Both the position numbers and the translations under genes were made by a program. A DNA stretch of 64,000 nucleotides from Planctomycetales bacterium 10988 (lineage in GTDB: Bacteria > Planctomycetota > Planctomycetia > Pirellulales > Pb10988), in contig CP043547.1 in assembly GCA_009664345.1 (NCBI GenBank), positions 1,488,001 through 1,552,000 on the forward strand, in the 5' to 3' direction. How positions within the stretch are numbered: position 1 is the first letter of the stretch; every line of letters begins with the position of its first letter. This document shows, in pieces, positions 1 through 64,000 of the stretch. The notes below the pieces were generated by a model. The model ran no database searches, had not been told where the DNA came from, and saw only the letters and a program-made list of their open reading frames with translations.

Positions 1-2421
1 ATAAACATGCTGAGGCCCTTTATCCGGCGAAAGCGAGACATCTTGCAATTGAACGCCGATATCCCAATTCCACACAAGCGGCAGATCGATCTGCCCTTGG
101 ACCACCAGCACCCCTTGCAAGTCGATGAGTCCGGAAGGGAGCAACTGATTAATCGACTTCTGAATTTCAACCGGGAGGGCTTGGAAAAGTTCGGGGTTGC
201 GCTCTCGGCTAAGACGAACCCGTTCAATCGCGAGGTCTTCCAATCTTAATTGCCAATTCCCAAGCTGGTCGAAATCGCACTGCCCATGCGTGGCCACACG
301 AACATTGCCGTGCTGGGCTTCGCAGTTTTGCAGAACGAGCACACCTTGTTCAAACTGAAATGAGCCTTGCACCTCTTCCAGCCGATAAGGGAAAAAGGTC
401 GGCCAAAGCGTCCAGTTCTTCACTTTTGACTTGAGGCTAATTTGTAAAGGCTGCCCAGGAAAGTTGAGGATTTCCCCTTGCATTTGCAGCTTTCCAATCG
501 GTCGCATCGATTGCCAAAGCCGTTGAATTTTCGGCGGAACCGCTCGTTGCAATTGATTGTCGAGCGGGACATCGGCTACGGAAAACCCCAGCCGCAGCAA
601 ACCCCCTTCTTGTTTCGGACTTAGTTCGCCATGGACCTCGATTTGTCCGGTATCGTTTTGCCCGTGCAGATTTTGAAAGGTCCAACGCCAAAGACTTTCC
701 TTCTCGCCTCCGGGGGTCATCGTTTGACGGAGGTAGCCATCGACCTTCCCGGAGACATTATAAATCGGATAAGGAAATTGTGCCGGTCGGACGGAGCCTT
801 GTTTGAATTTCAAATCGACATGGCCTTCATCCAATTCTGTCGGAGGATAGCCACGGCGATGTCGATAGACTAGATCAAATTTCCCACTCGGAGCCAGCTT
901 GCGAACTTCTTCCCTGGCACTTTCCGGAATCGCCTCCAGTACATCGGAATCGATGATCAAATCTTCCCCTTGAACAATAAGGTCGATCTTCTCCGGATCA
1001 CGGGGATTGACCACGGTGCCTTGGATATAAATCGGTTCCGAACCTGCATACCCTTGGACATCGATGTTCAGTTGCTCATCGCGATAGATCAGCGAACCAC
1101 GGGCTTTTCTCAAGCGATACGGAAACGCCTTGTATTGGAAAGCAGTATCTCGCAGGGTGATTTTGGCTTCGGGTGTCCACTGAATCCCATCAAAGCGGGC
1201 ATCGAGGTCGACATCAAACGTCCCTGAGGGGGTAAACAAGTCCCAAGCTTTTTCCGCGGAAGCGGGCAAATTCGCTAGCAAGGACTCTTTAAATTCCATC
1301 GATCGAGCGGAAAAATGAAACGAACAAGGTTGTGTCAGATCAAAGCCTTGCCAGTGCCCATAGAGATCGAAGGTGGCTTCCTCGTGCTTCGCGGAAGCCT
1401 GGTGTACGGTAATTCCATAGGTGTTGCAACTAACCGTCGCATTCAAATTGTCAAAGGAGTAAGGAATCATCCCGGCGGCAATTTGACCTCGTCGCAAATC
1501 GGTCACGACTTCGAACTGGAAAGGAATGGGACGGTCAGGCTGAAAGTTGCAATGAATCTTTACCTGGACCAACGCCCGCACCGATTGCCCTTTTAAACGA
1601 TCAATCCCCAAGCTACTTGGACAATTGGCAAAGAGTTCGGGACAAATCTCCAAATCTTTGAGTGTTCCTTGGAAGTCCCATTTCTTTGTCTCAGGCTGAA
1701 GGTCAAAAGAAAACGCTAAATTCCTTAAATAATCCCCTTCAAAACCCCCTTCAAAATCAATCCCAAGGGGCATTTGAACGCGAAGCTCTTTCCAAGCGTT
1801 CAACGTTCCCCCGGCACTCGCCTTCGCTTCTGTAAAAAAAGGATCGCTTGAAGAGGTCTGATAATAAGGCGTGATCGTGAAATTTCCTTCTTCCAACCGA
1901 TAGAATCGCGTCTTCGGCGTGAGGGCATGTGCCAAGTCAATGGTTGCACCCTCGAAGATAATTTTCCTCGGCCAACCAATCGGTTTTTTAGAAGGGATCA
2001 ACTGATATTCTTGCCAATTGCAACTTTGCGAACCCGTCTGGATCACCGTGAGATGCGGTCTGCGGACGATGACCTCTTGCAGGTCGATTTCCCCTTGCAA
2101 GAGTTGCGTCAAGTCCGTCGGCATCCGGACCATGACCTCGGGGATTTGTAATACGGAGCGATCAGCCGCAGCAATGGAGGGATCGGCAATCGAGAGATCA
2201 TGCAGCAAAATCCCTTCACCATCCAACAAATTGACCGAACGCAGGCGAATTTCTAAATCAGGAAAGAGCCGCGAGAGTTTTTCCTGACATTGGCGGCGAA
2301 TCTCTTCATTCAACTGATGATCAAAGGAACGAAGCGCGAATAGAACCGTCAACCCACCTAGCATTGCCAGCAGGGTAAACCATTTAAAAGACGATCCGAG
2401 TCTTCGCGATAAAGCCCTCAG
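1..2421 (-). CDS. AsmA/TamB-like large envelope protein, 3' end cut by window edge
   Basis: One frame stays open on the minus strand from 2613 to the left edge. The N-terminus has a basic stretch, one membrane segment (about codons 15-30) and then an acidic, charged region, as in inner-membrane-anchored AsmA-type proteins. The rest is beta-rich. A module recurs, of the form A-[LI]-P/W-x-x-...-L-x-P-S-G-x-x-D: copies encoded near 1255-1205, 890-850 and 180-120. There is no in-frame ATG before the membrane segment. I chose a CTG at 2421 because AAAGGTGG lies 7 nt upstream; ATG 2364 would cut into the membrane helix. AsmA/TamB-like proteins bridge the envelope and are linked to lipid transport; that role here is inference. 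The start is the weakest part of the call. Confidence 0.7.
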   Translation of the reverse strand, partial: MRALSRRLGSSFKWFTLLAMLGGLTVLFALRSFDHQLNEEIRRQCQEKLSRLFPDLEIRLRSVNLLDGEGILLHDLSIADPSIAAADRSVLQIPEVMVRMPTDLTQLLQGEIDLQEVIVRRPHLTVIQTGSQSCNWQEYQLIPSKKPIGWPRKIIFEGATIDLAHALTPKTRFYRLEEGNFTITPYYQTSSSDPFFTEAKASAGGTLNAWKELRVQMPLGIDFEGGFEGDYLRNLAFSFDLQPETKKWDFQGTLKDLEICPELFANCPSSLGIDRLKGQSVRALVQVKIHCNFQPDRPIPFQFEVVTDLRRGQIAAGMIPYSFDNLNATVSCNTYGITVHQASAKHEEATFDLYGHWQGFDLTQPCSFHFSARSMEFKESLLANLPASAEKAWDLFTPSGTFDVDLDARFDGIQWTPEAKITLRDTAFQYKAFPYRLRKARGSLIYRDEQLNIDVQGYAGSEPIYIQGTVVNPRDPEKIDLIVQGEDLIIDSDVLEAIPESAREEVRKLAPSGKFDLVYRHRRGYPPTELDEGHVDLKFKQGSVRPAQFPYPIYNVSGKVDGYLRQTMTPGGEKESLWRWTFQNLHGQNDTGQIEVHGELSPKQEGGLLRLGFSVADVPLDNQLQRAVPPKIQRLWQSMRPIGKLQMQGEILNFPGQPLQISLKSKVKNWTLWPTFFPYRLEEVQGSFQFEQGVLVLQNCEAQHGNVRVATHGQCDFDQLGNWQLRLEDLAIERVRLSRERNPELFQALPVEIQKSINQLLPSGLIDLQGVLVVQGQIDLPLVWNWDIGVQLQDVSLSPDKGPQHVY

Positions 2422-2710
2422 TTGAAGACCACCTTTCCCCGAATAGCAGGAATCGCAGTAGCGTTCGTAAAGATGAGTAAGTCGAGTTGGATAGAGAAGA
2501 AATCGTAGAAATGGCTTCGTGGCTTGAACGAATCCCAGAAAAGCGCAAAAGCTTACGGGGATTGCATGTTCTTCGTCAAGGTGAAATTTTCTCGGGAAGA
2601 ATCGATAAACATTCTAGGAATGTCTCGGTGCGTCTTGTGATCAGGCTCTCTTTTCGGCACAACAAAGGGTAGTCGCACTATTTGAATTCAATAGGTAGGG
2701 AGCATTTCGG

Positions 2711-4180
2711 ATGGCCACCTCGACCAATTATACTTTTCTGGGAATGACACAGAGCCTCTGTCCGGAAACCCTCAAGCTGGTGCAAGTGAAGATTATTGAA
2801 CGTGAGGGGAGAGTCTACTTCCGTAAGCCTACGCCTTCGGGAGACTATCGTGAAGACCTTGTTTGTTCCGATGTACGCTATTTCGATCAATTGGAATATT
2901 GTGTTCCTTCGCAGCAACCCGTGAAAAAAGGGGCTGATCCCGAAAAAGGATGCCCTTATGATTGTGGACTTTGCACCGAACACGAACAACACACTTGCGT
3001 CGGACTGCTTGAGATTACTTCGAATTGTAATTTAAAATGCCCGATGTGTTTTGCGAGTAGTGGTCCCGGCGGGAAACATCTGACACTTGAAGAGTGTCAG
3101 AAAGCGATTGATCGATTGGTAGAAGTTGAAAAACAACCAGAAGTTTTACAACTCTCCGGGGGTGAGCCTACCATCCATCCGGAAATTGAAGTCATCCTAG
3201 AATATGCTTATCAGCAGCCCATCGATTTGGTGATGATCAATACTAATGGAATTCGGCTGGCCAAGGATGAAGCCTTTGTAGAACGATTGGCTCATTATAA
3301 AGATCGCTTGGAAATTTATTTACAATTTGATGGCTTTAAAGATTCAACCTCCCTAGAATTGCGTGGAGAATCGCTCGTTCATTTAAAAGAAAAAGCAATC
3401 GAGCTTTGTGGTAAACATGGATTGCGAGTGACCCTTGTTTGTACTTTGCAAAGTGAGGTCAATGAAGACGAAATCGGGGCCATTGTCAATTATGGACTCG
3501 CCCGGCCTTGGATTACTAGTGTCAGTTTTCAACCAGCGACCTATTCCGGGAGGCATGTCCTGCCGGAAACGTTAGAAAAACGAATTACCTTTCCCGATGT
3601 TGTCAAAGGAATTGTAGAACAAACGGATGGAATCTTCACCGAAGAAGATTTTATGCCACTTCCCTGTGCTCATCCGAATTGTCATACGATTACCTATGCT
3701 TACCGTTCCGAGGGAAAAGTTATTCCTTTGACTCGAATTGTAAATGCCAAAGAACATCCGGAACTGTTGGCAAATGGGATTACTTTCACGAAACCAAGGG
3801 TACGTCGCATGATCCAGCAGTATTTAGGAAACTTGGGGTGCTGTGGTCCGAATGGTTGCGAGCCTGCCGAAGAGAAGCCTTTGACTACTTTAAAAAGCGG
3901 CAAGAAAAATCTGACACTTCCGATTCTTGAATCTTCGAATAGTTCTCTTCAGGAAATGGGAACCAACTTTTTTGAACAAGCGCTTTCAGAAAAGTTAACA
4001 ACGAAAGATGTCTTCCGCATTACCATCACTTCGTTTTTAGATATGTATAATTTTGATATTCGCCGCTTGATGAAATGTTGTGTGCATCATGTTCTACCAA
4101 GTGGTCATATTATTCCCTTCTGTGCGTATAATGTTCTCTATCGTGAAGGCCATGTCGAATTCCCTGAGTTGATGCGATAA
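2711..4180 (+). CDS. Radical SAM enzyme of the Tes/MJ0619 (tetraether lipid synthase) family
   Basis: 489 residues. The radical SAM signature CNLKCPMC puts the SAM-cluster cysteines at C106, C110 and C113. Just before it is a second cysteine group, GCPYDCGLC...HTC (C81, C85, C88, C96), and near the C-terminus are NLGCCGPNGC and KCCVHHVLPSGH...PFC. This layout (N-terminal Cys cluster fused to the SAM motif, Cys-rich tail with CCVH...PFCAYN) is that of archaeal MJ0619/Tes, which joins lipid tails by C-C bonds; the family also includes enzymes proposed to methylate pterins. SD AGGGAG lies 9 nt before the ATG. The Lgt-like gene follows after 21 nt on the same strand, pointing to a lipid substrate. 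The bacterial substrate is unknown; a pterin or other methyl-transfer role remains possible. Confidence 0.85.
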   Translation: MATSTNYTFLGMTQSLCPETLKLVQVKIIEREGRVYFRKPTPSGDYREDLVCSDVRYFDQLEYCVPSQQPVKKGADPEKGCPYDCGLCTEHEQHTCVGLLEITSNCNLKCPMCFASSGPGGKHLTLEECQKAIDRLVEVEKQPEVLQLSGGEPTIHPEIEVILEYAYQQPIDLVMINTNGIRLAKDEAFVERLAHYKDRLEIYLQFDGFKDSTSLELRGESLVHLKEKAIELCGKHGLRVTLVCTLQSEVNEDEIGAIVNYGLARPWITSVSFQPATYSGRHVLPETLEKRITFPDVVKGIVEQTDGIFTEEDFMPLPCAHPNCHTITYAYRSEGKVIPLTRIVNAKEHPELLANGITFTKPRVRRMIQQYLGNLGCCGPNGCEPAEEKPLTTLKSGKKNLTLPILESSNSSLQEMGTNFFEQALSEKLTTKDVFRITITSFLDMYNFDIRRLMKCCVHHVLPSGHIIPFCAYNVLYREGHVEFPELMR

Positions 4181-4201
4181 ACTTTTATAAACAAGACTGA
4201 T

Positions 4202-4918
4202 ATGCTTTCAGCGATCTTTATGAGTTTGGCGATCGGGTCGGGTGTCTATTTATTGACACTTGATAAGACACCTTCGCGGCAAACTTTGATTGATAAATTC
4301 ACAGTTGGTCTCTGTGGCATTCTTGGAGCCACGTTAGGGGCAAAGTTACCCTTCGCGTTATGGGATTGGCCCGGACTGCTGGATGGGACGACTTGGTTTT
4401 CCAATGGGAAGACCATTATGCTCGGTTTGGTCGGCGGTTACTTCGGTGTTGAGTTCGCCAAGTGGATGCTGGAGATCAAGGAAAAGACAGGCGATCGTTA
4501 TGCCGTGCCGGTAGCGGTTTCGGTCTCGATTGGGCGATTAAGTTGTTTTTTTGGAGGGTGTTGTTATGGAACTCCGACCGATCTTCCTTGGGGAGTTATC
4601 TTTCATGATGGAATTTTGAGACATCCGACCCAAATTTATGAGTCCATTTTTCATGCCACCATGGCGATTCTGCTTGCCATTTTTCGACACTATGGTTGGT
4701 TTCGTCTTCAACTCTTTAAAATCTATTTACTTTGTTATTTCGTCTATCGCTTTATTTCGGAATTTATTCGTCCGGAACCGAAAGTTTTTCTTTCCTTGAC
4801 GGCCTATCAATGGGCATGTGTTTTCTTCACGCTGTTGTTTCTCTATTTATATTGGCATGATGAACAATTGAAAAACGGATCACTTTCATCTGCGAAGAGA
4901 GAAGCACTCTCAAGTTGA
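4202..4918 (+). CDS. Lgt-family (prolipoprotein diacylglyceryl transferase-like) membrane protein
   Basis: 238 residues with about seven hydrophobic segments. The core GRLSCFFGGCCYGTPTDLPWG followed by RHPTQIYE matches the conserved Lgt region that holds the phosphatidylglycerol-binding and catalytic residues. The family moves a diacylglyceryl group from phosphatidylglycerol to a lipoprotein cysteine in the inner membrane. This copy is short and has the Cys-Cys variant of the motif rather than the GN-x-x-NGE type of housekeeping Lgt, so it is probably a specialised paralogue that uses another acceptor or donor. It lies 21 nt after the Tes-like radical SAM gene and likely shares its transcript. 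The SD is weak; ATG 4223 is an alternative start. It ends 12 nt before the convergent MFS gene. Confidence 0.8.
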   Translation: MLSAIFMSLAIGSGVYLLTLDKTPSRQTLIDKFTVGLCGILGATLGAKLPFALWDWPGLLDGTTWFSNGKTIMLGLVGGYFGVEFAKWMLEIKEKTGDRYAVPVAVSVSIGRLSCFFGGCCYGTPTDLPWGVIFHDGILRHPTQIYESIFHATMAILLAIFRHYGWFRLQLFKIYLLCYFVYRFISEFIRPEPKVFLSLTAYQWACVFFTLLFLYLYWHDEQLKNGSLSSAKREALSS

Positions 4919-4930
4919 ATATTAACTTCT

Positions 4931-6253
4931 CTATTTTTCTGTTAAGCAAAGTAAAAGAGGAACTCCCAACATTCGCAAGCAACAACCGATAATAAAAAAT
5001 TGACCATAAAAAGCGATTTTTGTATCGAGTGTGGCATCAAAGGGTGCAAAGAGATCGACTATTGTCCCTCCTAACAGAGTTCCAATTGCATAGAAAATTC
5101 CCCCGAATGCAAAGTAAAGGCTGAGGCCTGATTGATTCCATTGCGAAGGAACGATCTTTAATAAATAGGCTGGTAGGGAGATGTTCAGTCCGGCGTAGGC
5201 TATCCACACCAGCCAAGCCCCGATAATCCAATGCGGCGAGTCTTTGCTGGCAAGAAAATAAAAAAGTGGCCCGAAAGCGACAAGCATTTGGCTTGCGATT
5301 AATATTTTGCGATTTCCCCAGCGATCCGCCCACCTGCCGACCTGAGGGCTGACGAGCCATTGACCGATTCGCATTCCTGAACGCAAAAGTAGTAAGTAGC
5401 TGAGCGAGATGGCGAGAATTGCTTTGGGGTAAATTCCCTGTGCCGATTGCGTGATTCCGTTGGCAAAAGAAAACCAACAAGCATAGAGCAGAAAGCCGCG
5501 GAGTGCGGAGGATTGCAAAGGGGCAAGCAGTGGCCGAATGCTCCATGGCGAGACCGATTGGGTCGCGGGAACTTGCCTGATGAAGGCCAAGGGGATCACG
5601 GCGATAATTAAGCTTGAGCAGCCTAGCAAATTCAAGACGGAATATTCAACAAGTCTTTGATCTTCAAAAAGATTGTAAGTCTCGCAAACGAATAGAAAGA
5701 GGGAACTGGCGAGCGTGGCTGCGATGGTTCCACTTAAAAGCCAGCGATTTCTGCGGCCGATGAAACGCCCTCGGAGTCGAAAGGGAATTGTATCATCGAG
5801 CCAACTCCAAAGTGCGATCGTGGCGAAATATTCATAAAGATGGGCCGAACACCAGAGCGCCACCAGCAGCAATAAGAGGAGCCGGCTTGAAAACGAGTCT
5901 GTGAGAAAAACGAGCAGCGATATCCCTAGAAACCACCATGCCGAAAGCAGATAGAGACGGATACAGAAGGGTTTGCGTTGCTCGATGCGATTAATGAAAT
6001 AGGGTGAAAAGAGCCGCAGTGTCCCAATAAATTGTGGCCCTGCCAGGAGGAGACCGATGCCTAGACCGAGCTGCGGGGCATCGAGTTCGAGGGCCAAATA
6101 AATGGCGAGACTTGTGCTTGCCAGGCCATTTCCCCAACCCCATAGCAGGGCATTCCCATAGCTGAAACGAAGTGAGGCCCGCCGCTGTTGTCGGAGCGTG
6201 CGAGCCTCAGCAAGGGAATATTCGGCATCCGGGTCTGCTGAAGATGGAGTCAT
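4931..6253 (-). CDS. MFS transporter
   Basis: 440 residues with about twelve hydrophobic segments, a charged loop after the second helix, and a second-half motif GRWADRWGNRK that fits the MFS loop signature G-x-x-x-D-R-x-G-R-[RK]. The family moves small molecules across the inner membrane by proton symport or antiport; substrate cannot be read from sequence. N-terminal residues 1-28 are hydrophilic with an RQQRRAS patch. It starts 38 nt after the stop of the CHAT-domain gene on the same strand, so co-transcription is likely. Its 3' end is convergent with the Lgt-like gene with only 12 nt between them. Confidence 0.85.
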   Translation of the reverse strand: MTPSSADPDAEYSLAEARTLRQQRRASLRFSYGNALLWGWGNGLASTSLAIYLALELDAPQLGLGIGLLLAGPQFIGTLRLFSPYFINRIEQRKPFCIRLYLLSAWWFLGISLLVFLTDSFSSRLLLLLLVALWCSAHLYEYFATIALWSWLDDTIPFRLRGRFIGRRNRWLLSGTIAATLASSLFLFVCETYNLFEDQRLVEYSVLNLLGCSSLIIAVIPLAFIRQVPATQSVSPWSIRPLLAPLQSSALRGFLLYACWFSFANGITQSAQGIYPKAILAISLSYLLLLRSGMRIGQWLVSPQVGRWADRWGNRKILIASQMLVAFGPLFYFLASKDSPHWIIGAWLVWIAYAGLNISLPAYLLKIVPSQWNQSGLSLYFAFGGIFYAIGTLLGGTIVDLFAPFDATLDTKIAFYGQFFIIGCCLRMLGVPLLLCLTEK

Positions 6254-6291
6254 TCTCGGGTGCTATCGTGCTTCTTCTTAAAAACGGACGA

Positions 6292-7365
6292 TTATTGTCC
6301 GGCGGCTTTGCGGGCCTCTTCCAACAATCGGCGGCGTTCCTCCAGTTTGCTTTCTCCAGCCAACGGCATTTGATCCTCCGCCGGGGCCGCTTCGCCCAGA
6401 TCAATGACTTGAATGCCTGACCAAAATACTGGATGGATCGGTAAAAGCTCGTCGTTCAAGCTCGGCACTTGTAGCCTTGGTTCCAGGATCGGGTCCAAGG
6501 GGTTTTGCCAAGAGAGCAAGACACTTCGACGCCAAGCCTCCGAGGTCGAGGAATAGGGCAATTCCTGCATCAGTTCGCGGAGCAGGTTGATCGTGTTTTG
6601 GCCACCCATTCGCCATCGCGAGATCGCCACGGTTTGGGTGCCTGACGCAAGCATGCCACTGATCGGAATGAAAAGATCGTTTCCAAGGAAGTTTCGCGAA
6701 TTGCCGGAAAGGCCGTCTTCCGCGGCTGTGTGATAGCCAGGCAAGACAATTGATTGCAGCCCATTCCAAGGGAGTTGAATCAGTCCATAAACCGAGTTGT
6801 CCACGGATTGATCGAGCGCGGGCATCAACTTTCCATCCAACTTCCCTTCCGACGGCGTGGCCAAGTCATCCAGGACGATCAATTGCTGAAAGAGTGAAGA
6901 GACGCAATCGAAACTTCCTGGAATCGTGCGATCCGTGGTAACCGGCAGAGAATCGGGAATGCTGTGGGAAAGATCGAAGTAAGCATCACTAGAAACGTGT
7001 GGCTCATCGGTGGGATGCAGTCTTCCGAGGCTCACCAACGTGATCGGTTGGCGGCTGCGTGATCGTCCATCGTGCATGATGCAACCAGCGTACGGAACGT
7101 AGCGGATGGGCGTTTGGGCGAGCCAGCTATCATCGAGATGTTGATCCTGTGCTCCAAGAACTTCAAAGGGAAAATACCACAGCATTCCGTCTGGAACGAT
7201 GACGAGTTCTTTCAAATTGTTCGGGCTTGAGATCGCCCCGGCTTGTCGAAAGAGGAGCGTGCGGAGTTCTTCGGCTTGCTTAATCCAGCCAGTATCATCA
7301 ATGGTTTTCTTTTGCACGGGCCGAGTGCTGTCCACCAGTCCCCAATCGCGGAAGACCCCCTTCAT
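6292..7365 (-). CDS. CHAT-domain half of a frameshifted TPR-CHAT protein
   Basis: 357 residues in this frame. It contains the CHAT (caspase-HetF-associated with TPRs) fold: KELVIVPDGMLWYFPFEVL, then SIVLPGYHTAAEDG...LASGTQTVAISRW. It overlaps the upstream TPR ORF by ATGA (7362-7365), but homology begins upstream of this ATG: the same frame reads LQISNPNSILAK just before it. This fits a single-base loss near 7399 (see the finding). The family catalytic His and Cys are not seen: the position normally 'SAC' reads 'PGY', and no H-G pair precedes it, so a protease role is unlikely. Alternatively the ATGA overlap couples two separate genes, but the split inside the CHAT domain argues against that. 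Confidence 0.75.
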   Translation of the reverse strand: MKGVFRDWGLVDSTRPVQKKTIDDTGWIKQAEELRTLLFRQAGAISSPNNLKELVIVPDGMLWYFPFEVLGAQDQHLDDSWLAQTPIRYVPYAGCIMHDGRSRSRQPITLVSLGRLHPTDEPHVSSDAYFDLSHSIPDSLPVTTDRTIPGSFDCVSSLFQQLIVLDDLATPSEGKLDGKLMPALDQSVDNSVYGLIQLPWNGLQSIVLPGYHTAAEDGLSGNSRNFLGNDLFIPISGMLASGTQTVAISRWRMGGQNTINLLRELMQELPYSSTSEAWRRSVLLSWQNPLDPILEPRLQVPSLNDELLPIHPVFWSGIQVIDLGEAAPAEDQMPLAGESKLEERRRLLEEARKAAGQ

Positions 7366-9395
7366 CTTGGCGAGAATGGAGTTCGGATTGCTGATCTGCA
7401 GACGATGATCTCTTCCCCGGTCAGGTAAAAGCCGTACAGTCGTCGGCTGGTGGAGAAAAAGATCAGGGCCGCTCGATCACTGCCGAGATATTGTTGCAAA
7501 GATTCGGTGGTTTGCTTCGGGGGGAAGGTAAGTTCCGCCGGCAAGCGCCGCAGTGACATGCGGTGCAGGAAGCTTTCTTGCAATTGGCTGGTTTGTCGAA
7601 GCTCGTTCAACAGCTGCTTTTGTTGATCGGTCGCATCGGCACTTGCAGGAAAGAACGGAACTTTTTCCAACGATTGTTGTAGGCCCGCCGATTGAGATTG
7701 CAAATTTTTATACTGTGGAAAAAGCACACTCAGGTCATTTCGCTGCAAAACGGCATTGTCGGAGAGGGCCGCTTCGGGGGCTTCCATCAACCACCGCATT
7801 GCTAGCAGTCGTCCGCCCAGCGGAAGCGTCGCGTAGAAGCGGTGGCGGCGGGCAAGGTCGGCGATTTCTAAAGCGGCCTCATTTTCCTTCCGACGTACCG
7901 CAATCTCGAACCAAAGCTCATAGGTAGAATGATGCGGCGAGACCATCACGGTCAATGATTCCAAAGGATCGATCAACCAATCCGAGGCTTGCGGGTCTCG
8001 CAGAACATTGGAGAGAATCGTAAATCCCTGTCGATCGGTGAGATTTCCGTTGGCGGCAAGATTTTCCGTCAGGACAATATGATTGAGCCAGAGCGAAGCC
8101 CCGCCTTGTTGCACCGTGAAGGCTTTCGCCAGGGAGGCATCGCCTTGTTGACTTTGATTCGAATAGTAGCGATAGAGGGCATCGACATAATAGAACCTTG
8201 CCCCAACGCGGCTTGTTTCCATGGAACGCGATTCGCGGGCGATGGCTTGCGTGGCATCGACAATCGCCTCTTCGGTGACGCCCGGCTCTCCGGCGAAGAG
8301 GGCCCCTTCGGCAACCAGGGAGGCCCAGGAAGCTTGCAAATGGTATTGTCGCTTCGTCGTGGACCACTTCCAAGCCGAGACCAGTTGCGGGAGCACGCCT
8401 TTTTCATTGGCTGCCAAGAAGGCAATCTGGGCAAATCTCAGAGCCTCTTCCGCTAAAACTCCATCACCGAACTGATAGGAGGAGTAGCTTGATTCCAAGA
8501 AGTAACCAGAAGCCGGTTGAAAATCGCCTTGCATTAGCTCTAAGCGGCCTAATTCAAACAGAGCAATCGCGGTCAAGTGATGGTCGAATTGTCCCGAAGC
8601 GATAATGCCTCGTTGGAAAAACGATTCGGCTTGGGAGTCATTTCCCAAAGAGGATTGGACGAGGCCGAGCCACAGATCTCCCCAGGCTCGTGACCAGCTA
8701 TTGGGCGAGGCGATCCCTTGTGTTAACGCGGCTCTTAGACGAAGGTTGAGATCATCATAAGGCCCCGTCGGTCCTAAAAGGTCGCGGCGGCGGCGAATCG
8801 AATGGGCAATACAACGGGCAATCTCCGGGGCATGGATCAACAGGCGTTGGGCCATTTGCACGGCTCCCCCACCACGTTTGAGCACATTATTGATCGCGTT
8901 GATGTCGCCTTCTTGGATTTGAAAGACTTTGGGATACGAGCCAAGGATCGGGTTCCGAGTCGATTGCCCCCAGGGAACCCGCGGCGTTTGCCCCGCACCA
9001 GCGACGCGAATGGCCGGAAATTGGACACTGACCATCCAATCTGGATAAGCAAGGTAAAGTTGCAAGGCGGCACTAAATTGCTGCATCGCCTCGCCGGATC
9101 GCCCGGTCTGATAATAGCATTCGCCCAGCATCGTATGGTAGCAAATCGAATCGAGCCATTTTCGCTGGCCGATTTTGCGTGCCCCAGCCAACTCATTCTG
9201 AAAGATCTTTCCCGCATCGACATAGTCACCATTGACAACTTGGGTGACTCCAGCGAAATAGCGGGCGCTGGGGAATTCTTTCGTCTGGGCAAAAGCGGTA
9301 GGAGTCGAAAGGAGGGTCGTTAGCAAAATGCCGAGACCCCAAGAAAAATAATTTCGATGGCCCAAAGCTCCTCGGTTGAGAAGTTGCCTGCTCAT
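7362..9395 (-). CDS. TPR-repeat secreted protein, N-terminal part of frameshifted TPR-CHAT protein
   Basis: Start chosen at ATG 9395 (AGGGAG 8 nt upstream) rather than the upstream start at 9485; this gives a clean signal peptide of about 37 residues ending at AFAQ. The mature region is helical with TPR-like pairs (GECYYQTGRSGEAMQQFSAAL; ALFELGRLELMQGDFQPASGYFLES). The last 35 residues (RAALIFFSTSRRLYGFYLTGEEIIV) are the first strands of a CHAT domain, after which the frame is lost and the ORF ends in CRSAIRTPFSPR. The CHAT remainder continues in the next frame. The intact protein would have been about 1,040 residues, exported across the inner membrane. Function unknown. Confidence 0.75.
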   Translation of the reverse strand: MSRQLLNRGALGHRNYFSWGLGILLTTLLSTPTAFAQTKEFPSARYFAGVTQVVNGDYVDAGKIFQNELAGARKIGQRKWLDSICYHTMLGECYYQTGRSGEAMQQFSAALQLYLAYPDWMVSVQFPAIRVAGAGQTPRVPWGQSTRNPILGSYPKVFQIQEGDINAINNVLKRGGGAVQMAQRLLIHAPEIARCIAHSIRRRRDLLGPTGPYDDLNLRLRAALTQGIASPNSWSRAWGDLWLGLVQSSLGNDSQAESFFQRGIIASGQFDHHLTAIALFELGRLELMQGDFQPASGYFLESSYSSYQFGDGVLAEEALRFAQIAFLAANEKGVLPQLVSAWKWSTTKRQYHLQASWASLVAEGALFAGEPGVTEEAIVDATQAIARESRSMETSRVGARFYYVDALYRYYSNQSQQGDASLAKAFTVQQGGASLWLNHIVLTENLAANGNLTDRQGFTILSNVLRDPQASDWLIDPLESLTVMVSPHHSTYELWFEIAVRRKENEAALEIADLARRHRFYATLPLGGRLLAMRWLMEAPEAALSDNAVLQRNDLSVLFPQYKNLQSQSAGLQQSLEKVPFFPASADATDQQKQLLNELRQTSQLQESFLHRMSLRRLPAELTFPPKQTTESLQQYLGSDRAALIFFSTSRRLYGFYLTGEEIIVCRSAIRTPFSPR

Positions 9396-10051
9396 TGTGT
9401 TCTCCCTGCCACAGCCCTGGTCAACATTGTTTTCAAGGAGCAAAAAGACTTCCGTGGCGAAGTTCCGACAGGTTGAAACTCTCAAGTGGCTAGCATTCGA
9501 ATGCGAAACAGAATGCCACTGAGTGAAAGGTTTTGCCAGTACTTCTGAGAAAAGTCCCTTTACGCCTCTATTTTAAGTAACGGAAATCCGATCCATCTAT
9601 CTACAAGGTCTTTAACGTTCGATCGAACATTGAAGAGATACTCTTTAGTGTAGTGCCTTTTCAAGCCCGCTTCTAGAATCTTTTATGTGGCTCGGACAAA
9701 ACCTCCTAATTTGAAACAAAATCACTTGCCTTTGAGAGTTCTAGAAAATCTTCGATTCGTTTTGTCTGGGATTTTGTTGAAAAACCCGCTTTCGCCCAAG
9801 GTCTCAGGTAGGAATCTGGACCAATCAGACATCTCTTTGAAATCCGACTAAGGAATTGCGGTCGTTCGGACGATAACCTTTGTGACGATTGAATCATATC
9901 AAACTATTTTGAGTCTGTGGACCGAACTCGTCGAAAGGCACCCAACGAAGGTGTTCTCAATCTCTGGCAGTTTTGGTTCTCAGCTCGATATCGATCGGCT
10001 CTGTTGAACCACCAGCTAGCCAAGAAAGTCCAAGCTAGGAGCGTTAAGTCG
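9396..10051. other. Intergenic region between divergent genes, with a palindrome
   Basis: 656 bp between the TPR-CHAT gene (minus) and the small lipoprotein gene (plus). It should hold both promoters. The one clear structure is GTTCGATCGAAC at 9617-9628, a perfect 12-bp palindrome flanked by AA and TT that extend it to 18 bp with one mismatch pair. It is a candidate regulator site. ORFs in the region have no credible ribosome site or composition. Confidence 0.5.
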
Positions 10052-10270
10052 ATGGGGAAAGTAAATCAACGAATTTGGCAAATCGCCCTGTGCTGTCTCG
10101 GAGCCGCTGTGGTCGCTGGATCAACGGGTTGCCAAGTAGATGTCGGTGGACAGACCTTGCCCAGTGCTTATTATATGGAAGATGATGTGCAATTCTTCCC
10201 TGCTGGTCCTGAATTCAAACTTTCGCGTGAAGCCGCCGCGATGGCTGCCGATCGTGCCGAAGCTCGTTAA
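10052..10270 (+). CDS. Small planctomycete-type lipoprotein
   Basis: 72 residues from ATG 10052, which has AGGAG 10 nt upstream; an ORF start at 9917 adds 45 residues with no signal character. The N-terminus MGKVNQRIW is followed by a hydrophobic stretch and the lipobox GSTGC, so the mature protein should be lipidated at Cys27. The mature chain contains VDVGGQTLPSAYY and DDVQFFPAGPEFKLSREAAA. I recall short proteins of this type as conserved but uncharacterised in planctomycetes. Likely an envelope lipoprotein of about 45 residues after processing. The function is unknown. The hydrolase gene starts 72 nt downstream. Confidence 0.75.
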   Translation: MGKVNQRIWQIALCCLGAAVVAGSTGCQVDVGGQTLPSAYYMEDDVQFFPAGPEFKLSREAAAMAADRAEAR

Positions 10271-10342
10271 GCAAAGCATTCGAATTGAATTCGCGACGTG
10301 AAACCGATGGGGAAGGCTTTTCCTTTTCCCGGAGCGATCACG

Positions 10343-11083
10343 ATGCGTCTTCAATTGCTTGGCACCGGAGGTTATCATCCTTCACCGGCCCGCCATACGC
10401 TGTGTCTCCATCTGCCGGAAGCCGGTCTCATTTTCGATGCCGGCACGGCGGCCTATCGTTTGCGTGGCCGGTTGCAACAGGAGACACTCGATCTCTTTTT
10501 GAGCCATAGTCATCTCGACCATGTGGTTGGCCTGACCTATTTTCTCGACATTCTATACCAGCATCCGCTGCGTACCTTCCGCATTCATGGCCGACCGGAA
10601 GACCTCGAAGTCATTCGTGAACACCTCTTTCATCCCGGTCTGTTTGGGGCTCCAGTCGCTGGCGAGCTTTGTCCCCTTGAAGAAACCTTCTCGCTTGCCG
10701 ATGGGGGGACGCTTCGACATTTCCCTCTTCAGCATCCAGGTGGAAGTGTCGGCTATCGCATCGATTGGCCGGAGACCTCGCTCGCTTATGTGACCGATAC
10801 GACGGCTTCGTTCAATGCCGACTACCTTGAACACATCCGCGGGGTCTCGTTGTTGGTGCATGAATGCTATTTCTCAGACGCCCAAGCCGAACACGCCGTC
10901 AAGACCGGACATAGTTCCCTTTCTCAAGTGGCTCACCTTGCAGCCACTGCTGAAGTTGGCCGGGTTCTCCTGGTTCACATCAATCCGCTGGCCGATGAAT
11001 TCGGCTATCCCGACCTCGCCGCCGCTCAGGCAATTTTTCCAAAGATGGAATTCGCCTACGATCTGCAAGAGGTTCATTTCTAA
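10343..11083 (+). CDS. Metallo-beta-lactamase-fold hydrolase (RNase Z/phosphodiesterase-like)
   Basis: About 246 residues from ATG 10343 (GGAG 8 nt upstream); a GTG at 10298 would add 15 residues without homology. It opens with MRLQLLGTGGYHPS and has the metal-binding motif SHSHLDH (HxHxDH), further ligands in LQHPGGSVGYR and YVTDTT, a late H in HSSLSQVAHLAA and VLLVHINP. This order is that of RNase Z-like and PhnP-like members of the superfamily, which use two zinc or manganese ions to cut phosphodiesters. Cytoplasmic; no signal peptide. A precise substrate cannot be named. Confidence 0.85.
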   Translation: MRLQLLGTGGYHPSPARHTLCLHLPEAGLIFDAGTAAYRLRGRLQQETLDLFLSHSHLDHVVGLTYFLDILYQHPLRTFRIHGRPEDLEVIREHLFHPGLFGAPVAGELCPLEETFSLADGGTLRHFPLQHPGGSVGYRIDWPETSLAYVTDTTASFNADYLEHIRGVSLLVHECYFSDAQAEHAVKTGHSSLSQVAHLAATAEVGRVLLVHINPLADEFGYPDLAAAQAIFPKMEFAYDLQEVHF

Positions 11084-11132
11084 CGGCTAAAATCCTTCGA
11101 TGGAAAAATTCCCAAAAGTTGCTTGCAAATAG

Positions 11133-11144
11133 TTCGGTACCGAA
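11133..11144. promoter_or_regulatory. Palindrome at the marR start, candidate operator
   Basis: TTCGGTACCGAA, a perfect 12-bp palindrome, ends 5 nt before the first ATG of the MarR gene, within the 5' leader. MarR proteins are dimers that usually repress their own gene by binding such near-palindromes by the start site. Position and symmetry are seen directly; the role is inferred. Confidence 0.5.
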
Positions 11145-11149
11145 ATAAA

Positions 11150-11731
11150 ATGCCGGACATGACAAAGACACCTAAAGCTCCACCTGATGATGAGACCTCT
11201 TTCGACACGGCTTCTCCGCTCGATGATTTACCTTTGTATCTACCAAGAGTGTATTACGCATTCCTGGGGGTTGTTGAGTTAAAGTTACAAGAGTCGGGGC
11301 TTGCCGAATTCCTCCAACCGGGGATGGGCCATGTGCTGCTCCGATTGTATGAAGAGGATCATTGTATCATTCGCGAGCTTGCCGAAAGTGTGCAACTTGC
11401 CAGTGGGACGCTAACCGGGCTTCTGCGGAGAATGGAAAAACGGGGGCTGATTGAAACTCGCCGCTGCCGCGAAGATCGCCGTGCTGTTCGAGTTTTACTT
11501 ACGGAGAAAGGCCGTTCTTTAAAGCCACGTATTCTGGCCTTCCATGAATCGGTCATGAAGGTGTTTTTGACAAACTTAACTGAAGAAGAACTCCAAACCT
11601 CAAAAGTACTTTTGACAAAGATTCAGTCTGCTTTAAAAGACGAAGATCAGCGACTTCGCGAACTCGACCTTCCGGTGCCGCCGGTTTCCTCGAAAAAGAA
11701 ACGTAAACGAAAGACAACGGATAAAACCTAA
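11150..11731 (+). CDS. MarR-family transcriptional regulator
   Basis: About 193 residues from ATG 11150 (ATG 11159 is also possible; a TTG at 11123 would place the palindrome inside the gene). The winged helix is clear: IIRELAESVQLASGTLTGLLRRMEKRGLIETR with the wing DRRAVRVLLTEKGR. Helices before and after give the dimer interface. A lysine/arginine-rich tail (SSKKKRKRK) follows. MarR proteins sense small molecules or oxidants and repress neighbouring genes; there is no conserved redox Cys visible. It lies 66 nt after the hydrolase and upstream of the secreted esterase, its likely regulatory targets. The gene also contains CAAAAGTACTTTTG at about 11611, the only good outside match to the motif of the 16-29 kb cluster. 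Confidence 0.9.
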   Translation: MPDMTKTPKAPPDDETSFDTASPLDDLPLYLPRVYYAFLGVVELKLQESGLAEFLQPGMGHVLLRLYEEDHCIIRELAESVQLASGTLTGLLRRMEKRGLIETRRCREDRRAVRVLLTEKGRSLKPRILAFHESVMKVFLTNLTEEELQTSKVLLTKIQSALKDEDQRLRELDLPVPPVSSKKKRKRKTTDKT

Positions 11732-11817
11732 TGAAGCGTTAAACAAATCGCTCTGTCAGACTCATTCAACTTACACTTTCCCCTTGTACCCAGCTTGTTT
11801 CACATTGGAGAGACCCC

Positions 11818-13065
11818 ATGAAACAAACAATCTACTTGGCCGCATTCTTGATGTGTTTAACCGTTGTTTCTGCCACGGATGCTCAGCAGCGACCGGGCAA
11901 CCGCCCTCAAGCCCCAGGAGGTCGTATGCTCGCCGGGATCGAAGCCCATCGCGATATGCCCTATGTCACCAATGGACATGAACGACATAAGTTGGACCTC
12001 TTTCTGCCCGAGAATACCAAAGAGCCTTTGCCCTTGCTCATCTGGATTCATGGTGGCGGCTGGCAAAACGGAAGCAAAGACGGCTGCCCTCCGCTTCGGA
12101 AAGGATATGTGCAAGCAGGATATGCGGTGGCTTCCATCAACTATCGCTTGAGCGGACATGCGACCTTTCCGGCACAAATTGAAGATTGCAAGGCCGCCAT
12201 CCGCTGGCTCCGCGCTCATGCCAAGAAGTACCATCTTGATCCCGAGCGATTCGGCGTTTGGGGAAGTTCCGCCGGTGGCCACTTGGTCGCTTTGGTCGGA
12301 ACCTCGGGAGATGTGAAAAAGTTCGATGTCGGCGAGCACCTGGACCAATCCAGTCGAGTGCAAGCCGTCTGTGATTACTACGGCCCAACCGATTTCAAGG
12401 TCTTTGTCACTACCCCTCGTTATGAACGCCATGCCAGCCCGACTTCGCCGGAATCAAAACTCGTCGGCGGCGAAGTCTTGAAAAACATGGATCAAGTCAA
12501 GGCGATCAATCCCATCACTTATGTCTCGCAGGATGATCCCCCTTTCCTCATTGTTCATGGGGATAAAGATGGCACCGTGCCGATCAATCAAAGCGAATTA
12601 CTTTACGAGGCTTTAAAGGAATCGGGCAACGTTGTTCACTTCCACACCATTCACGGAGCCGGGCATGGGCGACCTGGATTTGATGCCCCTGAAATTGAAA
12701 ACATGGTTCGGGAATTCTTTGCTACAAAGCTCAAAAATCCTAGCAGCACAAAGCAAGAACCTTACGCGACCACTTCGGAAAGCACGGCGACGGAGGAAGT
12801 CCGCGGACGCGAAAACCCACAACAAATGCGTCGTCCCAATCCTCAAGCGAACAACAATCGTCCCCGGATTTCCTTTGAACAAGTCCTGAGAAGAAGCGAT
12901 TCGGATCAAGATGGAAAACTGTCTCGATCAGAATTTCCTGCTAATCAAGCTTTATTTCAAAGACTCGATGCAAACCGTGATGGATTTGTCACCCAAGAAG
13001 AACATGAAAATCTCTTCCCTGCTAACCGTCAGCGACCCCCCCGAGGAAAGTCCTCGGAAGAGTAA
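11818..13065 (+). CDS. Secreted alpha/beta-hydrolase esterase with C-terminal EF-hand pair
   Basis: 415 residues. A signal peptide ends near ATDAQ (about residue 23). The hydrolase domain (about 45-305) has the oxyanion motif HGGGW (78-82), the nucleophile elbow GSSAGG with Ser151, an Asp in HGDKDG (249/251) and His283 in GAGHG. It resembles BD-FAE/carboxylesterase proteins that deacylate sugars or small esters outside the cytoplasm. A Gln/Asn/Pro-rich linker leads to two calcium-binding EF-hand loops, DSDQDGKLSRSE and DANRDGFVTQEE, near the C-terminus. The fusion suggests calcium-dependent stability or docking. A terminator follows at 13093. Confidence 0.9.
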   Translation: MKQTIYLAAFLMCLTVVSATDAQQRPGNRPQAPGGRMLAGIEAHRDMPYVTNGHERHKLDLFLPENTKEPLPLLIWIHGGGWQNGSKDGCPPLRKGYVQAGYAVASINYRLSGHATFPAQIEDCKAAIRWLRAHAKKYHLDPERFGVWGSSAGGHLVALVGTSGDVKKFDVGEHLDQSSRVQAVCDYYGPTDFKVFVTTPRYERHASPTSPESKLVGGEVLKNMDQVKAINPITYVSQDDPPFLIVHGDKDGTVPINQSELLYEALKESGNVVHFHTIHGAGHGRPGFDAPEIENMVREFFATKLKNPSSTKQEPYATTSESTATEEVRGRENPQQMRRPNPQANNNRPRISFEQVLRRSDSDQDGKLSRSEFPANQALFQRLDANRDGFVTQEEHENLFPANRQRPPRGKSSEE

Positions 13066-13092
13066 ATTTTAAGCAAATAGAATTCATTAAAA

Positions 13093-13137
13093 ATCCCGTC
13101 AAAAGTTTTTTTACGACTCTTGGCGGGATGTTTTATT
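13093..13137 (+). terminator. Rho-independent terminator after the esterase gene
   Basis: ATCCCGTCAAAAGT pairs with ACTCTTGGCGGGAT (13 of 14, one G-T wobble) around a T-rich loop and is followed by GTTTTATT. It lies 28 nt after the esterase stop. The convergent FemAB gene ends at 13154, so the hairpin may serve both directions. Confidence 0.7.
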
Positions 13138-13153
13138 GTATGGAACGATGATG

Positions 13154-14320
13154 TTAAGGGATTCCTTTAACAATCGGGGGGCCAATCCATTGAGTGAGTT
13201 TCACAGGCAGCTTTTGCCAGACTTGAATCAATAGATTAAACTTTCCACTTTCTGGTCGTAATTGATTCGGTTCTCCGTTTAAACAATAGGTTTGCCAATA
13301 GGCAGGAAAAGCCTCCGCCCCCCATTGTTTTTTAAAGCGATAAGTTCCACTATCCACGGTGCTTCGGCCGAAGTCAAAAGTTTGTTGATCTCGCTCAATG
13401 GCTCTTTTTAGCATGTGCCAATATAAAAGCATATTCGCACTTAAATGATTAAACTCACGTAAGGAACTCGCACTTGGTACCTGACTCCGCTTCTCTTCGT
13501 GAATCAATAAACCAGCGGCCAGCGGTTGATTTTCTTGGCGAATAATACAGAGTTCAGCATCAACTCCAAACTCTTGGAGGATCGTTTGAAAGAAATTTTT
13601 TCCATAAACCGGCGTCCCAAGGTCACGCATATTGACACTAAACACTTCATAAAATTCATCAAGAAGATCAAGCCCTCCCCAATGAACGGTCAGACCTAAC
13701 TTTTCCGGTTTACGGATTTGACTACGAAGCTTGGGTTTAAAACTTTTCCACAATGACTCTGAAGTTTCAGAGAGAGTAAGTCGCATATGAACTTTATGCG
13801 TCATCACATTGGGAAGTGAGGAATGTGACACTTCTTCCTCATGTCGTAATTCCAGCGAACGGACTTTTAAATCTTCAGCCAACTTACACGCGGTATCAAT
13901 CAATAAACTTTTGACAGAGTTTTCTTCGGCAACAACCCCACCTGTATTTAAATAAGGGAGGCTAACCAGCCTTTTCCCAAAAAGAAAACTCTTCACAAGC
14001 ATTAGGGGAAGTCTTCCCACAACCTGTTGCTGATGATAAATATCGATCACAATCGGATGATGGCCGAATCCTTTGTGAAGGGCTTTAATCCATCGTGCAT
14101 CAATCGCATGCAGAGAAAGGTGAGCTAATGAAACAGGTTGATTCAAAGCTTGTAAAGCATCTTCACCTTGATGAATCTGGGTATGTAATTTTTCTGACAC
14201 TTTCTTTGAAGAACTTCGGTCAGAAGTTTGCTGTGTCCGTTGAGAAGTTCTTATAGTTTCCATTGATTCGGCTTCAAGCAAGTGATGCGGGGTGGGGTTT
14301 TTATTTGGTAATAGCAACAT
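13154..14320 (-). CDS. FemAB-like GNAT protein of exosortase/EPS-cluster type
   Basis: 388 residues. The C-terminal half shows the GNAT/FemAB pattern: KLRSQIRKPEKLG, VYGKNFF, LAAGLLI, LLYWHMLKRAI and FDFGRSTVDSGTYRFKKQWG. Proteins with the last motif occur next to acyl-CoA ligases in polysaccharide and PEP-CTERM/XrtA gene sets and are thought to transfer an activated acyl or aminoacyl group. The first 50 residues are polar and poorly conserved in look. The gene overlaps the acyl-CoA ligase by 20 nt and is last in the minus-strand cluster. No PEP-CTERM protein or exosortase is visible in the window. Substrate unknown. Confidence 0.8.
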   Translation of the reverse strand: MLLLPNKNPTPHHLLEAESMETIRTSQRTQQTSDRSSSKKVSEKLHTQIHQGEDALQALNQPVSLAHLSLHAIDARWIKALHKGFGHHPIVIDIYHQQQVVGRLPLMLVKSFLFGKRLVSLPYLNTGGVVAEENSVKSLLIDTACKLAEDLKVRSLELRHEEEVSHSSLPNVMTHKVHMRLTLSETSESLWKSFKPKLRSQIRKPEKLGLTVHWGGLDLLDEFYEVFSVNMRDLGTPVYGKNFFQTILQEFGVDAELCIIRQENQPLAAGLLIHEEKRSQVPSASSLREFNHLSANMLLYWHMLKRAIERDQQTFDFGRSTVDSGTYRFKKQWGAEAFPAYWQTYCLNGEPNQLRPESGKFNLLIQVWQKLPVKLTQWIGPPIVKGIP

Positions 14321-15956
14321 CTTTAGTAAATGTAGAGGTCTTTTCTTCCCATAGTTTCTTTAATTCTTTGCGACGAATTTTACCACTCGATGTTTTAGGT
14401 AAACTTTTCTGGAAATAAATATGTTTAATCTGTTTCCAGCGAGGAAGTTTCTTTTGTTGAGTTTGTAAAATTTCTTTGTGTAAAACTTCTTGATCTTTGG
14501 CTTGATCCCTGTCAGAAAGAACCCCAACGGCCACCGCAATTTCTCCGAGCATAGGGTCAGGTTTCCCGATCACCGCGACTTCAGCGAGAGATGGATGTGT
14601 TAATAAAATATCTTCAATCTCTTTTGGATGAATCCGATAGGCCCCACTTTTTATTAGGTCGCTCGATCGCCCAACCAAGTAAAAGAAACCTTCTTCATCT
14701 CGCCAAGCCAAATCACCGGTGCGGAGTCCTTCGGGTCGTAAAACCTCTTGGGTTGTGGTCGGGTCTTCCCAGTATCCTTGCATCAAGTTATCGCCTTGAG
14801 CAACAACTTCTCCGATCTCTCCCGGCTTCCACACCACCTGGGTTTCATCTTCAGAAGAATCCTCTGACTGCTCTGTCCGTGGAACAAAGAGTTCAAGTTG
14901 AACGCCGGGGATTCCCTTTCCAATGGAACCGGATTTTCGCTCCCGATCGGCAGGCATTAACACACTCAGCCGGGCGGAAGCCTCTGTTTGTCCATACATC
15001 AAAAAAAGTTCGGATTGTGGCAAGGTGTTCTGAAGGGCTTCCGCTTGGGCAGGTGCCAGGCCACCTCCGGCACAGGTTAGATACCGAAGATGGGGCCATT
15101 CACGCTTTGCCAAGTCGGAGCGATGGAGTAACATCGCAAAGGTAGAGGGAACGCCGGCAAAGCCCGTTGCCTGATGTTGCTGCATTTGATCGAGCGTTCG
15201 ATTCCAAAAGACAAAGTCCTTTGCCAAGATCAACGAGCCGCCGACAAACAGATGTGTCAGCAACAGCGAATTCCCATACGAATAGAAGAACGGCAAAATC
15301 ACCATCATCCGATCTTCGTGACTCAACTGAAGGTACTGACAGATCGATCGCGTATTGGCCAGTAGGTTTTGGTGGCTGAGACAAACCCCTTTGGGCGTTC
15401 CGCTTGTACCCGAGGTGAAAATGATTTGGGCGGTGCTTTCCTTTTTGGCTGGGAAGATTTGTTTGATATCCTGACTTTGAGACGGGGAAAGGTCATTCCA
15501 ATCAGTGATAAAGCATGTCGAAAAAGGAAAACCTTGCGGAACTTCCGCTTTCTTTTTTTTCTTGGTCGCAACGATGTAAATTTGTTGTAGAGAAGAAAAG
15601 TCTTCCGCAAGCTCCGCGAAAAACATTGCATGCTGGGGGCGAACGATTGCCAATTTTGGGCGGCAACGGACTAGTGTGCGTTGTAGTTCTAGGGCAGTCG
15701 TATCAGGATTGATAGCAACGACGGTCCCACCAGTGAGTAGAATCGCAAAGTATGCAATCACATAATCGGCGGAATTTTCTAGCAACAGCCCGACACGATC
15801 CCCCGGCTGAATTCCTGCGCGTTCCAGCTCTGTTGCAAATCGAGAAGCAGAGTCACCAATTTGCTGGTAGGTCCATGTCTTTTGAGTTTCGATCAAGAAT
15901 GGTCGATCCGAAGAAGATTCCATTCGAGCTGTGAAAAGTTCAACGAGTGTTTCCAT
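14301..15956 (-). CDS. Acyl-CoA/acyl-ACP ligase (AMP-forming) of the EPS cluster
   Basis: About 551 residues from ATG 15956 (AAGGATGG a few nt upstream; ATG 15965 has its SD too close). ANL-superfamily motifs are complete: the P-loop FTSGTSGTPKGV, YGQTEAS, LRTGDLAWRDEEG, the hinge region GRSSDLIKSGAYRI, and the adenylation lysine in KTSSGKIRRKEL. It should adenylate a carboxylic acid and load it on CoA or on the ACP encoded at 17354. The cluster's ACP, GNAT and FemAB genes make acyl transfer to the polysaccharide a reasonable inference. Which acid is activated cannot be read. Confidence 0.9.
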   Translation of the reverse strand: METLVELFTARMESSSDRPFLIETQKTWTYQQIGDSASRFATELERAGIQPGDRVGLLLENSADYVIAYFAILLTGGTVVAINPDTTALELQRTLVRCRPKLAIVRPQHAMFFAELAEDFSSLQQIYIVATKKKKKAEVPQGFPFSTCFITDWNDLSPSQSQDIKQIFPAKKESTAQIIFTSGTSGTPKGVCLSHQNLLANTRSICQYLQLSHEDRMMVILPFFYSYGNSLLLTHLFVGGSLILAKDFVFWNRTLDQMQQHQATGFAGVPSTFAMLLHRSDLAKREWPHLRYLTCAGGGLAPAQAEALQNTLPQSELFLMYGQTEASARLSVLMPADRERKSGSIGKGIPGVQLELFVPRTEQSEDSSEDETQVVWKPGEIGEVVAQGDNLMQGYWEDPTTTQEVLRPEGLRTGDLAWRDEEGFFYLVGRSSDLIKSGAYRIHPKEIEDILLTHPSLAEVAVIGKPDPMLGEIAVAVGVLSDRDQAKDQEVLHKEILQTQQKKLPRWKQIKHIYFQKSLPKTSSGKIRRKELKKLWEEKTSTFTKDVAITK

Positions 15957-16062
15957 AATGGCCATCCTTGCCAGAAACTCAGTGGTGGGGTCAAAGCATT
16001 TCTTGATTGATCGGGAACGTAAAGTTAAAAAGTACTTTTGAGTTCTGTAGATCTTGCAATTT

Positions 16063-17334
16063 CTACTTTTTGGATTCGGTATTGATCAGCTGTTGCATGG
16101 TCGCACAAGGCACGACGGCAACTTTTGCCGGCTTTGGGAGTATCATGGATAGGTCCTTTAAAGCCTGATCGATGTCGGAGTAAAAAGGATAGTCCTCGAA
16201 GAGCAACTTCCTTGCGTCTTCTTCACGGACGTTCGGGGAAATCATCCAAAGGGGACGTCCTTTGAGATTGCGTTTTTTCTGCGGTGGGCGATAGCTGGCA
16301 CCTCCGGGTTCGAACAATCCATGGTGGCCAATCCCTTCGGAGGCCGCACAAGTCACACAATAGATTCCGTCTTCCTTCAGCAGAGGTTGCGTTAATTTTT
16401 TCAGGCAAACAAAGACATTTTCCGCTTGAATGAGGTCAAGGTCTTTCGGAAACGCATTGAGCAGAACGGCATCATAAGGTGGCTCGCAAGGCGTTTGAAA
16501 TTGCTTTTCTGCCTCGACGCATGCCTGGCGATGTGCGGTCACTAAGTCACCTGCGACCAAGCCGGTAATTTCCCGTTGTTGATTCGTAAACACACAAACG
16601 ATGAACTCCAGCCCCATTTGGCGAGCCAATCGCTCGGCCTCCAGACGGAACCGATTTTCGTTGGGGTCTTGCCCACCGCGAAGCCCCATCTGCACAAATT
16701 TGTGACTTCTTGCGGTTGCTTGTACATTTGCAAGCCCCGGAAGCACAAGCTTCGCCCCTCCACTATATCCAGCAAAGGAATGCGGCAAGACCGAGCCGAT
16801 TCCTAGTTTCAATTCAGCATTCCAAAAAGTACTATTTGTTTTTAGTTCTTCTTTGCCATACAGAATCCCGGTGCCTGCCAGTTCGGCCTTGGCATCGTGA
16901 ATGACGATATTACAGCGGGAAAAGGCTTCTGGGCCGACCTTCTTTTCAAGCAAATGATCCGGTAGCTTTCCGTGAGTGCCAGTAGCAACGACGATCGAAA
17001 CCCTCTCTGGTGGAAGTCCAGCCGTTTCCATTTGTTGTAACAGATGCGGAATCACGGAGCCCGCCGGGGTCGGACGCGCGAGATCATCGACGATGATACA
17101 AGCCGTATTTTTTCCTTGTGCCAGTTCAGAAAGTGGGGCAATATCGACGGGATTTTCCAGGGCTTCCACGATCTGCTTTTCTTGCCAGACTGGAAAATGA
17201 GGAGGGCTCAAGATGTCGAGAGTCCCCTGAAAATTCCAATCCATAGCAAGCATACGATCCTCGTACCACGCACCCCAGGGAAGCTCGAACGTATGGGGGG
17301 ACGAACCGTTGGAATCGGGCGAAGACGTGTTCAT
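16063..17334 (-). CDS. LarA-like (lactate racemase domain, DUF2088) protein
   Basis: 423 residues. It has VDDLARPTPA, VATGTHGKL and the PHSFAGYSGGAKLVLPGLANV core typical of the nickel-pincer lactate racemase family, including a Lys after SGGA. LarA proteins racemise 2-hydroxy acids with a nickel-pincer nucleotide cofactor; the wider family includes racemases and epimerases of unknown substrate. No larB/larC/larE cofactor genes are in the window. It sits between the ACP gene (19 nt gap) and the acyl ligase in the EPS cluster, so it may set the stereochemistry of a hydroxy-acid substituent; that is inference. Its TAG stop is part of an AAAAAGTAG half motif. Confidence 0.8.
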   Translation of the reverse strand: MNTSSPDSNGSSPHTFELPWGAWYEDRMLAMDWNFQGTLDILSPPHFPVWQEKQIVEALENPVDIAPLSELAQGKNTACIIVDDLARPTPAGSVIPHLLQQMETAGLPPERVSIVVATGTHGKLPDHLLEKKVGPEAFSRCNIVIHDAKAELAGTGILYGKEELKTNSTFWNAELKLGIGSVLPHSFAGYSGGAKLVLPGLANVQATARSHKFVQMGLRGGQDPNENRFRLEAERLARQMGLEFIVCVFTNQQREITGLVAGDLVTAHRQACVEAEKQFQTPCEPPYDAVLLNAFPKDLDLIQAENVFVCLKKLTQPLLKEDGIYCVTCAASEGIGHHGLFEPGGASYRPPQKKRNLKGRPLWMISPNVREEDARKLLFEDYPFYSDIDQALKDLSMILPKPAKVAVVPCATMQQLINTESKK

Positions 17335-17353
17335 TCCTGGAAAAAAGTCCTAT

Positions 17354-17608
17354 CTATTGCTTGCTTTGAACGTACTCTGCAATGGCATCGATCGAATCAA
17401 AGTTTTCTGGAATCATGTCCTCTTCTTCGATTTGCATCTTAAAAGTCGATTCTAAAAAGCAGATCAGATCGACCATGGAGGCACTGTCGATGGCACCAGC
17501 CTCGAGGAGTGATTCATCGTTCGCAAGGTCTTGCAAATCGGTGCCCAGCGGTTGTTGCAGCAAATATTGACGAACTTGATCTTGAATCGAAGTATCTAAA
17601 GAAGCCAT
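17354..17608 (-). CDS. Acyl carrier protein
   Basis: 84 residues, acidic, with four predicted helices and the phosphopantetheine attachment motif GAIDSASMVDLI (Ser after Asp, about residue 38). Length and pattern fit a stand-alone ACP. It lacks the usual DSL and reads DSA, as is common in specialised ACPs rather than the fatty-acid-synthesis one. Being next to the LarA-like protein, a GNAT acyltransferase and an acyl ligase suggests it carries an acyl group for polysaccharide decoration. SD-like AAAGGAAT lies upstream of the ATG. Confidence 0.88.
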   Translation of the reverse strand: MASLDTSIQDQVRQYLLQQPLGTDLQDLANDESLLEAGAIDSASMVDLICFLESTFKMQIEEEDMIPENFDSIDAIAEYVQSKQ

Positions 17609-17678
17609 TGTTCATTCCTTTGAATTGTGTATCGTAACAAAAAAATTGCTGGTTCCAAGCTGCCGTGGTGCTTAGCGA

Positions 17679-18719
17679 TTAAACATCGCGGTCGCCAACG
17701 CTCAGCCACCAAGCGGAAGAGTCGAGTTCAGGGCCAGAATCCGATTCGGCTTTATAGCCCATCATCTGAGAGACCGTACTTCGCCGCTGAAAACCGAAAG
17801 CTGTGAAGGTTGATTCCAAGGGAAAGCCATCCAGGAACGTGGCCGAAACGGAGGCGATTCCACAACGCCTTGCTTGTTGCAAAACCGCGGCCAAGAGGTC
17901 TTTGTCCCAAGTGCCGACCGTCTCGCAAAAAACATCTTTTAGGTGCCAGACATTTCCTTCTGGCTGAATGAGGGCGAATCCTCGAAGTTTTCCTTCTGAT
18001 TCGGCTAGCACCGCGTGCGTAGGATAGAGCGGGTTTTCCGCATAACGCCATTGTAAATAGGCGGCATCTCTCACTCCGATGACCGGGCGAGCCAACTGTG
18101 CATCCGCAAAAAGTCGATCGAAGCGAGCATCGAACGTCGGTGCCTCTTCCCAAGTGAGTTTCGAGTGTGCCCGATGATACGTTGCCGGTGAAGTCCAACG
18201 AAGGGCTTGATCCACTACCGGACCCAGGCACCGACCGGCGATACGCGAACCGAATCGATTCTCAATATAAAAACTGCTTTTTAAAGGAATTGCATAGCGA
18301 ACCATCGTGCCGATCGATCGATGGCCCACCTTTTCGTGAATGACTTGCATTGTTGAATTGGGATGAGCATAGAGGAAATCCGCTCGACCGTTGTCGATTC
18401 CATCCTTGGCAGCTCGCCGCAATTTCAGGGCAATGCCCAACGCCCGAAAAGGTTTAAGGATCGAAAAGTCAGCTCCATTCCAGGCTGTACGAATCTGCCC
18501 GTCAACCAGTACTCGACGAGGTAAGGCGACGGTGAAGCCCACCATTTTCCCGGTTTTTTGCTGTCTGACAGACCATAACGCGGCATTGCCATCGGGGTTT
18601 TGCCGATAGAGCCAATCGTAACGTGCGGCAGGAATGGGAATCTCGCGGCATTCATGCAAGACGTCCATCGCTTCATCACGAACCTCGTTCAGGTCCTCTT
18701 CATGCATAGAGTAAGTCAT
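17679..18719 (-). CDS. GNAT-fold acyltransferase of the EPS cluster
   Basis: 346 residues with no signal peptide. Recognisable acetyltransferase features include DWLYRQNPDGNAALWSVRQ, MVGFTVALPRRVLVDG, LKLRRAAKDG and a second half with YLQWRYAENP and LRGFALIQPEG; the pattern suggests two GNAT-like halves. It overlaps the NodB deacetylase gene by 20 nt and is followed by the ACP gene, so its donor may be acyl-ACP or acyl-CoA and its acceptor a sugar amine exposed by the deacetylase. Assignment to the fold is moderate; the reaction is inferred from neighbours. Confidence 0.7.
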   Translation of the reverse strand: MTYSMHEEDLNEVRDEAMDVLHECREIPIPAARYDWLYRQNPDGNAALWSVRQQKTGKMVGFTVALPRRVLVDGQIRTAWNGADFSILKPFRALGIALKLRRAAKDGIDNGRADFLYAHPNSTMQVIHEKVGHRSIGTMVRYAIPLKSSFYIENRFGSRIAGRCLGPVVDQALRWTSPATYHRAHSKLTWEEAPTFDARFDRLFADAQLARPVIGVRDAAYLQWRYAENPLYPTHAVLAESEGKLRGFALIQPEGNVWHLKDVFCETVGTWDKDLLAAVLQQARRCGIASVSATFLDGFPLESTFTAFGFQRRSTVSQMMGYKAESDSGPELDSSAWWLSVGDRDV

Positions 18720-19725
18720 GTTGTTTCTCTTGGGGATGCCAGTTTGCAGCGAATTCGGTCAAGGTCGCAGTCGACATTTCTTTGAACTCGCGACAGTACC
18801 GAAAGATTGCTTCCATCGATTGATACAACGTTTCGCAGGTGGAATCATCCGCGGCATACGGTGAAAAGCCAGGTAACAGCGAAGTACTGTGCAGCAGCAT
18901 CACCATGCACGGGGCATCTTGAGCATGATACAAATCGACGAGGGTTTGCATCTGGCTTGCCGAATATTTCTCCGGGGAGAATTTGATCTGTTGAAGCCAA
19001 CCGAGTCGATCGAAGATGCCAGTGAGCCGAGCAGCGCGTCGCCAGGAAGAACCCAACCAAGTCCTCCAAGCTTGTGCTTTGGAAAAGTCGCACCAGTTAA
19101 AACCTGCGGAAACAGGGACTTCAAGGAGTTGCCCACTCGTACCCGTCTGGCAAAGGTCCTCACCATCAAACCAATATGGCTTGCATGCGGCGGATTGGAA
19201 GTTCGGCCCTCCCTCTTCGCGATAATCGAAGTATGGAAGAACGCTTGAATCCACTTGATACCCGGCTTCGATCAAAAGCTGGGCACCTACGGCATCCAAG
19301 CCATAGCGGCCCGCGCGAAAACTGGATGGCGACTGGCCAACGGCGGAAGTAATCGCATCTGTCAAACGAAGAAGCTTTTCTCTCTGCAACGATCTTGGCA
19401 AATTGCATTGGTACGAATTGAACGCACTCAGCGATTCCTGAAAGGGCGGCGCACACCATGGGTGAAGGTGTGTGCCAATCTCACAAAAACCACTTTTTAG
19501 ATAGTCTCTCAGCATACTAACCGAAGATGGATGCTGCACGACCGGTGTGTCGATCAAATACGTTGGACGGATGCCGTAGCTATTGCACAGATGTTGGAAC
19601 CGAGGAATTCCTTTGAGATTTTCCACGGTGTGCGGTCCACGACTGAATGTGCCTTGCCAGAGGCCTTCCTCTTCCGTATCGACCGTAACAATGAGCGTCG
19701 GCGTCTTCGTTTGCACATCCATCAT
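18700..19725 (-). CDS. NodB-type polysaccharide deacetylase
   Basis: 341 residues. NodB homology motifs: TLIVTVDTEEEG (catalytic Asp and metal Asp), GTHLHPW (metal His pair), SFRAGRYG and a later YFDYREEGG. The family removes N-acetyl groups from glycans. No clear signal peptide, which suggests action on a lipid-linked intermediate on the cytoplasmic side, as in other XrtA/EPS clusters. The gene overlaps the dehydrogenase stop by one base (TAATG at 19727-19723) and the GNAT start by 20 nt, a tight translational chain. Confidence 0.9.
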   Translation of the reverse strand: MMDVQTKTPTLIVTVDTEEEGLWQGTFSRGPHTVENLKGIPRFQHLCNSYGIRPTYLIDTPVVQHPSSVSMLRDYLKSGFCEIGTHLHPWCAPPFQESLSAFNSYQCNLPRSLQREKLLRLTDAITSAVGQSPSSFRAGRYGLDAVGAQLLIEAGYQVDSSVLPYFDYREEGGPNFQSAACKPYWFDGEDLCQTGTSGQLLEVPVSAGFNWCDFSKAQAWRTWLGSSWRRAARLTGIFDRLGWLQQIKFSPEKYSASQMQTLVDLYHAQDAPCMVMLLHSTSLLPGFSPYAADDSTCETLYQSMEAIFRYCREFKEMSTATLTEFAANWHPQEKQHDLLYA

Positions 19726-21038
19726 TAAGCCGCCGAAAGTTTTGCTGTAAGTTGCCCACTCTTTGGACGGACCAGATCGGCCCTTAAATCGAGGACTTCG
19801 CCGTGATACTGTTGTTGCCAGCTCAATCGGTCTGCGGTGTTATTTCCCAACATCAGGAGCGAGGCATGCTCGTAAATTTCTTGTGGATCATCGACAAGCA
19901 ACTTCGCAAGGTGCGGCAAACGCTCGTTGACATAGGCCCGGTTGCGGCCACGAAGCTGACGCATCCGCACGTCAGGATCATAAATTTTGATCTCAAATCC
20001 TCGCCCTAACAGAATCTCGACCAAGGTGACCATCGGGCTTTCGCGAAGGTCGTCAGTGTCTGCTTTAAAGCTCAAACCGATCAAGCCAAGTTGCCGATGA
20101 CCCGACTGTTGAACCTGAGCCAATGCACGTCGCAAATGCGAGTCATTACTCGGCAAAATCGATCGCATGACATCAAGGCTCAAGGCTTCCTGCTCGGCAT
20201 GGCGGACCAAAGCACGAACATCTTTCGGCAGACAAGACCCTCCGAAGGCAAAGCCCGGACGCAAATAAGCGGGTGAAATATTAAGGTTTTCGTCTTGGCA
20301 AAGAAGTCGCATGACCTCCATTCCGTCGGCTCCGAACTGGCGCGCAAGGCTTCCGATCTCGTTTGCAAAAACTACTTTTAGGGCATGGAAGCTATTACAA
20401 GCATATTTTAGCAAAGCGGCCGAACGGGCATCCGTGCAGATTTTGGAAGCATGAATGCGATGATAAAGATTAAGAATCGACTGGCCATCCCAATCGTCAA
20501 TCGTTCCGACCACGATGAATGGCGGTCGATCATAATCCTGGATTGCGGTGCTTTCACGCAAAAATTCAGGGTGATTCCCAACGCGTAACTGGGAACCCAT
20601 CGTGCGTCCAGAAGTTCGCTCCAATAGCGGTGCCAATACTGTTTCAAGCAAGCCGGGGAGCAAAGTCGAACGAACAACGAAGTGGTAAGGGTGCTCACAA
20701 TCCCGAAGTGATTCACCAATAGAAGCGGTGACGGCCTCTAAAGCATCGGTGGAAACCGAACCATCCGGACGAGAGGGGGTACCAACCGCGATCAATGCGA
20801 TATCTGTGTTTTGAACGGCATAGGCAACTTCCGTTGTTGCACTGAGGCGGCCTTCTTCAACCTGTTGGCAAAGGAGTTTTTCCAGACCAGGCTCAGAAAC
20901 GGGAGATTCCCCGGTATTGATGGCAGCTACTTTTTCGGCATCAATGTCAACACCGATCACGCGATGACCATCGCGAGCAAGACAGGCAGCAGTAACACAA
21001 CCTACATAACCAGTACCAAACACAGCAATTCGCTTCAC
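19725..21038 (-). CDS. GDP-mannose/UDP-glucose 6-dehydrogenase (AlgD-like)
   Basis: 437 residues. Rossmann motif FGTGYVGCVTAACLA with GHRVIGVD, SPVSEPGLEKLL, the substrate loop VRSTLLPG, and the catalytic Cys in GFAFGGSCLPKDVRAL, followed by NDSHLRRAL. The string RPGFAFGGSCLPKDVRAL is close to that of AlgD, so GDP-mannose to GDP-mannuronate is the likelier reaction, with UDP-glucose as alternative. Two NAD+ are used per sugar. It supplies a uronic acid for the polymer made by this cluster and agrees with the alginate-lyase-like protein at 24910. It precedes the deacetylase with a TAATG overlap. Confidence 0.9.
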   Translation of the reverse strand: MKRIAVFGTGYVGCVTAACLARDGHRVIGVDIDAEKVAAINTGESPVSEPGLEKLLCQQVEEGRLSATTEVAYAVQNTDIALIAVGTPSRPDGSVSTDALEAVTASIGESLRDCEHPYHFVVRSTLLPGLLETVLAPLLERTSGRTMGSQLRVGNHPEFLRESTAIQDYDRPPFIVVGTIDDWDGQSILNLYHRIHASKICTDARSAALLKYACNSFHALKVVFANEIGSLARQFGADGMEVMRLLCQDENLNISPAYLRPGFAFGGSCLPKDVRALVRHAEQEALSLDVMRSILPSNDSHLRRALAQVQQSGHRQLGLIGLSFKADTDDLRESPMVTLVEILLGRGFEIKIYDPDVRMRQLRGRNRAYVNERLPHLAKLLVDDPQEIYEHASLLMLGNNTADRLSWQQQYHGEVLDLRADLVRPKSGQLTAKLSAA

Positions 21039-21174
21039 GGCAGGATTCCTTTCACAGCCTATGGTGCTCTAGCGAAGTTACTCTGAAAGATGCAGGAGAA
21101 CAAGAAGTAAGATCGTAAAAGCAAAATCTACTTTTTGGTTTTTAGGGCAAGCTCTCAGAAGTCAAATCAAGGGG

Positions 21175-22365
21175 CTAGAGGGAAATACTCGTCGGGGAGG
21201 CCACTTCGTGTGGCTTGGAAGTCGAGAGGCGTTCTGCTTGTTGCCAAGTAACCGATTGGTGATTCATCCATCCTCGAATCAACCCAACCATGATCGCCAC
21301 ATGGCTCATCACAAAATAGAAGACAACGCCTCCAAAACGAGTTGCTCGAACTCGTAGGGATAAGGTACCAAGTCCGGCGACTCCGTAAAACAGCAATTGC
21401 AAAAAAAATGTTCCTTGGTAAACCAACCCCCTAGAAAGAAGGATTGTATTTAGAACCAAGATACTTAAAAGCATCATTGGAGCAGTCCATCGTAAAAGTT
21501 TGTGAGAGATAAATTGCCACCAATAAAGAGGTTGTGACCAACGAGGGAAATAGCCTCTGCAAAGCACTTGAACCGCACCGGCGGCCACTCGAACTCTGCG
21601 GCGATACTCCTGAAGGGCAGTCGGCGTCCCACATTCCTCCGCATAGGCAGAGGGGACGTAGACAATCTTCTTTCCCTCGCGGATCACCTGCATGCTAATC
21701 GAAAAATCATCGAGCAGCGTATCAGCGGGCAACTTATCAAAAAGTGCTTTTTGGATAGCGTACATACCGCCATCCACTCCCATCAGTGAGCCGACCGTCC
21801 CTTCCACCTCTTGGATTCGGCACTCTAGGGAGTAGTAACAGCTCTCTCCTTCGCCAAAGTTTGATTCTTCACTGCGAAGATAAACCCTTCCCGTCACGGC
21901 ACCGATTTTTGGATTGGATAGCGGTGTGACTAGCTCTTCCAAGGCATTCGGAGCGAACATGACGTTTGCATCACACAGACAGAGAATGTCGTTCTTTGCA
22001 TAGTCAACCGCATCGTTCAATACACTCGCTTTCCCTCTGCGTTTTGCAAAGTCGAGCAGCTCAATCCCATGCTTCTGGAAAGACCGAGCAATGTCTGCTG
22101 TTGCGTCCTGACTTCCATCGCTGGCAACGATGACTTGTAATTTTTCCTTTGGATAATCGAGCTGCAATGTGTTTCGCAGTTTCTCTTCCAACACGGATTG
22201 CTCGTTATGGGCAGGAATGATGAGGGTAATGGCTGGGAGTGACTCAGGAGCCTTTCGATGGGCTGGCTTCCACCAAATCCCGAGGAACCACAAGAGAAGG
22301 CCATAACCGAGGTAAGTATAACCTGCGACACCGACGAGCAGCCAAAACCAGACTTCCAAAGTCAT
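21175..22365 (-). CDS. Membrane glycosyltransferase family 2
   Basis: 396 residues. One N-terminal membrane helix, a GT-A domain (TLIIPAHNEQSVLEEKL, ASDGSQDATADIA, LCDANVMF as the DxD-like site, VDGGMYAI, DDFSISMQV, QEYRRRVRVAAG as the Q-x-x-R-x-x region) and about three C-terminal membrane helices. This is the architecture of processive or polyprenyl-linked inner-membrane GT2 enzymes such as hyaluronan and cellulose-synthase relatives. It likely elongates or primes the cluster's glycan at the inner membrane. Full A5N4T5 motifs lie inside (21739) and just upstream (22401, 22426). Confidence 0.9.
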   Translation of the reverse strand: MTLEVWFWLLVGVAGYTYLGYGLLLWFLGIWWKPAHRKAPESLPAITLIIPAHNEQSVLEEKLRNTLQLDYPKEKLQVIVASDGSQDATADIARSFQKHGIELLDFAKRRGKASVLNDAVDYAKNDILCLCDANVMFAPNALEELVTPLSNPKIGAVTGRVYLRSEESNFGEGESCYYSLECRIQEVEGTVGSLMGVDGGMYAIQKALFDKLPADTLLDDFSISMQVIREGKKIVYVPSAYAEECGTPTALQEYRRRVRVAAGAVQVLCRGYFPRWSQPLYWWQFISHKLLRWTAPMMLLSILVLNTILLSRGLVYQGTFFLQLLFYGVAGLGTLSLRVRATRFGGVVFYFVMSHVAIMVGLIRGWMNHQSVTWQQAERLSTSKPHEVASPTSISL

Positions 22366-22442
22366 AAAAGGTCTTTCTTTGCACAGTGTGGGTAATTTGT
22401 AAAAAGTAGTTTTGGTTTTGAATTTAAAAAATGCTTTTTGAA

Positions 22443-23759
22443 TTAAGGAGTGGCTTTCATCTTTTTTCGAAGTCCCAAAGGTTTTGGAACGTCGGTTTTT
22501 TCCACCTGACGGACGGCCTCATAGCAGATTGACTCAAATTGGCGAGAGACCGTTTCCGCGGAATACTTCTCAAGAATGAGCTGCCTCGCTGATTCGCCGA
22601 GAGTTTCCGATCTTTCAGGCTGCTGGAGCACCGAGATGACGGCATCAGAAAAATCCTCAGAGCCATCAGCTTGTAAGAAGTGTTTTCCATGCTGAATGGG
22701 AAGACCCTCTGCCCCAAGTGTGGTACTGACAACTGCCTTACCCATGGCCATCGCTTCGAAAATCTTTAGACGTGTGCCGCCTCCGATGTTAAGAGGAACG
22801 ACCACCATCGAAGCATCTTGTAGATAAGGTCGAACGTCCGGGACCGTACCTGTGACTTCGATTCCACTTGTTTGATCCCACTGTTGCACGGACCAAGGAG
22901 GATTACGCCCAACAATTTGAAAGATCGCATCTGGAGTTTTTTGACGAATTTTTGGCCAAGTGGATTCGATGAACTGCAGAACGCCCAATTCGTTTGGCTG
23001 CCAATCCATCGATCCAATAAAAACTACTTTTTGCTTTTTGTCCGTATTCTCTGAACGTTGATCATTCGGAAAAGCACTTTTTGAGAAATCCAACGATGGG
23101 CAAAAATAATTGGTATCAACCGCAGTATCGATCACCCGGATATGATCCCAACCATATTGTTCTTGGAAGATTTTCGCATCCCGCTCGCTCACTGCAATCA
23201 CTCGATCAAAGCTTCGACCGGCACCCCCTTCAAACCGACTCATGCGGTTTGCTTGAAGTTTCATGTAGCGGCGTCGCAATGAGCCGTGATCATGCATTGC
23301 ATGGCGGTGGAAGATCTCAGCTTCGACATTGTGTTGAAACAAGAGCGATGCCTTCGCCGGAAGGTCTATCGCATTGCGAGCCATCTGAACGAAATCGCAG
23401 ATGACCAGATCGAACGGCCTTTCCTTGAGGAGTTCCTCGGCCCGCTTACGCAGCTTGGGATCAAAATCTTTCGCGACATTATAAGGATAAGGGGAAGCAA
23501 GATTCCGAAGGAGCTCGACATAAAACCAGCCCGAGCTTCGCGGTGTTTCCACCCAAGGGATGGTCTCCACGTCTAAGCCTAGCGATTTCATTTCATCACA
23601 CGCGGCGATCTCGTGAGGCTGTTCATTGCATAGGTAAGTGATCTCGTGCCACTTTGCGAGATGGCGTAGAATGTTGAGCGTTCGAATCTTCCCCCCTGTA
23701 TTTGCAGGGAAAAGAGGACGTTTTTGCAGAAAGAGTATTCGCAATTTTTTCGCAGACAT
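22443..23759 (-). CDS. Glycosyltransferase family 4, XrtA/EPS-cluster type
   Basis: 438 residues. The start KLRILFLQKRPLFPANTGGKIR is typical of the PEP-CTERM/XrtA-associated glycosyltransferase subfamily. The GT-B C-terminal domain shows FIGSMDWQPNELGV, VTGTVPDVRPYLQ, GGGTRLKIFEAMAMG and the E-x7-E region around EAMAMGKAVVSTTLGAEGL. It should transfer an activated hexose to the growing repeat unit on the cytoplasmic face. Two motif copies (23019, 23069) sit 50 bp apart inside the gene, encoding QKVVF and SKSAF. Confidence 0.9.
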   Translation of the reverse strand: MSAKKLRILFLQKRPLFPANTGGKIRTLNILRHLAKWHEITYLCNEQPHEIAACDEMKSLGLDVETIPWVETPRSSGWFYVELLRNLASPYPYNVAKDFDPKLRKRAEELLKERPFDLVICDFVQMARNAIDLPAKASLLFQHNVEAEIFHRHAMHDHGSLRRRYMKLQANRMSRFEGGAGRSFDRVIAVSERDAKIFQEQYGWDHIRVIDTAVDTNYFCPSLDFSKSAFPNDQRSENTDKKQKVVFIGSMDWQPNELGVLQFIESTWPKIRQKTPDAIFQIVGRNPPWSVQQWDQTSGIEVTGTVPDVRPYLQDASMVVVPLNIGGGTRLKIFEAMAMGKAVVSTTLGAEGLPIQHGKHFLQADGSEDFSDAVISVLQQPERSETLGESARQLILEKYSAETVSRQFESICYEAVRQVEKTDVPKPLGLRKKMKATP

Positions 23760-23768
23760 GATGAATCC

Positions 23769-24851
23769 CTAGGCGACTTGAAGGGTAGAGTGTTCGGCAT
23801 CAACCAAGACGGCAATCTCGTCGACGACGGTATCGGGGATCTCGGGCGCAGGAGGGCGACGTTGCTCGGGTGGCATCGCCATTACACGACGAACCGTATT
23901 GGCAAGGTCTCTTGCGTCCTCGGCCTCATAGCAAAACACCGATTCCGGACGCAGCGCATTTCTTGCTGCGACGACCGGAACTCCTAATCCCAAAGACTCG
24001 AGCACCGAACTGCTTACCCCGTCTCGTTGCGGAGTTCGAATCGTCAAATCCGCTTTTTGCAAGAGAGTCAAGAATTGATGGCGATCCAAATCGCCTGCAA
24101 AATAGACATTTTCACTTAATCCCTCTGCCTCGATTTGCTCACGGAATTTTTCAGAGTCTTTTGAGAAACCGACCATGACGATCCCAAACTCTAAAAAAGT
24201 AGTTTTTAAGTCTTTGAGTCCTTGCAGCAATGTTTCTAAATGAAATTCCGGGCGAAAGTAGGCATAGCAGAAGAAGCGTGGAGTGTGTGACTCTAAAAAA
24301 TGATTCAAAGATTCCGGCAGTTCAACCTGCTGATATTGTAAGTATTGTCGAGAAAAAGCTTGAATAGGTACGATTTTGTCCGCCCGTACGCGGTAAGCCA
24401 AAAGGTGCTGTTTGATCTTTTCGTCGTTGCAAATAATCTGCGAGCAGAGTTGTAGCAAGGCCCAATGACCCCAGTCCGCCGCAATGTTTCGTCCTTTAGG
24501 AAACCATCGTTGGGGAACGCCGCCATGCCAAGTGAGGACGGCGGGCCGCAAGAAGAATCGGCTTAAAACGCAGCCGTACAATACCAGAAGATAGGCCTTC
24601 CAACTGTCTGCGTTAAGATGGTGGTGAAGTCGATAGCCCTGCCAAAGATAGCGAACGATCTTGGTCGCATAGGCCCAAACGGATTCGACGGTTTCGGTCC
24701 CTTGTCGAGCAGATTTTCTTCCCGCTCCGAGATCGATGGCGGCACAGGAAATTTGCCGCTGCCGCAGTCCTTCGAGGACATATTGGATGCGAACGCCCCA
24801 TCCTGCATAGGGAGGGGGAATGGGCCCGACTTCAAGTATTTTACTGTAACG
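23769..24851 (-). CDS. Glycosyltransferase family 4-like
   Basis: About 360 residues from ATG 24851 (AAGGAAG close upstream). N-terminal VGPIPPPYAGWGVRIQYV, then a GT-B second domain with FCYAYFRPEFHLETLL, NVYFAGDLDRHQFL, and RTPQRDGVSSSVLESLGLGVPVVA, which gives the nucleotide-sugar binding E-x7-E type segment. It is 9 nt downstream-linked to the GT at 22443 and probably in the same transcript. A copy of the 14-bp motif (24194) encodes K-T-T-F here. Donor and acceptor unknown. Confidence 0.88.
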   Translation of the reverse strand, partial: RYSKILEVGPIPPPYAGWGVRIQYVLEGLRQRQISCAAIDLGAGRKSARQGTETVESVWAYATKIVRYLWQGYRLHHHLNADSWKAYLLVLYGCVLSRFFLRPAVLTWHGGVPQRWFPKGRNIAADWGHWALLQLCSQIICNDEKIKQHLLAYRVRADKIVPIQAFSRQYLQYQQVELPESLNHFLESHTPRFFCYAYFRPEFHLETLLQGLKDLKTTFLEFGIVMVGFSKDSEKFREQIEAEGLSENVYFAGDLDRHQFLTLLQKADLTIRTPQRDGVSSSVLESLGLGVPVVAARNALRPESVFCYEAEDARDLANTVRRVMAMPPEQRRPPAPEIPDTVVDEIAVLVDAEHSTLQVA

Positions 24852-24909
24852 CATGAGCTTCCTTGCCAATGGTTGCGAAACGAGGTTGAATATAAAAACT
24901 AGTTTTTGC

Positions 24910-27234
24910 TTATGAAGTATAGCTTAGTCGCTTTGGAGTTTGTTCCGTTTCATTTTGTCGATGCTGTTGGATTTTCGCTTGATAGACCGACCAGTCTCCG
25001 ATCCCAACTTGCTTTTTCCAATGGGAGGGTTGAGGCTTCGCCTTTGAATCCAAAAGAAGTTGATGACTCACTCCTTCAAATTCAACGCAAAGAAGGAGCT
25101 CCTCCGATGATAGCTTCGTCATCGTATTCGATTTTTCCGGATTTTGACTTGGATACGTTGAGAGCATTTCCTTGGATGTCGAAAGTTGATAGTTGAGCGG
25201 TTGATCGAGCAAAGCGGAAAGGGTGAGGCTGCTCGTCCTAATCTCTTGCTCAATACGAAGGGTGCCACCGGGTCGAAGGTCTCCGTATCCTTCAGAGTGC
25301 CACCCTTCAGCGATGTTTGCCTGAGGTGAAATGGTTTCCGCAGTCGTGAACGGTTCACTGCTCATAGCTTGAAAGCAAAGAACTCCCAGGTTCAAATCTA
25401 GATGATCACGCTTGCTATTAAAAAGTACCTTTTGGATATTGTCCGCCGGAGTTTGCCAATACCAACGTAATTTCCGAGGTTGAGTGGCTTCGAGTTGGTC
25501 GAGAATCCAAAGCCCTAAACCTTTCCAGAAAATGACCGTGCGCGTAAGCTCGTCACCGCTGATAAATTGTAGTTTTCCCTGGGAAATCCATAAGTCTTCC
25601 GAGAGGTTGGCCTTTAATCCACGGTTTTGCTCCTCATGGGACCAAGCTAGGCGACTCGGTGATTGAGCGATGGGCTGATCGAGAACTTCTAACGTATTAT
25701 GAGCGGCAGGACTACGGAAGTGATCGAGCTTGGAACGATCTCCAGCGTAAGTTGGCATCCCACTATCGATCAAGATCGGGGAGCGGTTCCGATAGAGAAG
25801 CAGTTGAAATAAGTCCGCATGTCCATGGGCAACCGATGGCGTGGCATCGGCATGGACCCCATCGGCTAGAGGCCCGGCATCGAAGAGTAGCCAATCCCCT
25901 TCCTCTGGTGAACTCGCAATCGTATAGCCCGCTTCCGGCCAGTAATGCTGTGATGCATAGGTATCATCTTTGGCCGCTTGGGCAAGTGCTTCCAGTTTCT
26001 TAACCCCATCACATCCCTGTAGCCAGTAAACCTCCGCATCAGATTCTTCCGCAGAAATATTCATCACCGGCGTGTCTAGCAAACAACTAGCGAGATTTAA
26101 GATCGAACGGAAGTCCCAATAGTCTCGGCGCGGGACGGGGAGCGTTCGGGCGGAGTCCACATCCCCCATCATCGGCCAGCGATGGTCAGGAGTGTCCAAG
26201 GCAGCACCCGCGCTCGCTGTTTGCTCAATCAACTTGGCTAACCATGGTGATGTTTGGCCTTCGAGTTGCTGAATTTTGTACGCCAGTAGCAAGAAGCCGA
26301 GGGTGTAGAAATGGTAGCCGGTTGCCTGCTCGACCGAAAAACCTTCCGCGTAGAATTGGCGAGGGGCAGCGGTTTCAAGAACTTTCCAACCGCGTCGTCG
26401 CCAATGTTTTGCGTGTGGATGAGCCTTCAACCACCAGCCAAGCAGCACCAAGGCGGTAGCTTCTCCAATCAGATGATTGTAGGGACTGCTGTAATAGGAA
26501 AGGTGATGATAGAGATACTGGCCATGCTCTCCGAGTGACTGATCGAGTTCAGCAGCATGCGTTGGCGACCAGCCGTTTTGTTCTCCCCACAGGGCGCTCA
26601 TCCACAGCCAAGAGATCACCCTCATGGCAACTTCCAGCCCACTGGTCCAATGAACCCCACCGCGAAAGGGATTCTCTCGTTGCCAATGCAGCCAAATATC
26701 CAGACCGTTGGAATCTACCCCAAGTCGATCTTCCCAGAACTCTGCTTGTGCCAGCTGGGCTAGCCATTGATGCCGACCTAACTCCCAGATGTATTTGACA
26801 TCGGTGTCATTCGGCAAATCATAAAGCGGAAGTTTCGGAGCGTAGGCCGTTTTTTTCCAGGAAAAGTTAGTAAAAGGGTCACAATGCCAATCAATCGGTT
26901 GTCCCTGAGGAATCGGCATCTCTTTGGTAAAGAGTGGCAATTTCCCTTGCGAAAACTTTTCCGCAAGTGGGTCTGCTTGCGCTTTCCAGCGGCGATGAAG
27001 GTCCGGGTACTTCGACAGAAGCTCGGCTCGTTGCGAAGGTTGAGAACCAGGCAAAAAGAGCTGTGCCCTTTCGACTAAGTCCTTTGCAGCAGGCGAAACG
27101 GGCCTCCGTGGCAAAAACGAACGATATTCAAAAAGTACTTTTTCATAGTTTGTACGGTACCGGCTTATCAGCCGTGTGCGGATTTCATGCCCGGACATCT
27201 TCCGAACTTTTCGCAAAGCAGTCAGAACATGCAT
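24910..27234 (-). CDS. Heparinase II/III and alginate-lyase family protein
   Basis: 774 residues. The first ~400 residues form an alpha/alpha-toroid (helical repeats with Trp: WLHWQRENPFRGGVHWTSG, YYSSPYNHLIGEATAL, GYHFYTLGF), followed by a beta-sandwich with HGHADLFQLLLYRNRSP and DSGMPTYAGD, the core of the heparinase II/III-like domain. Members cut uronic acid linkages by beta-elimination; cluster-borne copies often trim or edit the polymer during export or secretion. There is no clear N-terminal signal peptide. Together with the AlgD-like dehydrogenase this points to a uronate-containing glycan. Motif copies at 25420 and 27130 lie within. Confidence 0.88.
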   Translation of the reverse strand: MHVLTALRKVRKMSGHEIRTRLISRYRTNYEKVLFEYRSFLPRRPVSPAAKDLVERAQLFLPGSQPSQRAELLSKYPDLHRRWKAQADPLAEKFSQGKLPLFTKEMPIPQGQPIDWHCDPFTNFSWKKTAYAPKLPLYDLPNDTDVKYIWELGRHQWLAQLAQAEFWEDRLGVDSNGLDIWLHWQRENPFRGGVHWTSGLEVAMRVISWLWMSALWGEQNGWSPTHAAELDQSLGEHGQYLYHHLSYYSSPYNHLIGEATALVLLGWWLKAHPHAKHWRRRGWKVLETAAPRQFYAEGFSVEQATGYHFYTLGFLLLAYKIQQLEGQTSPWLAKLIEQTASAGAALDTPDHRWPMMGDVDSARTLPVPRRDYWDFRSILNLASCLLDTPVMNISAEESDAEVYWLQGCDGVKKLEALAQAAKDDTYASQHYWPEAGYTIASSPEEGDWLLFDAGPLADGVHADATPSVAHGHADLFQLLLYRNRSPILIDSGMPTYAGDRSKLDHFRSPAAHNTLEVLDQPIAQSPSRLAWSHEEQNRGLKANLSEDLWISQGKLQFISGDELTRTVIFWKGLGLWILDQLEATQPRKLRWYWQTPADNIQKVLFNSKRDHLDLNLGVLCFQAMSSEPFTTAETISPQANIAEGWHSEGYGDLRPGGTLRIEQEIRTSSLTLSALLDQPLNYQLSTSKEMLSTYPSQNPEKSNTMTKLSSEELLLCVEFEGVSHQLLLDSKAKPQPSHWKKQVGIGDWSVYQAKIQQHRQNETEQTPKRLSYTS

Positions 27235-27295
27235 TTCGATTCCACTTTCTTTAGGCAGGAATATTCAAAAAGTACTTTTAGGAATGAGGTGAGGG

Positions 27296-28666
27296 TTAAG
27301 CTGCTTCTGGAAGAACGGTTGTACTCGAAGGATTCGTCTGCCATCGACTTTGACGTTCGGGGTCATCTTCTTGCAGTACTTCGATCGGTTCGAGGGCGTT
27401 GACCCGGATATAACCGAGGGCCAAGGCCATCCACCAATAGAACCATTCTCCATCCAGACTGCTGATGAAGATACATGAGGAAAGTTGAACGATGAGGGCG
27501 GCATCGATGCAGACACCCAAAAAACCACTTTTTAGGTATCCGACAGAATTCATTTCCAGCAGCTTTTGCCGAAGCCCCCTTCGGGTGATATAGATCGCCC
27601 CGAGAAATAAGAGAATTCCCTGAATTCCCCAACTGGCGGCGATATCCAAGTAACCATTGTGGACCGCACGATACTCGTAATGTCCGATATCATTAATATA
27701 TTTGACCCCGCGATCACTCTTAAATGCCGCTTCCGCTCCGGAACCAAGCGGGTAATCGCCAATCATCATCAACGCGCGTGACCAATAAGCCAAGCGGGCG
27801 TCCGCCGATTTGTCACGGTCTTCGGACTCACTAAAGGTCGTGACGAACCGTTCAAGGATTCGCTCGTCTTTTGCCATGAGTAATGCAGCCACGAGGCCGA
27901 GACCAACTCCGAGGATGGCCATTGAGCGAATGCGTCCCTTGGCGGAACCGATCATCCAGCCGGCTCCGGCGAGCAGACTCAAGAATGCCCCACGACTATT
28001 ACAGCGAAGAATGACTTCCAAAATTAAGGGAAGACTACAGAAGGAAAGGATCTTTTCGTTCCTTGAACCGATGAGCAGCAACCCACCGGCCAGCGGAATG
28101 GCCAAGCCCAAAAGCCCGGCGAGATAGTTCGCTTCCTCCGCTCCGGGAATCCCGATGCCTTCCAAACGTGCTCCGGAAAAACGCCCTCGCCCATTCACAA
28201 CCGCTTCGAAGCCGATGTAACAACACCCTACGATGAGTGAGTAAAGTAAGACTTTGAAATCAAACTTGCTCCGCATGGCGAGCCACATCAGTAGAAGCAG
28301 CCCAACTTGTTTCCACAGCATGGTGAGGCGGTCGAAGCTTCGATCGATGTTACTGGCTAACAGGTAGTGAACAATCGTGGCGTTGATGACATAAATGGCT
28401 AAGAACTTGAAGACCCAATGCGCGGTGCCTTCCGAATCGGCCCACCGTTTCTTGGCGTCGAGCGCGACTCCGGCAGCAAAAATCAGTGCCGCGCAGAGAT
28501 TCCAGCGAATCCCTAAATCCATCAGGAAACCCGCCCCCCACCACCAATTCGGCGGATGTGCGAAGCAGGTTAAAAGGTAGAGTGCGATTCCCCAAGAGGA
28601 ACGTCGAAAGGTCATGCAGCTCAGGCCGAGAAAGAGAATGAGCCAACAGATTGCGGTGAGATTCAT
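27296..28666 (-). CDS. O-antigen ligase/polymerase-like membrane protein
   Basis: 456 residues with about ten membrane helices. A periplasmic region with LEGIGIPGAEEANYLAGLLG, RCNSRGAFLSLLAGAGW and a second loop GDYPLGSGAEAAFKSDRGV...YRAVHNGYLDIAASWG matches the Wzy_C/WaaL family, which polymerises glycan repeats or joins glycan to an acceptor outside the membrane. As the only such gene in the cluster it is the likely polymerase. No Wzx flippase, Wzc or outer-membrane export gene is present in the window. Confidence 0.88.
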   Translation of the reverse strand: MNLTAICWLILFLGLSCMTFRRSSWGIALYLLTCFAHPPNWWWGAGFLMDLGIRWNLCAALIFAAGVALDAKKRWADSEGTAHWVFKFLAIYVINATIVHYLLASNIDRSFDRLTMLWKQVGLLLLMWLAMRSKFDFKVLLYSLIVGCCYIGFEAVVNGRGRFSGARLEGIGIPGAEEANYLAGLLGLAIPLAGGLLLIGSRNEKILSFCSLPLILEVILRCNSRGAFLSLLAGAGWMIGSAKGRIRSMAILGVGLGLVAALLMAKDERILERFVTTFSESEDRDKSADARLAYWSRALMMIGDYPLGSGAEAAFKSDRGVKYINDIGHYEYRAVHNGYLDIAASWGIQGILLFLGAIYITRRGLRQKLLEMNSVGYLKSGFLGVCIDAALIVQLSSCIFISSLDGEWFYWWMALALGYIRVNALEPIEVLQEDDPERQSRWQTNPSSTTVLPEAA

Positions 28667-28824
28667 GGGAAATCACTCAAGAAGCAGAGGAACGAGTTAA
28701 CAAATTTGTGTTGAATGAGATCAACGCAAATAGGTAATTCGGTAAAGTGTCAGGAAAGCAGAATCAAACAAAAGTAAAAAACACTTTTTGAATGATACTT
28801 GTATCGCTTCAGTCAATATAAAAA

Positions 28825-30054
28825 CTACTTTTGGAAAAGGCTCCAGCGAGAAGCCGTTAGCTTTTGATAAAGTTTTTCATAGCGGAGGACCATTTGCCTG
28901 CTTGCATAATGCTTTTCATATCGATCTCGGGCCTGGACCGCAGCATTCAGGCGGCGAACAGGGTCTTCGATCAAACAGTGGCAAGCAGATTGAATGCTCT
29001 CCGGGGTTGTTTCGTTTAAGACGATTCCCGCTGGCGTTTCTCCTCCGACAAGGGTGGGGTTTTCGCCGACCGGGCTGACGACCGCGGGGAGGCCTGCCGA
29101 AAGGGCTTCGAGTATCGAAAGACTCATTCCTTCGCTATGGCTGCAATTTAAATAAAGGTCCATCGCAGCAAGCCAAGGGGCCGCATCGTTTTGTCGTCCC
29201 ACAAAATACATGTGCCGGAGAATTCCCAGCTTGTCCGCCAAACCTTTTAAAGTCGAAAGTTCTGGGCCATCTCCGACTAACAAACCCGCGACCGGATCAC
29301 CCGCGGCACGCATGGCAGCGATGGCTCGCAGGAATGTAGGGAAGTTTTTCACCTCGGCCAATCGTCCAACACTTCCTATCAAATAAGTATTGTCGGAAAG
29401 TTTGAGTTGACGTCGGATCGAGGCCCGCTGGCTGACCGCTTCTTCGGTACGCATATCGGACACGCCATTAGGAACAAGCTCCAGCTTGGAAGGCTTGAGA
29501 CCCAATCGCATCACCCGTTCGGAGATCGGGTCGGAGACCGTCACGCAGAGATCGACTTGACGATAAAGCCAAGAAGTCACGCGGTCTCTGGCAAACTTTC
29601 GCATACGGGGAAGTTGAAGGTCTTTCAACTCCAAGCCATGTTCCGCATGCAAGTGCGCTGAGACGCCTGCCCATCGTCGAGCCAAACTTGTTTCCAGCAG
29701 TGTGCCCCAATTATGGGAATGCACCAGGTTGACTTCGTAATCGCTCAAGACCTCCGCTAAGGAGCGAACGACTTTGAGGTCGTTTCCGGGCTGTTTCTGC
29801 AAACTAAGGACGGGAACGTCTTCTTGTTCCAACCAAGGAGTCGCCGTACCGGATTGATTCAAACAAACAATCAACGGCCGAAAGCGTTTGCGATCGATTT
29901 GATTCGCCAAATGGGCGACGCACCGTTCCAAACCCCCGACATCAAAAGTATGCACCACCCAAGCGATCGTCTGCCGCTTCGTGCGTGGTGATACAGGCCG
30001 GGTTGTTTTCGTCCGGTGACCAGTCGATTTTTTTAAGGTAGGTAAAAGTGACAA
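28825..30054 (-). CDS. Glycosyltransferase family 4, first gene of the EPS cluster
   Basis: 409 residues from a TTG at 30054 with AAGGGAAA about 6 nt upstream. GT-B motifs: VVHTFDVGGLERCVAHLA, HSHNWGTLLE, VPNGVSD, SVGRLAEVKNFPTFLRA, FVGRQNDAAPWL and SEGMSLSILEALSAGLPAVV. This is a standard retaining GT4, close in pattern to XrtA-cluster enzymes. It is the most upstream gene of the 13-gene minus-strand series and has a symmetric site at 30121-30137 in its leader. Its TAG stop lies inside a copy of the 14-bp motif (28820-28832). Confidence 0.9.
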   Translation of the reverse strand: MSLLPTLKKSTGHRTKTTRPVSPRTKRQTIAWVVHTFDVGGLERCVAHLANQIDRKRFRPLIVCLNQSGTATPWLEQEDVPVLSLQKQPGNDLKVVRSLAEVLSDYEVNLVHSHNWGTLLETSLARRWAGVSAHLHAEHGLELKDLQLPRMRKFARDRVTSWLYRQVDLCVTVSDPISERVMRLGLKPSKLELVPNGVSDMRTEEAVSQRASIRRQLKLSDNTYLIGSVGRLAEVKNFPTFLRAIAAMRAAGDPVAGLLVGDGPELSTLKGLADKLGILRHMYFVGRQNDAAPWLAAMDLYLNCSHSEGMSLSILEALSAGLPAVVSPVGENPTLVGGETPAGIVLNETTPESIQSACHCLIEDPVRRLNAAVQARDRYEKHYASRQMVLRYEKLYQKLTASRWSLFQK

Positions 30055-30120
30055 CGTGTTTCCCTTGTAAAAAAGAACCGTCCTTGGTGAGCAGGAAAAC
30101 CGTCAGAGGCGGGAGTATGA

Positions 30121-30137
30121 CTGAAAATCGTTTTCAG
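30121..30137. promoter_or_regulatory. Inverted repeat upstream of the EPS cluster, candidate operator
   Basis: CTGAAAA-TCG-TTTTCAG, 7-bp perfect arms around 3 bp, 67 nt upstream of the first cluster gene. Position suits a repressor or activator site controlling the whole minus-strand series. It is an A/T-rich inverted repeat but distinct in order from the A5N4T5 element. Confidence 0.45.
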
Positions 30138-30295
30138 ATCGAGAGCAGTTTTTGGAATTTTTTGTGTACACCTAATCAGTAGTCGCTCGATGGATTTCAT
30201 CGAGATTTTGAAAGAACAATAGGTGATTGACTTTGGGAAATGCGGCGGCTGGCCGGAGACAAGTGCGTTTGAAAGAAGTGAGCTTATTTGATGTT

Positions 30296-31477
30296 CTAAG
30301 CCTCTTGAGCGAAACGCACTAACAAATCGGCCGCTTGATGGAGTTGAGCCAAGTCAATCCATTCGTCTTCGGTATGGGCTTGATTGATGGAACCGGGGCC
30401 AAAGACGACGGTCGGAATGCCGGCCTTGGCGAATTGCGAGGCATCCGTCCCGAAAGAGACCCCGTGGCAGCGGCAACTACCTAGTTCTTCCGTAACAATC
30501 GTTTGAAGTCGTTCCGCCAGCGATCGATTGTGGGTGAAGTCGAGGGTTTCGCCGAACATTGTAGGCGGAGAATGTTCGAGCCTCGCATGGTTGGCAACCC
30601 GATCCCGCAAGTAATCTTGGAGTGCTAAATAGACACTTTGCGAATCTTCCCCTGGTAGGATGCGGCGGTCGATTTCAATTACGCACTGGGCCGGAACCGT
30701 GTTGACGCTGGTTCCTCCCGCGATGGTTCCGACGCTGAGACTCGGACTACCGCAAAGGGGATGCAAGGTTAACGAGGGAACGATTTCGCTTTGGTACGCT
30801 TCCAGGGCCTTTAAAACTTCCGCCATGGCAAAGATAGCGTTTTCGCCTTGTTCAGGTTGAGAACTATGGGCCGCTTTTCCATGGGTCGTGCATTTCCAAC
30901 GCAAGGCTCCTTTGTGGGCAACGACCAGTTGTAACTCGGTTGGCTCGGCCACGATGGCTGCGGTTGGAAGTTGCGGGCAAAGTTCAAAGGTCTTTTGTTT
31001 CCAACTATTGACTAAATGGCGAGCTCCGTGATAGCCGTTTTCTTCGCCAATGGTGCAAGCCAGCAAAATACCAGGGTGTTGGTCAAGCTTGGAGACTTTT
31101 TCAAAGGCCGTTAACATCGCCGCCATGCCGCCTTTGACATCGCAGGCTCCCCGCCCGTAGAGTCTTCCGTTATTGATTCCCCCCCAAAAAGGATCGATGG
31201 TCATGCCCGCGACGGGAACAGTATCTTGATGGACTTCCCAAAGCCAAAGTGTTTGAGATTGGCCCGAAGTCGCCGGAAGATAAGCGAAAATATTTTCCCG
31301 CTGAGGGTAAACTTCTTGCCGCTGACAGTGAAACCCACCAGCTTGAAACCACTTTTCCAGATAATCCGTGACGCGGCTTTCTCCGTAAGGCGATTGGAAC
31401 TCCGTTTGTTCGAGTGGGTTGATGCTCGGGATCTGGACTAATTCCTGGAGAAGTTGTTCGATGGTTTCCGGCTTCAT
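30296..31477 (-). CDS. M20-family metallopeptidase (ArgE/DapE-like deacylase)
   Basis: 393 residues. Metal ligands and catalytic residues are in place: WEVHQDTVP (first His), GRGACDVKGG (bridging Asp), CTIGEENG (catalytic Glu and ligand Glu), VAEPTEL (ligand Glu) and a late His near GPGSINQAHTEDEW. A dimerisation domain sits in the middle (ALRWKCTTHGKAAHSSQPE). The family hydrolyses N-acylated amino acids; acetylornithine or succinyl-diaminopimelate are the usual substrates. It ends about 240 nt from the EPS cluster and seems to be an independent gene. Confidence 0.88.
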   Translation of the reverse strand: MKPETIEQLLQELVQIPSINPLEQTEFQSPYGESRVTDYLEKWFQAGGFHCQRQEVYPQRENIFAYLPATSGQSQTLWLWEVHQDTVPVAGMTIDPFWGGINNGRLYGRGACDVKGGMAAMLTAFEKVSKLDQHPGILLACTIGEENGYHGARHLVNSWKQKTFELCPQLPTAAIVAEPTELQLVVAHKGALRWKCTTHGKAAHSSQPEQGENAIFAMAEVLKALEAYQSEIVPSLTLHPLCGSPSLSVGTIAGGTSVNTVPAQCVIEIDRRILPGEDSQSVYLALQDYLRDRVANHARLEHSPPTMFGETLDFTHNRSLAERLQTIVTEELGSCRCHGVSFGTDASQFAKAGIPTVVFGPGSINQAHTEDEWIDLAQLHQAADLLVRFAQEA

Positions 31478-31946
31478 GCTTTCTCAATCCGTTGAAAGGG
31501 CGATGTTCAAGGGTAGGTTCTCTATTCTAGCTTCGTTGTGCTTTCGCTGCTAGGAATCCGTAGGGAGAGAGACAAGCTTTCGTTAATGGTTTCATGCTTA
31601 AAGCGGTTCTATAAGAGAGACAACAGGACCTTTCGTTGATACTTTCGAATCATTCCAACGTTGATTTTATGAATCTTGACCAAGTGAAGATGACACTGAA
31701 GGGATTATATCGAGGCTTTTTGAGAATTTTTTAGAATCCGCCTCTTAGATGGAACGGGTCCCGTTGTCATTAATCAGGAAGCATTTATACTCAATTTGAG
31801 ATGGGTTGTTTCTTGGCGGAAAGAAACGATCACTTCATTTCGACGATCTCAGTACGAGCGGACAAAAAGCCAGGTGAGAGGATTGTCAAAAACCGCCTTT
31901 TTCCCAGCCTTTGTCCCTTGGCTCTTATAGTAAGGAATTTGCAAGG
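31478..31946. other. Divergent intergenic region upstream of sdhC
   Basis: 469 bp between the M20 peptidase (minus) and sdhC (plus). It should hold both promoters. No ORF in it has a convincing ribosome site. I see no clear operator; CAAAAACCGCCTTTTTC at about 31887 resembles the EPS motif but has a 5-bp core. Confidence 0.4.
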
Positions 31947-32783
31947 GTGGAAAAAAACGCGTCCCTCATGTCGTTTTACTACCGTCACGAGTTTCTCATT
32001 CGAAGGCTCCATTCACTTCTCGGTCTGATTCCTATCGGTGCCTACATGATGGTCCATCTGACCACCAATGCTTCGATTTTGGCGGGATCAGAGATTTTTC
32101 AAAAGAATGTGGATACCATCCATAGTTTAGGCCCCGCCCTTCCTTTGGTCGAATGGGCTTTTATCTTTACTCCGATTTTATTTCATGGAATCATCGGCGT
32201 ATTGATCTGTTTTGGAGGAAAATCGAACCTGAGCAGTTATCACTATGTGAACAACTATCGCTACACTGCCCAGCGGGTGACCGGAATCATTGCCTTCCTC
32301 TTCCTCTTCTATCATATCATGCATCAACATCATTATGGAGAATGGCTCGGGCCTTACTTCGGGATGTTCGATCCGCACCATGCAACGAGCAGTGTGGGTG
32401 AGTCGTTTGCTTTTTGGTGGGTGAAGGTTATTTATTTGATCGGAATCACGGCAAGTATTTATCACCTAGCCAATGGGATTTGGACCGCCGGAATCACTTG
32501 GGGATTATGGGTGACTCCGAAAGCTCAGCAGCGGGCGGACCTGATCTGTTTCGGGCTGGGAATCATCTTCTTAGGCATCGGTTTGGCTGCTTTTTATGCG
32601 GCTAGCACCGTGGATATTCAGCAGGTTCGTGCTGAGGAAGACGCCGGCCATGACGCGGAAGTCTTGTTAAAAGAAGGTGAGGACGAGCGGTTAGATCCTA
32701 CAGAGGTTCCCGCGGAAGAGGATTCCTCCTCGGCAGAAGCTGAAGAGGCTTCAACGGAAGAGCCCACTTCAGAAGCTTCTTAA
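31947..32783 (+). CDS. sdhC: Succinate dehydrogenase cytochrome b subunit
   Basis: About 278 residues from GTG 31947 (AAGGA 10 nt upstream); ATG 31968 is the alternative and has a poor SD. Five membrane helices carry histidines suited to two b-type hemes: MMVHLTTN, LFHGIIG, FYHIMHQHHYGEWLG and IYHLANGIWT. This is the single-subunit, di-heme (type B) anchor that passes electrons between SdhB and quinone. After the last helix comes an unusual acidic tail of about 60 residues rich in Glu, Asp and Ser. First gene of sdhCAB. Confidence 0.92.
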   Translation: MEKNASLMSFYYRHEFLIRRLHSLLGLIPIGAYMMVHLTTNASILAGSEIFQKNVDTIHSLGPALPLVEWAFIFTPILFHGIIGVLICFGGKSNLSSYHYVNNYRYTAQRVTGIIAFLFLFYHIMHQHHYGEWLGPYFGMFDPHHATSSVGESFAFWWVKVIYLIGITASIYHLANGIWTAGITWGLWVTPKAQQRADLICFGLGIIFLGIGLAAFYAASTVDIQQVRAEEDAGHDAEVLLKEGEDERLDPTEVPAEEDSSSAEAEEASTEEPTSEAS

Positions 32784-32935
32784 AACAGAGCTACTTTTGC
32801 GGCGATTGCAATTTTAAGAAAACAACGCTTTTCCATCCGTATAAAATAAAGAAGAGAGCGACCTTCCATTCTTGGCTTGAAGAAGGAGATCGCCCCTCAG
32901 ACTAAACCGATACACTTTCCTGAGAGGGAAATTCA

Positions 32936-34936
32936 ATGGCAGAACAGCGAGTCGTGGTTGTAGGCGGAGGGTTAGCCGGTCTTGCTGCAACCATGAAACT
33001 AGCGGAACTCGGCATTCCCGTCGATTTGATGAGTATGGTCCCGGTCAAGCGTTCGCATAGCGTTTGTGCCCAAGGGGGAATCAACTCGGTCAATAATGTC
33101 ACCCGACAACAAGGCGATACCGAGTGGAAGCACTTTGACGATACCGTTTACGGAGGGGACTTTCTCAATCATCAGCCGCCTTGTAAAGAGATGGCCGAAT
33201 GGGCCCCCCGCATCATTGATCTTCTCGATCGTTTGGGAGTTCCTTTCAATCGAACCGGCGAAGGCTTCCGCGATCAACGCCGCTTCGGGGGAACGCTTTA
33301 TAAACGAACGGCCTTCGCAGGGGCCACGACGGGTCAACAACTTCTTTATGCCCTTGATGAGCAAGTTCGCCGCTGGGAAGTTGAAGGCCTTGTCAAGAAA
33401 TATGAGTTCTGGGACTTCCTTGGCCCGGTTCTCGATGACAACGGGGTTTGCAAAGGCTGTATCGGACAAGATATGGTCACGATGGAAACGAAGGCCTTTC
33501 CTGCTGATGCCGTGATTTTGGCAACCGGCGGATGTGGGCTGATCTTTGGTCGATCCACCATGTCGATGGCTTGCACGGGTTCGGCGGCTTCACGTGCTTT
33601 CCAAGCCGGGGCGAAATATGCCAATGGCGAATTCATTCAAGTCCACCCCACCGCGATTCCGGGAACAGACAAACTTCGCCTGATGAGTGAAAGTGCTCGC
33701 GGCGAAGGGGGCCGGGTTTGGGTGCCTCGCAAGGCACATGATGAACGCGATCCCCGCGACATTCCCGAAGCAGAACGTTATTACTTTTTGGAAGAGCGTT
33801 ATCCTGAATATGGAAATCTTGTCCCCCGCGATATTGCCACCCGGGAGATTTTCAGCATCTGTACTGAAAGCGGACTGAGTGTCGAAAAAGGGAAACTCTG
33901 TGTTTATCTCGATTTGACGCATCTGCCCAAAGATACGCTCAATAAAAAACTCGGCGGGATTCTGGAAATCTATGAAAAATTCCAAGGGGTCGATCCTCGC
34001 GAAGTCCCGATGAAGATTTTCCCGGCGGTTCATTATTCCATGGGCGGTCTCTGGGCCGATTACGAACGAACCGCATCTGGAAATCTTTTGGAAGGCTCTC
34101 CGCGAAATCAAATGACTTCCATTGAGGCGATGTATGCCATTGGAGAGGTCGATTATCATTATCACGGCGGAAATAGATTAGGGGCGAACTCGCTCTTGAG
34201 TTGTATTTTCACTGGGCTTTTCATTGGGCCAACGATCAAGAACTTTTTGGAAAATCTTCCCAAGGGCACTTCCGCTAGTGATATGGAACCTTCGCTCTAT
34301 GAGGAAGCAACGAAGAAATATCAAGCGATCGATGACGAACTCAAAGCTCGGCCCGCAGGTGGGGAGAATCCGTACTTGCTCCATCAGCAAATGGGCGAGA
34401 TTATGACGAAAAATTGCACGGTCGTTCGTCACAATGAAAACTTGAAAAAAGCCTACGACGAAATGTGTGAGCTGGAAGAACGTGCGAAGAAGTGTTCGCT
34501 TTCGGATACCGGAAATTACACAAATCAGAATTTACAATTCACGCGATCTTTCTTAGATATGTTCCCTTTGGCGAAAACGATCCTCAAAGGGGCCTTGCTC
34601 CGGGATGAATGTCGGGGTTCGCATTACAAACCAGAATTCGCTATGCCCAGTTTGGAATCGGAGGACGAAGACGAACGCCTTCGCGAAGCCGAGACTTGGT
34701 GCGATCGTTTCGAGGAAAATACCAAGAAATGGTTGAAATCGACCATCGCCGAGTATGGGGAAGACGGAGAGCCCATCATCACCTATGAAGATGTGGACAC
34801 TTCGTTGATTCCTCCTCGACCCCGACTTTATGGTTTGAAAGGGGCCGAGATTATTATGCAAGTCTGGAATGCACGCATGGCGAAACAATCCAACCAAGCG
34901 GATTCGAAGACCGAAGAGGCCGTTTCCTCTAGTTAG
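32936..34936 (+). CDS. sdhA: Succinate dehydrogenase/fumarate reductase flavoprotein subunit
   Basis: 666 residues. FAD-binding GGGLAG at 10-15, the covalent-FAD histidine H41 in KRSHSVCAQGG, LATGGCG, the substrate site HPTAIPG and EGGRVWVPR, and the late HYSMGG and GANSLLSC motifs. It oxidises succinate at the cytoplasmic face and passes electrons through SdhB to SdhC. It follows sdhC by 152 nt and has GAGAGGG upstream of the ATG. Length is within the long form typical of type B enzymes. Confidence 0.96.
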   Translation: MAEQRVVVVGGGLAGLAATMKLAELGIPVDLMSMVPVKRSHSVCAQGGINSVNNVTRQQGDTEWKHFDDTVYGGDFLNHQPPCKEMAEWAPRIIDLLDRLGVPFNRTGEGFRDQRRFGGTLYKRTAFAGATTGQQLLYALDEQVRRWEVEGLVKKYEFWDFLGPVLDDNGVCKGCIGQDMVTMETKAFPADAVILATGGCGLIFGRSTMSMACTGSAASRAFQAGAKYANGEFIQVHPTAIPGTDKLRLMSESARGEGGRVWVPRKAHDERDPRDIPEAERYYFLEERYPEYGNLVPRDIATREIFSICTESGLSVEKGKLCVYLDLTHLPKDTLNKKLGGILEIYEKFQGVDPREVPMKIFPAVHYSMGGLWADYERTASGNLLEGSPRNQMTSIEAMYAIGEVDYHYHGGNRLGANSLLSCIFTGLFIGPTIKNFLENLPKGTSASDMEPSLYEEATKKYQAIDDELKARPAGGENPYLLHQQMGEIMTKNCTVVRHNENLKKAYDEMCELEERAKKCSLSDTGNYTNQNLQFTRSFLDMFPLAKTILKGALLRDECRGSHYKPEFAMPSLESEDEDERLREAETWCDRFEENTKKWLKSTIAEYGEDGEPIITYEDVDTSLIPPRPRLYGLKGAEIIMQVWNARMAKQSNQADSKTEEAVSSS

Positions 34937-34983
34937 TGCGTTGTCGCCAGCTACTCTAGCCAGCCACTGAATGAGAATAAATC

Positions 34984-35946
34984 ATGTCAGAATCTACAGA
35001 TCAATCGAATGGAAAATCTCCCGGCAGTTCGCAACCCAAGGACACGAACAAAGAGGGGATTCCTCCGAAATCTCCCCATGGTCAAGGGGACCATGGCGAC
35101 GTTTCCAACAAAGTAAAAGAGAAACCGAAGTCTCTTTATATTCGGATTTTACGACAAGATAGCCCTGAAGATGCAAGCTATTGGGAACGGCATACTATCA
35201 CCTACGAGCCGGAACTCAACATGACGACCGTGCTTCAGCGAGTTGCGGCACAAGCCAAGACCGCAGATGGGAAAGACGTGACGCCGGTTGCTTATGATGT
35301 GAATTGCTTGGAGGAAATTTGCGGTTCTTGCACCATGCTCATCAATGGTCGGGTTCGGCAGGCTTGTTCCACTTTGGTCGATAATCTTTTGCAGGAAAAT
35401 GCTGAAGAAATCGTTCTGGAGCCGATGTCGAAATTCCCGGTGATTCGGGACCTCTTTGTTGATCGATCACGGATGTTCCATGCCTTGAAGAAAATTCAAG
35501 GGTGGATCAATGTCGATGGGTATTGGGATGCCGGCGAAGGTCCAAAGCAATCGCCTGCCGAGCAGCAGGACCGTTACCCTTTGAGTCAATGCATGACGTG
35601 CGGCTGTTGCCTCGAGGCCTGTCCTCAATACACCAAAATCGAGGTGGAACGAGGAGAGGGTGAATCCGACGAAGCCTATGAAGATCGCTGTCGAGAAGCT
35701 TACAGCAAAGGTTTTTTAGGAGCAGCCGCGATTAGTCAAGTGGTCCTTTTCAATCTTCATCCCACCGGCAAGATGCGAGCTGGCGAACGCTTGGATGCTC
35801 TCAGTAGTGAAGGTGGTTTACAAGTCTGCGGAAATGCTCAAAACTGCGTCTCGGTCTGTCCGAAGTCAATTCCCTTAACGACCTCGATTGGCCGCGCAGG
35901 TCGAGCAACGACCGTTCATGCCATAAAACGCTTCTTTGGTTTCTAA
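34984..35946 (+). CDS. sdhB: Succinate dehydrogenase iron-sulfur subunit
   Basis: 320 residues. The [2Fe-2S] cysteines are C108, C113, C116 and C128 (CLEEICGSC...C). The [4Fe-4S]/[3Fe-4S] sites are CMTCGCCLEAC (203-213) and CGNAQNCVSVCP. It links SdhA to SdhC. The first ~48 residues are a polar Ser/Gly/Pro/Lys-rich extension absent from the usual ~250-residue subunit. It starts 47 nt after sdhA, and the operon ends at the hairpin at 35988. Confidence 0.95.
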   Translation: MSESTDQSNGKSPGSSQPKDTNKEGIPPKSPHGQGDHGDVSNKVKEKPKSLYIRILRQDSPEDASYWERHTITYEPELNMTTVLQRVAAQAKTADGKDVTPVAYDVNCLEEICGSCTMLINGRVRQACSTLVDNLLQENAEEIVLEPMSKFPVIRDLFVDRSRMFHALKKIQGWINVDGYWDAGEGPKQSPAEQQDRYPLSQCMTCGCCLEACPQYTKIEVERGEGESDEAYEDRCREAYSKGFLGAAAISQVVLFNLHPTGKMRAGERLDALSSEGGLQVCGNAQNCVSVCPKSIPLTTSIGRAGRATTVHAIKRFFGF

Positions 35947-35980
35947 ATTTTTCAGCTATTTTCAGATATCAATAGAAAAC

Positions 35981-36018
35981 AAAAAAAGGCACTTCCCCTC
36001 GCAAGGAAGTGCCTTTTT
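35981..36018. terminator. Bidirectional terminator between sdhB and the surface protein gene
   Basis: GGCACTTCC (35988-35996) pairs with GGAAGTGCC (36005-36013) around an 8-nt loop, with seven A before and five T after. It serves sdhB on the plus strand and the convergent gene at 36048 on the minus strand. Confidence 0.9.
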
Positions 36019-36047
36019 CTTTTGGTGATTTCGAATCTCAGCCGAGG

Positions 36048-37868
36048 CTAGTCGATGCGTTCCGCAGTGCCTTCGTCGTCATTGGCAATCGAGCCGACGA
36101 TGAATGGGCCACAGCGGAAGGTTCCGATTTCTCCATCGGCCTGGGCTTGGAAGGTGACAAAGATTTGTTCACCTGGCAAGGCATCGGAGTTGATCGTGAT
36201 ATCGATATCAGAGGCTTCATCCGTTCGAATCTGAGTTCCTGACTCGACGGTTCCCACTGCAACACCACTTCCGGTTGCCGCAGTGATCGTTGCGGGGCCT
36301 TCGACAAAGACCGTTCCAGTCAACCCAAACGAGACGTTGAAGGAATCACTATCCGTGGTGTTTTGGAAGATCAGGTCAAACTCGAATTGTTCGCCTGGGT
36401 CCACTAACCCATTGTTGTTCGGGTCGGTACTCGCCGGGTTTTGAGACGGGAATCGAACAATACAGAGAATCGATGTGATGTTCCCCAAAACCGGGTCGGT
36501 ACTGACGGCCACCTCATCGTCTGGTTCAACTCCTCGGAAGAATCGCAGCGAGATATCACGAGTGATCGGTTCCAACATCCAGCTTTGAGCATCAGCAGGG
36601 CGGAAGTGATGCTTACGTCGCGGGCCGCCGAAGGCCCAATCAAAGGTAAAGAACCCGCGAACGATATCGCGTTCATCATCGGTGAGTTCCATCCCGAACT
36701 TCATGTTTCGCCAGTAGATATTGCTGAACATCCCGACTTCCCAATCGGGCTTGCCGAAGATTCGTTCGTCCGGGGAAGTATAATAATTAGTCGTGATACC
36801 CAATTGGATGTTTTCTGTGACAAAGGTACCGAAACGGAATTGGAAGTCCTCATCCGCGACAGCATAGAATTCGCCACGATCGTTCAAATACAGGTCTCCA
36901 TCGCCGAAGCCGAGGGCGATATCCCCAGTGATCGGGTGATCCCATTCATTGAACAGAAGCAAACCAAGTGCCGGACCGGTCTTGGAAAATTCTTCTTGAC
37001 GATCATAGAACCATCCAAATTTGACCCAATGCTCCCCGTTCATAAAATGCCAAGGAGATTGGAAGCCCAGGTAGAGGTCCCCAGACACATGATAGCTGCT
37101 GTCCGCCAAGTCGTCTGAAATGGTGTGGTTCACCGCACCACCACCCAGCAGACGCCCCCCCATTGCCCATTTTTCTTGACGGACAAAGGCGGAACGAATA
37201 CCGACGGTGTACACGAATTGCTCTTCGTTGGCAGAGATATTCGTCGTTAAACTCGACAACCAATTGGTATGATTGTGATAGTTGTAGCCAGCCCCGACCG
37301 TTGGATTGTAATAATCCGGCGTGGCACTCATTTGAATATTCCCATGATGTCCCAAACCGTGGCGGAAGCCCAAGTTCGGCACGGCATGTCCATTTCCTTG
37401 AAACGGTCCTCCGTGATCTCCAAAGGAAGTTGGAATGATCTCATTTCCCGGTGCTTGATAAGCATTCACTCCGCCCCTCGCCTCTCCCGGCTGAAAATAT
37501 GCTTGGGAGACAGGACTTTGTGGAGCTTGGCGTAAGCCGGAGGAAATAGGAAAGGCACTCTCCATATTTGGATCATAAAGACCGGGCATCCCCTGGGGAG
37601 GTCCGCCCATGCCGGGTTGCATCATTTGAGGAGGCATTCCCGGTGGCATCTGCATCCCTGGAGGATATCCCGAGGGACCTCCATACCCTGGCGGGGGGGC
37701 TTGATATTGCGGAGGCATGCCATAAGGGGAGGCAGAACCAAATGCTTGTGGAGGCCATCCTTGGGCTTGCACTTCTTGTCCATTCCCCAAAAAGAGGGCT
37801 GCACAAAGAGTCGAGCTCCCGATGAGTCTCCAGCATATAGCAGAGAGATTTTGGCAAGAACGGCTCAT
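36048..37868 (-). CDS. Exported beta-barrel-like surface protein with Pro/Gly/Met-rich N-terminus
   Basis: About 606 residues from ATG 37868 (GAAGGAAC upstream) rather than 37901. The signal peptide ends near EVQAQG. Residues ~35-110 are a low-complexity Pro/Gly/Met/Gln segment (YPPGMQMPPGMPPQMM). A middle region (~190-440) has alternating aromatic strands (GYNYHNHTNWLSSLTTNIS, MGGRLLGGG, LYLGFQSPWHF) like planctomycete outer-membrane barrels. The C-terminal ~140 residues resemble an Ig-like or DUF11-type domain (NPASTDPNNNGLVDPGEQFE). No PEP-CTERM anchor seen. Function unknown; divergent from the autotransporter-like gene. Confidence 0.7.
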   Translation of the reverse strand: MSRSCQNLSAICWRLIGSSTLCAALFLGNGQEVQAQGWPPQAFGSASPYGMPPQYQAPPPGYGGPSGYPPGMQMPPGMPPQMMQPGMGGPPQGMPGLYDPNMESAFPISSGLRQAPQSPVSQAYFQPGEARGGVNAYQAPGNEIIPTSFGDHGGPFQGNGHAVPNLGFRHGLGHHGNIQMSATPDYYNPTVGAGYNYHNHTNWLSSLTTNISANEEQFVYTVGIRSAFVRQEKWAMGGRLLGGGAVNHTISDDLADSSYHVSGDLYLGFQSPWHFMNGEHWVKFGWFYDRQEEFSKTGPALGLLLFNEWDHPITGDIALGFGDGDLYLNDRGEFYAVADEDFQFRFGTFVTENIQLGITTNYYTSPDERIFGKPDWEVGMFSNIYWRNMKFGMELTDDERDIVRGFFTFDWAFGGPRRKHHFRPADAQSWMLEPITRDISLRFFRGVEPDDEVAVSTDPVLGNITSILCIVRFPSQNPASTDPNNNGLVDPGEQFEFDLIFQNTTDSDSFNVSFGLTGTVFVEGPATITAATGSGVAVGTVESGTQIRTDEASDIDITINSDALPGEQIFVTFQAQADGEIGTFRCGPFIVGSIANDDEGTAERID

Positions 37869-37869
37869 T

Positions 37870-38208
37870 TCAGTAGTTCCTTCCACACTCAGGCGCGTCA
37901 CATATGGGCATCGCGATGAAATCCGGACGGGCCAGATTTCCCTGATCAGATGCTGGGAGATTGTTAGTCCAAGGGATAACCAGATTGATGGCAGTTTCCA
38001 CTGCCTTCGGTATCTTCAAGGTTCGGTTTTCGCCTTGGGCTCTTGGTCGGGAAGCTCTGAGAACGGGGGCAACCTTGGATTCATTGGGTGCCAAGGATTC
38101 TTCCACCGTCTCAATCTTGTTCACGCCATCCGAACCACGAGCATTGGGATGGAAATCGGGAGGCAAAGGTTGGCTGTCTCTCTGGGAGCGAGCAACGATT
38201 TGCTTCAC
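37870..38208 (-). CDS. Possible small ORF coupled to the surface protein gene
   Basis: 112 codons from a GTG at 38208 (GGAA upstream). Its TGA ends one base before the ATG of the surface protein gene (TGAAATG), a spacing typical of translational coupling. The product is polar with no motif I know. Plus-strand ORFs of similar length overlap it, so chance cannot be excluded. Confidence 0.3.
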   Translation of the reverse strand: MKQIVARSQRDSQPLPPDFHPNARGSDGVNKIETVEESLAPNESKVAPVLRASRPRAQGENRTLKIPKAVETAINLVIPWTNNLPASDQGNLARPDFIAMPICDAPECGRNY

Positions 38209-39187
38209 AATTTCCGAATTTTCTGAATCTCAAACGCGGTCGCATAAGCGTGTTGTTGCAGAGATCAAATCGCGGCAGGCGAATAGGTAGTCATTCATTC
38301 TCTTTCCATCGTCGTATCGCTTATGCAAGCTGTAACAAAAGTATCTCTTTTCCGCTTGAATCCGATTTTGGTTCCCCATCTGTATTTTCCACGAGCGAGG
38401 ATTCTTCCATCAATAAGCGTTTTTTTGAAAGAGAAAACAGAAGTATTGTCGGGCATTTTTGTGGCTTCCTTGAGTTTCAGAGGTCAAGAAACTTCTCCTT
38501 CCTTTCACCAATCTGAATTTTTCCTGAACCAATCATTCCGAAAGTGACGATTTTACTATCGCGTGCCTGCCCTTTTATCGAGTGGAGCATGGAGCAATCC
38601 ATGGACAAGATTCCATTGGAATGACCGAACTCAAGCGAGGAATCGGAAAAAAAGGCATTCTCGACAAGGCACGGATAAAGATTAAGACGTGAGAAACCGA
38701 TGTCCAACTTAGGGACTCAATCGTGCTGCCCATGTTGTCGGAACGAAAAGGAGACTTTCCGCTCGTTCGCACGACCCGAATCAAGCAAAGTTGCTTTCGA
38801 TTCAGGAAGACATGATACCAGGACGACCGAAAAACATTCATTTGAATTCGACTGCTGAGAAATCTTCGTTCTTCACCGAGGGAAGACCATCACAGGCGAA
38901 TCTTACGAGTGCCAAACGACCTTGGGAAAATCACACGTACAACTTTGGTTATGACTTCCTTCCTCGAGGAATCACCATGGGGTGACGTTCGGGGAAACCA
39001 CCAGGTTAACCAAGGCACGCCGCTGTTTAAGTAACCTTGCCGGTCCGTTCGAAGGAGAATGGCCAATCCTCTTTCAACTTTGCAGAATCTTAGTCGAAAC
39101 TAAGGCCCCTGCCGTGCAAGACTTCGAATACGTAGGGAATCCAGGCGTGCAGCCATCGCGCCTAGTGAACTCCGTTGGGAGACGCTC
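38209..39187. other. Long intergenic region without a recognised gene
   Basis: About 980 bp before the autotransporter-like gene. All ORFs are short, overlapping and without convincing start sites. No tRNA or known ncRNA motif was recognised. It probably holds promoters of the two divergent surface genes; a long 5' leader of the plus-strand gene is possible. Confidence 0.4.
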
Positions 39188-42100
39188 ATGAGAACCGTGT
39201 TCCATCCGTTGTGCTGCGGAATCGTCCTTTGGGGCATTCTTTCCGCTGTGGCTTCGGCACAATATTACAGTGCTCCAACGACTGGATATCCTCCGATTGA
39301 AAATACGCCAGGTACATATCAGGCGAGTTTGGCGGGTCCTTACCGGTCCCAGCTTTTCGTCCGTGCCAACGGAGCGGAAAACGGGATTGGATATGAAGGG
39401 AGCTATGGTACCCTTGGCGGTACCTTGCCAGTTACCAAAGGACCATTAGGTGCCTATTGGTTGGCTCAAGGGAATGTCCACCTATCCGAAAATGGAGGCT
39501 TCTTCTCCAACGTCGGGTTTGGCCCACGCATACGAATGGAGCAGTGGGATTCCGTCTTTGGCATCAGCATGTGGTATGACTACGATGATGACAAATATGA
39601 ACTGTTCGGCCATGACTTTCATCAGCTTGGCGTCAGTTTCGAGTGGATGAATCCCATCCTCGACTGGAGGCTCAACGGGTATTTCCCTGTTGGGGACGCT
39701 GACTTTACCACGGATGGAAAGGGATTTCGTCAAAATCGTATCCTGATCCAAAACGGGATCGACAGTGCAATGCGAGGCTTCGATACCGAGGTCGGTGGTC
39801 TGCTCAAAGGGCTAGAAGCTTGGGCAACCCGCGGTTATATCGGGGGTTATTATTATCGCTCCGATGTCGTGGAAAGAACCGTTGGTTTCCAATCTCGTCT
39901 GGAGACCCACCCGGTGGATGGAATTCAAGTCACTGCCCAGATCAGTTACGATGATCGATTCGAAACAACCGGCTTTGTAGGGATCACCTACTCACCGTTT
40001 GGAACGCGTCGGCTTTCTCCGCTGGAACGAATCTATTCCCCCACCGTCCGGAATGATCATATTGTCCGCTACCACCAAGACCCCATCGAAGCGATCAACC
40101 CGATCACGGGCTTGCCATACAATGTGGTTCATGTTCAACAAGGAGCCGGGGCCGCAGGCGATGGTTCTTGGGAATCTCCATATATGACCTTGGCTGAGGC
40201 CGAAGCCGCCTCGGTGCCGTTTGACATTATCTTTGTCGGGGAAGGTACCTATGCCGAGGACATCACCCTTCAAGCCGGTCAACGACTCCTGAGTTGCGGA
40301 ATCCAAAGCACCATTCCAACACAAATCGGGTTGTTTACCTTCCCGCAAATGGTTGGAACAGCCCTGCCGACCATTACCAACCCCGGTGGAGCCGCAGTCA
40401 CGATTGTCGCCAACGACAACGAGGTTGCTGGGTTTAACATTATTAGTTCAAACATCGGGATTTTGGCCACAAGCACCTCTTCCGACTTGTTGGTGCGTGG
40501 AAATAATATCTTAGGGAACAATACCGGGATATTGCTTCAAGGTGCGATGGGAACGAATGTTTCTCTGCAAAATACGATCAGTAACAGCGTCGGTACCGGG
40601 ATTCTCAGCGTGAACAGTTTCGGTGATCTCGTGGTGATTGAAAATACAATCACAGGTAACGGCGGCGCCGGGATCGGTTTGATTAAGAATGACGGATTCA
40701 ATCAGAATCTCTTTGTTTCCGGCTCAACGATTGATGGTAATCTGATCGGGGTCGATCTCGATGTGGCTGGTGGTTCGAACTTGACGACTGCGATTTCCAA
40801 CAATCTTAGCATCAGCAATAATACCTCGGCTGGGATCGATGCCTTGGTCACCGGACCGGGCAGTGATCTGACCATGGTGGTCGGAAACAACCTGGCAATC
40901 GACTCCAATGGAGATGACGGGGTTCGTGTCAATGCCAACCAAGTCGCTACCGCGGATGTCACAATTCAAGGGAATACGATCGATAGTAATGCCGATGACG
41001 GGGTTGAAATCTCTGCCAACTTGACGGCGACGATCAACACGGAAATCTTTGACAACATTCTCACCAACAACACCTTTAACGGGGTTGAGATCAACAGCTT
41101 AGGTGGAAGTGTCATCCAAGCGATGGTTGATACGAACACGATCGATACCAATGGTTTGAATGGTGTCTTCGGGACGGTGATTAGCTCGACCTTGGTCTTT
41201 AGTGCCGAGAACAATACCTCGATATCTACTAACGGTAACGATGGAATCTTCATCCTCGGGGATATGGCCACGCTCGATATTACGATCGCGGATAACTTGG
41301 CCATTACCGGAAACGGGACCAATCCTGAAGTCGATGGCGGGAATGGGGTAAGCTTGGAAACGATCAACGGGACCACCGTGGCGAACTACCTCATCTCTGG
41401 GAATATCATCAGCAGCAGTAGCAACGATGGGATTCGTATCGATCATCGCTCCGATACCCGCTTTACCGCCGACATTATCGGCAACACGGTGGATTCGAAC
41501 TTGATCGGGCTAGAAGCCTTCGTGATCTCCAGTAGTACCCTGGACCTGAACTTAGATTCCAATATCTTCTCGAATAACGGAATCGGGGTCTTGTTGACTT
41601 CGGGTCAAGACGGCCTGATCGATGCACTGTTTACCAACAATGTAATCGATAGCAGTACCAGCGACGGGGTTACCATCCTGGCGGGAAGCTTCATCCGCAC
41701 CACCTTTATCGGGAATACGATTTCCAACAACGGCGGTAACGGGATTGACTTCTCAGGCTTCGCCCCAGCGGTGGTTCGTGTCATCGACAATAACACGATC
41801 ATCAACAACAATATCGGGATTAACATCGATCCGGGTCTTGGACAAGGTTTGGTCGGCGTCGATATCCGTGACAACAATACCATCGGCACGAACACCGGTG
41901 GGATTCGTGGGAACAACATCGGGGTGCAGCTTGCGACCTCAACCTCGATGGCAGCTCCAGGACCGGCAACCATTGCCGCCCTCCTCTTCGACAACGACCT
42001 TCGTTTGAATGGAACAGGCTTTTTGGCAACGGAAAATGCTGCAAACGGCATGGGGACCAACAACATCTGCGTCTTGTTAGTCAACAACCAGTCGAATGTT

Positions 42101-42289
42101 TATGCCTTCAATGCCCAACCGACTCCGCCTGCTGCAGGTGCTCAACTTATCGAAGTGGATGTTGCCTCGACCGGAAACTTGGGAGGATTCCAATCCCAAT
42201 CTCCTCCGGATATCACGGGAACGGCGACCTGTGTTGCTGACTTCAACGCGATTGAAGCCATCTTCGTTGCCGAGTCACTCACCCGCTAG
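39188..42289 (+). CDS. Inverse-autotransporter-like protein: N-terminal barrel, C-terminal beta-helix
   Basis: 1,033 residues; ATG 39188 has GGGAG 6 nt upstream. A signal peptide ends at ASAQ (~25). Residues ~45-290 form a beta-barrel-like region (FFSNVGFGPRIRMEQW, GISMWYDYDDDKYELFG, LDWRLNGYFPVGDADF) resembling intimin/invasin-type inverse autotransporter barrels. Then GDGSWESPYMTLAEA opens a right-handed parallel beta-helix of ~600 residues built on units like GNNTGILLQG, SNGDDGVRVNAN and SNADDGVEISAN. Barrel first, passenger last is type Ve secretion architecture, so the helix would be displayed outside the cell. No LysM or Ig domains are seen. A terminator follows. Confidence 0.8.
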   Translation: MRTVFHPLCCGIVLWGILSAVASAQYYSAPTTGYPPIENTPGTYQASLAGPYRSQLFVRANGAENGIGYEGSYGTLGGTLPVTKGPLGAYWLAQGNVHLSENGGFFSNVGFGPRIRMEQWDSVFGISMWYDYDDDKYELFGHDFHQLGVSFEWMNPILDWRLNGYFPVGDADFTTDGKGFRQNRILIQNGIDSAMRGFDTEVGGLLKGLEAWATRGYIGGYYYRSDVVERTVGFQSRLETHPVDGIQVTAQISYDDRFETTGFVGITYSPFGTRRLSPLERIYSPTVRNDHIVRYHQDPIEAINPITGLPYNVVHVQQGAGAAGDGSWESPYMTLAEAEAASVPFDIIFVGEGTYAEDITLQAGQRLLSCGIQSTIPTQIGLFTFPQMVGTALPTITNPGGAAVTIVANDNEVAGFNIISSNIGILATSTSSDLLVRGNNILGNNTGILLQGAMGTNVSLQNTISNSVGTGILSVNSFGDLVVIENTITGNGGAGIGLIKNDGFNQNLFVSGSTIDGNLIGVDLDVAGGSNLTTAISNNLSISNNTSAGIDALVTGPGSDLTMVVGNNLAIDSNGDDGVRVNANQVATADVTIQGNTIDSNADDGVEISANLTATINTEIFDNILTNNTFNGVEINSLGGSVIQAMVDTNTIDTNGLNGVFGTVISSTLVFSAENNTSISTNGNDGIFILGDMATLDITIADNLAITGNGTNPEVDGGNGVSLETINGTTVANYLISGNIISSSSNDGIRIDHRSDTRFTADIIGNTVDSNLIGLEAFVISSSTLDLNLDSNIFSNNGIGVLLTSGQDGLIDALFTNNVIDSSTSDGVTILAGSFIRTTFIGNTISNNGGNGIDFSGFAPAVVRVIDNNTIINNNIGINIDPGLGQGLVGVDIRDNNTIGTNTGGIRGNNIGVQLATSTSMAAPGPATIAALLFDNDLRLNGTGFLATENAANGMGTNNICVLLVNNQSNVYAFNAQPTPPAAGAQLIEVDVASTGNLGGFQSQSPPDITGTATCVADFNAIEAIFVAESLTR

Positions 42290-42325
42290 GATGAGAAACA
42301 GCGTCTAAGCTTTCTATAAAAAGAG

Positions 42326-42363
42326 AGGCCTGCAATTCACAAAGAGTTGCAGGCCTTTTTTTT
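42326..42363 (+). terminator. Rho-independent terminator after the autotransporter-like gene
   Basis: AGGCCTGCAA (42326-42335) pairs perfectly with TTGCAGGCCT (42347-42356) around an 11-nt loop and runs into a long T tract. It lies 37 nt after the stop codon. The convergent TPR lipoprotein gene ends at 42382. Confidence 0.92.
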
Positions 42364-42381
42364 ATTGATCGACTCTTGTCT

Positions 42382-43938
42382 TTACTTCATTTGATTTCCA
42401 TTCGGGTCCGAAGCAACCATGACAAATCGTTGTCGTAAAGCATTTGCTTTTTCTGTTTGATTAGAACGTTCTAACATCGTCGAATAGATTTCAATCGTTT
42501 GTTGAAATTGCGGGTCTTGTTTAGCAAGTAATTTTTCTTGAGTGGTTAAGACTTCTTCTAAGAAAGGCTCGGCTTGTTCATACTTGCCTTGATAGCTTAA
42601 AAGCGTTGCATATTCTCGTAACACAATGGTAAAGCGAAGGTCTTCTCGTCCCCACTGAGCCATCGCGGTTTCCAGGCGTTGTTCAAGAATGTCCTCCGCC
42701 TGAGGAAACTTTTGTAAAGAGATATAAAGTCTTCCCAAATCTCTCAATAATAAACGGTACTGACCATCGGTAGCCGAAACGGTTTTTTCATAGATTTCTT
42801 GGGCGGTTTCCCAATAGATTAAAGTTTGCTTTGTATCTTTTCTTTCAAAGGCAAGCGAACCTAAATTAAATAAACTATTTGCATACGTGGGATGATCAGC
42901 TCCGAATACTGTTCGACGGATTTCAGCAGCTTGATTTAAATTGGTATCCGCTTCGTCATATTCTTTTTGTTGAAAATAAAGCGTTCCCAAGAAGTTATAT
43001 TCATCCGCGGTTTGAGGGTGATTTTCTCCCCAGACTTCTTTCGAAGCTTCGATGGCTTGCTTATAGAGTGGAATGGCTTCTTCTGCCCGTCGATCATATT
43101 GTAACAGCATCGCCAACGTGTTGAAGGATTCAATCGTAAGCGGATGTCCTGTACCAAAAATCGCTTGCCTTTTCGCGAGTGTACGACGGAAAAGCGACTC
43201 AGCTTCCTTTGCTTGCCCCAGCGAGTAACGATATTCCCCTTCACGATGAAAAAGATTTAAGGCAAGAAAAGAATCTTCACCCATGACTTCTTTGGCTAAC
43301 TTGATCGCTTCGATCAGCAGTTGGAGCGCTTCCTCTGTTTTGCCTGCGTTATCTAAAGCGATTGCTTGTTGTTCAAGCGATTGAAGCCTTGAGTATTTTT
43401 GTTTGCCTTCGAAAGAGAGAGAAGCGAGCTTCTTTGATTTATCGCAAGCCATCTCAGCACTTAACGTTTGCCAGGCTTTTTCTCCATAGAATTCCTTGAC
43501 CAACTCCCGAATCTCTTCACGTTCCGCCAAAGCGGCGTCCCAATAACCACGCACTTCGTGTTGATCCGCGGAGTGAATTTTCACCGCTAATAGACGATGG
43601 AACTCCTGTTTGGCTTGTTCATCTTCACTCAATTCAACCGGTTCGGGAATTTCACGATCCGCAGGCGAAGGAGAAACAACCTCGGGTATCTTAATTTCTT
43701 CCTTGGCTTTCACCTGGGGTGGAGGTTCGATGACGACGATCTCTTGTAATGTTGCCGAAGGGGCCTCCGGTGCGGATGGCTCAGTTTGAGAAGGTTTGTT
43801 TACTTTTGTAGATGCAGCTTTTGCCATTTCGGAAGTAGGTTGTTCAGTGGCTTGTTCCTCGCTGGAAGAACTACAACCGCTTGCAACAACTCCACTTACC
43901 AACAACAAAATTCCAAACGTTTTCAATAAACGGCTCAT
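42382..43938 (-). CDS. TPR lipoprotein (kinesin-light-chain-like repeats)
   Basis: About 518 residues from ATG 43938, which has the strong site GGAAGAGGGAAAG just upstream; 44004 is less likely. The N-terminus MSRLLKTFGILLLVSGVVASGC is a lipoprotein signal with the lipidated Cys near residue 22, then a Ser/Glu/Pro-rich linker. From about residue 190 there are tandem ~42-residue TPRs of the KLC type (GTGHPLTIESFNTLAML, GENHPQTADEYNFLGTLY, GADHPTYANSLFNLGSLA). These serve as protein-protein scaffolds in the periplasm. No enzymatic domain. Confidence 0.85.
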   Translation of the reverse strand: MSRLLKTFGILLLVSGVVASGCSSSSEEQATEQPTSEMAKAASTKVNKPSQTEPSAPEAPSATLQEIVVIEPPPQVKAKEEIKIPEVVSPSPADREIPEPVELSEDEQAKQEFHRLLAVKIHSADQHEVRGYWDAALAEREEIRELVKEFYGEKAWQTLSAEMACDKSKKLASLSFEGKQKYSRLQSLEQQAIALDNAGKTEEALQLLIEAIKLAKEVMGEDSFLALNLFHREGEYRYSLGQAKEAESLFRRTLAKRQAIFGTGHPLTIESFNTLAMLLQYDRRAEEAIPLYKQAIEASKEVWGENHPQTADEYNFLGTLYFQQKEYDEADTNLNQAAEIRRTVFGADHPTYANSLFNLGSLAFERKDTKQTLIYWETAQEIYEKTVSATDGQYRLLLRDLGRLYISLQKFPQAEDILEQRLETAMAQWGREDLRFTIVLREYATLLSYQGKYEQAEPFLEEVLTTQEKLLAKQDPQFQQTIEIYSTMLERSNQTEKANALRQRFVMVASDPNGNQMK

Positions 43939-44219
43939 TCTTTCCCTCTTCCTTGTGGGTCGGGCCGTGGTCATGGACTGTGATTCCATTTGTTCACAGA
44001 TCAAAATCGAAAGTATTTAGAGTTTGTGGTCAAAAGCATTTAGATGGCCACCTTTTCCAAGTGACTAACGGTTTCTGCCGGGTTTTGACCACTGGCTCTT
44101 AGAGTACAGCGACAAGAGCTTTCTAATCTCTTGACTGCCTCATTCCATTAAATCAGAACCGCACTAAAAGCCAAACGCCAGTTTTTCTTAAAATTTTTGG
44201 CATTTTATAGAAAGACGGC

Positions 44220-45110
44220 TTAGCGAAAGATAGTGCGAATAGGTAAATGATCACTAAGTGAATAGCCCAAATTACCAGACTTCCAACCAAAGGGGCTATC
44301 ATGGCAAACGCGGGATTCTATTAAATGTGGAAGAAGTTCCTGACTACAGAAGTGATAGTCAATTCGCTGTTGTGGAAAAATACTTGGAAAGGTTTCTGCT
44401 TCCCCAATGCCACGTTGGGCAAAAGTGTCATACAGTCCAAAACGTTGAATGTTTTGATAAAGTGGGTCTTGTGGGGTAAAATTAAAATCCCCTTGGAGGA
44501 GGATCGGAGTGGAAGGTTTTTGAAGTTGAATTTGTGCTTTTAAACAATTCCATTCTTGCTGTCGAACGCTGGAAGAGTGGGGATTGAAGTGTACAGAATG
44601 CACAATCAGTGAAGTTTTTTCTGATAGTTGAAGTTCCGCCCAACCCCAATGTCTTGAAAAGAGTTTCTCTACATTCGCTTGCGTTCCCCGCTCTTTTAAC
44701 TTTTCTAAACTTACTTGGTTATCAATTGGAAAAGTTGAGAAGAGGGCGCCGGGATAATCGGAGGGGCTGGGGAAATAGGCAACATTCATTTCCAACCTCT
44801 CCGCGATATCTTGACAAGTCTCGCGAGAGGGTGCTTCCGCGAAGGAAAGGATCTGAGGATTCAAACTTTGAATCGCTTTTACAAAACGAGGAAACCATTG
44901 TTGATTTCTTTGCAGTTTTTTCTTGGCTTGGCTCCAACGTGGCCAACCCTCCGCTTCACAAACATTGAAGGCCACCGAACAGAAAGGAACGGATTCAAAC
45001 GTTTGTGAATTTGCTTGATTAGGAGAAAGGAGGAAAGATGATGAAACGAGGGAACTACCAAAGGTTGTGAGTTTATTTAAAAATTGTCTTCTAGAAAAAA
45101 GTCTTCTCAA
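44220..45110 (-). CDS. Tat-exported endonuclease/exonuclease/phosphatase-family protein
   Basis: 296 residues. The N-terminus has SRRQFLNK, a twin-arginine signal, followed by a hydrophobic stretch. EEP-fold motifs: SFAEAPSRE (metal Glu), VHSVHFNP (His), LLQGDFNFTP (GDFN) and SDHLPIRT (SDH). The family cleaves phosphodiester bonds in nucleic acids or phospholipids, or phosphomonoesters. Export by Tat means it acts in the periplasm or outside, so scavenging DNA or phosphate is plausible. It ends 23 nt before... the next upstream gene boundary at 45141 lies 30 nt away, so it probably shares a transcript with the ChaN-like gene. Confidence 0.85.
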   Translation of the reverse strand: MRRLFSRRQFLNKLTTFGSSLVSSSFLLSPNQANSQTFESVPFCSVAFNVCEAEGWPRWSQAKKKLQRNQQWFPRFVKAIQSLNPQILSFAEAPSRETCQDIAERLEMNVAYFPSPSDYPGALFSTFPIDNQVSLEKLKERGTQANVEKLFSRHWGWAELQLSEKTSLIVHSVHFNPHSSSVRQQEWNCLKAQIQLQKPSTPILLQGDFNFTPQDPLYQNIQRFGLYDTFAQRGIGEAETFPSIFPQQRIDYHFCSQELLPHLIESRVCHDSPFGWKSGNLGYSLSDHLPIRTIFR

Positions 45111-45140
45111 AGTATTCCCTTTTTCTATTTTAGCAGAAAG

Positions 45141-46154
45141 TTAAAAGTCTTCTTCTTCCCCTTCAGGGTCCGCTTGGTGGGCACTTGGGGGATTCTCCGA
45201 ATCTTCCTCCGGTTCTGGATCGAGGTTTTCTGTATCCGGCTCCAATTCTGGATCGGCCTCTTCCTCCCCTTCAAGAGTTCGTTTAATTTTCCAAAGGTAA
45301 TGTGCTTTGCCACGATGTTTTTTCCAATGGAAATCGTCCCCATCTTCAATCGATTCCATCGTCACAATCCCGATATGGGCCAATGGTTGACGTGTCAGAA
45401 ATCGCATCGCAGTTCCTAAACCAAAATCTACATGAAACTTTCCACAAACATGGACAATCAACGGGCGTTCATGTGGATATTGATTCAGACAATCCGAGAT
45501 GGTTTCGGCCATGGTATCATCTTTGGCGCATTGCGATTCATAGTATTGTTTCATCATCTGATCGTTTTCGCTCGATCCTGCATGATAAGACATAATCGCT
45601 TCAAACTGCCGCCAATACCCATCTTCGGGAGCGGTGGTTTCTCGGGGAAGGAAGGAACGAAGGGGTTCAGGAACCATCGAACCTTCCGCAAGGAACGAAG
45701 CAATCGGCCGAGGGAGATTCGCGGCTAACACACGAAGACGATGAGTTTTCGCAAATTCCAAAATCGGCTTATAAGCTTCATCGTGATTGCTCCAAGGACG
45801 CGCGGCTTTGAGAAACATCTCTTCGGAAATATTTCCACGGAGATAATCGTCAAGCGTGCCTTGGACATCGCGTTCGAACATCTCCATCGAGATGACCATG
45901 TGGGGACGCCGTTGATGAAGCAAGGTCAACAAACGTGCCTGCGATTGATGTCCCGGTTGACTATCGTGTTCTTCTCCCAAAAAGATCACATCTCGCTCGG
46001 CAAGATCATCGGCCAAAAGTTCAAAGGAGAGCGTATCTCCTGTGGAGAGGTCAATGGTGGTGACCCGACTTTGTCCATAAAGGGGCGAGGTGCCAAGAGG
46101 GGTTGACAAAACCAAACAAACAACAGTAAGGAAAGCGAGCGAGGTACGAAGCAT
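45141..46154 (-). CDS. ChaN-family (DUF399) exported protein
   Basis: About 337 residues from ATG 46154 (GAAAGG 5 nt upstream). The signal peptide ends near PLYGQ. The core RDVIFLGEEHDSQPGHQSQ, ISMEMFERDVQGTLDDYL, LAANLPRPIA and VHVCGKFHVDFGLG matches the ChaN/EreA-like fold with GEEHD and HxxxxE-type residues. Family members bind heme or act on small esters in the periplasm. The C-terminal ~45 residues are a Glu/Asp/Pro-rich acidic tail, similar in style to the tail of SdhC here. Followed by the Tat-exported gene on the same strand. Confidence 0.85.
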   Translation of the reverse strand: MLRTSLAFLTVVCLVLSTPLGTSPLYGQSRVTTIDLSTGDTLSFELLADDLAERDVIFLGEEHDSQPGHQSQARLLTLLHQRRPHMVISMEMFERDVQGTLDDYLRGNISEEMFLKAARPWSNHDEAYKPILEFAKTHRLRVLAANLPRPIASFLAEGSMVPEPLRSFLPRETTAPEDGYWRQFEAIMSYHAGSSENDQMMKQYYESQCAKDDTMAETISDCLNQYPHERPLIVHVCGKFHVDFGLGTAMRFLTRQPLAHIGIVTMESIEDGDDFHWKKHRGKAHYLWKIKRTLEGEEEADPELEPDTENLDPEPEEDSENPPSAHQADPEGEEEDF

Positions 46155-46329
46155 AGGGGCCTTTCTGAGAAGAGTGCGGAGACGCATTCTGCGAAGATTC
46201 AGGCATTGTGGCAAGATCATTTCGGACTGATCAATAAGTCTTTACTATTTTATCTTACTTCACAAGACCGCATAGTCTTCAAATACACTCCGTTTTCACT
46301 CCTCTCAGGCCAACAGATTCCCAACAGAG

Positions 46330-46608
46330 TTAGGATGCGAGTTCGATGCACGATTCGATCGGGGTTCCTTCGAGGGCATCTTCGGCGATTTGAAATTGAT
46401 GCTTGGCAATGCGGCTTGCCAATGGAGCCGAGGTTCCTTCAGATTCGCTTTCTTCAAAACCCGAGACGAGTTCTTGCCGAAGAATACGGACATTTTCCGG
46501 GGCTTCAATGCCGATTCGCACTTTATTGCCATCAATTTTCACGACTTTGATTTTGATTTGATCGCCGATGACAACTTCTTGATTCAGTTTGCGGGTAAGT
46601 ACGAGCAT
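46330..46608 (-). CDS. csrA: Carbon storage regulator CsrA with C-terminal extension
   Basis: 92 residues. MLVLTRKLNQEVVIGDQIKIKVVKIDGNKVRIGIEAPENVRILRQEL is a full CsrA with the N-terminal RNA-contact strand (LTRK) and the R44-region VRILRQEL. CsrA dimers bind GGA in mRNA leaders and control translation. About 35 extra residues follow the usual ~60, with no known motif. SD AAGGAT lies 6 nt before the ATG. No flagellar genes are adjacent. Confidence 0.95.
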   Translation of the reverse strand: MLVLTRKLNQEVVIGDQIKIKVVKIDGNKVRIGIEAPENVRILRQELVSGFEESESEGTSAPLASRIAKHQFQIAEDALEGTPIESCIELAS

Positions 46609-46906
46609 TTTGACATCCTTTTCATTTTTTTAGATGAAGTTTGAAATGTTAGCGAAGGTTTCATTCCCTTCCGCTGGTATTAAGGATCGCCCAAGGGGGT
46701 GACACGTTCGGTCACATCCGCGCGAAAATTCCAAAAATTTCTTCTATTTCTTTTGTAACGCATCTCCCTTTTCTCTTCGCTATTGCCAACAATGTGCTTT
46801 TCGGGGACAGGAAGCTGACTCTGTTCTTAGAAAAATGACGAGCCTCTTGAGGCCGGGAATCGTTTTACTGCGTTAGGGAACAAGAACTTACAGAAAAGAG
46901 AGAAAC

Positions 46907-47746
46907 ATGGGAAAACAACCCTGCTATCTATTAAGAAATTCGTCCGAAAGAATGGGCATTCGGTTCTGGAGCGGATTGCTGCTAAGCTTGGCGATGCTGG
47001 CTTGCTTCAATCAGACGTTCGCTGGAGAGAAGCCGCGGATCGTTTTTTTCATCTCTGAGCCAGAATATGAAACCGAGGTGACCCTGCCGAAGTTTGCGGA
47101 GGAGTGGCTCGACTCGGAACAGTTCGACATCCAATACATCTACAGTTCCGAGAACGACCCCGATCAGTTTCCGAAGTTGAAACAGCTGAATCAAGCGGAT
47201 TGCTTAGTGCTCAGCGTGCGACGAAGAACGCCTTCGGAAAAGCAAATGAAGATCATTCGTCGCTATTTCAAACAAGGAAAGCCGATGGTCGGCATTCGCA
47301 CGGCCAGCCATCCTTTTTCGTTACGTAAGCAGGACCCGCCGGAAGGGAAAGTCGATTGGCCGAACTTCGATGTAGAAGTCCTCGGGGCCCATTATGAAAA
47401 CCATTATTCCAATAAGGGGGGGACCGAGGTTCAGCCTTCCAAAGCAACCGCGGAGCATCCTATCACCCAATTTATGAAGGGTTCGGAAGGATTTCATTCC
47501 GGGGGAACACTCTATCGCTCGGTTGATTTTCAGGAGCAAACCGAAGTTCTGTTGGAAGGCGTTGCTGAAGATAAGGAAGGCGAAATGGTCCGTCATCCGG
47601 TTGCCTGGACGAATCATTACGGCAAGAGTCGGATTTTCTATACGTCTTTAGGCCATCGAGAAGATTTTGAAAGCCCCCTCTTCAACCAGATGCTCCGCAA
47701 TGCGATCTACTGGGCGATAGAGAAAGAGGCGCCTGCCGGGAACTAG
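46907..47746 (+). CDS. Exported ThuA-like domain protein
   Basis: 279 residues with an N-terminal signal (GLLLSLAMLACFNQTFAG, ending ~40); ATG 46952 is an alternative start. The domain KPRIVFFISEPEYETE, LVLSVRRRTPSEKQ, GKPMVGIRTASHPF, GAHYENHYSNKGG, HPVAWTNHYGKSRIFYTSLGH follows the ThuA (trehalose utilisation) pattern, a flavodoxin-like, glutamine-amidotransferase-related fold. Secreted ThuA proteins are abundant in planctomycetes and tied to sugar metabolism, without a firm activity. It stands alone. Confidence 0.85.
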   Translation: MGKQPCYLLRNSSERMGIRFWSGLLLSLAMLACFNQTFAGEKPRIVFFISEPEYETEVTLPKFAEEWLDSEQFDIQYIYSSENDPDQFPKLKQLNQADCLVLSVRRRTPSEKQMKIIRRYFKQGKPMVGIRTASHPFSLRKQDPPEGKVDWPNFDVEVLGAHYENHYSNKGGTEVQPSKATAEHPITQFMKGSEGFHSGGTLYRSVDFQEQTEVLLEGVAEDKEGEMVRHPVAWTNHYGKSRIFYTSLGHREDFESPLFNQMLRNAIYWAIEKEAPAGN

Positions 47747-47802
47747 CCAAGTTGAGATTTGATCGGAAATGGTCAGTGAGTTTTGTTTGATTCAGTTTTT
47801 AG

Positions 47803-49398
47803 CTATTGAGAGCAAAACTCGCTGATCATCAAGATGCCCTCGATGCGATCTGCCGGCGTTTCCAAAGCCGCTGTCATGGTTACCTTGACCGAGATCGGTT
47901 CTTTCGCTTGATTGAGATGCGTCATCGGTACCCGCGAAACGACTTCTTTCATGAGGACAGTTCCTAACTGCGAATAGATTGCTTCTCGGTCTTCTTCCGC
48001 TAGCAAAATCGAAACATGTTCCCCTTTGACCTCTTCGAGAGAGAAGCCATACAGAGAAGCTGCCGCGTCATTCCAACTTTCAATCAAACCTTCTAGAGAC
48101 AATTGAATCAACGGGAAGGCATCGAGTTGAAACAGTGCATTCCAATGTCGTGCTGATTTCTTGTCGAGCATTTCTTGGGTCACATCTCGGGAGATCCCGG
48201 CGATTCCCAAGATTTCCCCGTCCGAAGACCGAATCGGAGCGAGACTAAGCATCACTTCGAGCATTTGCCCCGTTTTGGACCGACGTTGCGTCCGAAAGGG
48301 TGGGAGAATCTCGCCGGCGGTGATTTGTTGAATAATGGCTTTGGTTTCTCGGCGTAACTCTTCGGGAGCTAGAATCGAAACGTGCTGTCCGATGATTTCG
48401 CTTGCTTGATAGCCGTATATTTTTTCGGCACCAGGATTCCAGCTAAGGAGGTGTCCCTCTAAATCGGTGACGGTAATCGCTTCCTGGGCAACTTCAAAGA
48501 AAGCAGCCAAGAAATTAACCGCCTTTTCCGCCCGTTGTTCGGAGGTGACATCTCGGGCCATCCCTAACAGCCCAATGATCTCTCCCCGTTCATCGCGGAT
48601 GGCCGTTTTCAGAAGTCGGACAAAGATCGTCTTCCCGGAACCAGGTTGTTCTATTTCATCAATCGTATCAAGCAATTCTCCGTTTTCAAAAATTGTCTCG
48701 TCATCCTCTAAGATGACCTTTGCTTGCTCTTCCGAATAAAGCTCATTGGTTTTTTTTCCCACGATTTCTTCCCGTGGGAGCCCAAGAAGTTCTCCAAAGG
48801 ACTGGTTGCAATATTCATACTTCCCGGACTTGTCCTTGCGAAAAACAGCCCAAGGCATTTGTTCCACGAGGATTTGATAAGAAGTTTCGGATTTTCGCAG
48901 TGCAGCCTGAGTCTCCACCAAATCGGTAATATCCCGAGAAATGCCAAACGTACCGATCAGCTCTTTTTCACTATTAAATAGAGGAAGCTTCGAAGTCGAA
49001 ACCCACCGTTTCAACCCGTGGGCCCATTCTTCTTTCTCGACCTTGCCGATGATCGGTTTGTGCTGCTTCATCACGACCTCTTCATCGTGACGTTTATGCT
49101 TCGCATTCTCTGGATCAAAAAAATCGAAGTCCGTTTGTCCGATCGCATTTTCAGCGGTCTCGACCCCATGCGAGGATGCCAAGGATTGGCTTACTCGAAA
49201 GAATTGGCTCTCTTTATTCTTAAAGTAGATTTTATCAGGAATATGATCCATCAGTTGCAGAAAGAGCTGCTGATCGATTTGTAATTGTCGCTTCTCTTCT
49301 TCAAGCTCCGCGATTCGCTCTTGGGCCAAACGGAGCTGAGATTGTACTTCTTCCAGGATAGAAGCAGGTTCTTCGTAAGGGGAGGTTCCAGGATGCAT
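47803..49398 (-). CDS. Four-PAS sensory protein without output domain
   Basis: 531 residues. A coiled-coil start (LRLAQERIAELEEEKRQLQ) is followed by four PAS domains near 40-165, 170-290, 295-415 and 420-530; linkers with FGISRDITDLVE, LGMARDVTSEQ and AGISRDVTQEM mark PAS C-termini. There is no kinase, GGDEF, HTH or receiver after the last PAS, so it would act by binding a partner, or be a scaffold. Cytoplasmic, no membrane helix. The upstream 230 bp are very AT-rich. Confidence 0.85.
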   Translation of the reverse strand: MHPGTSPYEEPASILEEVQSQLRLAQERIAELEEEKRQLQIDQQLFLQLMDHIPDKIYFKNKESQFFRVSQSLASSHGVETAENAIGQTDFDFFDPENAKHKRHDEEVVMKQHKPIIGKVEKEEWAHGLKRWVSTSKLPLFNSEKELIGTFGISRDITDLVETQAALRKSETSYQILVEQMPWAVFRKDKSGKYEYCNQSFGELLGLPREEIVGKKTNELYSEEQAKVILEDDETIFENGELLDTIDEIEQPGSGKTIFVRLLKTAIRDERGEIIGLLGMARDVTSEQRAEKAVNFLAAFFEVAQEAITVTDLEGHLLSWNPGAEKIYGYQASEIIGQHVSILAPEELRRETKAIIQQITAGEILPPFRTQRRSKTGQMLEVMLSLAPIRSSDGEILGIAGISRDVTQEMLDKKSARHWNALFQLDAFPLIQLSLEGLIESWNDAAASLYGFSLEEVKGEHVSILLAEEDREAIYSQLGTVLMKEVVSRVPMTHLNQAKEPISVKVTMTAALETPADRIEGILMISEFCSQ

Positions 49399-49627
49399 GT
49401 TATATTTTTAATTGTATGGAAGAGAAGTCAAAATGTAGGGGTTGGGGACTTCGAAGAGGCTTGGCGTATCAATAGTTGCTGAATATGTATAATACTAAAG
49501 TAAGTTCATTATAATATGTGAAATAAACTATTTTGTATCATAATATCTTCTATACAAAAATATGGGTGTGTTTGACAAGTACTTATGATAAATTTTTATA
49601 GTAATTATAAATTATTTTTAGGTTGAG

Positions 49628-50839
49628 CTATGGATTGCGAGGCAGAACGGTGATTTCTTCATTCACAGAATAGGTTTTATTTCCTGGAGGGAACTGAATC
49701 CAAACCTGGGCCTGACAAATCGTTCGCAGGTCCGCGGAACCTTGCCAAGGGAGTGGGCGAACCATATTCTCAGTAACCCACGTTCCAGGGTGGTAAGACT
49801 CGCGAGGACCAAAGTGTTCGAAGGATTCAGCCAAATAAGTCTTCTGGAAAGGAAGTTGAGCAGGAAGACCTTGCATTATCAACAAGGCCGGAAGGACAAA
49901 GAGCTGAAAACAAACCAAGCCGCTGACGGGATTTCCGGGCAATCCGAAGACCAAGGTTTTGCCATTCTCCCCTTCCAGAGTTCCAAACCAAAGCGGTTTT
50001 CCTGGCTTGACTTGGACCTTATGAAAGACTTGATGAACCCCTAAGTTTTGAAGAACCATGGGGATATGATCTTTGGTGCCTGCTGAAACGCCTCCGGAAA
50101 TCAACAAAATATCGTATTCCAAACCGCTGGCGATTCGTTCCCAAAGTTGATTGGGGTCGTCGGGAGCAATCCCTAACCCACGCCCCAGGGCACCGGATTG
50201 TTGGATCGCGGCCAGCAACAAAGGGGTATTCGAATTGCGAATCTGCCCCGGCTGAAGCGATTCGGTGAGGGGAACGACTTCATCCCCAGTTGCCAAGTGA
50301 GCGACTTTCGGCTCAGGGATCACTTTGACGCTACTATATCCAAGTTCCGCCAGAAGCCCGATCTCTGCCACTTGCAGACGATGCCCCGGATGGAGAACCG
50401 TCTCCCCTTCCGACATGGAAGCCCCTTTCGACAGAATCCATTGTCCTGATTGGACTTGGGGATCGTCGATCTTCACCAACTGGGTTGATGCCTCGAAAGT
50501 AGACTGTTCGGACATCACAATGGTGTCCGCACCTTCCGGAATCGGAGCCCCGGTCATGATTCGTGAAGCAGTGCCAGAAATGACCGTTTTAGTTGGAAGT
50601 TCCCCAGCGGTGATTTCTTCGAGAAACTGAAGTTCACCCTGCCCATTCAATAAATCTTCGAAGCGAATTGCGTAACCATCCCGCAGAGATTTATCAAACG
50701 GAGGTGAATTCTCCCTTGCAATGATTTCTTGAGCGAGGATTCGTCCTTGAACTCTCGGAAGTGGAAGCGGGACGGCAGGAAGCGGCTCCGCATGAGCCAG
50801 GATTGCCTGCCGTGCTTCTTCGACCGATAGGGGATTCAC
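49628..50839 (-). CDS. moeA: Molybdopterin molybdenumtransferase
   Basis: 403 residues. MoeA motifs: the N-terminal NSPPFDKSLRDGYAIR, MTGAPIPEGADTIV, LATGDEVVP, GQIRNSNTPLL, LLISGGVSAGTKDHIP, VQVKPGKPLWFG and GLPGNPVSGLVCF. The enzyme inserts molybdate into adenylated molybdopterin. The first motif reads DKSLRDGYA where the usual form is D-N-S-x-M-D-G-Y-A. It starts 39 nt after the aspS stop on the same strand. Confidence 0.93.
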   Translation of the reverse strand: MNPLSVEEARQAILAHAEPLPAVPLPLPRVQGRILAQEIIARENSPPFDKSLRDGYAIRFEDLLNGQGELQFLEEITAGELPTKTVISGTASRIMTGAPIPEGADTIVMSEQSTFEASTQLVKIDDPQVQSGQWILSKGASMSEGETVLHPGHRLQVAEIGLLAELGYSSVKVIPEPKVAHLATGDEVVPLTESLQPGQIRNSNTPLLLAAIQQSGALGRGLGIAPDDPNQLWERIASGLEYDILLISGGVSAGTKDHIPMVLQNLGVHQVFHKVQVKPGKPLWFGTLEGENGKTLVFGLPGNPVSGLVCFQLFVLPALLIMQGLPAQLPFQKTYLAESFEHFGPRESYHPGTWVTENMVRPLPWQGSADLRTICQAQVWIQFPPGNKTYSVNEEITVLPRNP

Positions 50840-50878
50840 AGTGGCAAATCCATTCTCTACAAGAAGTTAGGTTAAGGA

Positions 50879-52720
50879 TTAGGAAGTCGCGGAAGAAGGC
50901 GAAGTCCCCGGTTCGGTTTTCTGCGGGGCGTTCTTCTGCTTCTTCGGCTTGGGAAGTTCCAAACGGATGTGCAATTCCTTGAGTTGTTCTGGGCTGACTT
51001 CGCTGGGGGCATCCATCAAGAGGTCCTCCGCACCCGGCGTCATCGGGAAGGCGATCACTTCACGAATGCTCGTTTCATCCGCCAACATCATGACGATGCG
51101 ATCGACACCGGGAGCAATCCCACCGTGAGGAGGTGCCCCGAATTGGAAGGCTCGAATCATGCCGCCGAACTGCTTATCGACGACAGAGTTATCATAGCCC
51201 GCAATCTCAAAGGCTTTATACATAATGTCCGGACGGTGGTTCCGAATCGCTCCGCTAGAAAGCTCAACTCCATTGCAGACGATATCATATTGAAAAGCCA
51301 GGATGTCGAGCGGGTCTTTATTTAACAGAGCGTCCATTCCCCCTTGCGGCATGGAGAAAGGATTGTGCGAGAATTCGATCTTGCCGGTCTCTTCCTCTTG
51401 CTCGAACATCGGATAATCGACGATCCAACAGAACTTATAGACATTCTTTTCGAAGCGATCGAGTTGCTTGGCGATCTCGACTCGGAGACGACCTGCAAGT
51501 TGGGCCACGAAGTTTTCCGCACCAGCGAGCAGGAAGCAAGTTGCCCCTTCGCCACAGCCGGGGAGTTGTTTGAGTTTTTCCAATTCGGCCTCGCCGAGAT
51601 ATTTCGCGACGGGGCCTTTTAGCTTGCCGCCCCCTTTGGGAAAGACCACATAAGCCAAGCCGCGGGCACCGTTCTCTTTGGCAAAAGCCTCCAAGCCATC
51701 GACGAACGATCTTGGTTGCCCTTCGGTTTCCGGAATCGGGAGGGCACGCACGACACCGCCTTGTTCGACAGCACTGCGGAAGACGCGGAAGTCCGATTCC
51801 TTAAAGATTTCACTGACGTCTTGAATTTCAAACGGAATCCGCAAGTCAGGTTTGTCCGAACCGTAACGCATCATCGCTTCCCGGTAAGGAATCCGCGGAA
51901 AAGGCGTTTCGGTCACTGGCCAATCGGAATATTTGTCAAATAGATGCGTCATCAAGCGTTCGATGACTTCGAAGACATCGTCTTGCTCGACGAAAGCCAT
52001 CTCCATATCGAGTTGATAAAATTCCCCCGGCGAGCGATCGGCTCGGGCATCTTCATCCCGAAAACAGGGGGCAATTTGGAAATAGCGTGGAAAGCCGGAA
52101 ACCATCAAGAGTTGCTTGAACTGTTGCGGTGCTTGCGGAAGGGCATAAAATTTCCCAGGATGAACCCGGCTTGGGACCAAATAATCACGGGCACCTTCCG
52201 GAGAACTCTTGGTCAAAATCGGTGTCTGGATCTCCATGAAATCCATCGTTTGCATCTGCTCACGGATCGAGGCAATCACCTGAGATCGGAGCATGATTTT
52301 CTTTTGCATCGATTCGCGGCGGAGGTCGAGGAAACGATATTTCAGCCGCATGCTCTCGGGGACATCGTTTTCATCCGCAACCTGCAGAGGAAGAATTTCA
52401 GCGGAAGATTGAACTTCCAGCTCATCGACAATCACTTCCACTTCCCCGGTTGGAATTTTTTCATTGATATTTTCTTCTGGGCGGTGGCAAACTTTTCCGG
52501 TGACCGTGATCACACTTTCCACACGAAGATGTTTCGTTTCTTCAAAACAATCTCGATCAGGCCGGACCACCACTTGGGTGACGCCATGTGCATCACGCAA
52601 GTCGATAAAGAGAATGCCGCCGTGATCGCGTTGACGATGAATCCAGCCGGATAGGCGAACGGTTTCCCCTTCGTGGGAAGTTCGAAGTTCTTGACAAGTG
52701 TGGGTCGAATAGCGATTCAT
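50879..52720 (-). CDS. aspS: Aspartyl-tRNA synthetase
   Basis: 613 residues, bacterial type with GAD insertion. N-terminal OB fold (VRLSGWIHRQRDHGGILFIDLRD), class II motif 1-2 (FMEIQTPILTKSSPEGARDYLVPSR, FKQLLMVSGFPRYFQIAPCFRDEDARADRSP) and motif 3 (GIAPGVDRIVMML). Charges tRNA-Asp (possibly tRNA-Asn as well). A Lys/Pro/Thr-rich tail of ~25 residues follows the catalytic core. Confidence 0.97.
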   Translation of the reverse strand: MNRYSTHTCQELRTSHEGETVRLSGWIHRQRDHGGILFIDLRDAHGVTQVVVRPDRDCFEETKHLRVESVITVTGKVCHRPEENINEKIPTGEVEVIVDELEVQSSAEILPLQVADENDVPESMRLKYRFLDLRRESMQKKIMLRSQVIASIREQMQTMDFMEIQTPILTKSSPEGARDYLVPSRVHPGKFYALPQAPQQFKQLLMVSGFPRYFQIAPCFRDEDARADRSPGEFYQLDMEMAFVEQDDVFEVIERLMTHLFDKYSDWPVTETPFPRIPYREAMMRYGSDKPDLRIPFEIQDVSEIFKESDFRVFRSAVEQGGVVRALPIPETEGQPRSFVDGLEAFAKENGARGLAYVVFPKGGGKLKGPVAKYLGEAELEKLKQLPGCGEGATCFLLAGAENFVAQLAGRLRVEIAKQLDRFEKNVYKFCWIVDYPMFEQEEETGKIEFSHNPFSMPQGGMDALLNKDPLDILAFQYDIVCNGVELSSGAIRNHRPDIMYKAFEIAGYDNSVVDKQFGGMIRAFQFGAPPHGGIAPGVDRIVMMLADETSIREVIAFPMTPGAEDLLMDAPSEVSPEQLKELHIRLELPKPKKQKNAPQKTEPGTSPSSATS

Positions 52721-53293
52721 GGTGGCAGACTCTTCAGTGAAGAACAGAACTTCCGGAAAGGATGGTGTGGATTCTATTACGTTTCGCGATTCCGGGCTGT
52801 TTTGTCCTTAAACGGTGACAGAAAAAAGCTTTTTGCGTAAAAGCCCCCTAAATAACAACAAAAATGAAAGGGCTTTTGGAAAGTTTGGTCGGGGAGGAAT
52901 TACCTGGGTGTAACGACACAATCGGTTGGACAAATCGCGTGTTGGACGATTTTCCTGAAATCAACCGGGTTTTGAACACGGGTTGTTCAACCTGTTCTCC
53001 TGAAAGCAGTTCTGGAAAACCTTGACGACGGGATGCTCCTCAGCGACTCATGATAGAGACCGAACGCAAACCGTCAAGCGGTCTTCAGCCTGAGATGTCG
53101 TTTGTTTCTTCAACTTTGCCCCTAGTTCCCCTCGGCTGGGGGCGATATGTTAAGATTGCAAAATTTCACAAGCGAGTCAAAATAGTCAGTGAAGGTACTT
53201 TTAGAGTCCGTGGTTAAAAGTGTCGCACCACTCATTTTGACCATAAACACTTTGCAACTCTCCCTTGGTAAAGGATAGCACTAGAGGCCGGTC
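52721..53293. other. Divergent intergenic region with two inverted repeats
   Basis: 573 bp between aspS (minus) and the acyltransferase gene (plus). AAAAGCCC at 52839 pairs with GGGCTTTT at 52870-52877 around a 23-nt loop. TTGAACA-CGGGT-TGTTCAA lies at 52972-52990. Neither matches a T-box or other riboswitch I know. No ORF is convincing; an unrecognised small RNA is possible. Confidence 0.4.
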
Positions 53294-54604
53294 ATGCAGG
53301 AACGTTACTTCGAACAACCTTATGAGTTTATTTCGCCTTATCGAAGAACGTTTTGGATTCGCTTGTTCACTCCGATTATTCGTTGGAAGTTGAAAGATGA
53401 ATTTCAAATCCACCATCTCGAATATCGAGGGTTAGAGCATCTGGAATCCCTCATTGAAAAAGATGCTGGGATTTTGCTGACTCCGAATCATAATCGCTTG
53501 GCCGATTCCCCGGTGCTGGGAATCCTTGGTCTTCGCGTCGATCGGTATTTACACTGGGTCGCCTCCTATCATCTTTTTAAACAAAGTCGCTTTCGCAAAT
53601 GGTTCCTCAAACGGATGGGGGCTTTTAGTATTCTCCGAGAAGGAACCGATCGCGAGGCCATAAAAGCTTGCGGGGAGATTTTGCAAACTCAGGATCGCCT
53701 GCTTAATATCTTTCCCGAAGGGACTTGGTTTCGTCAGAATGATCGCTTGGGCCCACTGCAAGATGGGGTCGCTTTTATCGTTCGCCAAACCTTACGCAAA
53801 GCAGAACGGCCCATATATATCGTTCCGATTGCCATTAAGTATTGGGTATTGAAAGACCCCACCGAAGAAATCAATCAACGGCTTTCCAAGCTTGAGCGGG
53901 GGCTCCATTGGGAACCGAAAACTTACCTCGATCCGGTTGATCGCATTGGCCGCATTTGCAATGCCTATCTCTCTGTCAAAGAAATTGAAACATTTGGCAA
54001 AGCCCATTCAGGTAGCCAAGACTTACGAATCGAGCAATTGGTTCAGAAAAAATTGTTTGAAATTGAAAAACGCTACTATGGCGAAGTTGGCGATGGGGCC
54101 TATCTGGCCAGGGTTCGTCGCTTACGTCAAAAGCTGGTGAAGATGCTCTGGGATGCGAATCTTGAACGAGCGGAAAAGAGCCGAGCGAAGGCAGACCTGA
54201 ACGATCTTCTTTTCTGTGAACTTGCCGCGGCCCATTCGGAAGCTTATCTGATTGAGAATCCAACTTATGAACGGATTGTGGAAGCAGTCCTTCGTTTGGA
54301 AGAATCGCTCTCCGACACGGAGGAACCGATTGTTCCGATGGGAGCCGTAGTTGCCATCGGAAAACCAATCCGTCCTGAAGAGTTTCCGCCGGCTGGGAGA
54401 AAAGAGCGGAAGCTAGGCGATCCCTTGATGAAAGAGCTTCGCTTTCAAATGGAAAAACTTTTACAGGAAACGGTTGAAGCCGGGCCACCGGAGTCTTGGA
54501 ATTGTCCAAAACCTAGAATCATCCCGGCACGCCCCGATCGCGAAGGGACCGATATTGATTCAGATATTGACGGGGCAATTTACGATCCGGCGACCTCATC
54601 TTGA
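53294..54604 (+). CDS. PlsC-type lysophospholipid acyltransferase with C-terminal extension
   Basis: 436 residues. The acyltransferase box NHNRLAD (His66, Asp71) and the FPEGTW motif (~140) define the PlsC/AGPAT fold, which acylates lysophosphatidate or similar acceptors at the inner membrane. The first ~245 residues cover the enzyme; the remaining ~190 are charged and helical (EIEKRYYGEVGDGAYLARVRRL) and not familiar. The 3' end overlaps the convergent small gene by 25 nt. Confidence 0.88.
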   Translation: MQERYFEQPYEFISPYRRTFWIRLFTPIIRWKLKDEFQIHHLEYRGLEHLESLIEKDAGILLTPNHNRLADSPVLGILGLRVDRYLHWVASYHLFKQSRFRKWFLKRMGAFSILREGTDREAIKACGEILQTQDRLLNIFPEGTWFRQNDRLGPLQDGVAFIVRQTLRKAERPIYIVPIAIKYWVLKDPTEEINQRLSKLERGLHWEPKTYLDPVDRIGRICNAYLSVKEIETFGKAHSGSQDLRIEQLVQKKLFEIEKRYYGEVGDGAYLARVRRLRQKLVKMLWDANLERAEKSRAKADLNDLLFCELAAAHSEAYLIENPTYERIVEAVLRLEESLSDTEEPIVPMGAVVAIGKPIRPEEFPPAGRKERKLGDPLMKELRFQMEKLLQETVEAGPPESWNCPKPRIIPARPDREGTDIDSDIDGAIYDPATSS

Positions 54605-55029
54605 GACATGGCTTCCCACCATCGCGGGAACGTTACAAAGCGATGAATCAGATTTTGCAATCCTTTTTTGCTCAGCGGCAAATGATAATTGAGTGCCCCG
54701 CCGCCCGATCCGGTATTTGGTTCAGAGATCGAGATTGTCAGTTGGAATGCCTCTTCTTGCTGCTGCACTTGCAATTGAACACTATTCCCGAGATCTGCGA
54801 GCGAGCATTCCTTGGCTTCTCCGGCGGCAAGCTGTTGCAACGACTGCTGAAAACCATCAATCGCATCCGTGCCCAGCCAAATATCAGTTCCTTCATAGCG
54901 AAACCTGCCGGAGCGGTGAGGAAGCTCCAGAATAAATAATGCTCGAAAAGTGGGAAAGCCTGGTTCGACTTCCAACGGGGCAATCGTGATCATGCTTTCC
55001 GTCATGCCATTTGCTTCATCTAGCCTCAT
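54580..55029 (-). CDS. Small uncharacterised protein, WapI/DUF6228-like pattern
   Basis: Up to 149 residues; starts at codon 9 or 13 are also possible. Pattern FRALFILELPHRSGRFRYEGTDIWLGTDAIDGFQQSLQQLAAG followed by a beta-rich half resembles small WapI/DUF6228-type proteins, some of which are immunity proteins, but no toxin gene is adjacent. It overlaps the end of the acyltransferase gene tail to tail. Assignment is weak. Confidence 0.5.
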   Translation of the reverse strand: MRLDEANGMTESMITIAPLEVEPGFPTFRALFILELPHRSGRFRYEGTDIWLGTDAIDGFQQSLQQLAAGEAKECSLADLGNSVQLQVQQQEEAFQLTISISEPNTGSGGGALNYHLPLSKKGLQNLIHRFVTFPRWWEAMSQDEVAGS

Positions 55030-55174
55030 CGGTCAAGTACTTTCTATCTTGCTGGATTCTACTTAGCGCCACTAGAGATGGCATCTCAGAAGTGAATGAA
55101 GTCAGGTGTTACAGATTACAAGTTGTTTTTAAATGTTCACGAGTGTCAAACTTCAAGAAAGAAATCACTCAAAA

Positions 55175-56722
55175 TTATAATAAACCTTGTAAGATGAATT
55201 TTATCTGTTGTTGCGTGACCGGCTTCGGAAGGATCACTTCGCAGTCATAATTTTTGGGATCGAGCGAACGATTCACTTCACATTCTGTTAAGCCGATCAC
55301 CGGACCCAGATATCCATGAGAACGCATTCCGTTGAGTAAATCGGATTGTTGATAATGAAGAAACGTAAGGTTCACAAATACAAGTTTTATGGAACCTATT
55401 AACACATGATTCTTTTGGATGAACTGAAGTAAAGCATCACCCGAATCAAGTGTGACAATTTCGACCCCTTCTCCACGGAGATAAAAACTTAAAATCCGCT
55501 GACTTATAAAATCTTCGTCAGCCACTACAACAATTGGGCGATTCCCAGATTGTGAATTAATATATTCACGACTTGTTTGTAAGGAAGGATTGGCCACAGA
55601 AGGGAGATAAAATTGAAAGGTACTTCCCTTACCTTTCGAACTTTCCACATTTAAGAAACCACCAAGTTTTTCAGCTAAAAGTTTACAAATGGTTAAACCG
55701 AGCCCGCTCCCTTTTTCCAGGACGGTTCCATTTTGGTCGGAATGATTTAATTGTTGAAAAGGCTCAAAGATTTTGTCTTGATCTTCGACATCAAAACCGA
55801 TCCCACTATCAACCACTTCAAACTTTAAATATTCCGTGTTATCGAGCTCTGCTTTGGAAAGGTACGCCCGGACATAACCCTCTTGGGTAAATTTAATGGC
55901 ATTTCCAATCAGATTCACCAGGATTTGCCAAACCCGAGTTTTATCAACATGGATCACTTGTGGAATATTGTTGTCTACTTTAATTTCAATCGTAAGCCCT
56001 TTGGATTCTGCTTGCAAACGCAGTAACTCCGCAGCTTCCTGAAGGACCACTTTGGGCGAACATTCCATCGGATTGAAGCTGACTTGATTTGCTTTCAGTT
56101 GAGAAATACTTAACAAGTCTTGTAACAGATTCGAGACGTGAACCACGCTTTCTCGCATCAGCCGAATATCTTGAGAGAGGTCCGGATTCTTGACGACTTC
56201 TTCCTTTTTAATGGCTAAATCCAAGAGCCCGCCGATGGCGACAATGGGGTTTTTCAATTCATGGCTGATGGTGGCAATGAAGTCACTTTTAGAGCGATCT
56301 GCCGATTCTGCTTCCAGGCAGGCCCGGCGGAGTTCCGCTTCGGTTTGTTTTCGGCTGACATTGTAATGGATGCAACGAATCAGGGTTTGGGCATTGAAAT
56401 CACCTTTGACCAAGTAATCGGAGGCCCCCGCCTCCAGGGCTTCCATATCAAAGTCCGGATAACCTGTGAGCAGGATCATCGGTTCGGTCACGCCTTCCGC
56501 GATAGCTCGACGGACTAAAGAAATGCCGGTTTCCTTGCCTAATACTTGATCGATTAAGTAAATGTCGTAGTTCCGCGATCGCAACCGTTTTAGGGCTTCG
56601 GAATAGTCGCCTGTCCATTCTAGCTGAAGATGATTTCTAGGAATCCGTCGAATTAACTCACGAATAATGATAAATTCTTCCTGATCATCATCGACGACTA
56701 AGACTCGGACCTCAGGATTCAT
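55175..56722 (-). CDS. Hybrid histidine kinase: receiver - HisKA - HATPase - degenerate receiver
   Basis: 515 residues. N-terminal receiver (VLVVDDDQEEF, acceptor Asp in YLIDQVLGKETG, ILLTG, LVKGD), HisKA with the phospho-His in DFIATISHELKNP, then HATPase_c boxes (NLIGNAIKFTQEG, DSGIGFD, GSGLGLTICKLLAEKLGG). The C-terminal ~120 residues fold like a receiver, but the acceptor position reads FVNLTFLH with no Asp, so it should not be phosphorylated. It overlaps the upstream response regulator by ATGA, and forms the last step of the three-gene relay. Confidence 0.92.
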   Translation of the reverse strand: MNPEVRVLVVDDDQEEFIIIRELIRRIPRNHLQLEWTGDYSEALKRLRSRNYDIYLIDQVLGKETGISLVRRAIAEGVTEPMILLTGYPDFDMEALEAGASDYLVKGDFNAQTLIRCIHYNVSRKQTEAELRRACLEAESADRSKSDFIATISHELKNPIVAIGGLLDLAIKKEEVVKNPDLSQDIRLMRESVVHVSNLLQDLLSISQLKANQVSFNPMECSPKVVLQEAAELLRLQAESKGLTIEIKVDNNIPQVIHVDKTRVWQILVNLIGNAIKFTQEGYVRAYLSKAELDNTEYLKFEVVDSGIGFDVEDQDKIFEPFQQLNHSDQNGTVLEKGSGLGLTICKLLAEKLGGFLNVESSKGKGSTFQFYLPSVANPSLQTSREYINSQSGNRPIVVVADEDFISQRILSFYLRGEGVEIVTLDSGDALLQFIQKNHVLIGSIKLVFVNLTFLHYQQSDLLNGMRSHGYLGPVIGLTECEVNRSLDPKNYDCEVILPKPVTQQQIKFILQGLL

Positions 56723-57174
56723 TGATACCCCTCAACGGGTAAGGTTGCGGTTTGATACCAGAAATTCCAAATGTTTTTCAGTACCATCACTAACTCATCC
56801 ATGGAACCGCGTTTGGTGACAAATGAGTTGACACCTAGTTCATACATCCTATGGATATCATCGCTTCGATTCGAGGTGGTCAAGGCGATCACAGGCAAAA
56901 GTTTCAGGTCAGGATCCTCACGGATATCTTGAAGGACTTCTATCCCATTTTTACGTGGCATATTCAAATCCAACAAGATGATCCCCGGTCGAGGAGAGCT
57001 GGAAGGAAGTGCGAATCTTCCTTCCCTTCGTAAATATTCAAGCAATTCGACTCCGTCTTCGACAAAGCGAACGTCTTGCTCAATCCCGGCTCGTTTTAAG
57101 GCTTCCGAGAGCAGAAGCCGATCTTCCGCATCGTCGTCGACCATGAGGATAGGACCTTTGTCAGGCGCTTTCAT
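56719..57174 (-). CDS. Rcp1-like single-domain response regulator
   Basis: 151 residues. A lone receiver: LMVDDDAEDRLLL (acid pocket), LLDLNMPRKNGIEVL (acceptor Asp), ALTTSN (Thr) and FVTKRGS (Lys). No output domain. The pattern is that of Rcp1, the partner of phytochrome-type kinases, which it resembles in having an ethylene-receptor-like kinase as neighbour 14 nt upstream. Overlaps the hybrid kinase by 4 nt. Confidence 0.93.
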   Translation of the reverse strand: MKAPDKGPILMVDDDAEDRLLLSEALKRAGIEQDVRFVEDGVELLEYLRREGRFALPSSSPRPGIILLDLNMPRKNGIEVLQDIREDPDLKLLPVIALTTSNRSDDIHRMYELGVNSFVTKRGSMDELVMVLKNIWNFWYQTATLPVEGYQ

Positions 57175-57188
57175 GGGAGCTCCCTTTC

Positions 57189-59180
57189 TCAGCTATTTGA
57201 GTTGAAAATAATGTGAAAAGTTGCCCCTTCTCCAGGGGTGCCATTCGCTGTAATGGTACCCCCGTGTCGTTCGACGATCTTGCGGCAGAGAGCAAGTCCA
57301 ATCCCTGTGCCAGGATAATCCTGTCGTCGATGAAGCCGTTGAAAAATACGGAAAATACGCTCTTCATACTTTTCTTCAAATCCAATCCCATTGTCCTGAA
57401 CATCAATATGATATTTCTGATGAGGGGTCTCTTCCCCTTGAATCAAGGAGTGGCATTGAATCAAAATCATTGGATCTTTGTCAGTCGCGCGATATTTCAA
57501 GGCGTTGGATATGAGGTTTTGAAAAAGTTGATATAGTTGGGTCCGAACCCCAGGTATGGAGGGAAGCGGCTCTACCCGAACATGAGCATTACATTCTTGA
57601 ATACGGTTATCAAGGTCTTGTAAGACTTCCTCAACGATTTCATTGAGATCGACCAAGTTGAATTTATTCGCCTTGCGACCGATCTGAGCGAGTTGCAATA
57701 AGTCGGTGATCAAAGTATCCATTCGCTGCACGGCGGACTTGATACTTTCCAAGTATTGCGTGGAACTCCCCGTGAGTTGGTCTTTGGCCGCCTCACTTAA
57801 CAAATCGGAAAATGCCCAAACCTTCCGTAAAGGTTCCTTGAGATCGTGGGATGCTACGTAGGCGAATTCTTCTAACTCCTGATTAGAGCGTTCTAGCTCG
57901 TCCTGACTTTCCTTTAAATCTGTTAAGTCATGAGCGACTCCAACCCACCGGAGGAGTTCGGAGGATTCATCCAAAATTGGAAAGCGGCGGTCACGAATCC
58001 AGCGAAGCTGCCCACCAGGCTGACGAATGCTATAGACGACATCGATTTCCGACTTGCTCTGGCAACCTTCCTCTAAGGCGGTTTCGATGGATTCTCTTTC
58101 TTCCTGATTGATGGATTCTTTCCAGCGTTGTGGTTCCGAAACGAGGACTTCCGCCGAAACTCCCCAGATCCGAGAAATTGCCGGACTGATATACTCGAAG
58201 CTTTTCAGGTCCGGGGAGAGAACCCAAAACACATCCAAGATTTTTTCTGCCAACTCGCGAAAACGTTCCTCGCTGTGACGTAATTTTTCTTCCGCAAGCT
58301 TCCGAGGGGTGACATCTTGGATCACCGCTACGGCTCCTCGGATTTCCCCTTGTTCATCGCGCATGGTTTGTGCGTTGCTGTGAAGCCAACGTTCCTGCAC
58401 GGTGCCATTGCAACCTTTGAGAAGATACTCGATTTCATGGACTCGCTCACCGTGCAGGGCGGAATTCAACAAGTCCATTTGCTCAGCCGGCAGTCCCCAT
58501 TCCCCAGAGGAGCGACTTCTATTTTGAGGGGGGGCGGGTGGTTGATGCCCATTGGTTTCTTGAGAATGTCCATTGAGGCGGCTATCAAAAAAACGGTTGA
58601 CTGCAGGATTGGTCTGCATCACCATGCCTTGAGTATCTACTACCAACACCCCTTCTGGAAGACTGTCGAGAATACAGCTTAGCAGTGTTGCTTGTTCTCT
58701 GAGGGTTTCGGTTTGTTCGGCAACTCGATCTTCAAGATTTCGATTAAGCTCTTGTAATTTAAGTTCGGCTGCTTTCCGCTGTTCAATCTCTCTTTCAAGT
58801 TCTTCAGGCGTCCGCAACCGCAAGACGCGGGGGACGATCGGAATGAGGGCGATGACCGTTACCCAAGAGACGACCGCCGTGGTGAACTTCAAGAGCCCTG
58901 AAAGTCGATAAATGGGACTCCAAAAGATAATCGCTTCCACCAGATGGACCGACCCGCAGGAAAAGATAAAAGCGGAAAATAAACCAATCAGTCCGGGAAA
59001 CGGAATGAATTTCACTCGAAAGAGAAAATAGAGCAAAACACACGGAATGGTGGTATAGGCTCCGAAGGTGGCAATATCCGAGGTAATGTGAAGCCACCCC
59101 TCGAAATCGCTCCAATAGCCGCAATACCATCGAGGAGGGAAATCGGTCGTATCAAAGAATTTGTAGAAGTATTCCCACAT
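57189..59180 (-). CDS. Histidine kinase with ethylene-receptor-like (ETR1-type) membrane domain
   Basis: About 663 residues from ATG 59180; a TTG at 59240 adds 20 residues. Residues ~30-125 form three membrane helices with D35, Y42 and P46 in SDIATFGAYTTIP, and I72, C75 and H79 in FIFSCGSVH. Plant ETR1 has D25, Y32, P36, I62, C65 and H69, a constant offset of ten; Cys65/His69 hold the copper that binds ethylene. A coiled coil (EREIEQRKAAELKLQELN), two PAS domains, a HisKA (VASHDLKEPLRKV) and HATPase_c (NLISNALKYRA, DNGIGF, GTGIGLALCRKI) follow. Likely a copper-dependent gas sensor feeding the response regulator 14 nt downstream. The ATG has no SD; a small ORF ends 8 nt upstream. Confidence 0.88.
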   Translation of the reverse strand: MWEYFYKFFDTTDFPPRWYCGYWSDFEGWLHITSDIATFGAYTTIPCVLLYFLFRVKFIPFPGLIGLFSAFIFSCGSVHLVEAIIFWSPIYRLSGLLKFTTAVVSWVTVIALIPIVPRVLRLRTPEELEREIEQRKAAELKLQELNRNLEDRVAEQTETLREQATLLSCILDSLPEGVLVVDTQGMVMQTNPAVNRFFDSRLNGHSQETNGHQPPAPPQNRSRSSGEWGLPAEQMDLLNSALHGERVHEIEYLLKGCNGTVQERWLHSNAQTMRDEQGEIRGAVAVIQDVTPRKLAEEKLRHSEERFRELAEKILDVFWVLSPDLKSFEYISPAISRIWGVSAEVLVSEPQRWKESINQEERESIETALEEGCQSKSEIDVVYSIRQPGGQLRWIRDRRFPILDESSELLRWVGVAHDLTDLKESQDELERSNQELEEFAYVASHDLKEPLRKVWAFSDLLSEAAKDQLTGSSTQYLESIKSAVQRMDTLITDLLQLAQIGRKANKFNLVDLNEIVEEVLQDLDNRIQECNAHVRVEPLPSIPGVRTQLYQLFQNLISNALKYRATDKDPMILIQCHSLIQGEETPHQKYHIDVQDNGIGFEEKYEERIFRIFQRLHRRQDYPGTGIGLALCRKIVERHGGTITANGTPGEGATFHIIFNSNS

Positions 59181-59187
59181 AGTCAAA

Positions 59188-59445
59188 TCAGTCACAGAGG
59201 AGTATAGACAAAAGGCAGGATGCGTATGCCAAATAATCAAACGAAAAGACAGGGTCTAAGAATGGGCTCCCTTGGTATCTCCCGAGAAAGTCGAGTTCTT
59301 TGCGTGTCACTTCCTCGAAACCGGCAATACCGGACGGCGGATAGCCAGTGGTAAGAAAGGCAAGCGATTCTCCCTGAACTTCGTGAGCTATCCGGAGAAT
59401 GCTATCTATGATTGTAAACATTTTGGGGGGGATTGCACCCAACAA
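59188..59445 (-). CDS. Possible small ORF coupled to the ethylene-receptor-like kinase
   Basis: Up to 85 codons (77 from ATG 59421). Its TGA ends 7 nt before the kinase ATG, which lacks its own ribosome site, so translation of this ORF could feed the kinase. The product reads like a soluble peptide (ILRIAHEVQGESLAFL) with a hydrophobic tail, without a motif I know. Could also be chance. Confidence 0.3.
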   Translation of the reverse strand: MLGAIPPKMFTIIDSILRIAHEVQGESLAFLTTGYPPSGIAGFEEVTRKELDFLGRYQGSPFLDPVFSFDYLAYASCLLSILLCD

Positions 59446-59726
59446 TTCCGCTGAAACCCGGTTTTCCGTTAAATTACTGATGAATCTTCGTTAAAGGCCA
59501 ATCGTTTTCCAAAAGAAGAGATGGAGAAAATGGAATCCAATGGGATCAGCGATCAACGGAATAGAGATTGGATTAAAGGTGATCCATTTTAATGTAATAG
59601 ACAGTATGTCTATAGAGTGTCAAATGTATTTTGAGGAAATGACGAAAATTTTTTTGAAAAGTCTAAATGATGAAGACCTGGGTGGGAAAACAGAGAGGCT
59701 CAGCCGGTGTTATTCGCTGAGCGCAT
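59446..59726. other. AT-rich intergenic region upstream of the kinase operon
   Basis: Between the kinase operon and the terminator of the protease gene. Very AT-rich around 59570-59660. No convincing ORF or RNA gene. Confidence 0.4.
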
Positions 59727-59770
59727 AAAAAAATCGTCCCGTAGCGATCCGTGCCTCGAGACGATTTCGA
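59727..59770 (-). terminator. Terminator downstream of the HtrA-like protease
   Basis: On the minus strand AAATCGTC...GACGATTT (8-bp arms, 21-nt partly paired loop) runs into TTTTT. It is about 270 nt after the protease stop, which leaves a long 3' region of its own. Confidence 0.7.
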
Positions 59771-60042
59771 ATAACAAACGGTTGTTCTCAATCATCCGTG
59801 TTCAGGTGGCATCCTGCCAGCTCAGCCCACGGAGTTTGGTATCGAGAGACCTGTGCTTTCCGTCTGCGGCGGGGAGGATAAAACATCCCCCAGAGGGCGT
59901 CAAGGTCGTTTTGCCCATCGAGTTTGAATTTTTTTCGAAAGGCAAAATAGTAGGCAACTTAGGTGAAAATCGGGAGAAGGCAAAAGCAGCCAAAGGTAAG
60001 GGATTAGGTAAGGCAAAGCCTTGGAGATTCTGAGAATTTCTT
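59771..60042 (-). other. Structured 3' region between protease gene and terminator
   Basis: About 270 bp on the minus strand, ending at the terminator. It holds nested inverted repeats: TCCGTG...CACGGA enclosing TGGCA-GGA-TGCCA, and GGGGGAT/ATCCTCCCC. It may be a 3' UTR structure or a small RNA with its own terminator. A 38-codon ORF (MGKTTLTPSGGCFILP...) lies inside but has no clear SD. Not recognised as 6S, SRP, RNase P or tmRNA. Confidence 0.4.
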
Positions 60043-61152
60043 CTACTGCATCCGTTCCAATTGAACGGGAATGACCAGTTCGATCCCGTCTCTGAAGATC
60101 GTAACGGGGATGACGCGATCGGGGGAAGTGCCTGCAATCCAGGACTTGAGTTCATCCAGGCTGGTGATCTCTTCTTCATCCCATTGCAACAAAAGGTCTC
60201 CGGCCTGTAAGCCAGCCTTCTCCGCAGGGGCATTCGGGACCAGTTCGGTGATAAGGATACCTTTTGAAAAGGAATGCAGGTCCGTGAAGGATCGCTCTTC
60301 CGCAAAGCCTGGGTTGCGCTCCCGGAGATGGGCACCGAGCCAAGAAGGTTGTTCGATACCTCCAATGAATTGTTGGATTTCGTGACTCGGAATGGCAAAG
60401 CTGATGCCTTGGAAACTTTCCCCAATGATGGCCGTGTTAATGCCGACAATTTCGCCATGCAAATTGAACAACGGTCCGCCGCTATTTCCCAAGTTGATTC
60501 GGGCATCGGTCTGAAGGAAAATCTGACCGGGGTTGTCGGGATTGACGCCTGTCCGTTTCTTGGCACTGACGACCCCGACGGAAAGGGATTGATTCAAGCC
60601 GAAGGGACTACCAATCGCCACCACCCAGTCACCGACTTCCAAATGGTCACTATCTCCCCAACGCACGGCTTTCAGCCCATGCCCACGAATCTTCAGAATC
60701 GCCAAATCTCGGGCGCGATCCGTTCGATAAAGCATGGCGAGCACGGGGTCAGGGTGATCGCTCAGCCGCACTTGAAATTGATTGTGACCTTTGATGACAT
60801 GATAGTTCGTCAGGACAAAACCACCCGAATCGATGATAATTCCCGAGCCTCGTCCCGAGGAAGTGACGATGTCCTCAAGTTGGTTTTGGGTTGAATGACT
60901 AGCAAGAATCTCAACGACCGAAGGACGAGAGAGTTTGGCGACTTCTCGAAAAGCCGAGGTGGTATCATCCAAACGGGCTAGGCGAATCGCCGCTTGTTCG
61001 CTTTCGAAGCGTAATTCCGCACTCAAAAAAGCGTAACGAACTTCCCTGGCAACATAGGGAGCAAAGAGAGTAATCACGCCGATGACCACGATGAATTGCC
61101 AAATGGGAGTCCAGCTCCAACGTTCTTTGGCAGATGGGGAATTCATAGACAT
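60043..61152 (-). CDS. HtrA/DegP-like serine protease with PDZ domain
   Basis: 369 residues. One N-terminal membrane anchor (~15-35), trypsin-like domain with His118 (TNYHVIKGH), Asp149 (RARDLAILK) and Ser224 (NLGNSGGPL), then one PDZ domain (GILITELVPNAPAEKAGLQAGDLLL). All three catalytic residues are present. HtrA proteases degrade or refold damaged envelope proteins in the periplasm. Single PDZ and membrane anchor fit the DegS-like or HtrA-A type. Upstream gap to the M16 genes is about 160 nt. Confidence 0.93.
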   Translation of the reverse strand: MSMNSPSAKERWSWTPIWQFIVVIGVITLFAPYVAREVRYAFLSAELRFESEQAAIRLARLDDTTSAFREVAKLSRPSVVEILASHSTQNQLEDIVTSSGRGSGIIIDSGGFVLTNYHVIKGHNQFQVRLSDHPDPVLAMLYRTDRARDLAILKIRGHGLKAVRWGDSDHLEVGDWVVAIGSPFGLNQSLSVGVVSAKKRTGVNPDNPGQIFLQTDARINLGNSGGPLFNLHGEIVGINTAIIGESFQGISFAIPSHEIQQFIGGIEQPSWLGAHLRERNPGFAEERSFTDLHSFSKGILITELVPNAPAEKAGLQAGDLLLQWDEEEITSLDELKSWIAGTSPDRVIPVTIFRDGIELVIPVQLERMQ

Positions 61153-61315
61153 TCGGATACTCGATAAGAAGAGGTCTCGAAAGGTAATGACGAGACATCG
61201 CTAAAATTCTAGGGAAGTTCTGAGGTTCAATGTCTCCCCTGCGTCCAAAACGACGATCGAAGGTCGAAGTGAAACTTGCGATTGATCGAACGAAGGTCAA
61301 TTCCACGCGTTGGTG

Positions 61316-62551
61316 TTAAGCAACTTCTACTTTCTCAAGCGGTCCGATCGTAACGGTCGTTGGATGAGAAAGCGGAAACGCTTGAAGAACGTCTGCAATT
61401 TCCGTGATACTGACCTGTCGATAGCTTTCCAACTCATCTCTAAGCGTACGGTACTCGGATCGCAAAGTCCAGTTTTCTACCAAAGAAAAGATTCTTCCCC
61501 GCGGCCGCTCGCTAGAAAGGACCATGCGACTGCAAATACGATTCTTGGCAAGTTCCAACTCTTCTTCGGATACCCCTTCCCGGTCAACTTGGGCAAGATG
61601 CCGCTGAATCATCGAGAGGTTTTCTTCTAGCATCTCAGGACTACAGCTGAGATAAAGATTATACGTGCCGCAGTCGAGGAACTCACCCAACCACATTTGC
61701 ACCGTTTCGGCACTCCCCGTATCGATCAAATCCCAAAATAAACGGCTGCCGGAATCATTTCCCATAATATTTGTGATAATATCCGCCGCATAACGCCGAG
61801 AATCCTGCCCACCGGGAGCGAGGGACATTTGCAAGAGATATTGTTGATGAGAACTTGGTTGGGCCAAGGTTTCGAACTTCGTGGCCGTTTGAAACGTTGC
61901 TTCTCTTGAAGGGAGAGTTCCCGGAGTCCAATCGGCACAATACCGATTAGCCAACGTGACCAGTTCATCAAAATCAACCTTTCCCGTCACTGCTAACGTC
62001 GTGCGAGCGGGAGTATAATGATGTTGAAAATAGTCCCGCATCTGCTCGGCGGTTAGCTGCTTGATAGTACTTTCGGTTCCCAGGACACTTCCCGCGAGAG
62101 GGTGATCTCGGAAGAAAAGGGCTTTGCAATAATCATCCGCTCCAAAAGGAGGTTGATCGGCATACATCCGAATCTCTTCGAGAATCACCTGTTTTTCGGT
62201 TTCGAAATCTTCATCTCGCAAGCTGGGCCGCAGTATATCACTCCAAAGTTCAATCGTCCGCTCTAAATGCTCGGGCAAAATAAAGGCATAATAATAGGTG
62301 CTCTCATCGCTAGTCGCCGCATTGTAGTAAGCACCGAATTCATCAAACTCCCGATTCACATCATCCGCGGTTCGCTTGGGGGTTCCCTTGAAAACCATGT
62401 GTTCCAGAAAGTGACTGACGCCGGAAACCTCCGGGGTTTCGTCGCGGGCGCCGGTTTCGACATAAAAGCAAACGGCGGTCGAATGGGCCAAGGGATTCGA
62501 TTCGGCAATCACCCGGAGGCCATTACTGAGGGTTGTTTCAAAGAACTGCAT
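61316..62551 (-). CDS. M16 zinc peptidase, catalytic subunit
   Basis: About 411 residues from ATG 62551 (GGAGGT just upstream); 62575 lacks an SD. Inverted zinc motif HFLEH (His47, Glu50, His51) with distal Glu near 125 (QVILEEIRMY) and the usual two-lobe fold. It cleaves small peptides as one half of an M16B pair. It overlaps the companion gene by 14 nt and follows it in the transcript. Confidence 0.93.
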   Translation of the reverse strand: MQFFETTLSNGLRVIAESNPLAHSTAVCFYVETGARDETPEVSGVSHFLEHMVFKGTPKRTADDVNREFDEFGAYYNAATSDESTYYYAFILPEHLERTIELWSDILRPSLRDEDFETEKQVILEEIRMYADQPPFGADDYCKALFFRDHPLAGSVLGTESTIKQLTAEQMRDYFQHHYTPARTTLAVTGKVDFDELVTLANRYCADWTPGTLPSREATFQTATKFETLAQPSSHQQYLLQMSLAPGGQDSRRYAADIITNIMGNDSGSRLFWDLIDTGSAETVQMWLGEFLDCGTYNLYLSCSPEMLEENLSMIQRHLAQVDREGVSEEELELAKNRICSRMVLSSERPRGRIFSLVENWTLRSEYRTLRDELESYRQVSITEIADVLQAFPLSHPTTVTIGPLEKVEVA

Positions 62552-63797
62552 GGCTGACCTCCAAAGGCTCGGCACCCAAAGTAAAACAAGTGAAATCCTT
62601 CGCTGGATGTTCAGCTAGATATTGATTTAAAACATCCAACTGCAAGCCGTCGATCTGGGCTTGGATTTCGGAAAGCGTGCGAACTTTCTTGCGGAAGAAC
62701 CATTCTTGAGCCAGGAAAGAGGACCGTGAAGAACTTGACTCTTGCTGCATAATCAGGGCACTTTTGTATCGGGCCTTCATTCGGGTAAGTTCCGAAAGAT
62801 CGATCCCTTGCTGTAATCGTGCGAGTTCGGACAGCATCACATCGAGCGTTTCTTGTGCCCGGTCGGTGCTGGTGCCTGCATAACAAAGGATGCCAGCGGT
62901 ATCGATCAGCGAATGATAACCAGCATACACGCTGTAGCAGAGGCCCCGCTTTTCCCGGACTTCCGTGAACAATCGCGAGCTACTTCCCCCACTGAGAATA
63001 CTCACACTCGCCGCGGCTTTGAGATAATCAGGATTACTAAAAGGCAAAGTCGGATAGGCCAAACCGATCTGCGTTTGGTTCGAATCATATTGCAAATGAT
63101 CGGTTTGCGGCTTAGGTGGTTGGGCAGGCAAGGGCGGCAACGCTTCCCCGGGCCAATCGCCAAAAAGCGTTTCTACCTGTTCACAAAGCGGTTCCCAATC
63201 GAACTTTCCAGCGATCGCGAGAATCGTTCCTTGCGGAGTATACGTTTTCTCGAAATGCTCTTGGACATGCTCAATCGTCATCTTCTTGAGATCGTCCCCT
63301 TTTCCCTGAGAAGGACGGCCCCAAGGAGAGTGATAAAAGCGGCGTTTCAGTTCGAGCATCACTTTCGATTGCGGATCGTCCTCCAAACCGTGAAGTTCTT
63401 GCAACATCACCCGGCGACCGGCTTCAAGCTGATCAGCAGGCAAATGCGGACGGCGAACCAGATCGGCATAGATTGCCAAGGCAGCAGGGAGATTTTCCGC
63501 CAGCATGGCCCCATTCAAAATGGTGTAAGCCTCATCGACGTTTTCATTTCGGTCAACGCCGAGGGAATCGAGATCCTCGACAAACTCCCGGCTATCACGA
63601 GGTCCGCAACCCCGCAAACTCATCTCACAAACAAGCCCGCTAAGGCCTGCTCGATCTTCCGGGTCATAAACGCTGCCGCAGGGGAGCAAAAGAGTAAAAG
63701 CCGCAGATTCCATCCAAGGCATCGATTCCGCAAGTAAAGTTAAACCGTTCGATAATTGATGAGAACGGATCGGGTTATCCACACACAACTCCCTCAA
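62538..63797 (-). CDS. M16-family non-catalytic partner subunit
   Basis: 419 residues. Fold pattern of M16 (SGGSSSRLFTEVREKRGLCYSVYAGYHSL, which is the glycine-rich R/Y region) but the zinc motif is replaced by GLSGLVCEMSLRGCG, without HxxEH. Pairs of active and inactive M16 subunits build the working clam-shell. It is the upstream gene and overlaps the catalytic one by 14 nt. Confidence 0.9.
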   Translation of the reverse strand: MRELCVDNPIRSHQLSNGLTLLAESMPWMESAAFTLLLPCGSVYDPEDRAGLSGLVCEMSLRGCGPRDSREFVEDLDSLGVDRNENVDEAYTILNGAMLAENLPAALAIYADLVRRPHLPADQLEAGRRVMLQELHGLEDDPQSKVMLELKRRFYHSPWGRPSQGKGDDLKKMTIEHVQEHFEKTYTPQGTILAIAGKFDWEPLCEQVETLFGDWPGEALPPLPAQPPKPQTDHLQYDSNQTQIGLAYPTLPFSNPDYLKAAASVSILSGGSSSRLFTEVREKRGLCYSVYAGYHSLIDTAGILCYAGTSTDRAQETLDVMLSELARLQQGIDLSELTRMKARYKSALIMQQESSSSRSSFLAQEWFFRKKVRTLSEIQAQIDGLQLDVLNQYLAEHPAKDFTCFTLGAEPLEVSHAVL

Positions 63798-64000
63798 ACG
63801 AAGAAAAAAAGCTGGGAGAAATTAATTTAGAAGCTCTGACAAAACCAATCTGAATTAATCGAATACACTCGAAGAAGAGCAAATTGATCATTGAAGATCA
63901 TATAGTCAGAGCAACTAAGAAACCCTTATTTTACTCGGGCAGAGGCAAACTGACAACGCTTGCAGATTTTGTAAGGAGTCGAAAGGGAAAGAAAAAGAGC

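Follow-up and report, generated by a model that had tools for sequence, protein, structure and literature searches.

Does a radical SAM gene that lies beside a gene for an Lgt-family transferase in a planctomycete form a lipid-modifying system with it, and what would such a system modify? The two genes occur in the window, which is the whole stretch of 64,000 nucleotides of Planctomycetales bacterium 10988 DNA that was analysed. An earlier note on this DNA had compared the radical SAM protein with MJ0619/Tes and had suggested that the pair could build membrane-spanning or modified lipids, or lipidate a special protein. From sequence comparison, we tentatively read the pair as a conserved lipid-modification module that may best be understood as a dedicated protein-lipidation system.

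Organization of the gene pair

The radical SAM protein (489 aa) is encoded at 2711..4180 on the forward strand and was assigned to the Lgt-partner clade of the MJ0619/Tes superfamily by Pfam, NCBIfam, PDB search and trees. It is followed on the same strand, at 4202..4918, by the gene for an Lgt-fold integral membrane partner of 238 aa, assigned by PF01790 and profile alignment. The ORF list gave a gap of 21 nt between the radical SAM stop codon and the start of the Lgt-fold gene, just as the earlier note had placed the two frames. No terminator-like site was found between the two genes, although the scans for promoters and terminators performed no better than chance. The pair is isolated in the window: a long opposite-strand gene upstream, AsmA-like by eye and without a Pfam match, runs away from it, and the downstream MFS transporter gene is convergent. 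The MFS gene adjoins a possible peptidase/TPR pair on the reverse strand (6292-9485), in which a CHAT-domain gene (6292-7365) overlaps a TPR gene (7362-9485).

Family and residues of the radical SAM protein

The radical SAM protein matched PF04055 (72.6 bits) and PF23545, the MJ0619-type N-terminal zinc-ribbon family (32.3 bits against a cut-off of 27), and the PDB search returned GDGT-MAS (7TOL/7TOM) as its closest solved relative (E 1.3e-74). Its score on the Tes model NF045702 was 295 bits, which was lower than the cut-off of 450 bits; a thaumarchaeal Tes scored 698 bits on this model. The best NCBIfam score was obtained with the TrsS model NF045646 (343 bits), yet it was under the cut-off of that model (490 bits).

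Residues were mapped on GDGT-MAS using the MJ0619 sequence from the PDB-search alignment and the residue roles given in PMC9433317. The MJ0619 cysteine layout that the earlier note had recognized was present at the radical SAM motif, the N-cluster and the C-terminal cysteines, and was broken at the rubredoxin-type site; all of these features are on the forward strand. The motif CX3CX2C (C106, C110, C113) was located at 3026..3049 by Pfam and alignment. The N-terminal auxiliary [4Fe-4S] ligands C81, C85 and C88 (2951..2983) aligned with C73/C77/C80 of GDGT-MAS, and H91 is the likely counterpart of its His ligand. The C-terminal motif MKCCVHH...FCAYN (4070..4129) aligned so as to give C456 and C471 as probable cluster ligands and C457 as an invariant residue, and the segment at 3665..3682 contains C319, invariant in the alignments made, and C324, a probable C-cluster ligand lost in many relatives. 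C324, C456, C457 and C471 are all present in the window protein; the ligand assignment was made from joint loss and not from coordinates. At the rubredoxin-type site (2759..2842), where the GDGT-MAS ligands are C9/C12/C33/H36 (PMC9433317), C17 is kept and C20, C41 and H44 are replaced by T, T and G. The other aligned rows keep this site, a few of them with C for H, and the loss of three of the four ligands was unique to the window copy among the rows compared.

Met439 and Tyr459 of Tes are invariant in a thousand archaeal homologues (PMC9433317). In the window protein these positions are taken by T440 and H460. The Met of MKCC and the Tyr of FCAY had been considered as their equivalents and were ruled out by residue numbering. 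The probable C-cluster cysteines were lost jointly in 11 planctomycete relatives and in nearly all type-B relatives (type B being all clade members outside the planctomycete clade), most of which retain the Lgt partner. Because of this concerted loss, the module cannot depend in general on the cluster-bound intermediate of GDGT-MAS, though the window copy keeps the cysteines.

Phylogeny of the radical SAM clade

A total of 84,980 species genomes were scanned and the best 80 loci were used, so the sample leans toward close relatives. The 97-row tree contained three groups: archaeal Tes; a TrsS-like group, mostly from Chloroflexota and Acidobacteriota; and a 70-row group with the window protein. 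In this tree, the 70-row group covered Planctomycetota, Bacteroidota, Bacillota, Pseudomonadota, Cyanobacteriota, Melainabacteria and Ktedonosporobacter (Chloroflexota), and the partner across this group was an Lgt-like gene. Each of the three groups was one side of a branch in a 39-row subset tree, and with this subset a constraint joining the window protein to archaeal Tes was rejected (p-AU 1.3e-5). A branch with support 94-97 set off the Lgt-paired members, which had no methyltransferase partner. The earlier note had proposed a phylogeny relative to Tes and had named a grouping with pterin methylases as refutation. The tree, which contained the archaeal Tes, TrsS-like and Lgt-partner groups, placed the window protein outside archaeal Tes; the pterin-methylase point is moot because MJ0619 itself was once supposed to be a pterin methylase, an activity that could not be corroborated (PMC9433317).

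Judged by its score under the Tes cut-off, the rejected archaeal Tes grouping, the replacement of Met439 and Tyr459 and the loss of three rubredoxin ligands in this copy, the radical SAM protein is not Tes. The membrane-spanning lipids of the earlier note could be made by a Tes-type reaction, with the radical SAM enzyme linking two tails end to end and the Lgt-like protein delivering or remodelling lipids. Such a reaction would agree with GDGT-MAS being the nearest solved structure, with the radical SAM, N-cluster and C-terminal cysteines kept in the window copy, and with the proposal that bacterial Tes homologues, including planctomycete ones, are brGDGT makers (PMC8941075; PMC11868695). However, the tree, the bit score and the loss of the probable C-cluster cysteines in many Lgt-paired relatives all argue against it, as do the changes at Met439 and Tyr459, although the GDGT-MAS variants Y459F/L and M439A are still active (PMC9433317). 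We consider this reading very unlikely, and the idea of membrane-spanning lipid synthesis was not upheld.

The radical SAM protein might alternatively be a TrsS-like enzyme of small-molecule metabolism, with the Lgt-like protein merely an accessory. Its best NCBIfam score was for TrsS and the sister clade is paired with a methyltransferase, but the score does not reach 490 bits and the well-supported branch of Lgt-paired members contains no methyltransferase partner, which makes this alternative most improbable. At 18 loci outside the 70-row group, a DVU_1556/ArsM-like methyltransferase gene was directly downstream of the radical SAM gene and on the same strand (18/18; for example L061:2088-2885, L063:9386-10183, L092:9479-10291 and others). 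The methyltransferase-paired sister clade includes Thaumarchaeota that also carry true Tes.

The Lgt-like partner

The Lgt-like protein matched PF01790 (LGT) with 99.2 bits against a Pfam cut-off of 24.9, and scored 85 bits on the NCBIfam Lgt equivalog, below its cut-off of 334. A PDB search with the single sequence gave no match; a profile of 30 Lgt-like members found E. coli Lgt (5AZB, E 9.7e-17). Three conserved segments were identified on the forward strand by alignment. In the Lgt signature GRLSCFFGGCCYG (4532..4570), R112 and G123 correspond to E. coli R143 and G154, and C115 and C120 stand in place of N146 and E151 (PMC4728403). Y146 and E147 of RHPTQIYE (4619..4642) correspond to Y201 and E202. 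In YFVYRFISEFIR (4736..4771), Y179, R183, E187 and R190 correspond to Y235, R239, E243 and R246, all of them essential or almost essential in the E. coli enzyme (PMC4728403). The HGGL histidine (H103), N146 and E151 have no equivalents in the Lgt-like protein; E. coli Lgt mutants at H103 and E151 are inactive (PMC4728403). Since R143, Y235, R239, E243, R246, E202 and G154 are kept but H103, N146 and E151 are changed, the donor-handling half of the site is retained and the half proposed for the lipobox peptide is altered.

The host also encodes a separate, longer Lgt, L119 (G000:C1:1452404-1453429, reverse strand), which shares the GRxxCFxxGCCYG motif of the Lgt-like partner and is likewise without the HGGL histidine and Asn146. 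The description of the partner as a short, non-canonical Lgt was correct in comparison with E. coli, but its motif does not distinguish it from the host's own longer enzyme. In L119 and L150, planctomycete Lgts of housekeeping type, Y or F occupies the position of the HGGL histidine and GRIGCFLNGCCYG is found where E. coli has GRLGNFINGELWG. As aligned, L119 and L150 have naturally lost residues that are essential in E. coli.

Conservation of the pair

Of 57 genomes from the window's order, 16 had the radical SAM gene; the identical 16 also had the Lgt-like gene (scoring 187 bits or more), and in two of them the genes are unlinked. Around a Flavobacterium, both genes were present in the identical 5 of 40 Bacteroidota genomes, where the Lgt scored at least 263 bits and the next best match 83. 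Within 4.5 kb on the same strand, the two genes were linked at 27 of 36 loci in planctomycetes and at 35 of the 37 type-B loci; both unlinked type-B exceptions were at contig ends. The co-occurrence and linkage counts take no account of kinship. The Lgt gene comes after the radical SAM gene in planctomycetes and before it in Bacteroidota and Bacillota, which means that the order changed but the pairing stayed. The clade in which the pair is adjacent on one strand at most loci covers at least seven bacterial phyla. Part of the loci come from metagenome-assembled genomes; isolates with the pair include Lacipirellula limnantheis, Botrimarina colliarenosi, Brevibacillus daliensis, Hymenobacter, Tenacibaculum and Ktedonosporobacter. 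The data showed that the two genes are paired far above chance, and are inherited and lost together. This co-occurrence and adjacency across phyla bear out the proposal that the two genes work together, and by homology both families are lipid enzymes, as had been supposed.

In GC-rich planctomycetes, several genes that looked like conserved neighbours proved to be false, overlapping ORFs and were dropped. Two genomes hold what look like decayed loci (L175:3261-3638 and L174:2264-3316): in G043 the Lgt is truncated and a full-length radical SAM gene is missing, and in G004 a zinc-ribbon gene is followed by an Lgt fragment. At the planctomycete locus L072:7896-12491, a radical SAM gene of Bacteroidota type and an Lgt gene of planctomycete type flank three tandem zinc-ribbon Cys-tailed proteins; by gene type, the partners are swapped and the module is whole.

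Cys-tailed small membrane proteins

Paired loci mostly contained one to three tandem genes for small membrane proteins of 55 to 240 residues with two to four helices. These proteins are very variable, gave no match in Pfam or NCBIfam, and have a single invariant cysteine at the C-terminal end of the last helix, the only invariant column in an alignment of 39 of them. Their tails read ..LIGLGICGSMM in Flavobacteriaceae, ..LIGFGACSGI in Hymenobacter and ..VNAACFGIV in Brevibacillus, and the planctomycete proteins are of a zinc-ribbon form ending in ..AFFVYCITV. These Cys-tailed proteins are a new, third component of the paired loci.

The distribution of the small proteins was determined with one mechanical definition. 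Same-strand Cys-tailed proteins were found at 30 of 35 Lgt-linked type-B loci (46 proteins, with 1 on the opposite strand) and at 3 of 3 Lgt-linked loci of the TrsS-like group. The same definition detected them at 1 of 17 methyltransferase-paired loci and in 8 of 164 control windows. Four further Bacteroidota loci fetched afterwards all had them (4/4). Only 7 of 27 planctomycete loci were caught by the definition, since in many planctomycete forms the cysteine is followed by a further helix; with a profile search, the zinc-ribbon form was found in about 13 of the 16 planctomycete genomes carrying the pair. A fourth membrane protein of about 230 aa (RQWFIVxRWQEYEGEARANLLRI), seen in planctomycetes only and without a Pfam match, lies beside the zinc-ribbon proteins on the same strand (11/11; L002:3572-4258, L043:6286-7053, L044:6614-7333, L176:3135-3821 and others) and was not found in the genome of the window.

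Ahead of the last helix there were 2.97 K and R residues per protein, compared with 0.13 beyond the cysteine; by the positive-inside rule this places the cysteine outside, so that it is probably periplasmic. The residue at -1 from this cysteine does not follow a strict lipobox. An ORF scan, profiles A3, A4 and A7 and a zinc-ribbon DNA pattern turned up no convincing small protein, of one known type or the other, in the window or in its own genome. Alphaproteobacterial loci and L081 also hold the pair alone. The substrate of the window genome is either unlinked, too diverged to detect, or absent.

Proposed function

Between the options of the earlier note, the Cys-tailed proteins at most paired loci favour lipidation of a special protein. 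In such a system, the Lgt-like enzyme, which keeps the phosphatidylglycerol-handling residues, would transfer a glyceryl-lipid group to the cysteine of a small protein, and this acceptor would be positioned like a lipobox cysteine, at the outer end of an N-in/C-out helix. The radical SAM enzyme would abstract hydrogen from the lipid chain or the lipidated protein and then modify or cross-link it; the solved member of its family, GDGT-MAS, binds lipids in a hydrophobic tunnel (PMC9433317). Co-occurrence, adjacency, the Cys-tailed third component and the equivalents of Lgt R143, E202, Y235, R239, E243 and R246 speak for protein lipidation. There is also a precedent, as an Lgt-like enzyme has been proposed to act on the invariant cysteine of MYXO-CTERM proteins, which have no lipobox (PMC11980579). 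On the other side are the failure to find a small protein in the window genome, the other loci that carry the pair alone, the absence of the HGGL histidine, Asn146 and Glu151, and the -1 position of the cysteine. A fuller version, in which a three-part system of at least seven phyla has the Lgt paralogue lipidate the C-terminal transmembrane cysteine of tandem small proteins and the Tes-related radical SAM enzyme modify or cross-link the chain, giving a radical-modified lipid, is possible, though on the doubtful side.

The small proteins could instead be scaffolds or regulators and not substrates. The radical SAM enzyme might also be a protein maturase that acts directly on them, for instance at the cysteine or a residue next to it, with the Lgt-like protein anchoring or presenting them. 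Variable small proteins that share one invariant cysteine and are encoded in tandem next to a radical SAM gene are reminiscent of a precursor-maturase arrangement, and they track the Lgt-linked and not the methyltransferase-linked loci. However, the cysteine is predicted to be periplasmic and the radical SAM enzyme cytoplasmic, the solved family member binds lipids (PMC9433317), and neither Pfam nor NCBIfam found a precursor-recognition domain in the radical SAM protein. We regard direct maturation as rather unlikely.

Under the protein-lipidation reading, the radical SAM, Lgt-like and Cys-tailed proteins together suggest an undescribed mechanism by which membrane proteins acquire lipid, and if the reading is true this would be a new protein lipidation route without a signal-peptide lipobox. 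The open-access literature yielded no relevant paper joining a radical SAM enzyme and a diacylglyceryl transferase, and none adding a small membrane protein, an absence that is not proof. The presence of Tes homologues in bacteria has been taken to indicate membrane-spanning brGDGT lipids, the basis of climate proxies. Members of the Lgt-partner clade, which include proteins of planctomycetes, flavobacteria, Hymenobacter and Brevibacillus, go together with an Lgt paralogue and small Cys-tailed membrane proteins, so a BLAST match to Tes should not imply tetraether capacity. The isolates Lacipirellula limnantheis, Ktedonosporobacter rubrisoli and Tenacibaculum discolor are organisms for a direct test.

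Comparison with known systems

Tes/GDGT-MAS (MJ0619; 7TOL, 7TOM; NF045702) is of the same fold family along the whole length of the window protein and shares the radical SAM and N-cluster ligands and the C-terminal cysteines of the window copy. Unlike Tes, the window protein belongs to a separate clade, which is bacterial, has an Lgt-fold partner and has lost the probable C-cluster cysteines in many members; the window protein itself is below the Tes cut-off, has lost the rubredoxin site and carries T and H at Met439 and Tyr459. The TrsS radical SAM (seleno)protein family (NF045646) gave the top NCBIfam score and is the nearest neighbouring clade, but the window protein is under its cut-off and has an Lgt-like partner, whereas the sister clade has a methyltransferase.

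MYXO-CTERM/myxosortase proteins (PMC11980579) likewise have an invariant cysteine next to a C-terminal helix that is predicted to be lipidated by an Lgt-like enzyme. In MYXO-CTERM the order is cysteine, helix, arginine-rich tail, whereas in the small proteins described here the cysteine ends the helix and there is no basic tail; the paired loci also include a radical SAM enzyme, and a sorting protease was not recognised beside the pair. E. coli Lgt (5AZB, 5AZC; PF01790) belongs to the same fold family by profile and has equivalents of R143, E202, Y235, R239, E243, R246 and G154 in the Lgt-like partner. The partner differs from it in being shorter, in the absent HGGL histidine and the changes of N146 and E151 to C, and in being a paralogue in a host with a separate, longer Lgt. 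Its probable acceptor is a C-terminal transmembrane cysteine, in contrast with the lipobox signal peptide of E. coli Lgt.

What the first reader, a model, noticed from the sequence alone, without database searches (positions are those of the whole stretch)
57189..59180. Ethylene-receptor-type copper site in a planctomycete histidine kinase
D35, Y42, P46, I72, C75 and H79 keep the exact spacing of ETR1 D25, Y32, P36, I62, C65 and H69 in three predicted membrane helices, followed by PAS-PAS-HisKA-HATPase. ETR1-like receptors are known in plants and cyanobacteria (SynEtr1). A planctomycete copy coupled to an Rcp1-like regulator and a hybrid kinase suggests a gas- or copper-sensing phosphorelay.
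Basis: partly seen in the sequence, partly recalled or inferred. Interest (0 to 1): 0.8.

Follow-up and report, generated by a model that had tools for sequence, protein, structure and literature searches.

The report
Planctomycete ethylene-receptor-type sensor kinase
This bacterium carries a membrane sensor whose copper-binding pocket matches that of plant ethylene receptors and which sits beside two likely signalling partners; such sensors turn out to be common in planctomycetes, but what they sense has not been tested.

Summary
The gene lies on the minus strand (59180..57189, 663 aa). Residues 28-122 match Pfam ETR1_N at 105.5 bits (cut-off 27). All seven residues needed for ethylene binding in Arabidopsis ETR1 are kept with a constant offset of +10, and the signalling lysine K91 as K98. 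An AlphaFold model (pLDDT 97) shows three long helices and a signalling helix; PAS-PAS-HisKA-HATPase follows. A single-receiver Rcp1-like regulator starts 14 nt downstream and overlaps a REC-kinase gene by 4 nt.

It is not unique. ETR1_N occurs in 28 of 294 genomes sampled from the phylum and 48 of 196 from the order, including cultured genera. The adjacent regulator recurs beside 17 of 25 kinases of this type, against 1 of 48 of the other type. What may be new is the clade: planctomycete-type domains (RWxCGxW) are split (100/98 support) from the set holding receptors shown to bind ethylene. I found no paper on them in the open library. The same genome carries a degenerate second copy whose copper cysteine is tyrosine, the change in the plant etr1-1 mutant. 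Cu(I)/ethylene sensing is the best reading but is inferred, not shown.

The parts
57189..59180 (-). EBD-PAS-PAS-HisKA-HATPase sensor histidine kinase, 663 aa (ATG at 59180; stop ends at 57189)
   Evidence: ORF and translation; Pfam domains; catalytic boxes intact, H445 in the H-box
58815..59099 (-). ETR1_N ethylene-binding-type transmembrane domain, residues 28-122: three helices (25-55, 62-84, 91-120) with D35, Y42, I45, P46, I72, C75, H79, K98
   Evidence: Pfam PF25487 105.5 bits; alignment to AtETR1; AlphaFold2 pLDDT 97
58944..58958 (-). Putative Cu(I) ligands C75 and H79 (codons 75-79) in helix 2
   Evidence: C75 kept in 86 of 87 and H79 in 87 of 87 family members
59088..59132 (-). Bacterial N-terminal motif R17-W-x-C20-G-x-W23...G28-W-x-H31; C20 and H31 are also kept in the cyanobacterial and proteobacterial members read
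   Evidence: C20 85/87, W23 87/87, H31 79/87
56719..57174 (-). Rcp1-like single-domain response regulator, 151 aa; starts 14 nt after the kinase stop
   Evidence: Pfam Response_reg 74.3 bits; acidic pocket, D69, T99, K121 kept; same neighbour in 17 of 25 comparable loci
55175..56722 (-). REC-HisKA-HATPase hybrid kinase with a degenerate C-terminal receiver (Asn451 where the phospho-acceptor Asp belongs), 515 aa; overlaps the regulator gene by 4 nt
   Evidence: Pfam; motif positions; similar third genes in L060, L065, L096, L085. The C-terminal receiver is read from sequence; Pfam did not call it

Best explanation
It is a membrane-bound sensor histidine kinase with an ETR1-type sensor domain. 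A Cu(I) ion is held by C75 and H79 on helix 2, probably within a homodimer, and a small unsaturated gas, most likely ethylene, binds to that copper. D35 (helix 1) and its partner K98 (helix 3) couple the change at the copper to the signalling helix 125-159, which shifts the PAS-PAS-kinase output; in plants, ethylene inhibits autophosphorylation. Phosphate passes from H445 to D69 of the adjacent Rcp1-like regulator and probably also to the receiver (D58) of the third protein, which gates that protein's own kinase. Shown here: the domain family, the residues, the helix layout, intact kinase and receiver residues, and the conserved gene order. Inferred: copper occupancy, the ligand, the sign of the output, the phosphotransfer routes and the physiological response.
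For: Pfam ETR1_N 105.5 bits. 7 of 7 binding residues plus K91. Near-invariance of C75 and H79 over 87 domains. When Cys or His is lost, D, Y or P is usually lost too: 5 of 6 against 7 of 99, Fisher p = 5e-5, with the caveat that low-scoring copies were picked on purpose and relatedness is not corrected. High-confidence helix model. Adjacent Rcp1-like regulator in 17 of 25 loci of this kinase type against 1 of 48 of the other type. Azospirillum AzoEtr1 binds ethylene, keeps the same residues and is followed by an overlapping single-domain regulator (PMC11819568). Cys65/His69 coordination and the Asp-Lys coupling are reviewed in PMC13012798.
Against: No member of the planctomycete-type clade was found to have been tested; the tree separates it from the tested receptors with 100/98 support. 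No solved structure of the fold exists to compare against. The genome encodes copper-translocating ATPases, but so do the control genomes, so this says nothing specific. No final output gene is visible in the window.
Confidence: 0.7

Rival explanations
1. The domain holds Cu(I) by the same site but reports copper availability, or redox state through Cu(I)/Cys chemistry, rather than a gas.
For: Copper ligands are the most strictly kept residues. C20 and H31, kept in both bacterial groups (H31 not in AtETR1), could form a second thiol or metal feature.
Against: D35, Y42, I45, P46 and I72, known for ethylene binding rather than for copper alone, are kept as well. ETR1 holds Cu(I) with a femtomolar dissociation constant (PMC6586836), which suits a cofactor better than a tunable sensor. 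No copper-handling gene lies in the triad.
Confidence: 0.13
2. The site binds a different small pi-ligand (carbon monoxide, acetylene, longer alkenes), with specificity shifted in the planctomycete-type clade.
For: The clade is well separated from tested receptors and has clade-wide changes next to the site (RWxCGxW entry, HLxEAxIFW after H79).
Against: Every residue known to be needed for ethylene binding is the same.
Confidence: 0.12
3. The transmembrane domain is only a membrane anchor or dimer scaffold that has lost sensing.
For: Degenerate copies do exist in planctomycetes, one of them in this very genome.
Against: This copy keeps all seven residues plus Lys and scores 105.5 bits; the genome's degenerate copy (50.7-56.5 bits) shows what a relaxed one looks like.
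Confidence: 0.05

Closest known systems
AzoEtr1 / AzoRR-etr1 of Azospirillum brasilense (PMC11819568)
   Same: N-terminal ethylene-binding domain with the same residues (even the same numbers, D35, C75, H79, K98), PAS and histidine kinase, and an adjacent single-domain response regulator without output domain
   Different: AzoEtr1 has one PAS, no third REC-kinase gene is reported, and its domain is about 37% identical and in the other clade (PHGxC type); ethylene binding is shown there, not here
SynEtr1 of Synechocystis, with slr1213 and slr1214
   Same: ETR1-type domain on a histidine kinase acting through response regulators
   Different: SynEtr1 is also a light receptor with a phytochrome-like domain; here PAS-PAS and no such domain
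Arabidopsis ETR1
   Same: Seven binding residues and K91; three helices; histidine kinase output
   Different: Plant receptors have a GAF domain and signal through CTR1; the N-terminal motif differs
Cph1/Rcp1-type kinase-regulator pairs
   Same: H-box of the SHDLKEP type and a neighbouring Rcp1-like single-domain regulator
   Different: Input is an ETR1-type membrane domain, not a phytochrome (comparison to Cph1 from general knowledge)

Membership tests
ETR1-type ethylene-binding domain (Pfam PF25487) | Profile score above the curated cut-off | tested here: met
   105.5 bits against 27, residues 28-122 covering profile 3-97 of 97
ETR1-type ethylene-binding domain (Pfam PF25487) | Seven residues required for ethylene binding (D25, Y32, I35, P36, I62, C65, H69) | tested here: met
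   D35, Y42, I45, P46, I72, C75, H79
ETR1-type ethylene-binding domain (Pfam PF25487) | Helix-3 lysine coupled to the aspartate (K91) | tested here: met
   K98 aligned; kept in 83 of 87
ETR1-type ethylene-binding domain (Pfam PF25487) | Three transmembrane helices | tested here: met
   AlphaFold2 helices 25-55, 62-84, 91-120, pLDDT 97; hydropathy peaks
Ethylene receptor (function) | One Cu(I) per monomer held by Cys and His | not testable with these tools
   Only residue identity and same-face geometry can be seen; model coordinates are not exposed
Ethylene receptor (function) | Saturable ethylene binding and ethylene-dependent output | not testable with these tools
   Needs a binding assay
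Plant ETR1/ERS1 receptors | GAF domain after the transmembrane domain | tested here: not met
   PAS_4 and PAS_3 instead, no GAF hit
SynEtr1-type light/ethylene receptor | Phytochrome-like (GAF) domain | tested here: not met
   No such hit
Histidine kinase with Rcp1-like partner | Intact H, N, G1, F, G2 boxes and a neighbouring single-domain receiver with Asp, Thr and Lys | tested here: met
   phosphotransfer itself not tested

The most novel reading that the evidence does not exclude
The planctomycete-type (RWxCGxW) domains form a second major branch of copper-based ETR1-type sensors, spread over Planctomycetota, Verrucomicrobiota, Bacteroidota and others. They would sense a ligand, or set a threshold, different from the plant/cyanobacterial branch, and some genomes, including this one, would pair an intact copy with a naturally copper-site-dead copy (C65Y type) that could act as a constitutive or ligand-blind partner.
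Probability: 0.2. Interest if true: 0.65.

Novelty: new member of a known kind. Interest (0 to 1): 0.38.

Why it matters
If the domain binds ethylene, ethylene sensing is widespread in planctomycetes, bacteria common on algae and in water and soil, and the plant-type gas receptor would be one branch of a much larger bacterial family. The well-split untested clade, and the natural etr1-1-like copy in the same genome, give direct material for asking what makes this copper site select ethylene.

Tried and rejected
(1) Solved structures: no sequence match and no meaningful fold match, as expected since no structure of this transmembrane domain is known. (2) A perfect palindrome ATAGACA-N3-TGTCTAT at 59597-59613, upstream of the gene, looked like an operator. 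The only other exact copy in the genome lies in a terminator-like hairpin between convergent genes, so I dropped it. (3) Promoter and terminator scans gave no more than shuffled sequence; no Rfam hit. (4) A copper ATPase as support for copper delivery: present, but found in all 14 controls too. (5) No full-length match was found in 38 relatives; the two hits at E <= 1e-60 cover only the sensor half or only the kinase half.

Full report
What is there. On the minus strand, 59180..57189 encodes 663 aa. Pfam finds ETR1_N (residues 28-122, 105.5 bits, cut-off 27), PAS_4, PAS_3, HisKA and HATPase_c, in that order. Aligned to AtETR1 (sequence written from memory; its residue numbers agree with the published ones), all seven residues required for ethylene binding and the coupling lysine are kept: D35, Y42, I45, P46, I72, C75, H79, K98. 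AlphaFold2 on an alignment of 87 family members gives mean pLDDT 97 and helices 25-55, 62-84, 91-120 and a signalling helix 125-159. C75 and H79 are one turn apart on a continuous helix, so they face the same way; D35, Y42 and P46 likewise share one face of helix 1. Model coordinates are not exposed, so contacts between helices, and the dimer, were not tested.

Neighbours. Fourteen bases downstream starts a 151-aa single-domain receiver of the Rcp1 kind with its acidic pocket, D69, T99 and K121. Its stop overlaps the start of a 515-aa REC-HisKA-HATPase protein whose C-terminal receiver has Asn in place of the phospho-acceptor. Of 87 EBD proteins read the same way with enough flanking DNA (the window included), those whose catalytic part is most like this one have an adjacent Rcp1-like regulator in 17 of 25 cases, against 1 of 48 for those whose kinase is of the other type, with or without a fused receiver; 14 had no classifiable kinase. 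A third REC protein follows in several; in L060, L065, L096 and L085 it is also a REC-kinase. The triad is therefore a recurrent module, not an accident of this genome. AzoEtr1 of Azospirillum, a proven ethylene receptor, likewise has an overlapping single-domain regulator (PMC11819568).

Distribution. ETR1_N was found in 28 of 294 genomes sampled across the phylum and 48 of 196 in the order (46 over the cut-off), in none of 14 control genomes. Named loci include Gimesia MAGs, Blastopirellula marina DSM 3645, Rhodopirellula baltica, R. rubra, R. sallentina and Zavarzinella formosa DSM 19928, plus Verrucomicrobiota, Bacteroidota, Hydrogenedentota, Omnitrophota and Myxococcota records. Among plasmids, the relatives are proteobacterial and cyanobacterial at below 60% identity. 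No full-length match was found in 38 relatives, which fits sensor and kinase halves being recombined.

Position in the family. A tree of 96 domains (141 columns, so most inner forks are weak) separates a set holding AtETR1, AzoEtr1, cyanobacterial and proteobacterial domains and four planctomycete ones from the other 83, which include the window, at 100/98. The two sets differ in the N-terminal motif (PHGxC..W in bacteria of the first set, RWxCGxW in the second) but share the copper and ethylene residues. Receptors known to bind ethylene (AtETR1, AzoEtr1) fall in the first set; SynEtr1 itself was not in the tree, but other cyanobacterial domains were. Searches of the open-access library for ethylene receptors together with planctomycetes found nothing relevant; subscription papers, including the review of ethylene receptors in non-plant species cited in PMC11819568, could not be read, so a mention of planctomycetes there is possible.

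Constraint. Over 87 domains C75 is kept in 86 and H79 in 87. The one domain without the Cys is the second copy in this same genome (L032, 1192 aa, four or more PAS, HisKA_3; next to a NarL-like regulator): D25 kept, Y32C, I35L, P36T, I62L, C65Y, H69 kept. C65Y is, from general knowledge, the Arabidopsis etr1-1 change that abolishes ethylene binding; an orchid C65Y receptor is used as a mutant in PMC9011138. Other degenerate copies were found by reading low-scoring hits (L170, L173, L174, L176, L186). Loss of Cys or His goes with loss of D, Y or P (5 of 6 against 7 of 99, Fisher p = 5e-5), with the caveat that these copies were chosen for low score and relatedness is not corrected. Against this background the window copy's complete site argues for an active sensor.

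Mechanism. Established for ETR1: Cu(I) held by Cys65 and His69, His-Cu distance rising on ethylene binding, and an Asp-Lys pair tuning affinity and coupling (PMC13012798; copper stoichiometry 1:1 in PMC6586836). By homology the same events should shift the signalling helix and the PAS-PAS kinase, then the Rcp1-like regulator and the REC-kinase. The final output is unknown: neither partner has a DNA-binding domain.

Verdict. The interest lies in the untested clade and in the paired intact and C65Y copies. Copper and ethylene binding are inferences until measured.

Noticed in passing
L032:5324-8902 minus (G000:C1 about 2700323-2703901): Second ETR1_N protein in the same genome, 1192 aa, multi-PAS and HisKA_3, with the copper cysteine replaced by tyrosine (C65Y as in plant etr1-1) and Y32C, P36T; a NarL-type regulator gene lies just upstream on the same strand.
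   Followed up: partly
L170, L173, L174, L176, L186: Other planctomycete ETR1_N domains with lost copper ligands (C to F or S, H to E, F, Y or C), suggesting repeated independent loss.
   Followed up: partly
L062:7228-7905 minus and L089:5998-6618 plus; also L051, L057: The ETR1_N domain is encoded as a separate small protein whose gene overlaps that of a PAS-kinase, either a split sensor or frameshifts in assemblies; seen in two Phycisphaera-group genomes.
   Followed up: no
window 59088-59132: C20 and H31 just before helix 1 are nearly invariant in bacterial members, while AtETR1 has no histidine at the latter position; role unknown (disulfide, second metal site or membrane entry).
   Followed up: partly
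window 59597-59613: Perfect 7-bp inverted repeat ATAGACA-N3-TGTCTAT in the 860-bp gap upstream; the only other exact genomic copy is a terminator-like hairpin.
   Followed up: yes
window 54580-55029: Short minus-strand gene downstream of the triad with a weak hit to the WapI immunity-like family (29.9 bits, cut-off 27).
   Followed up: no
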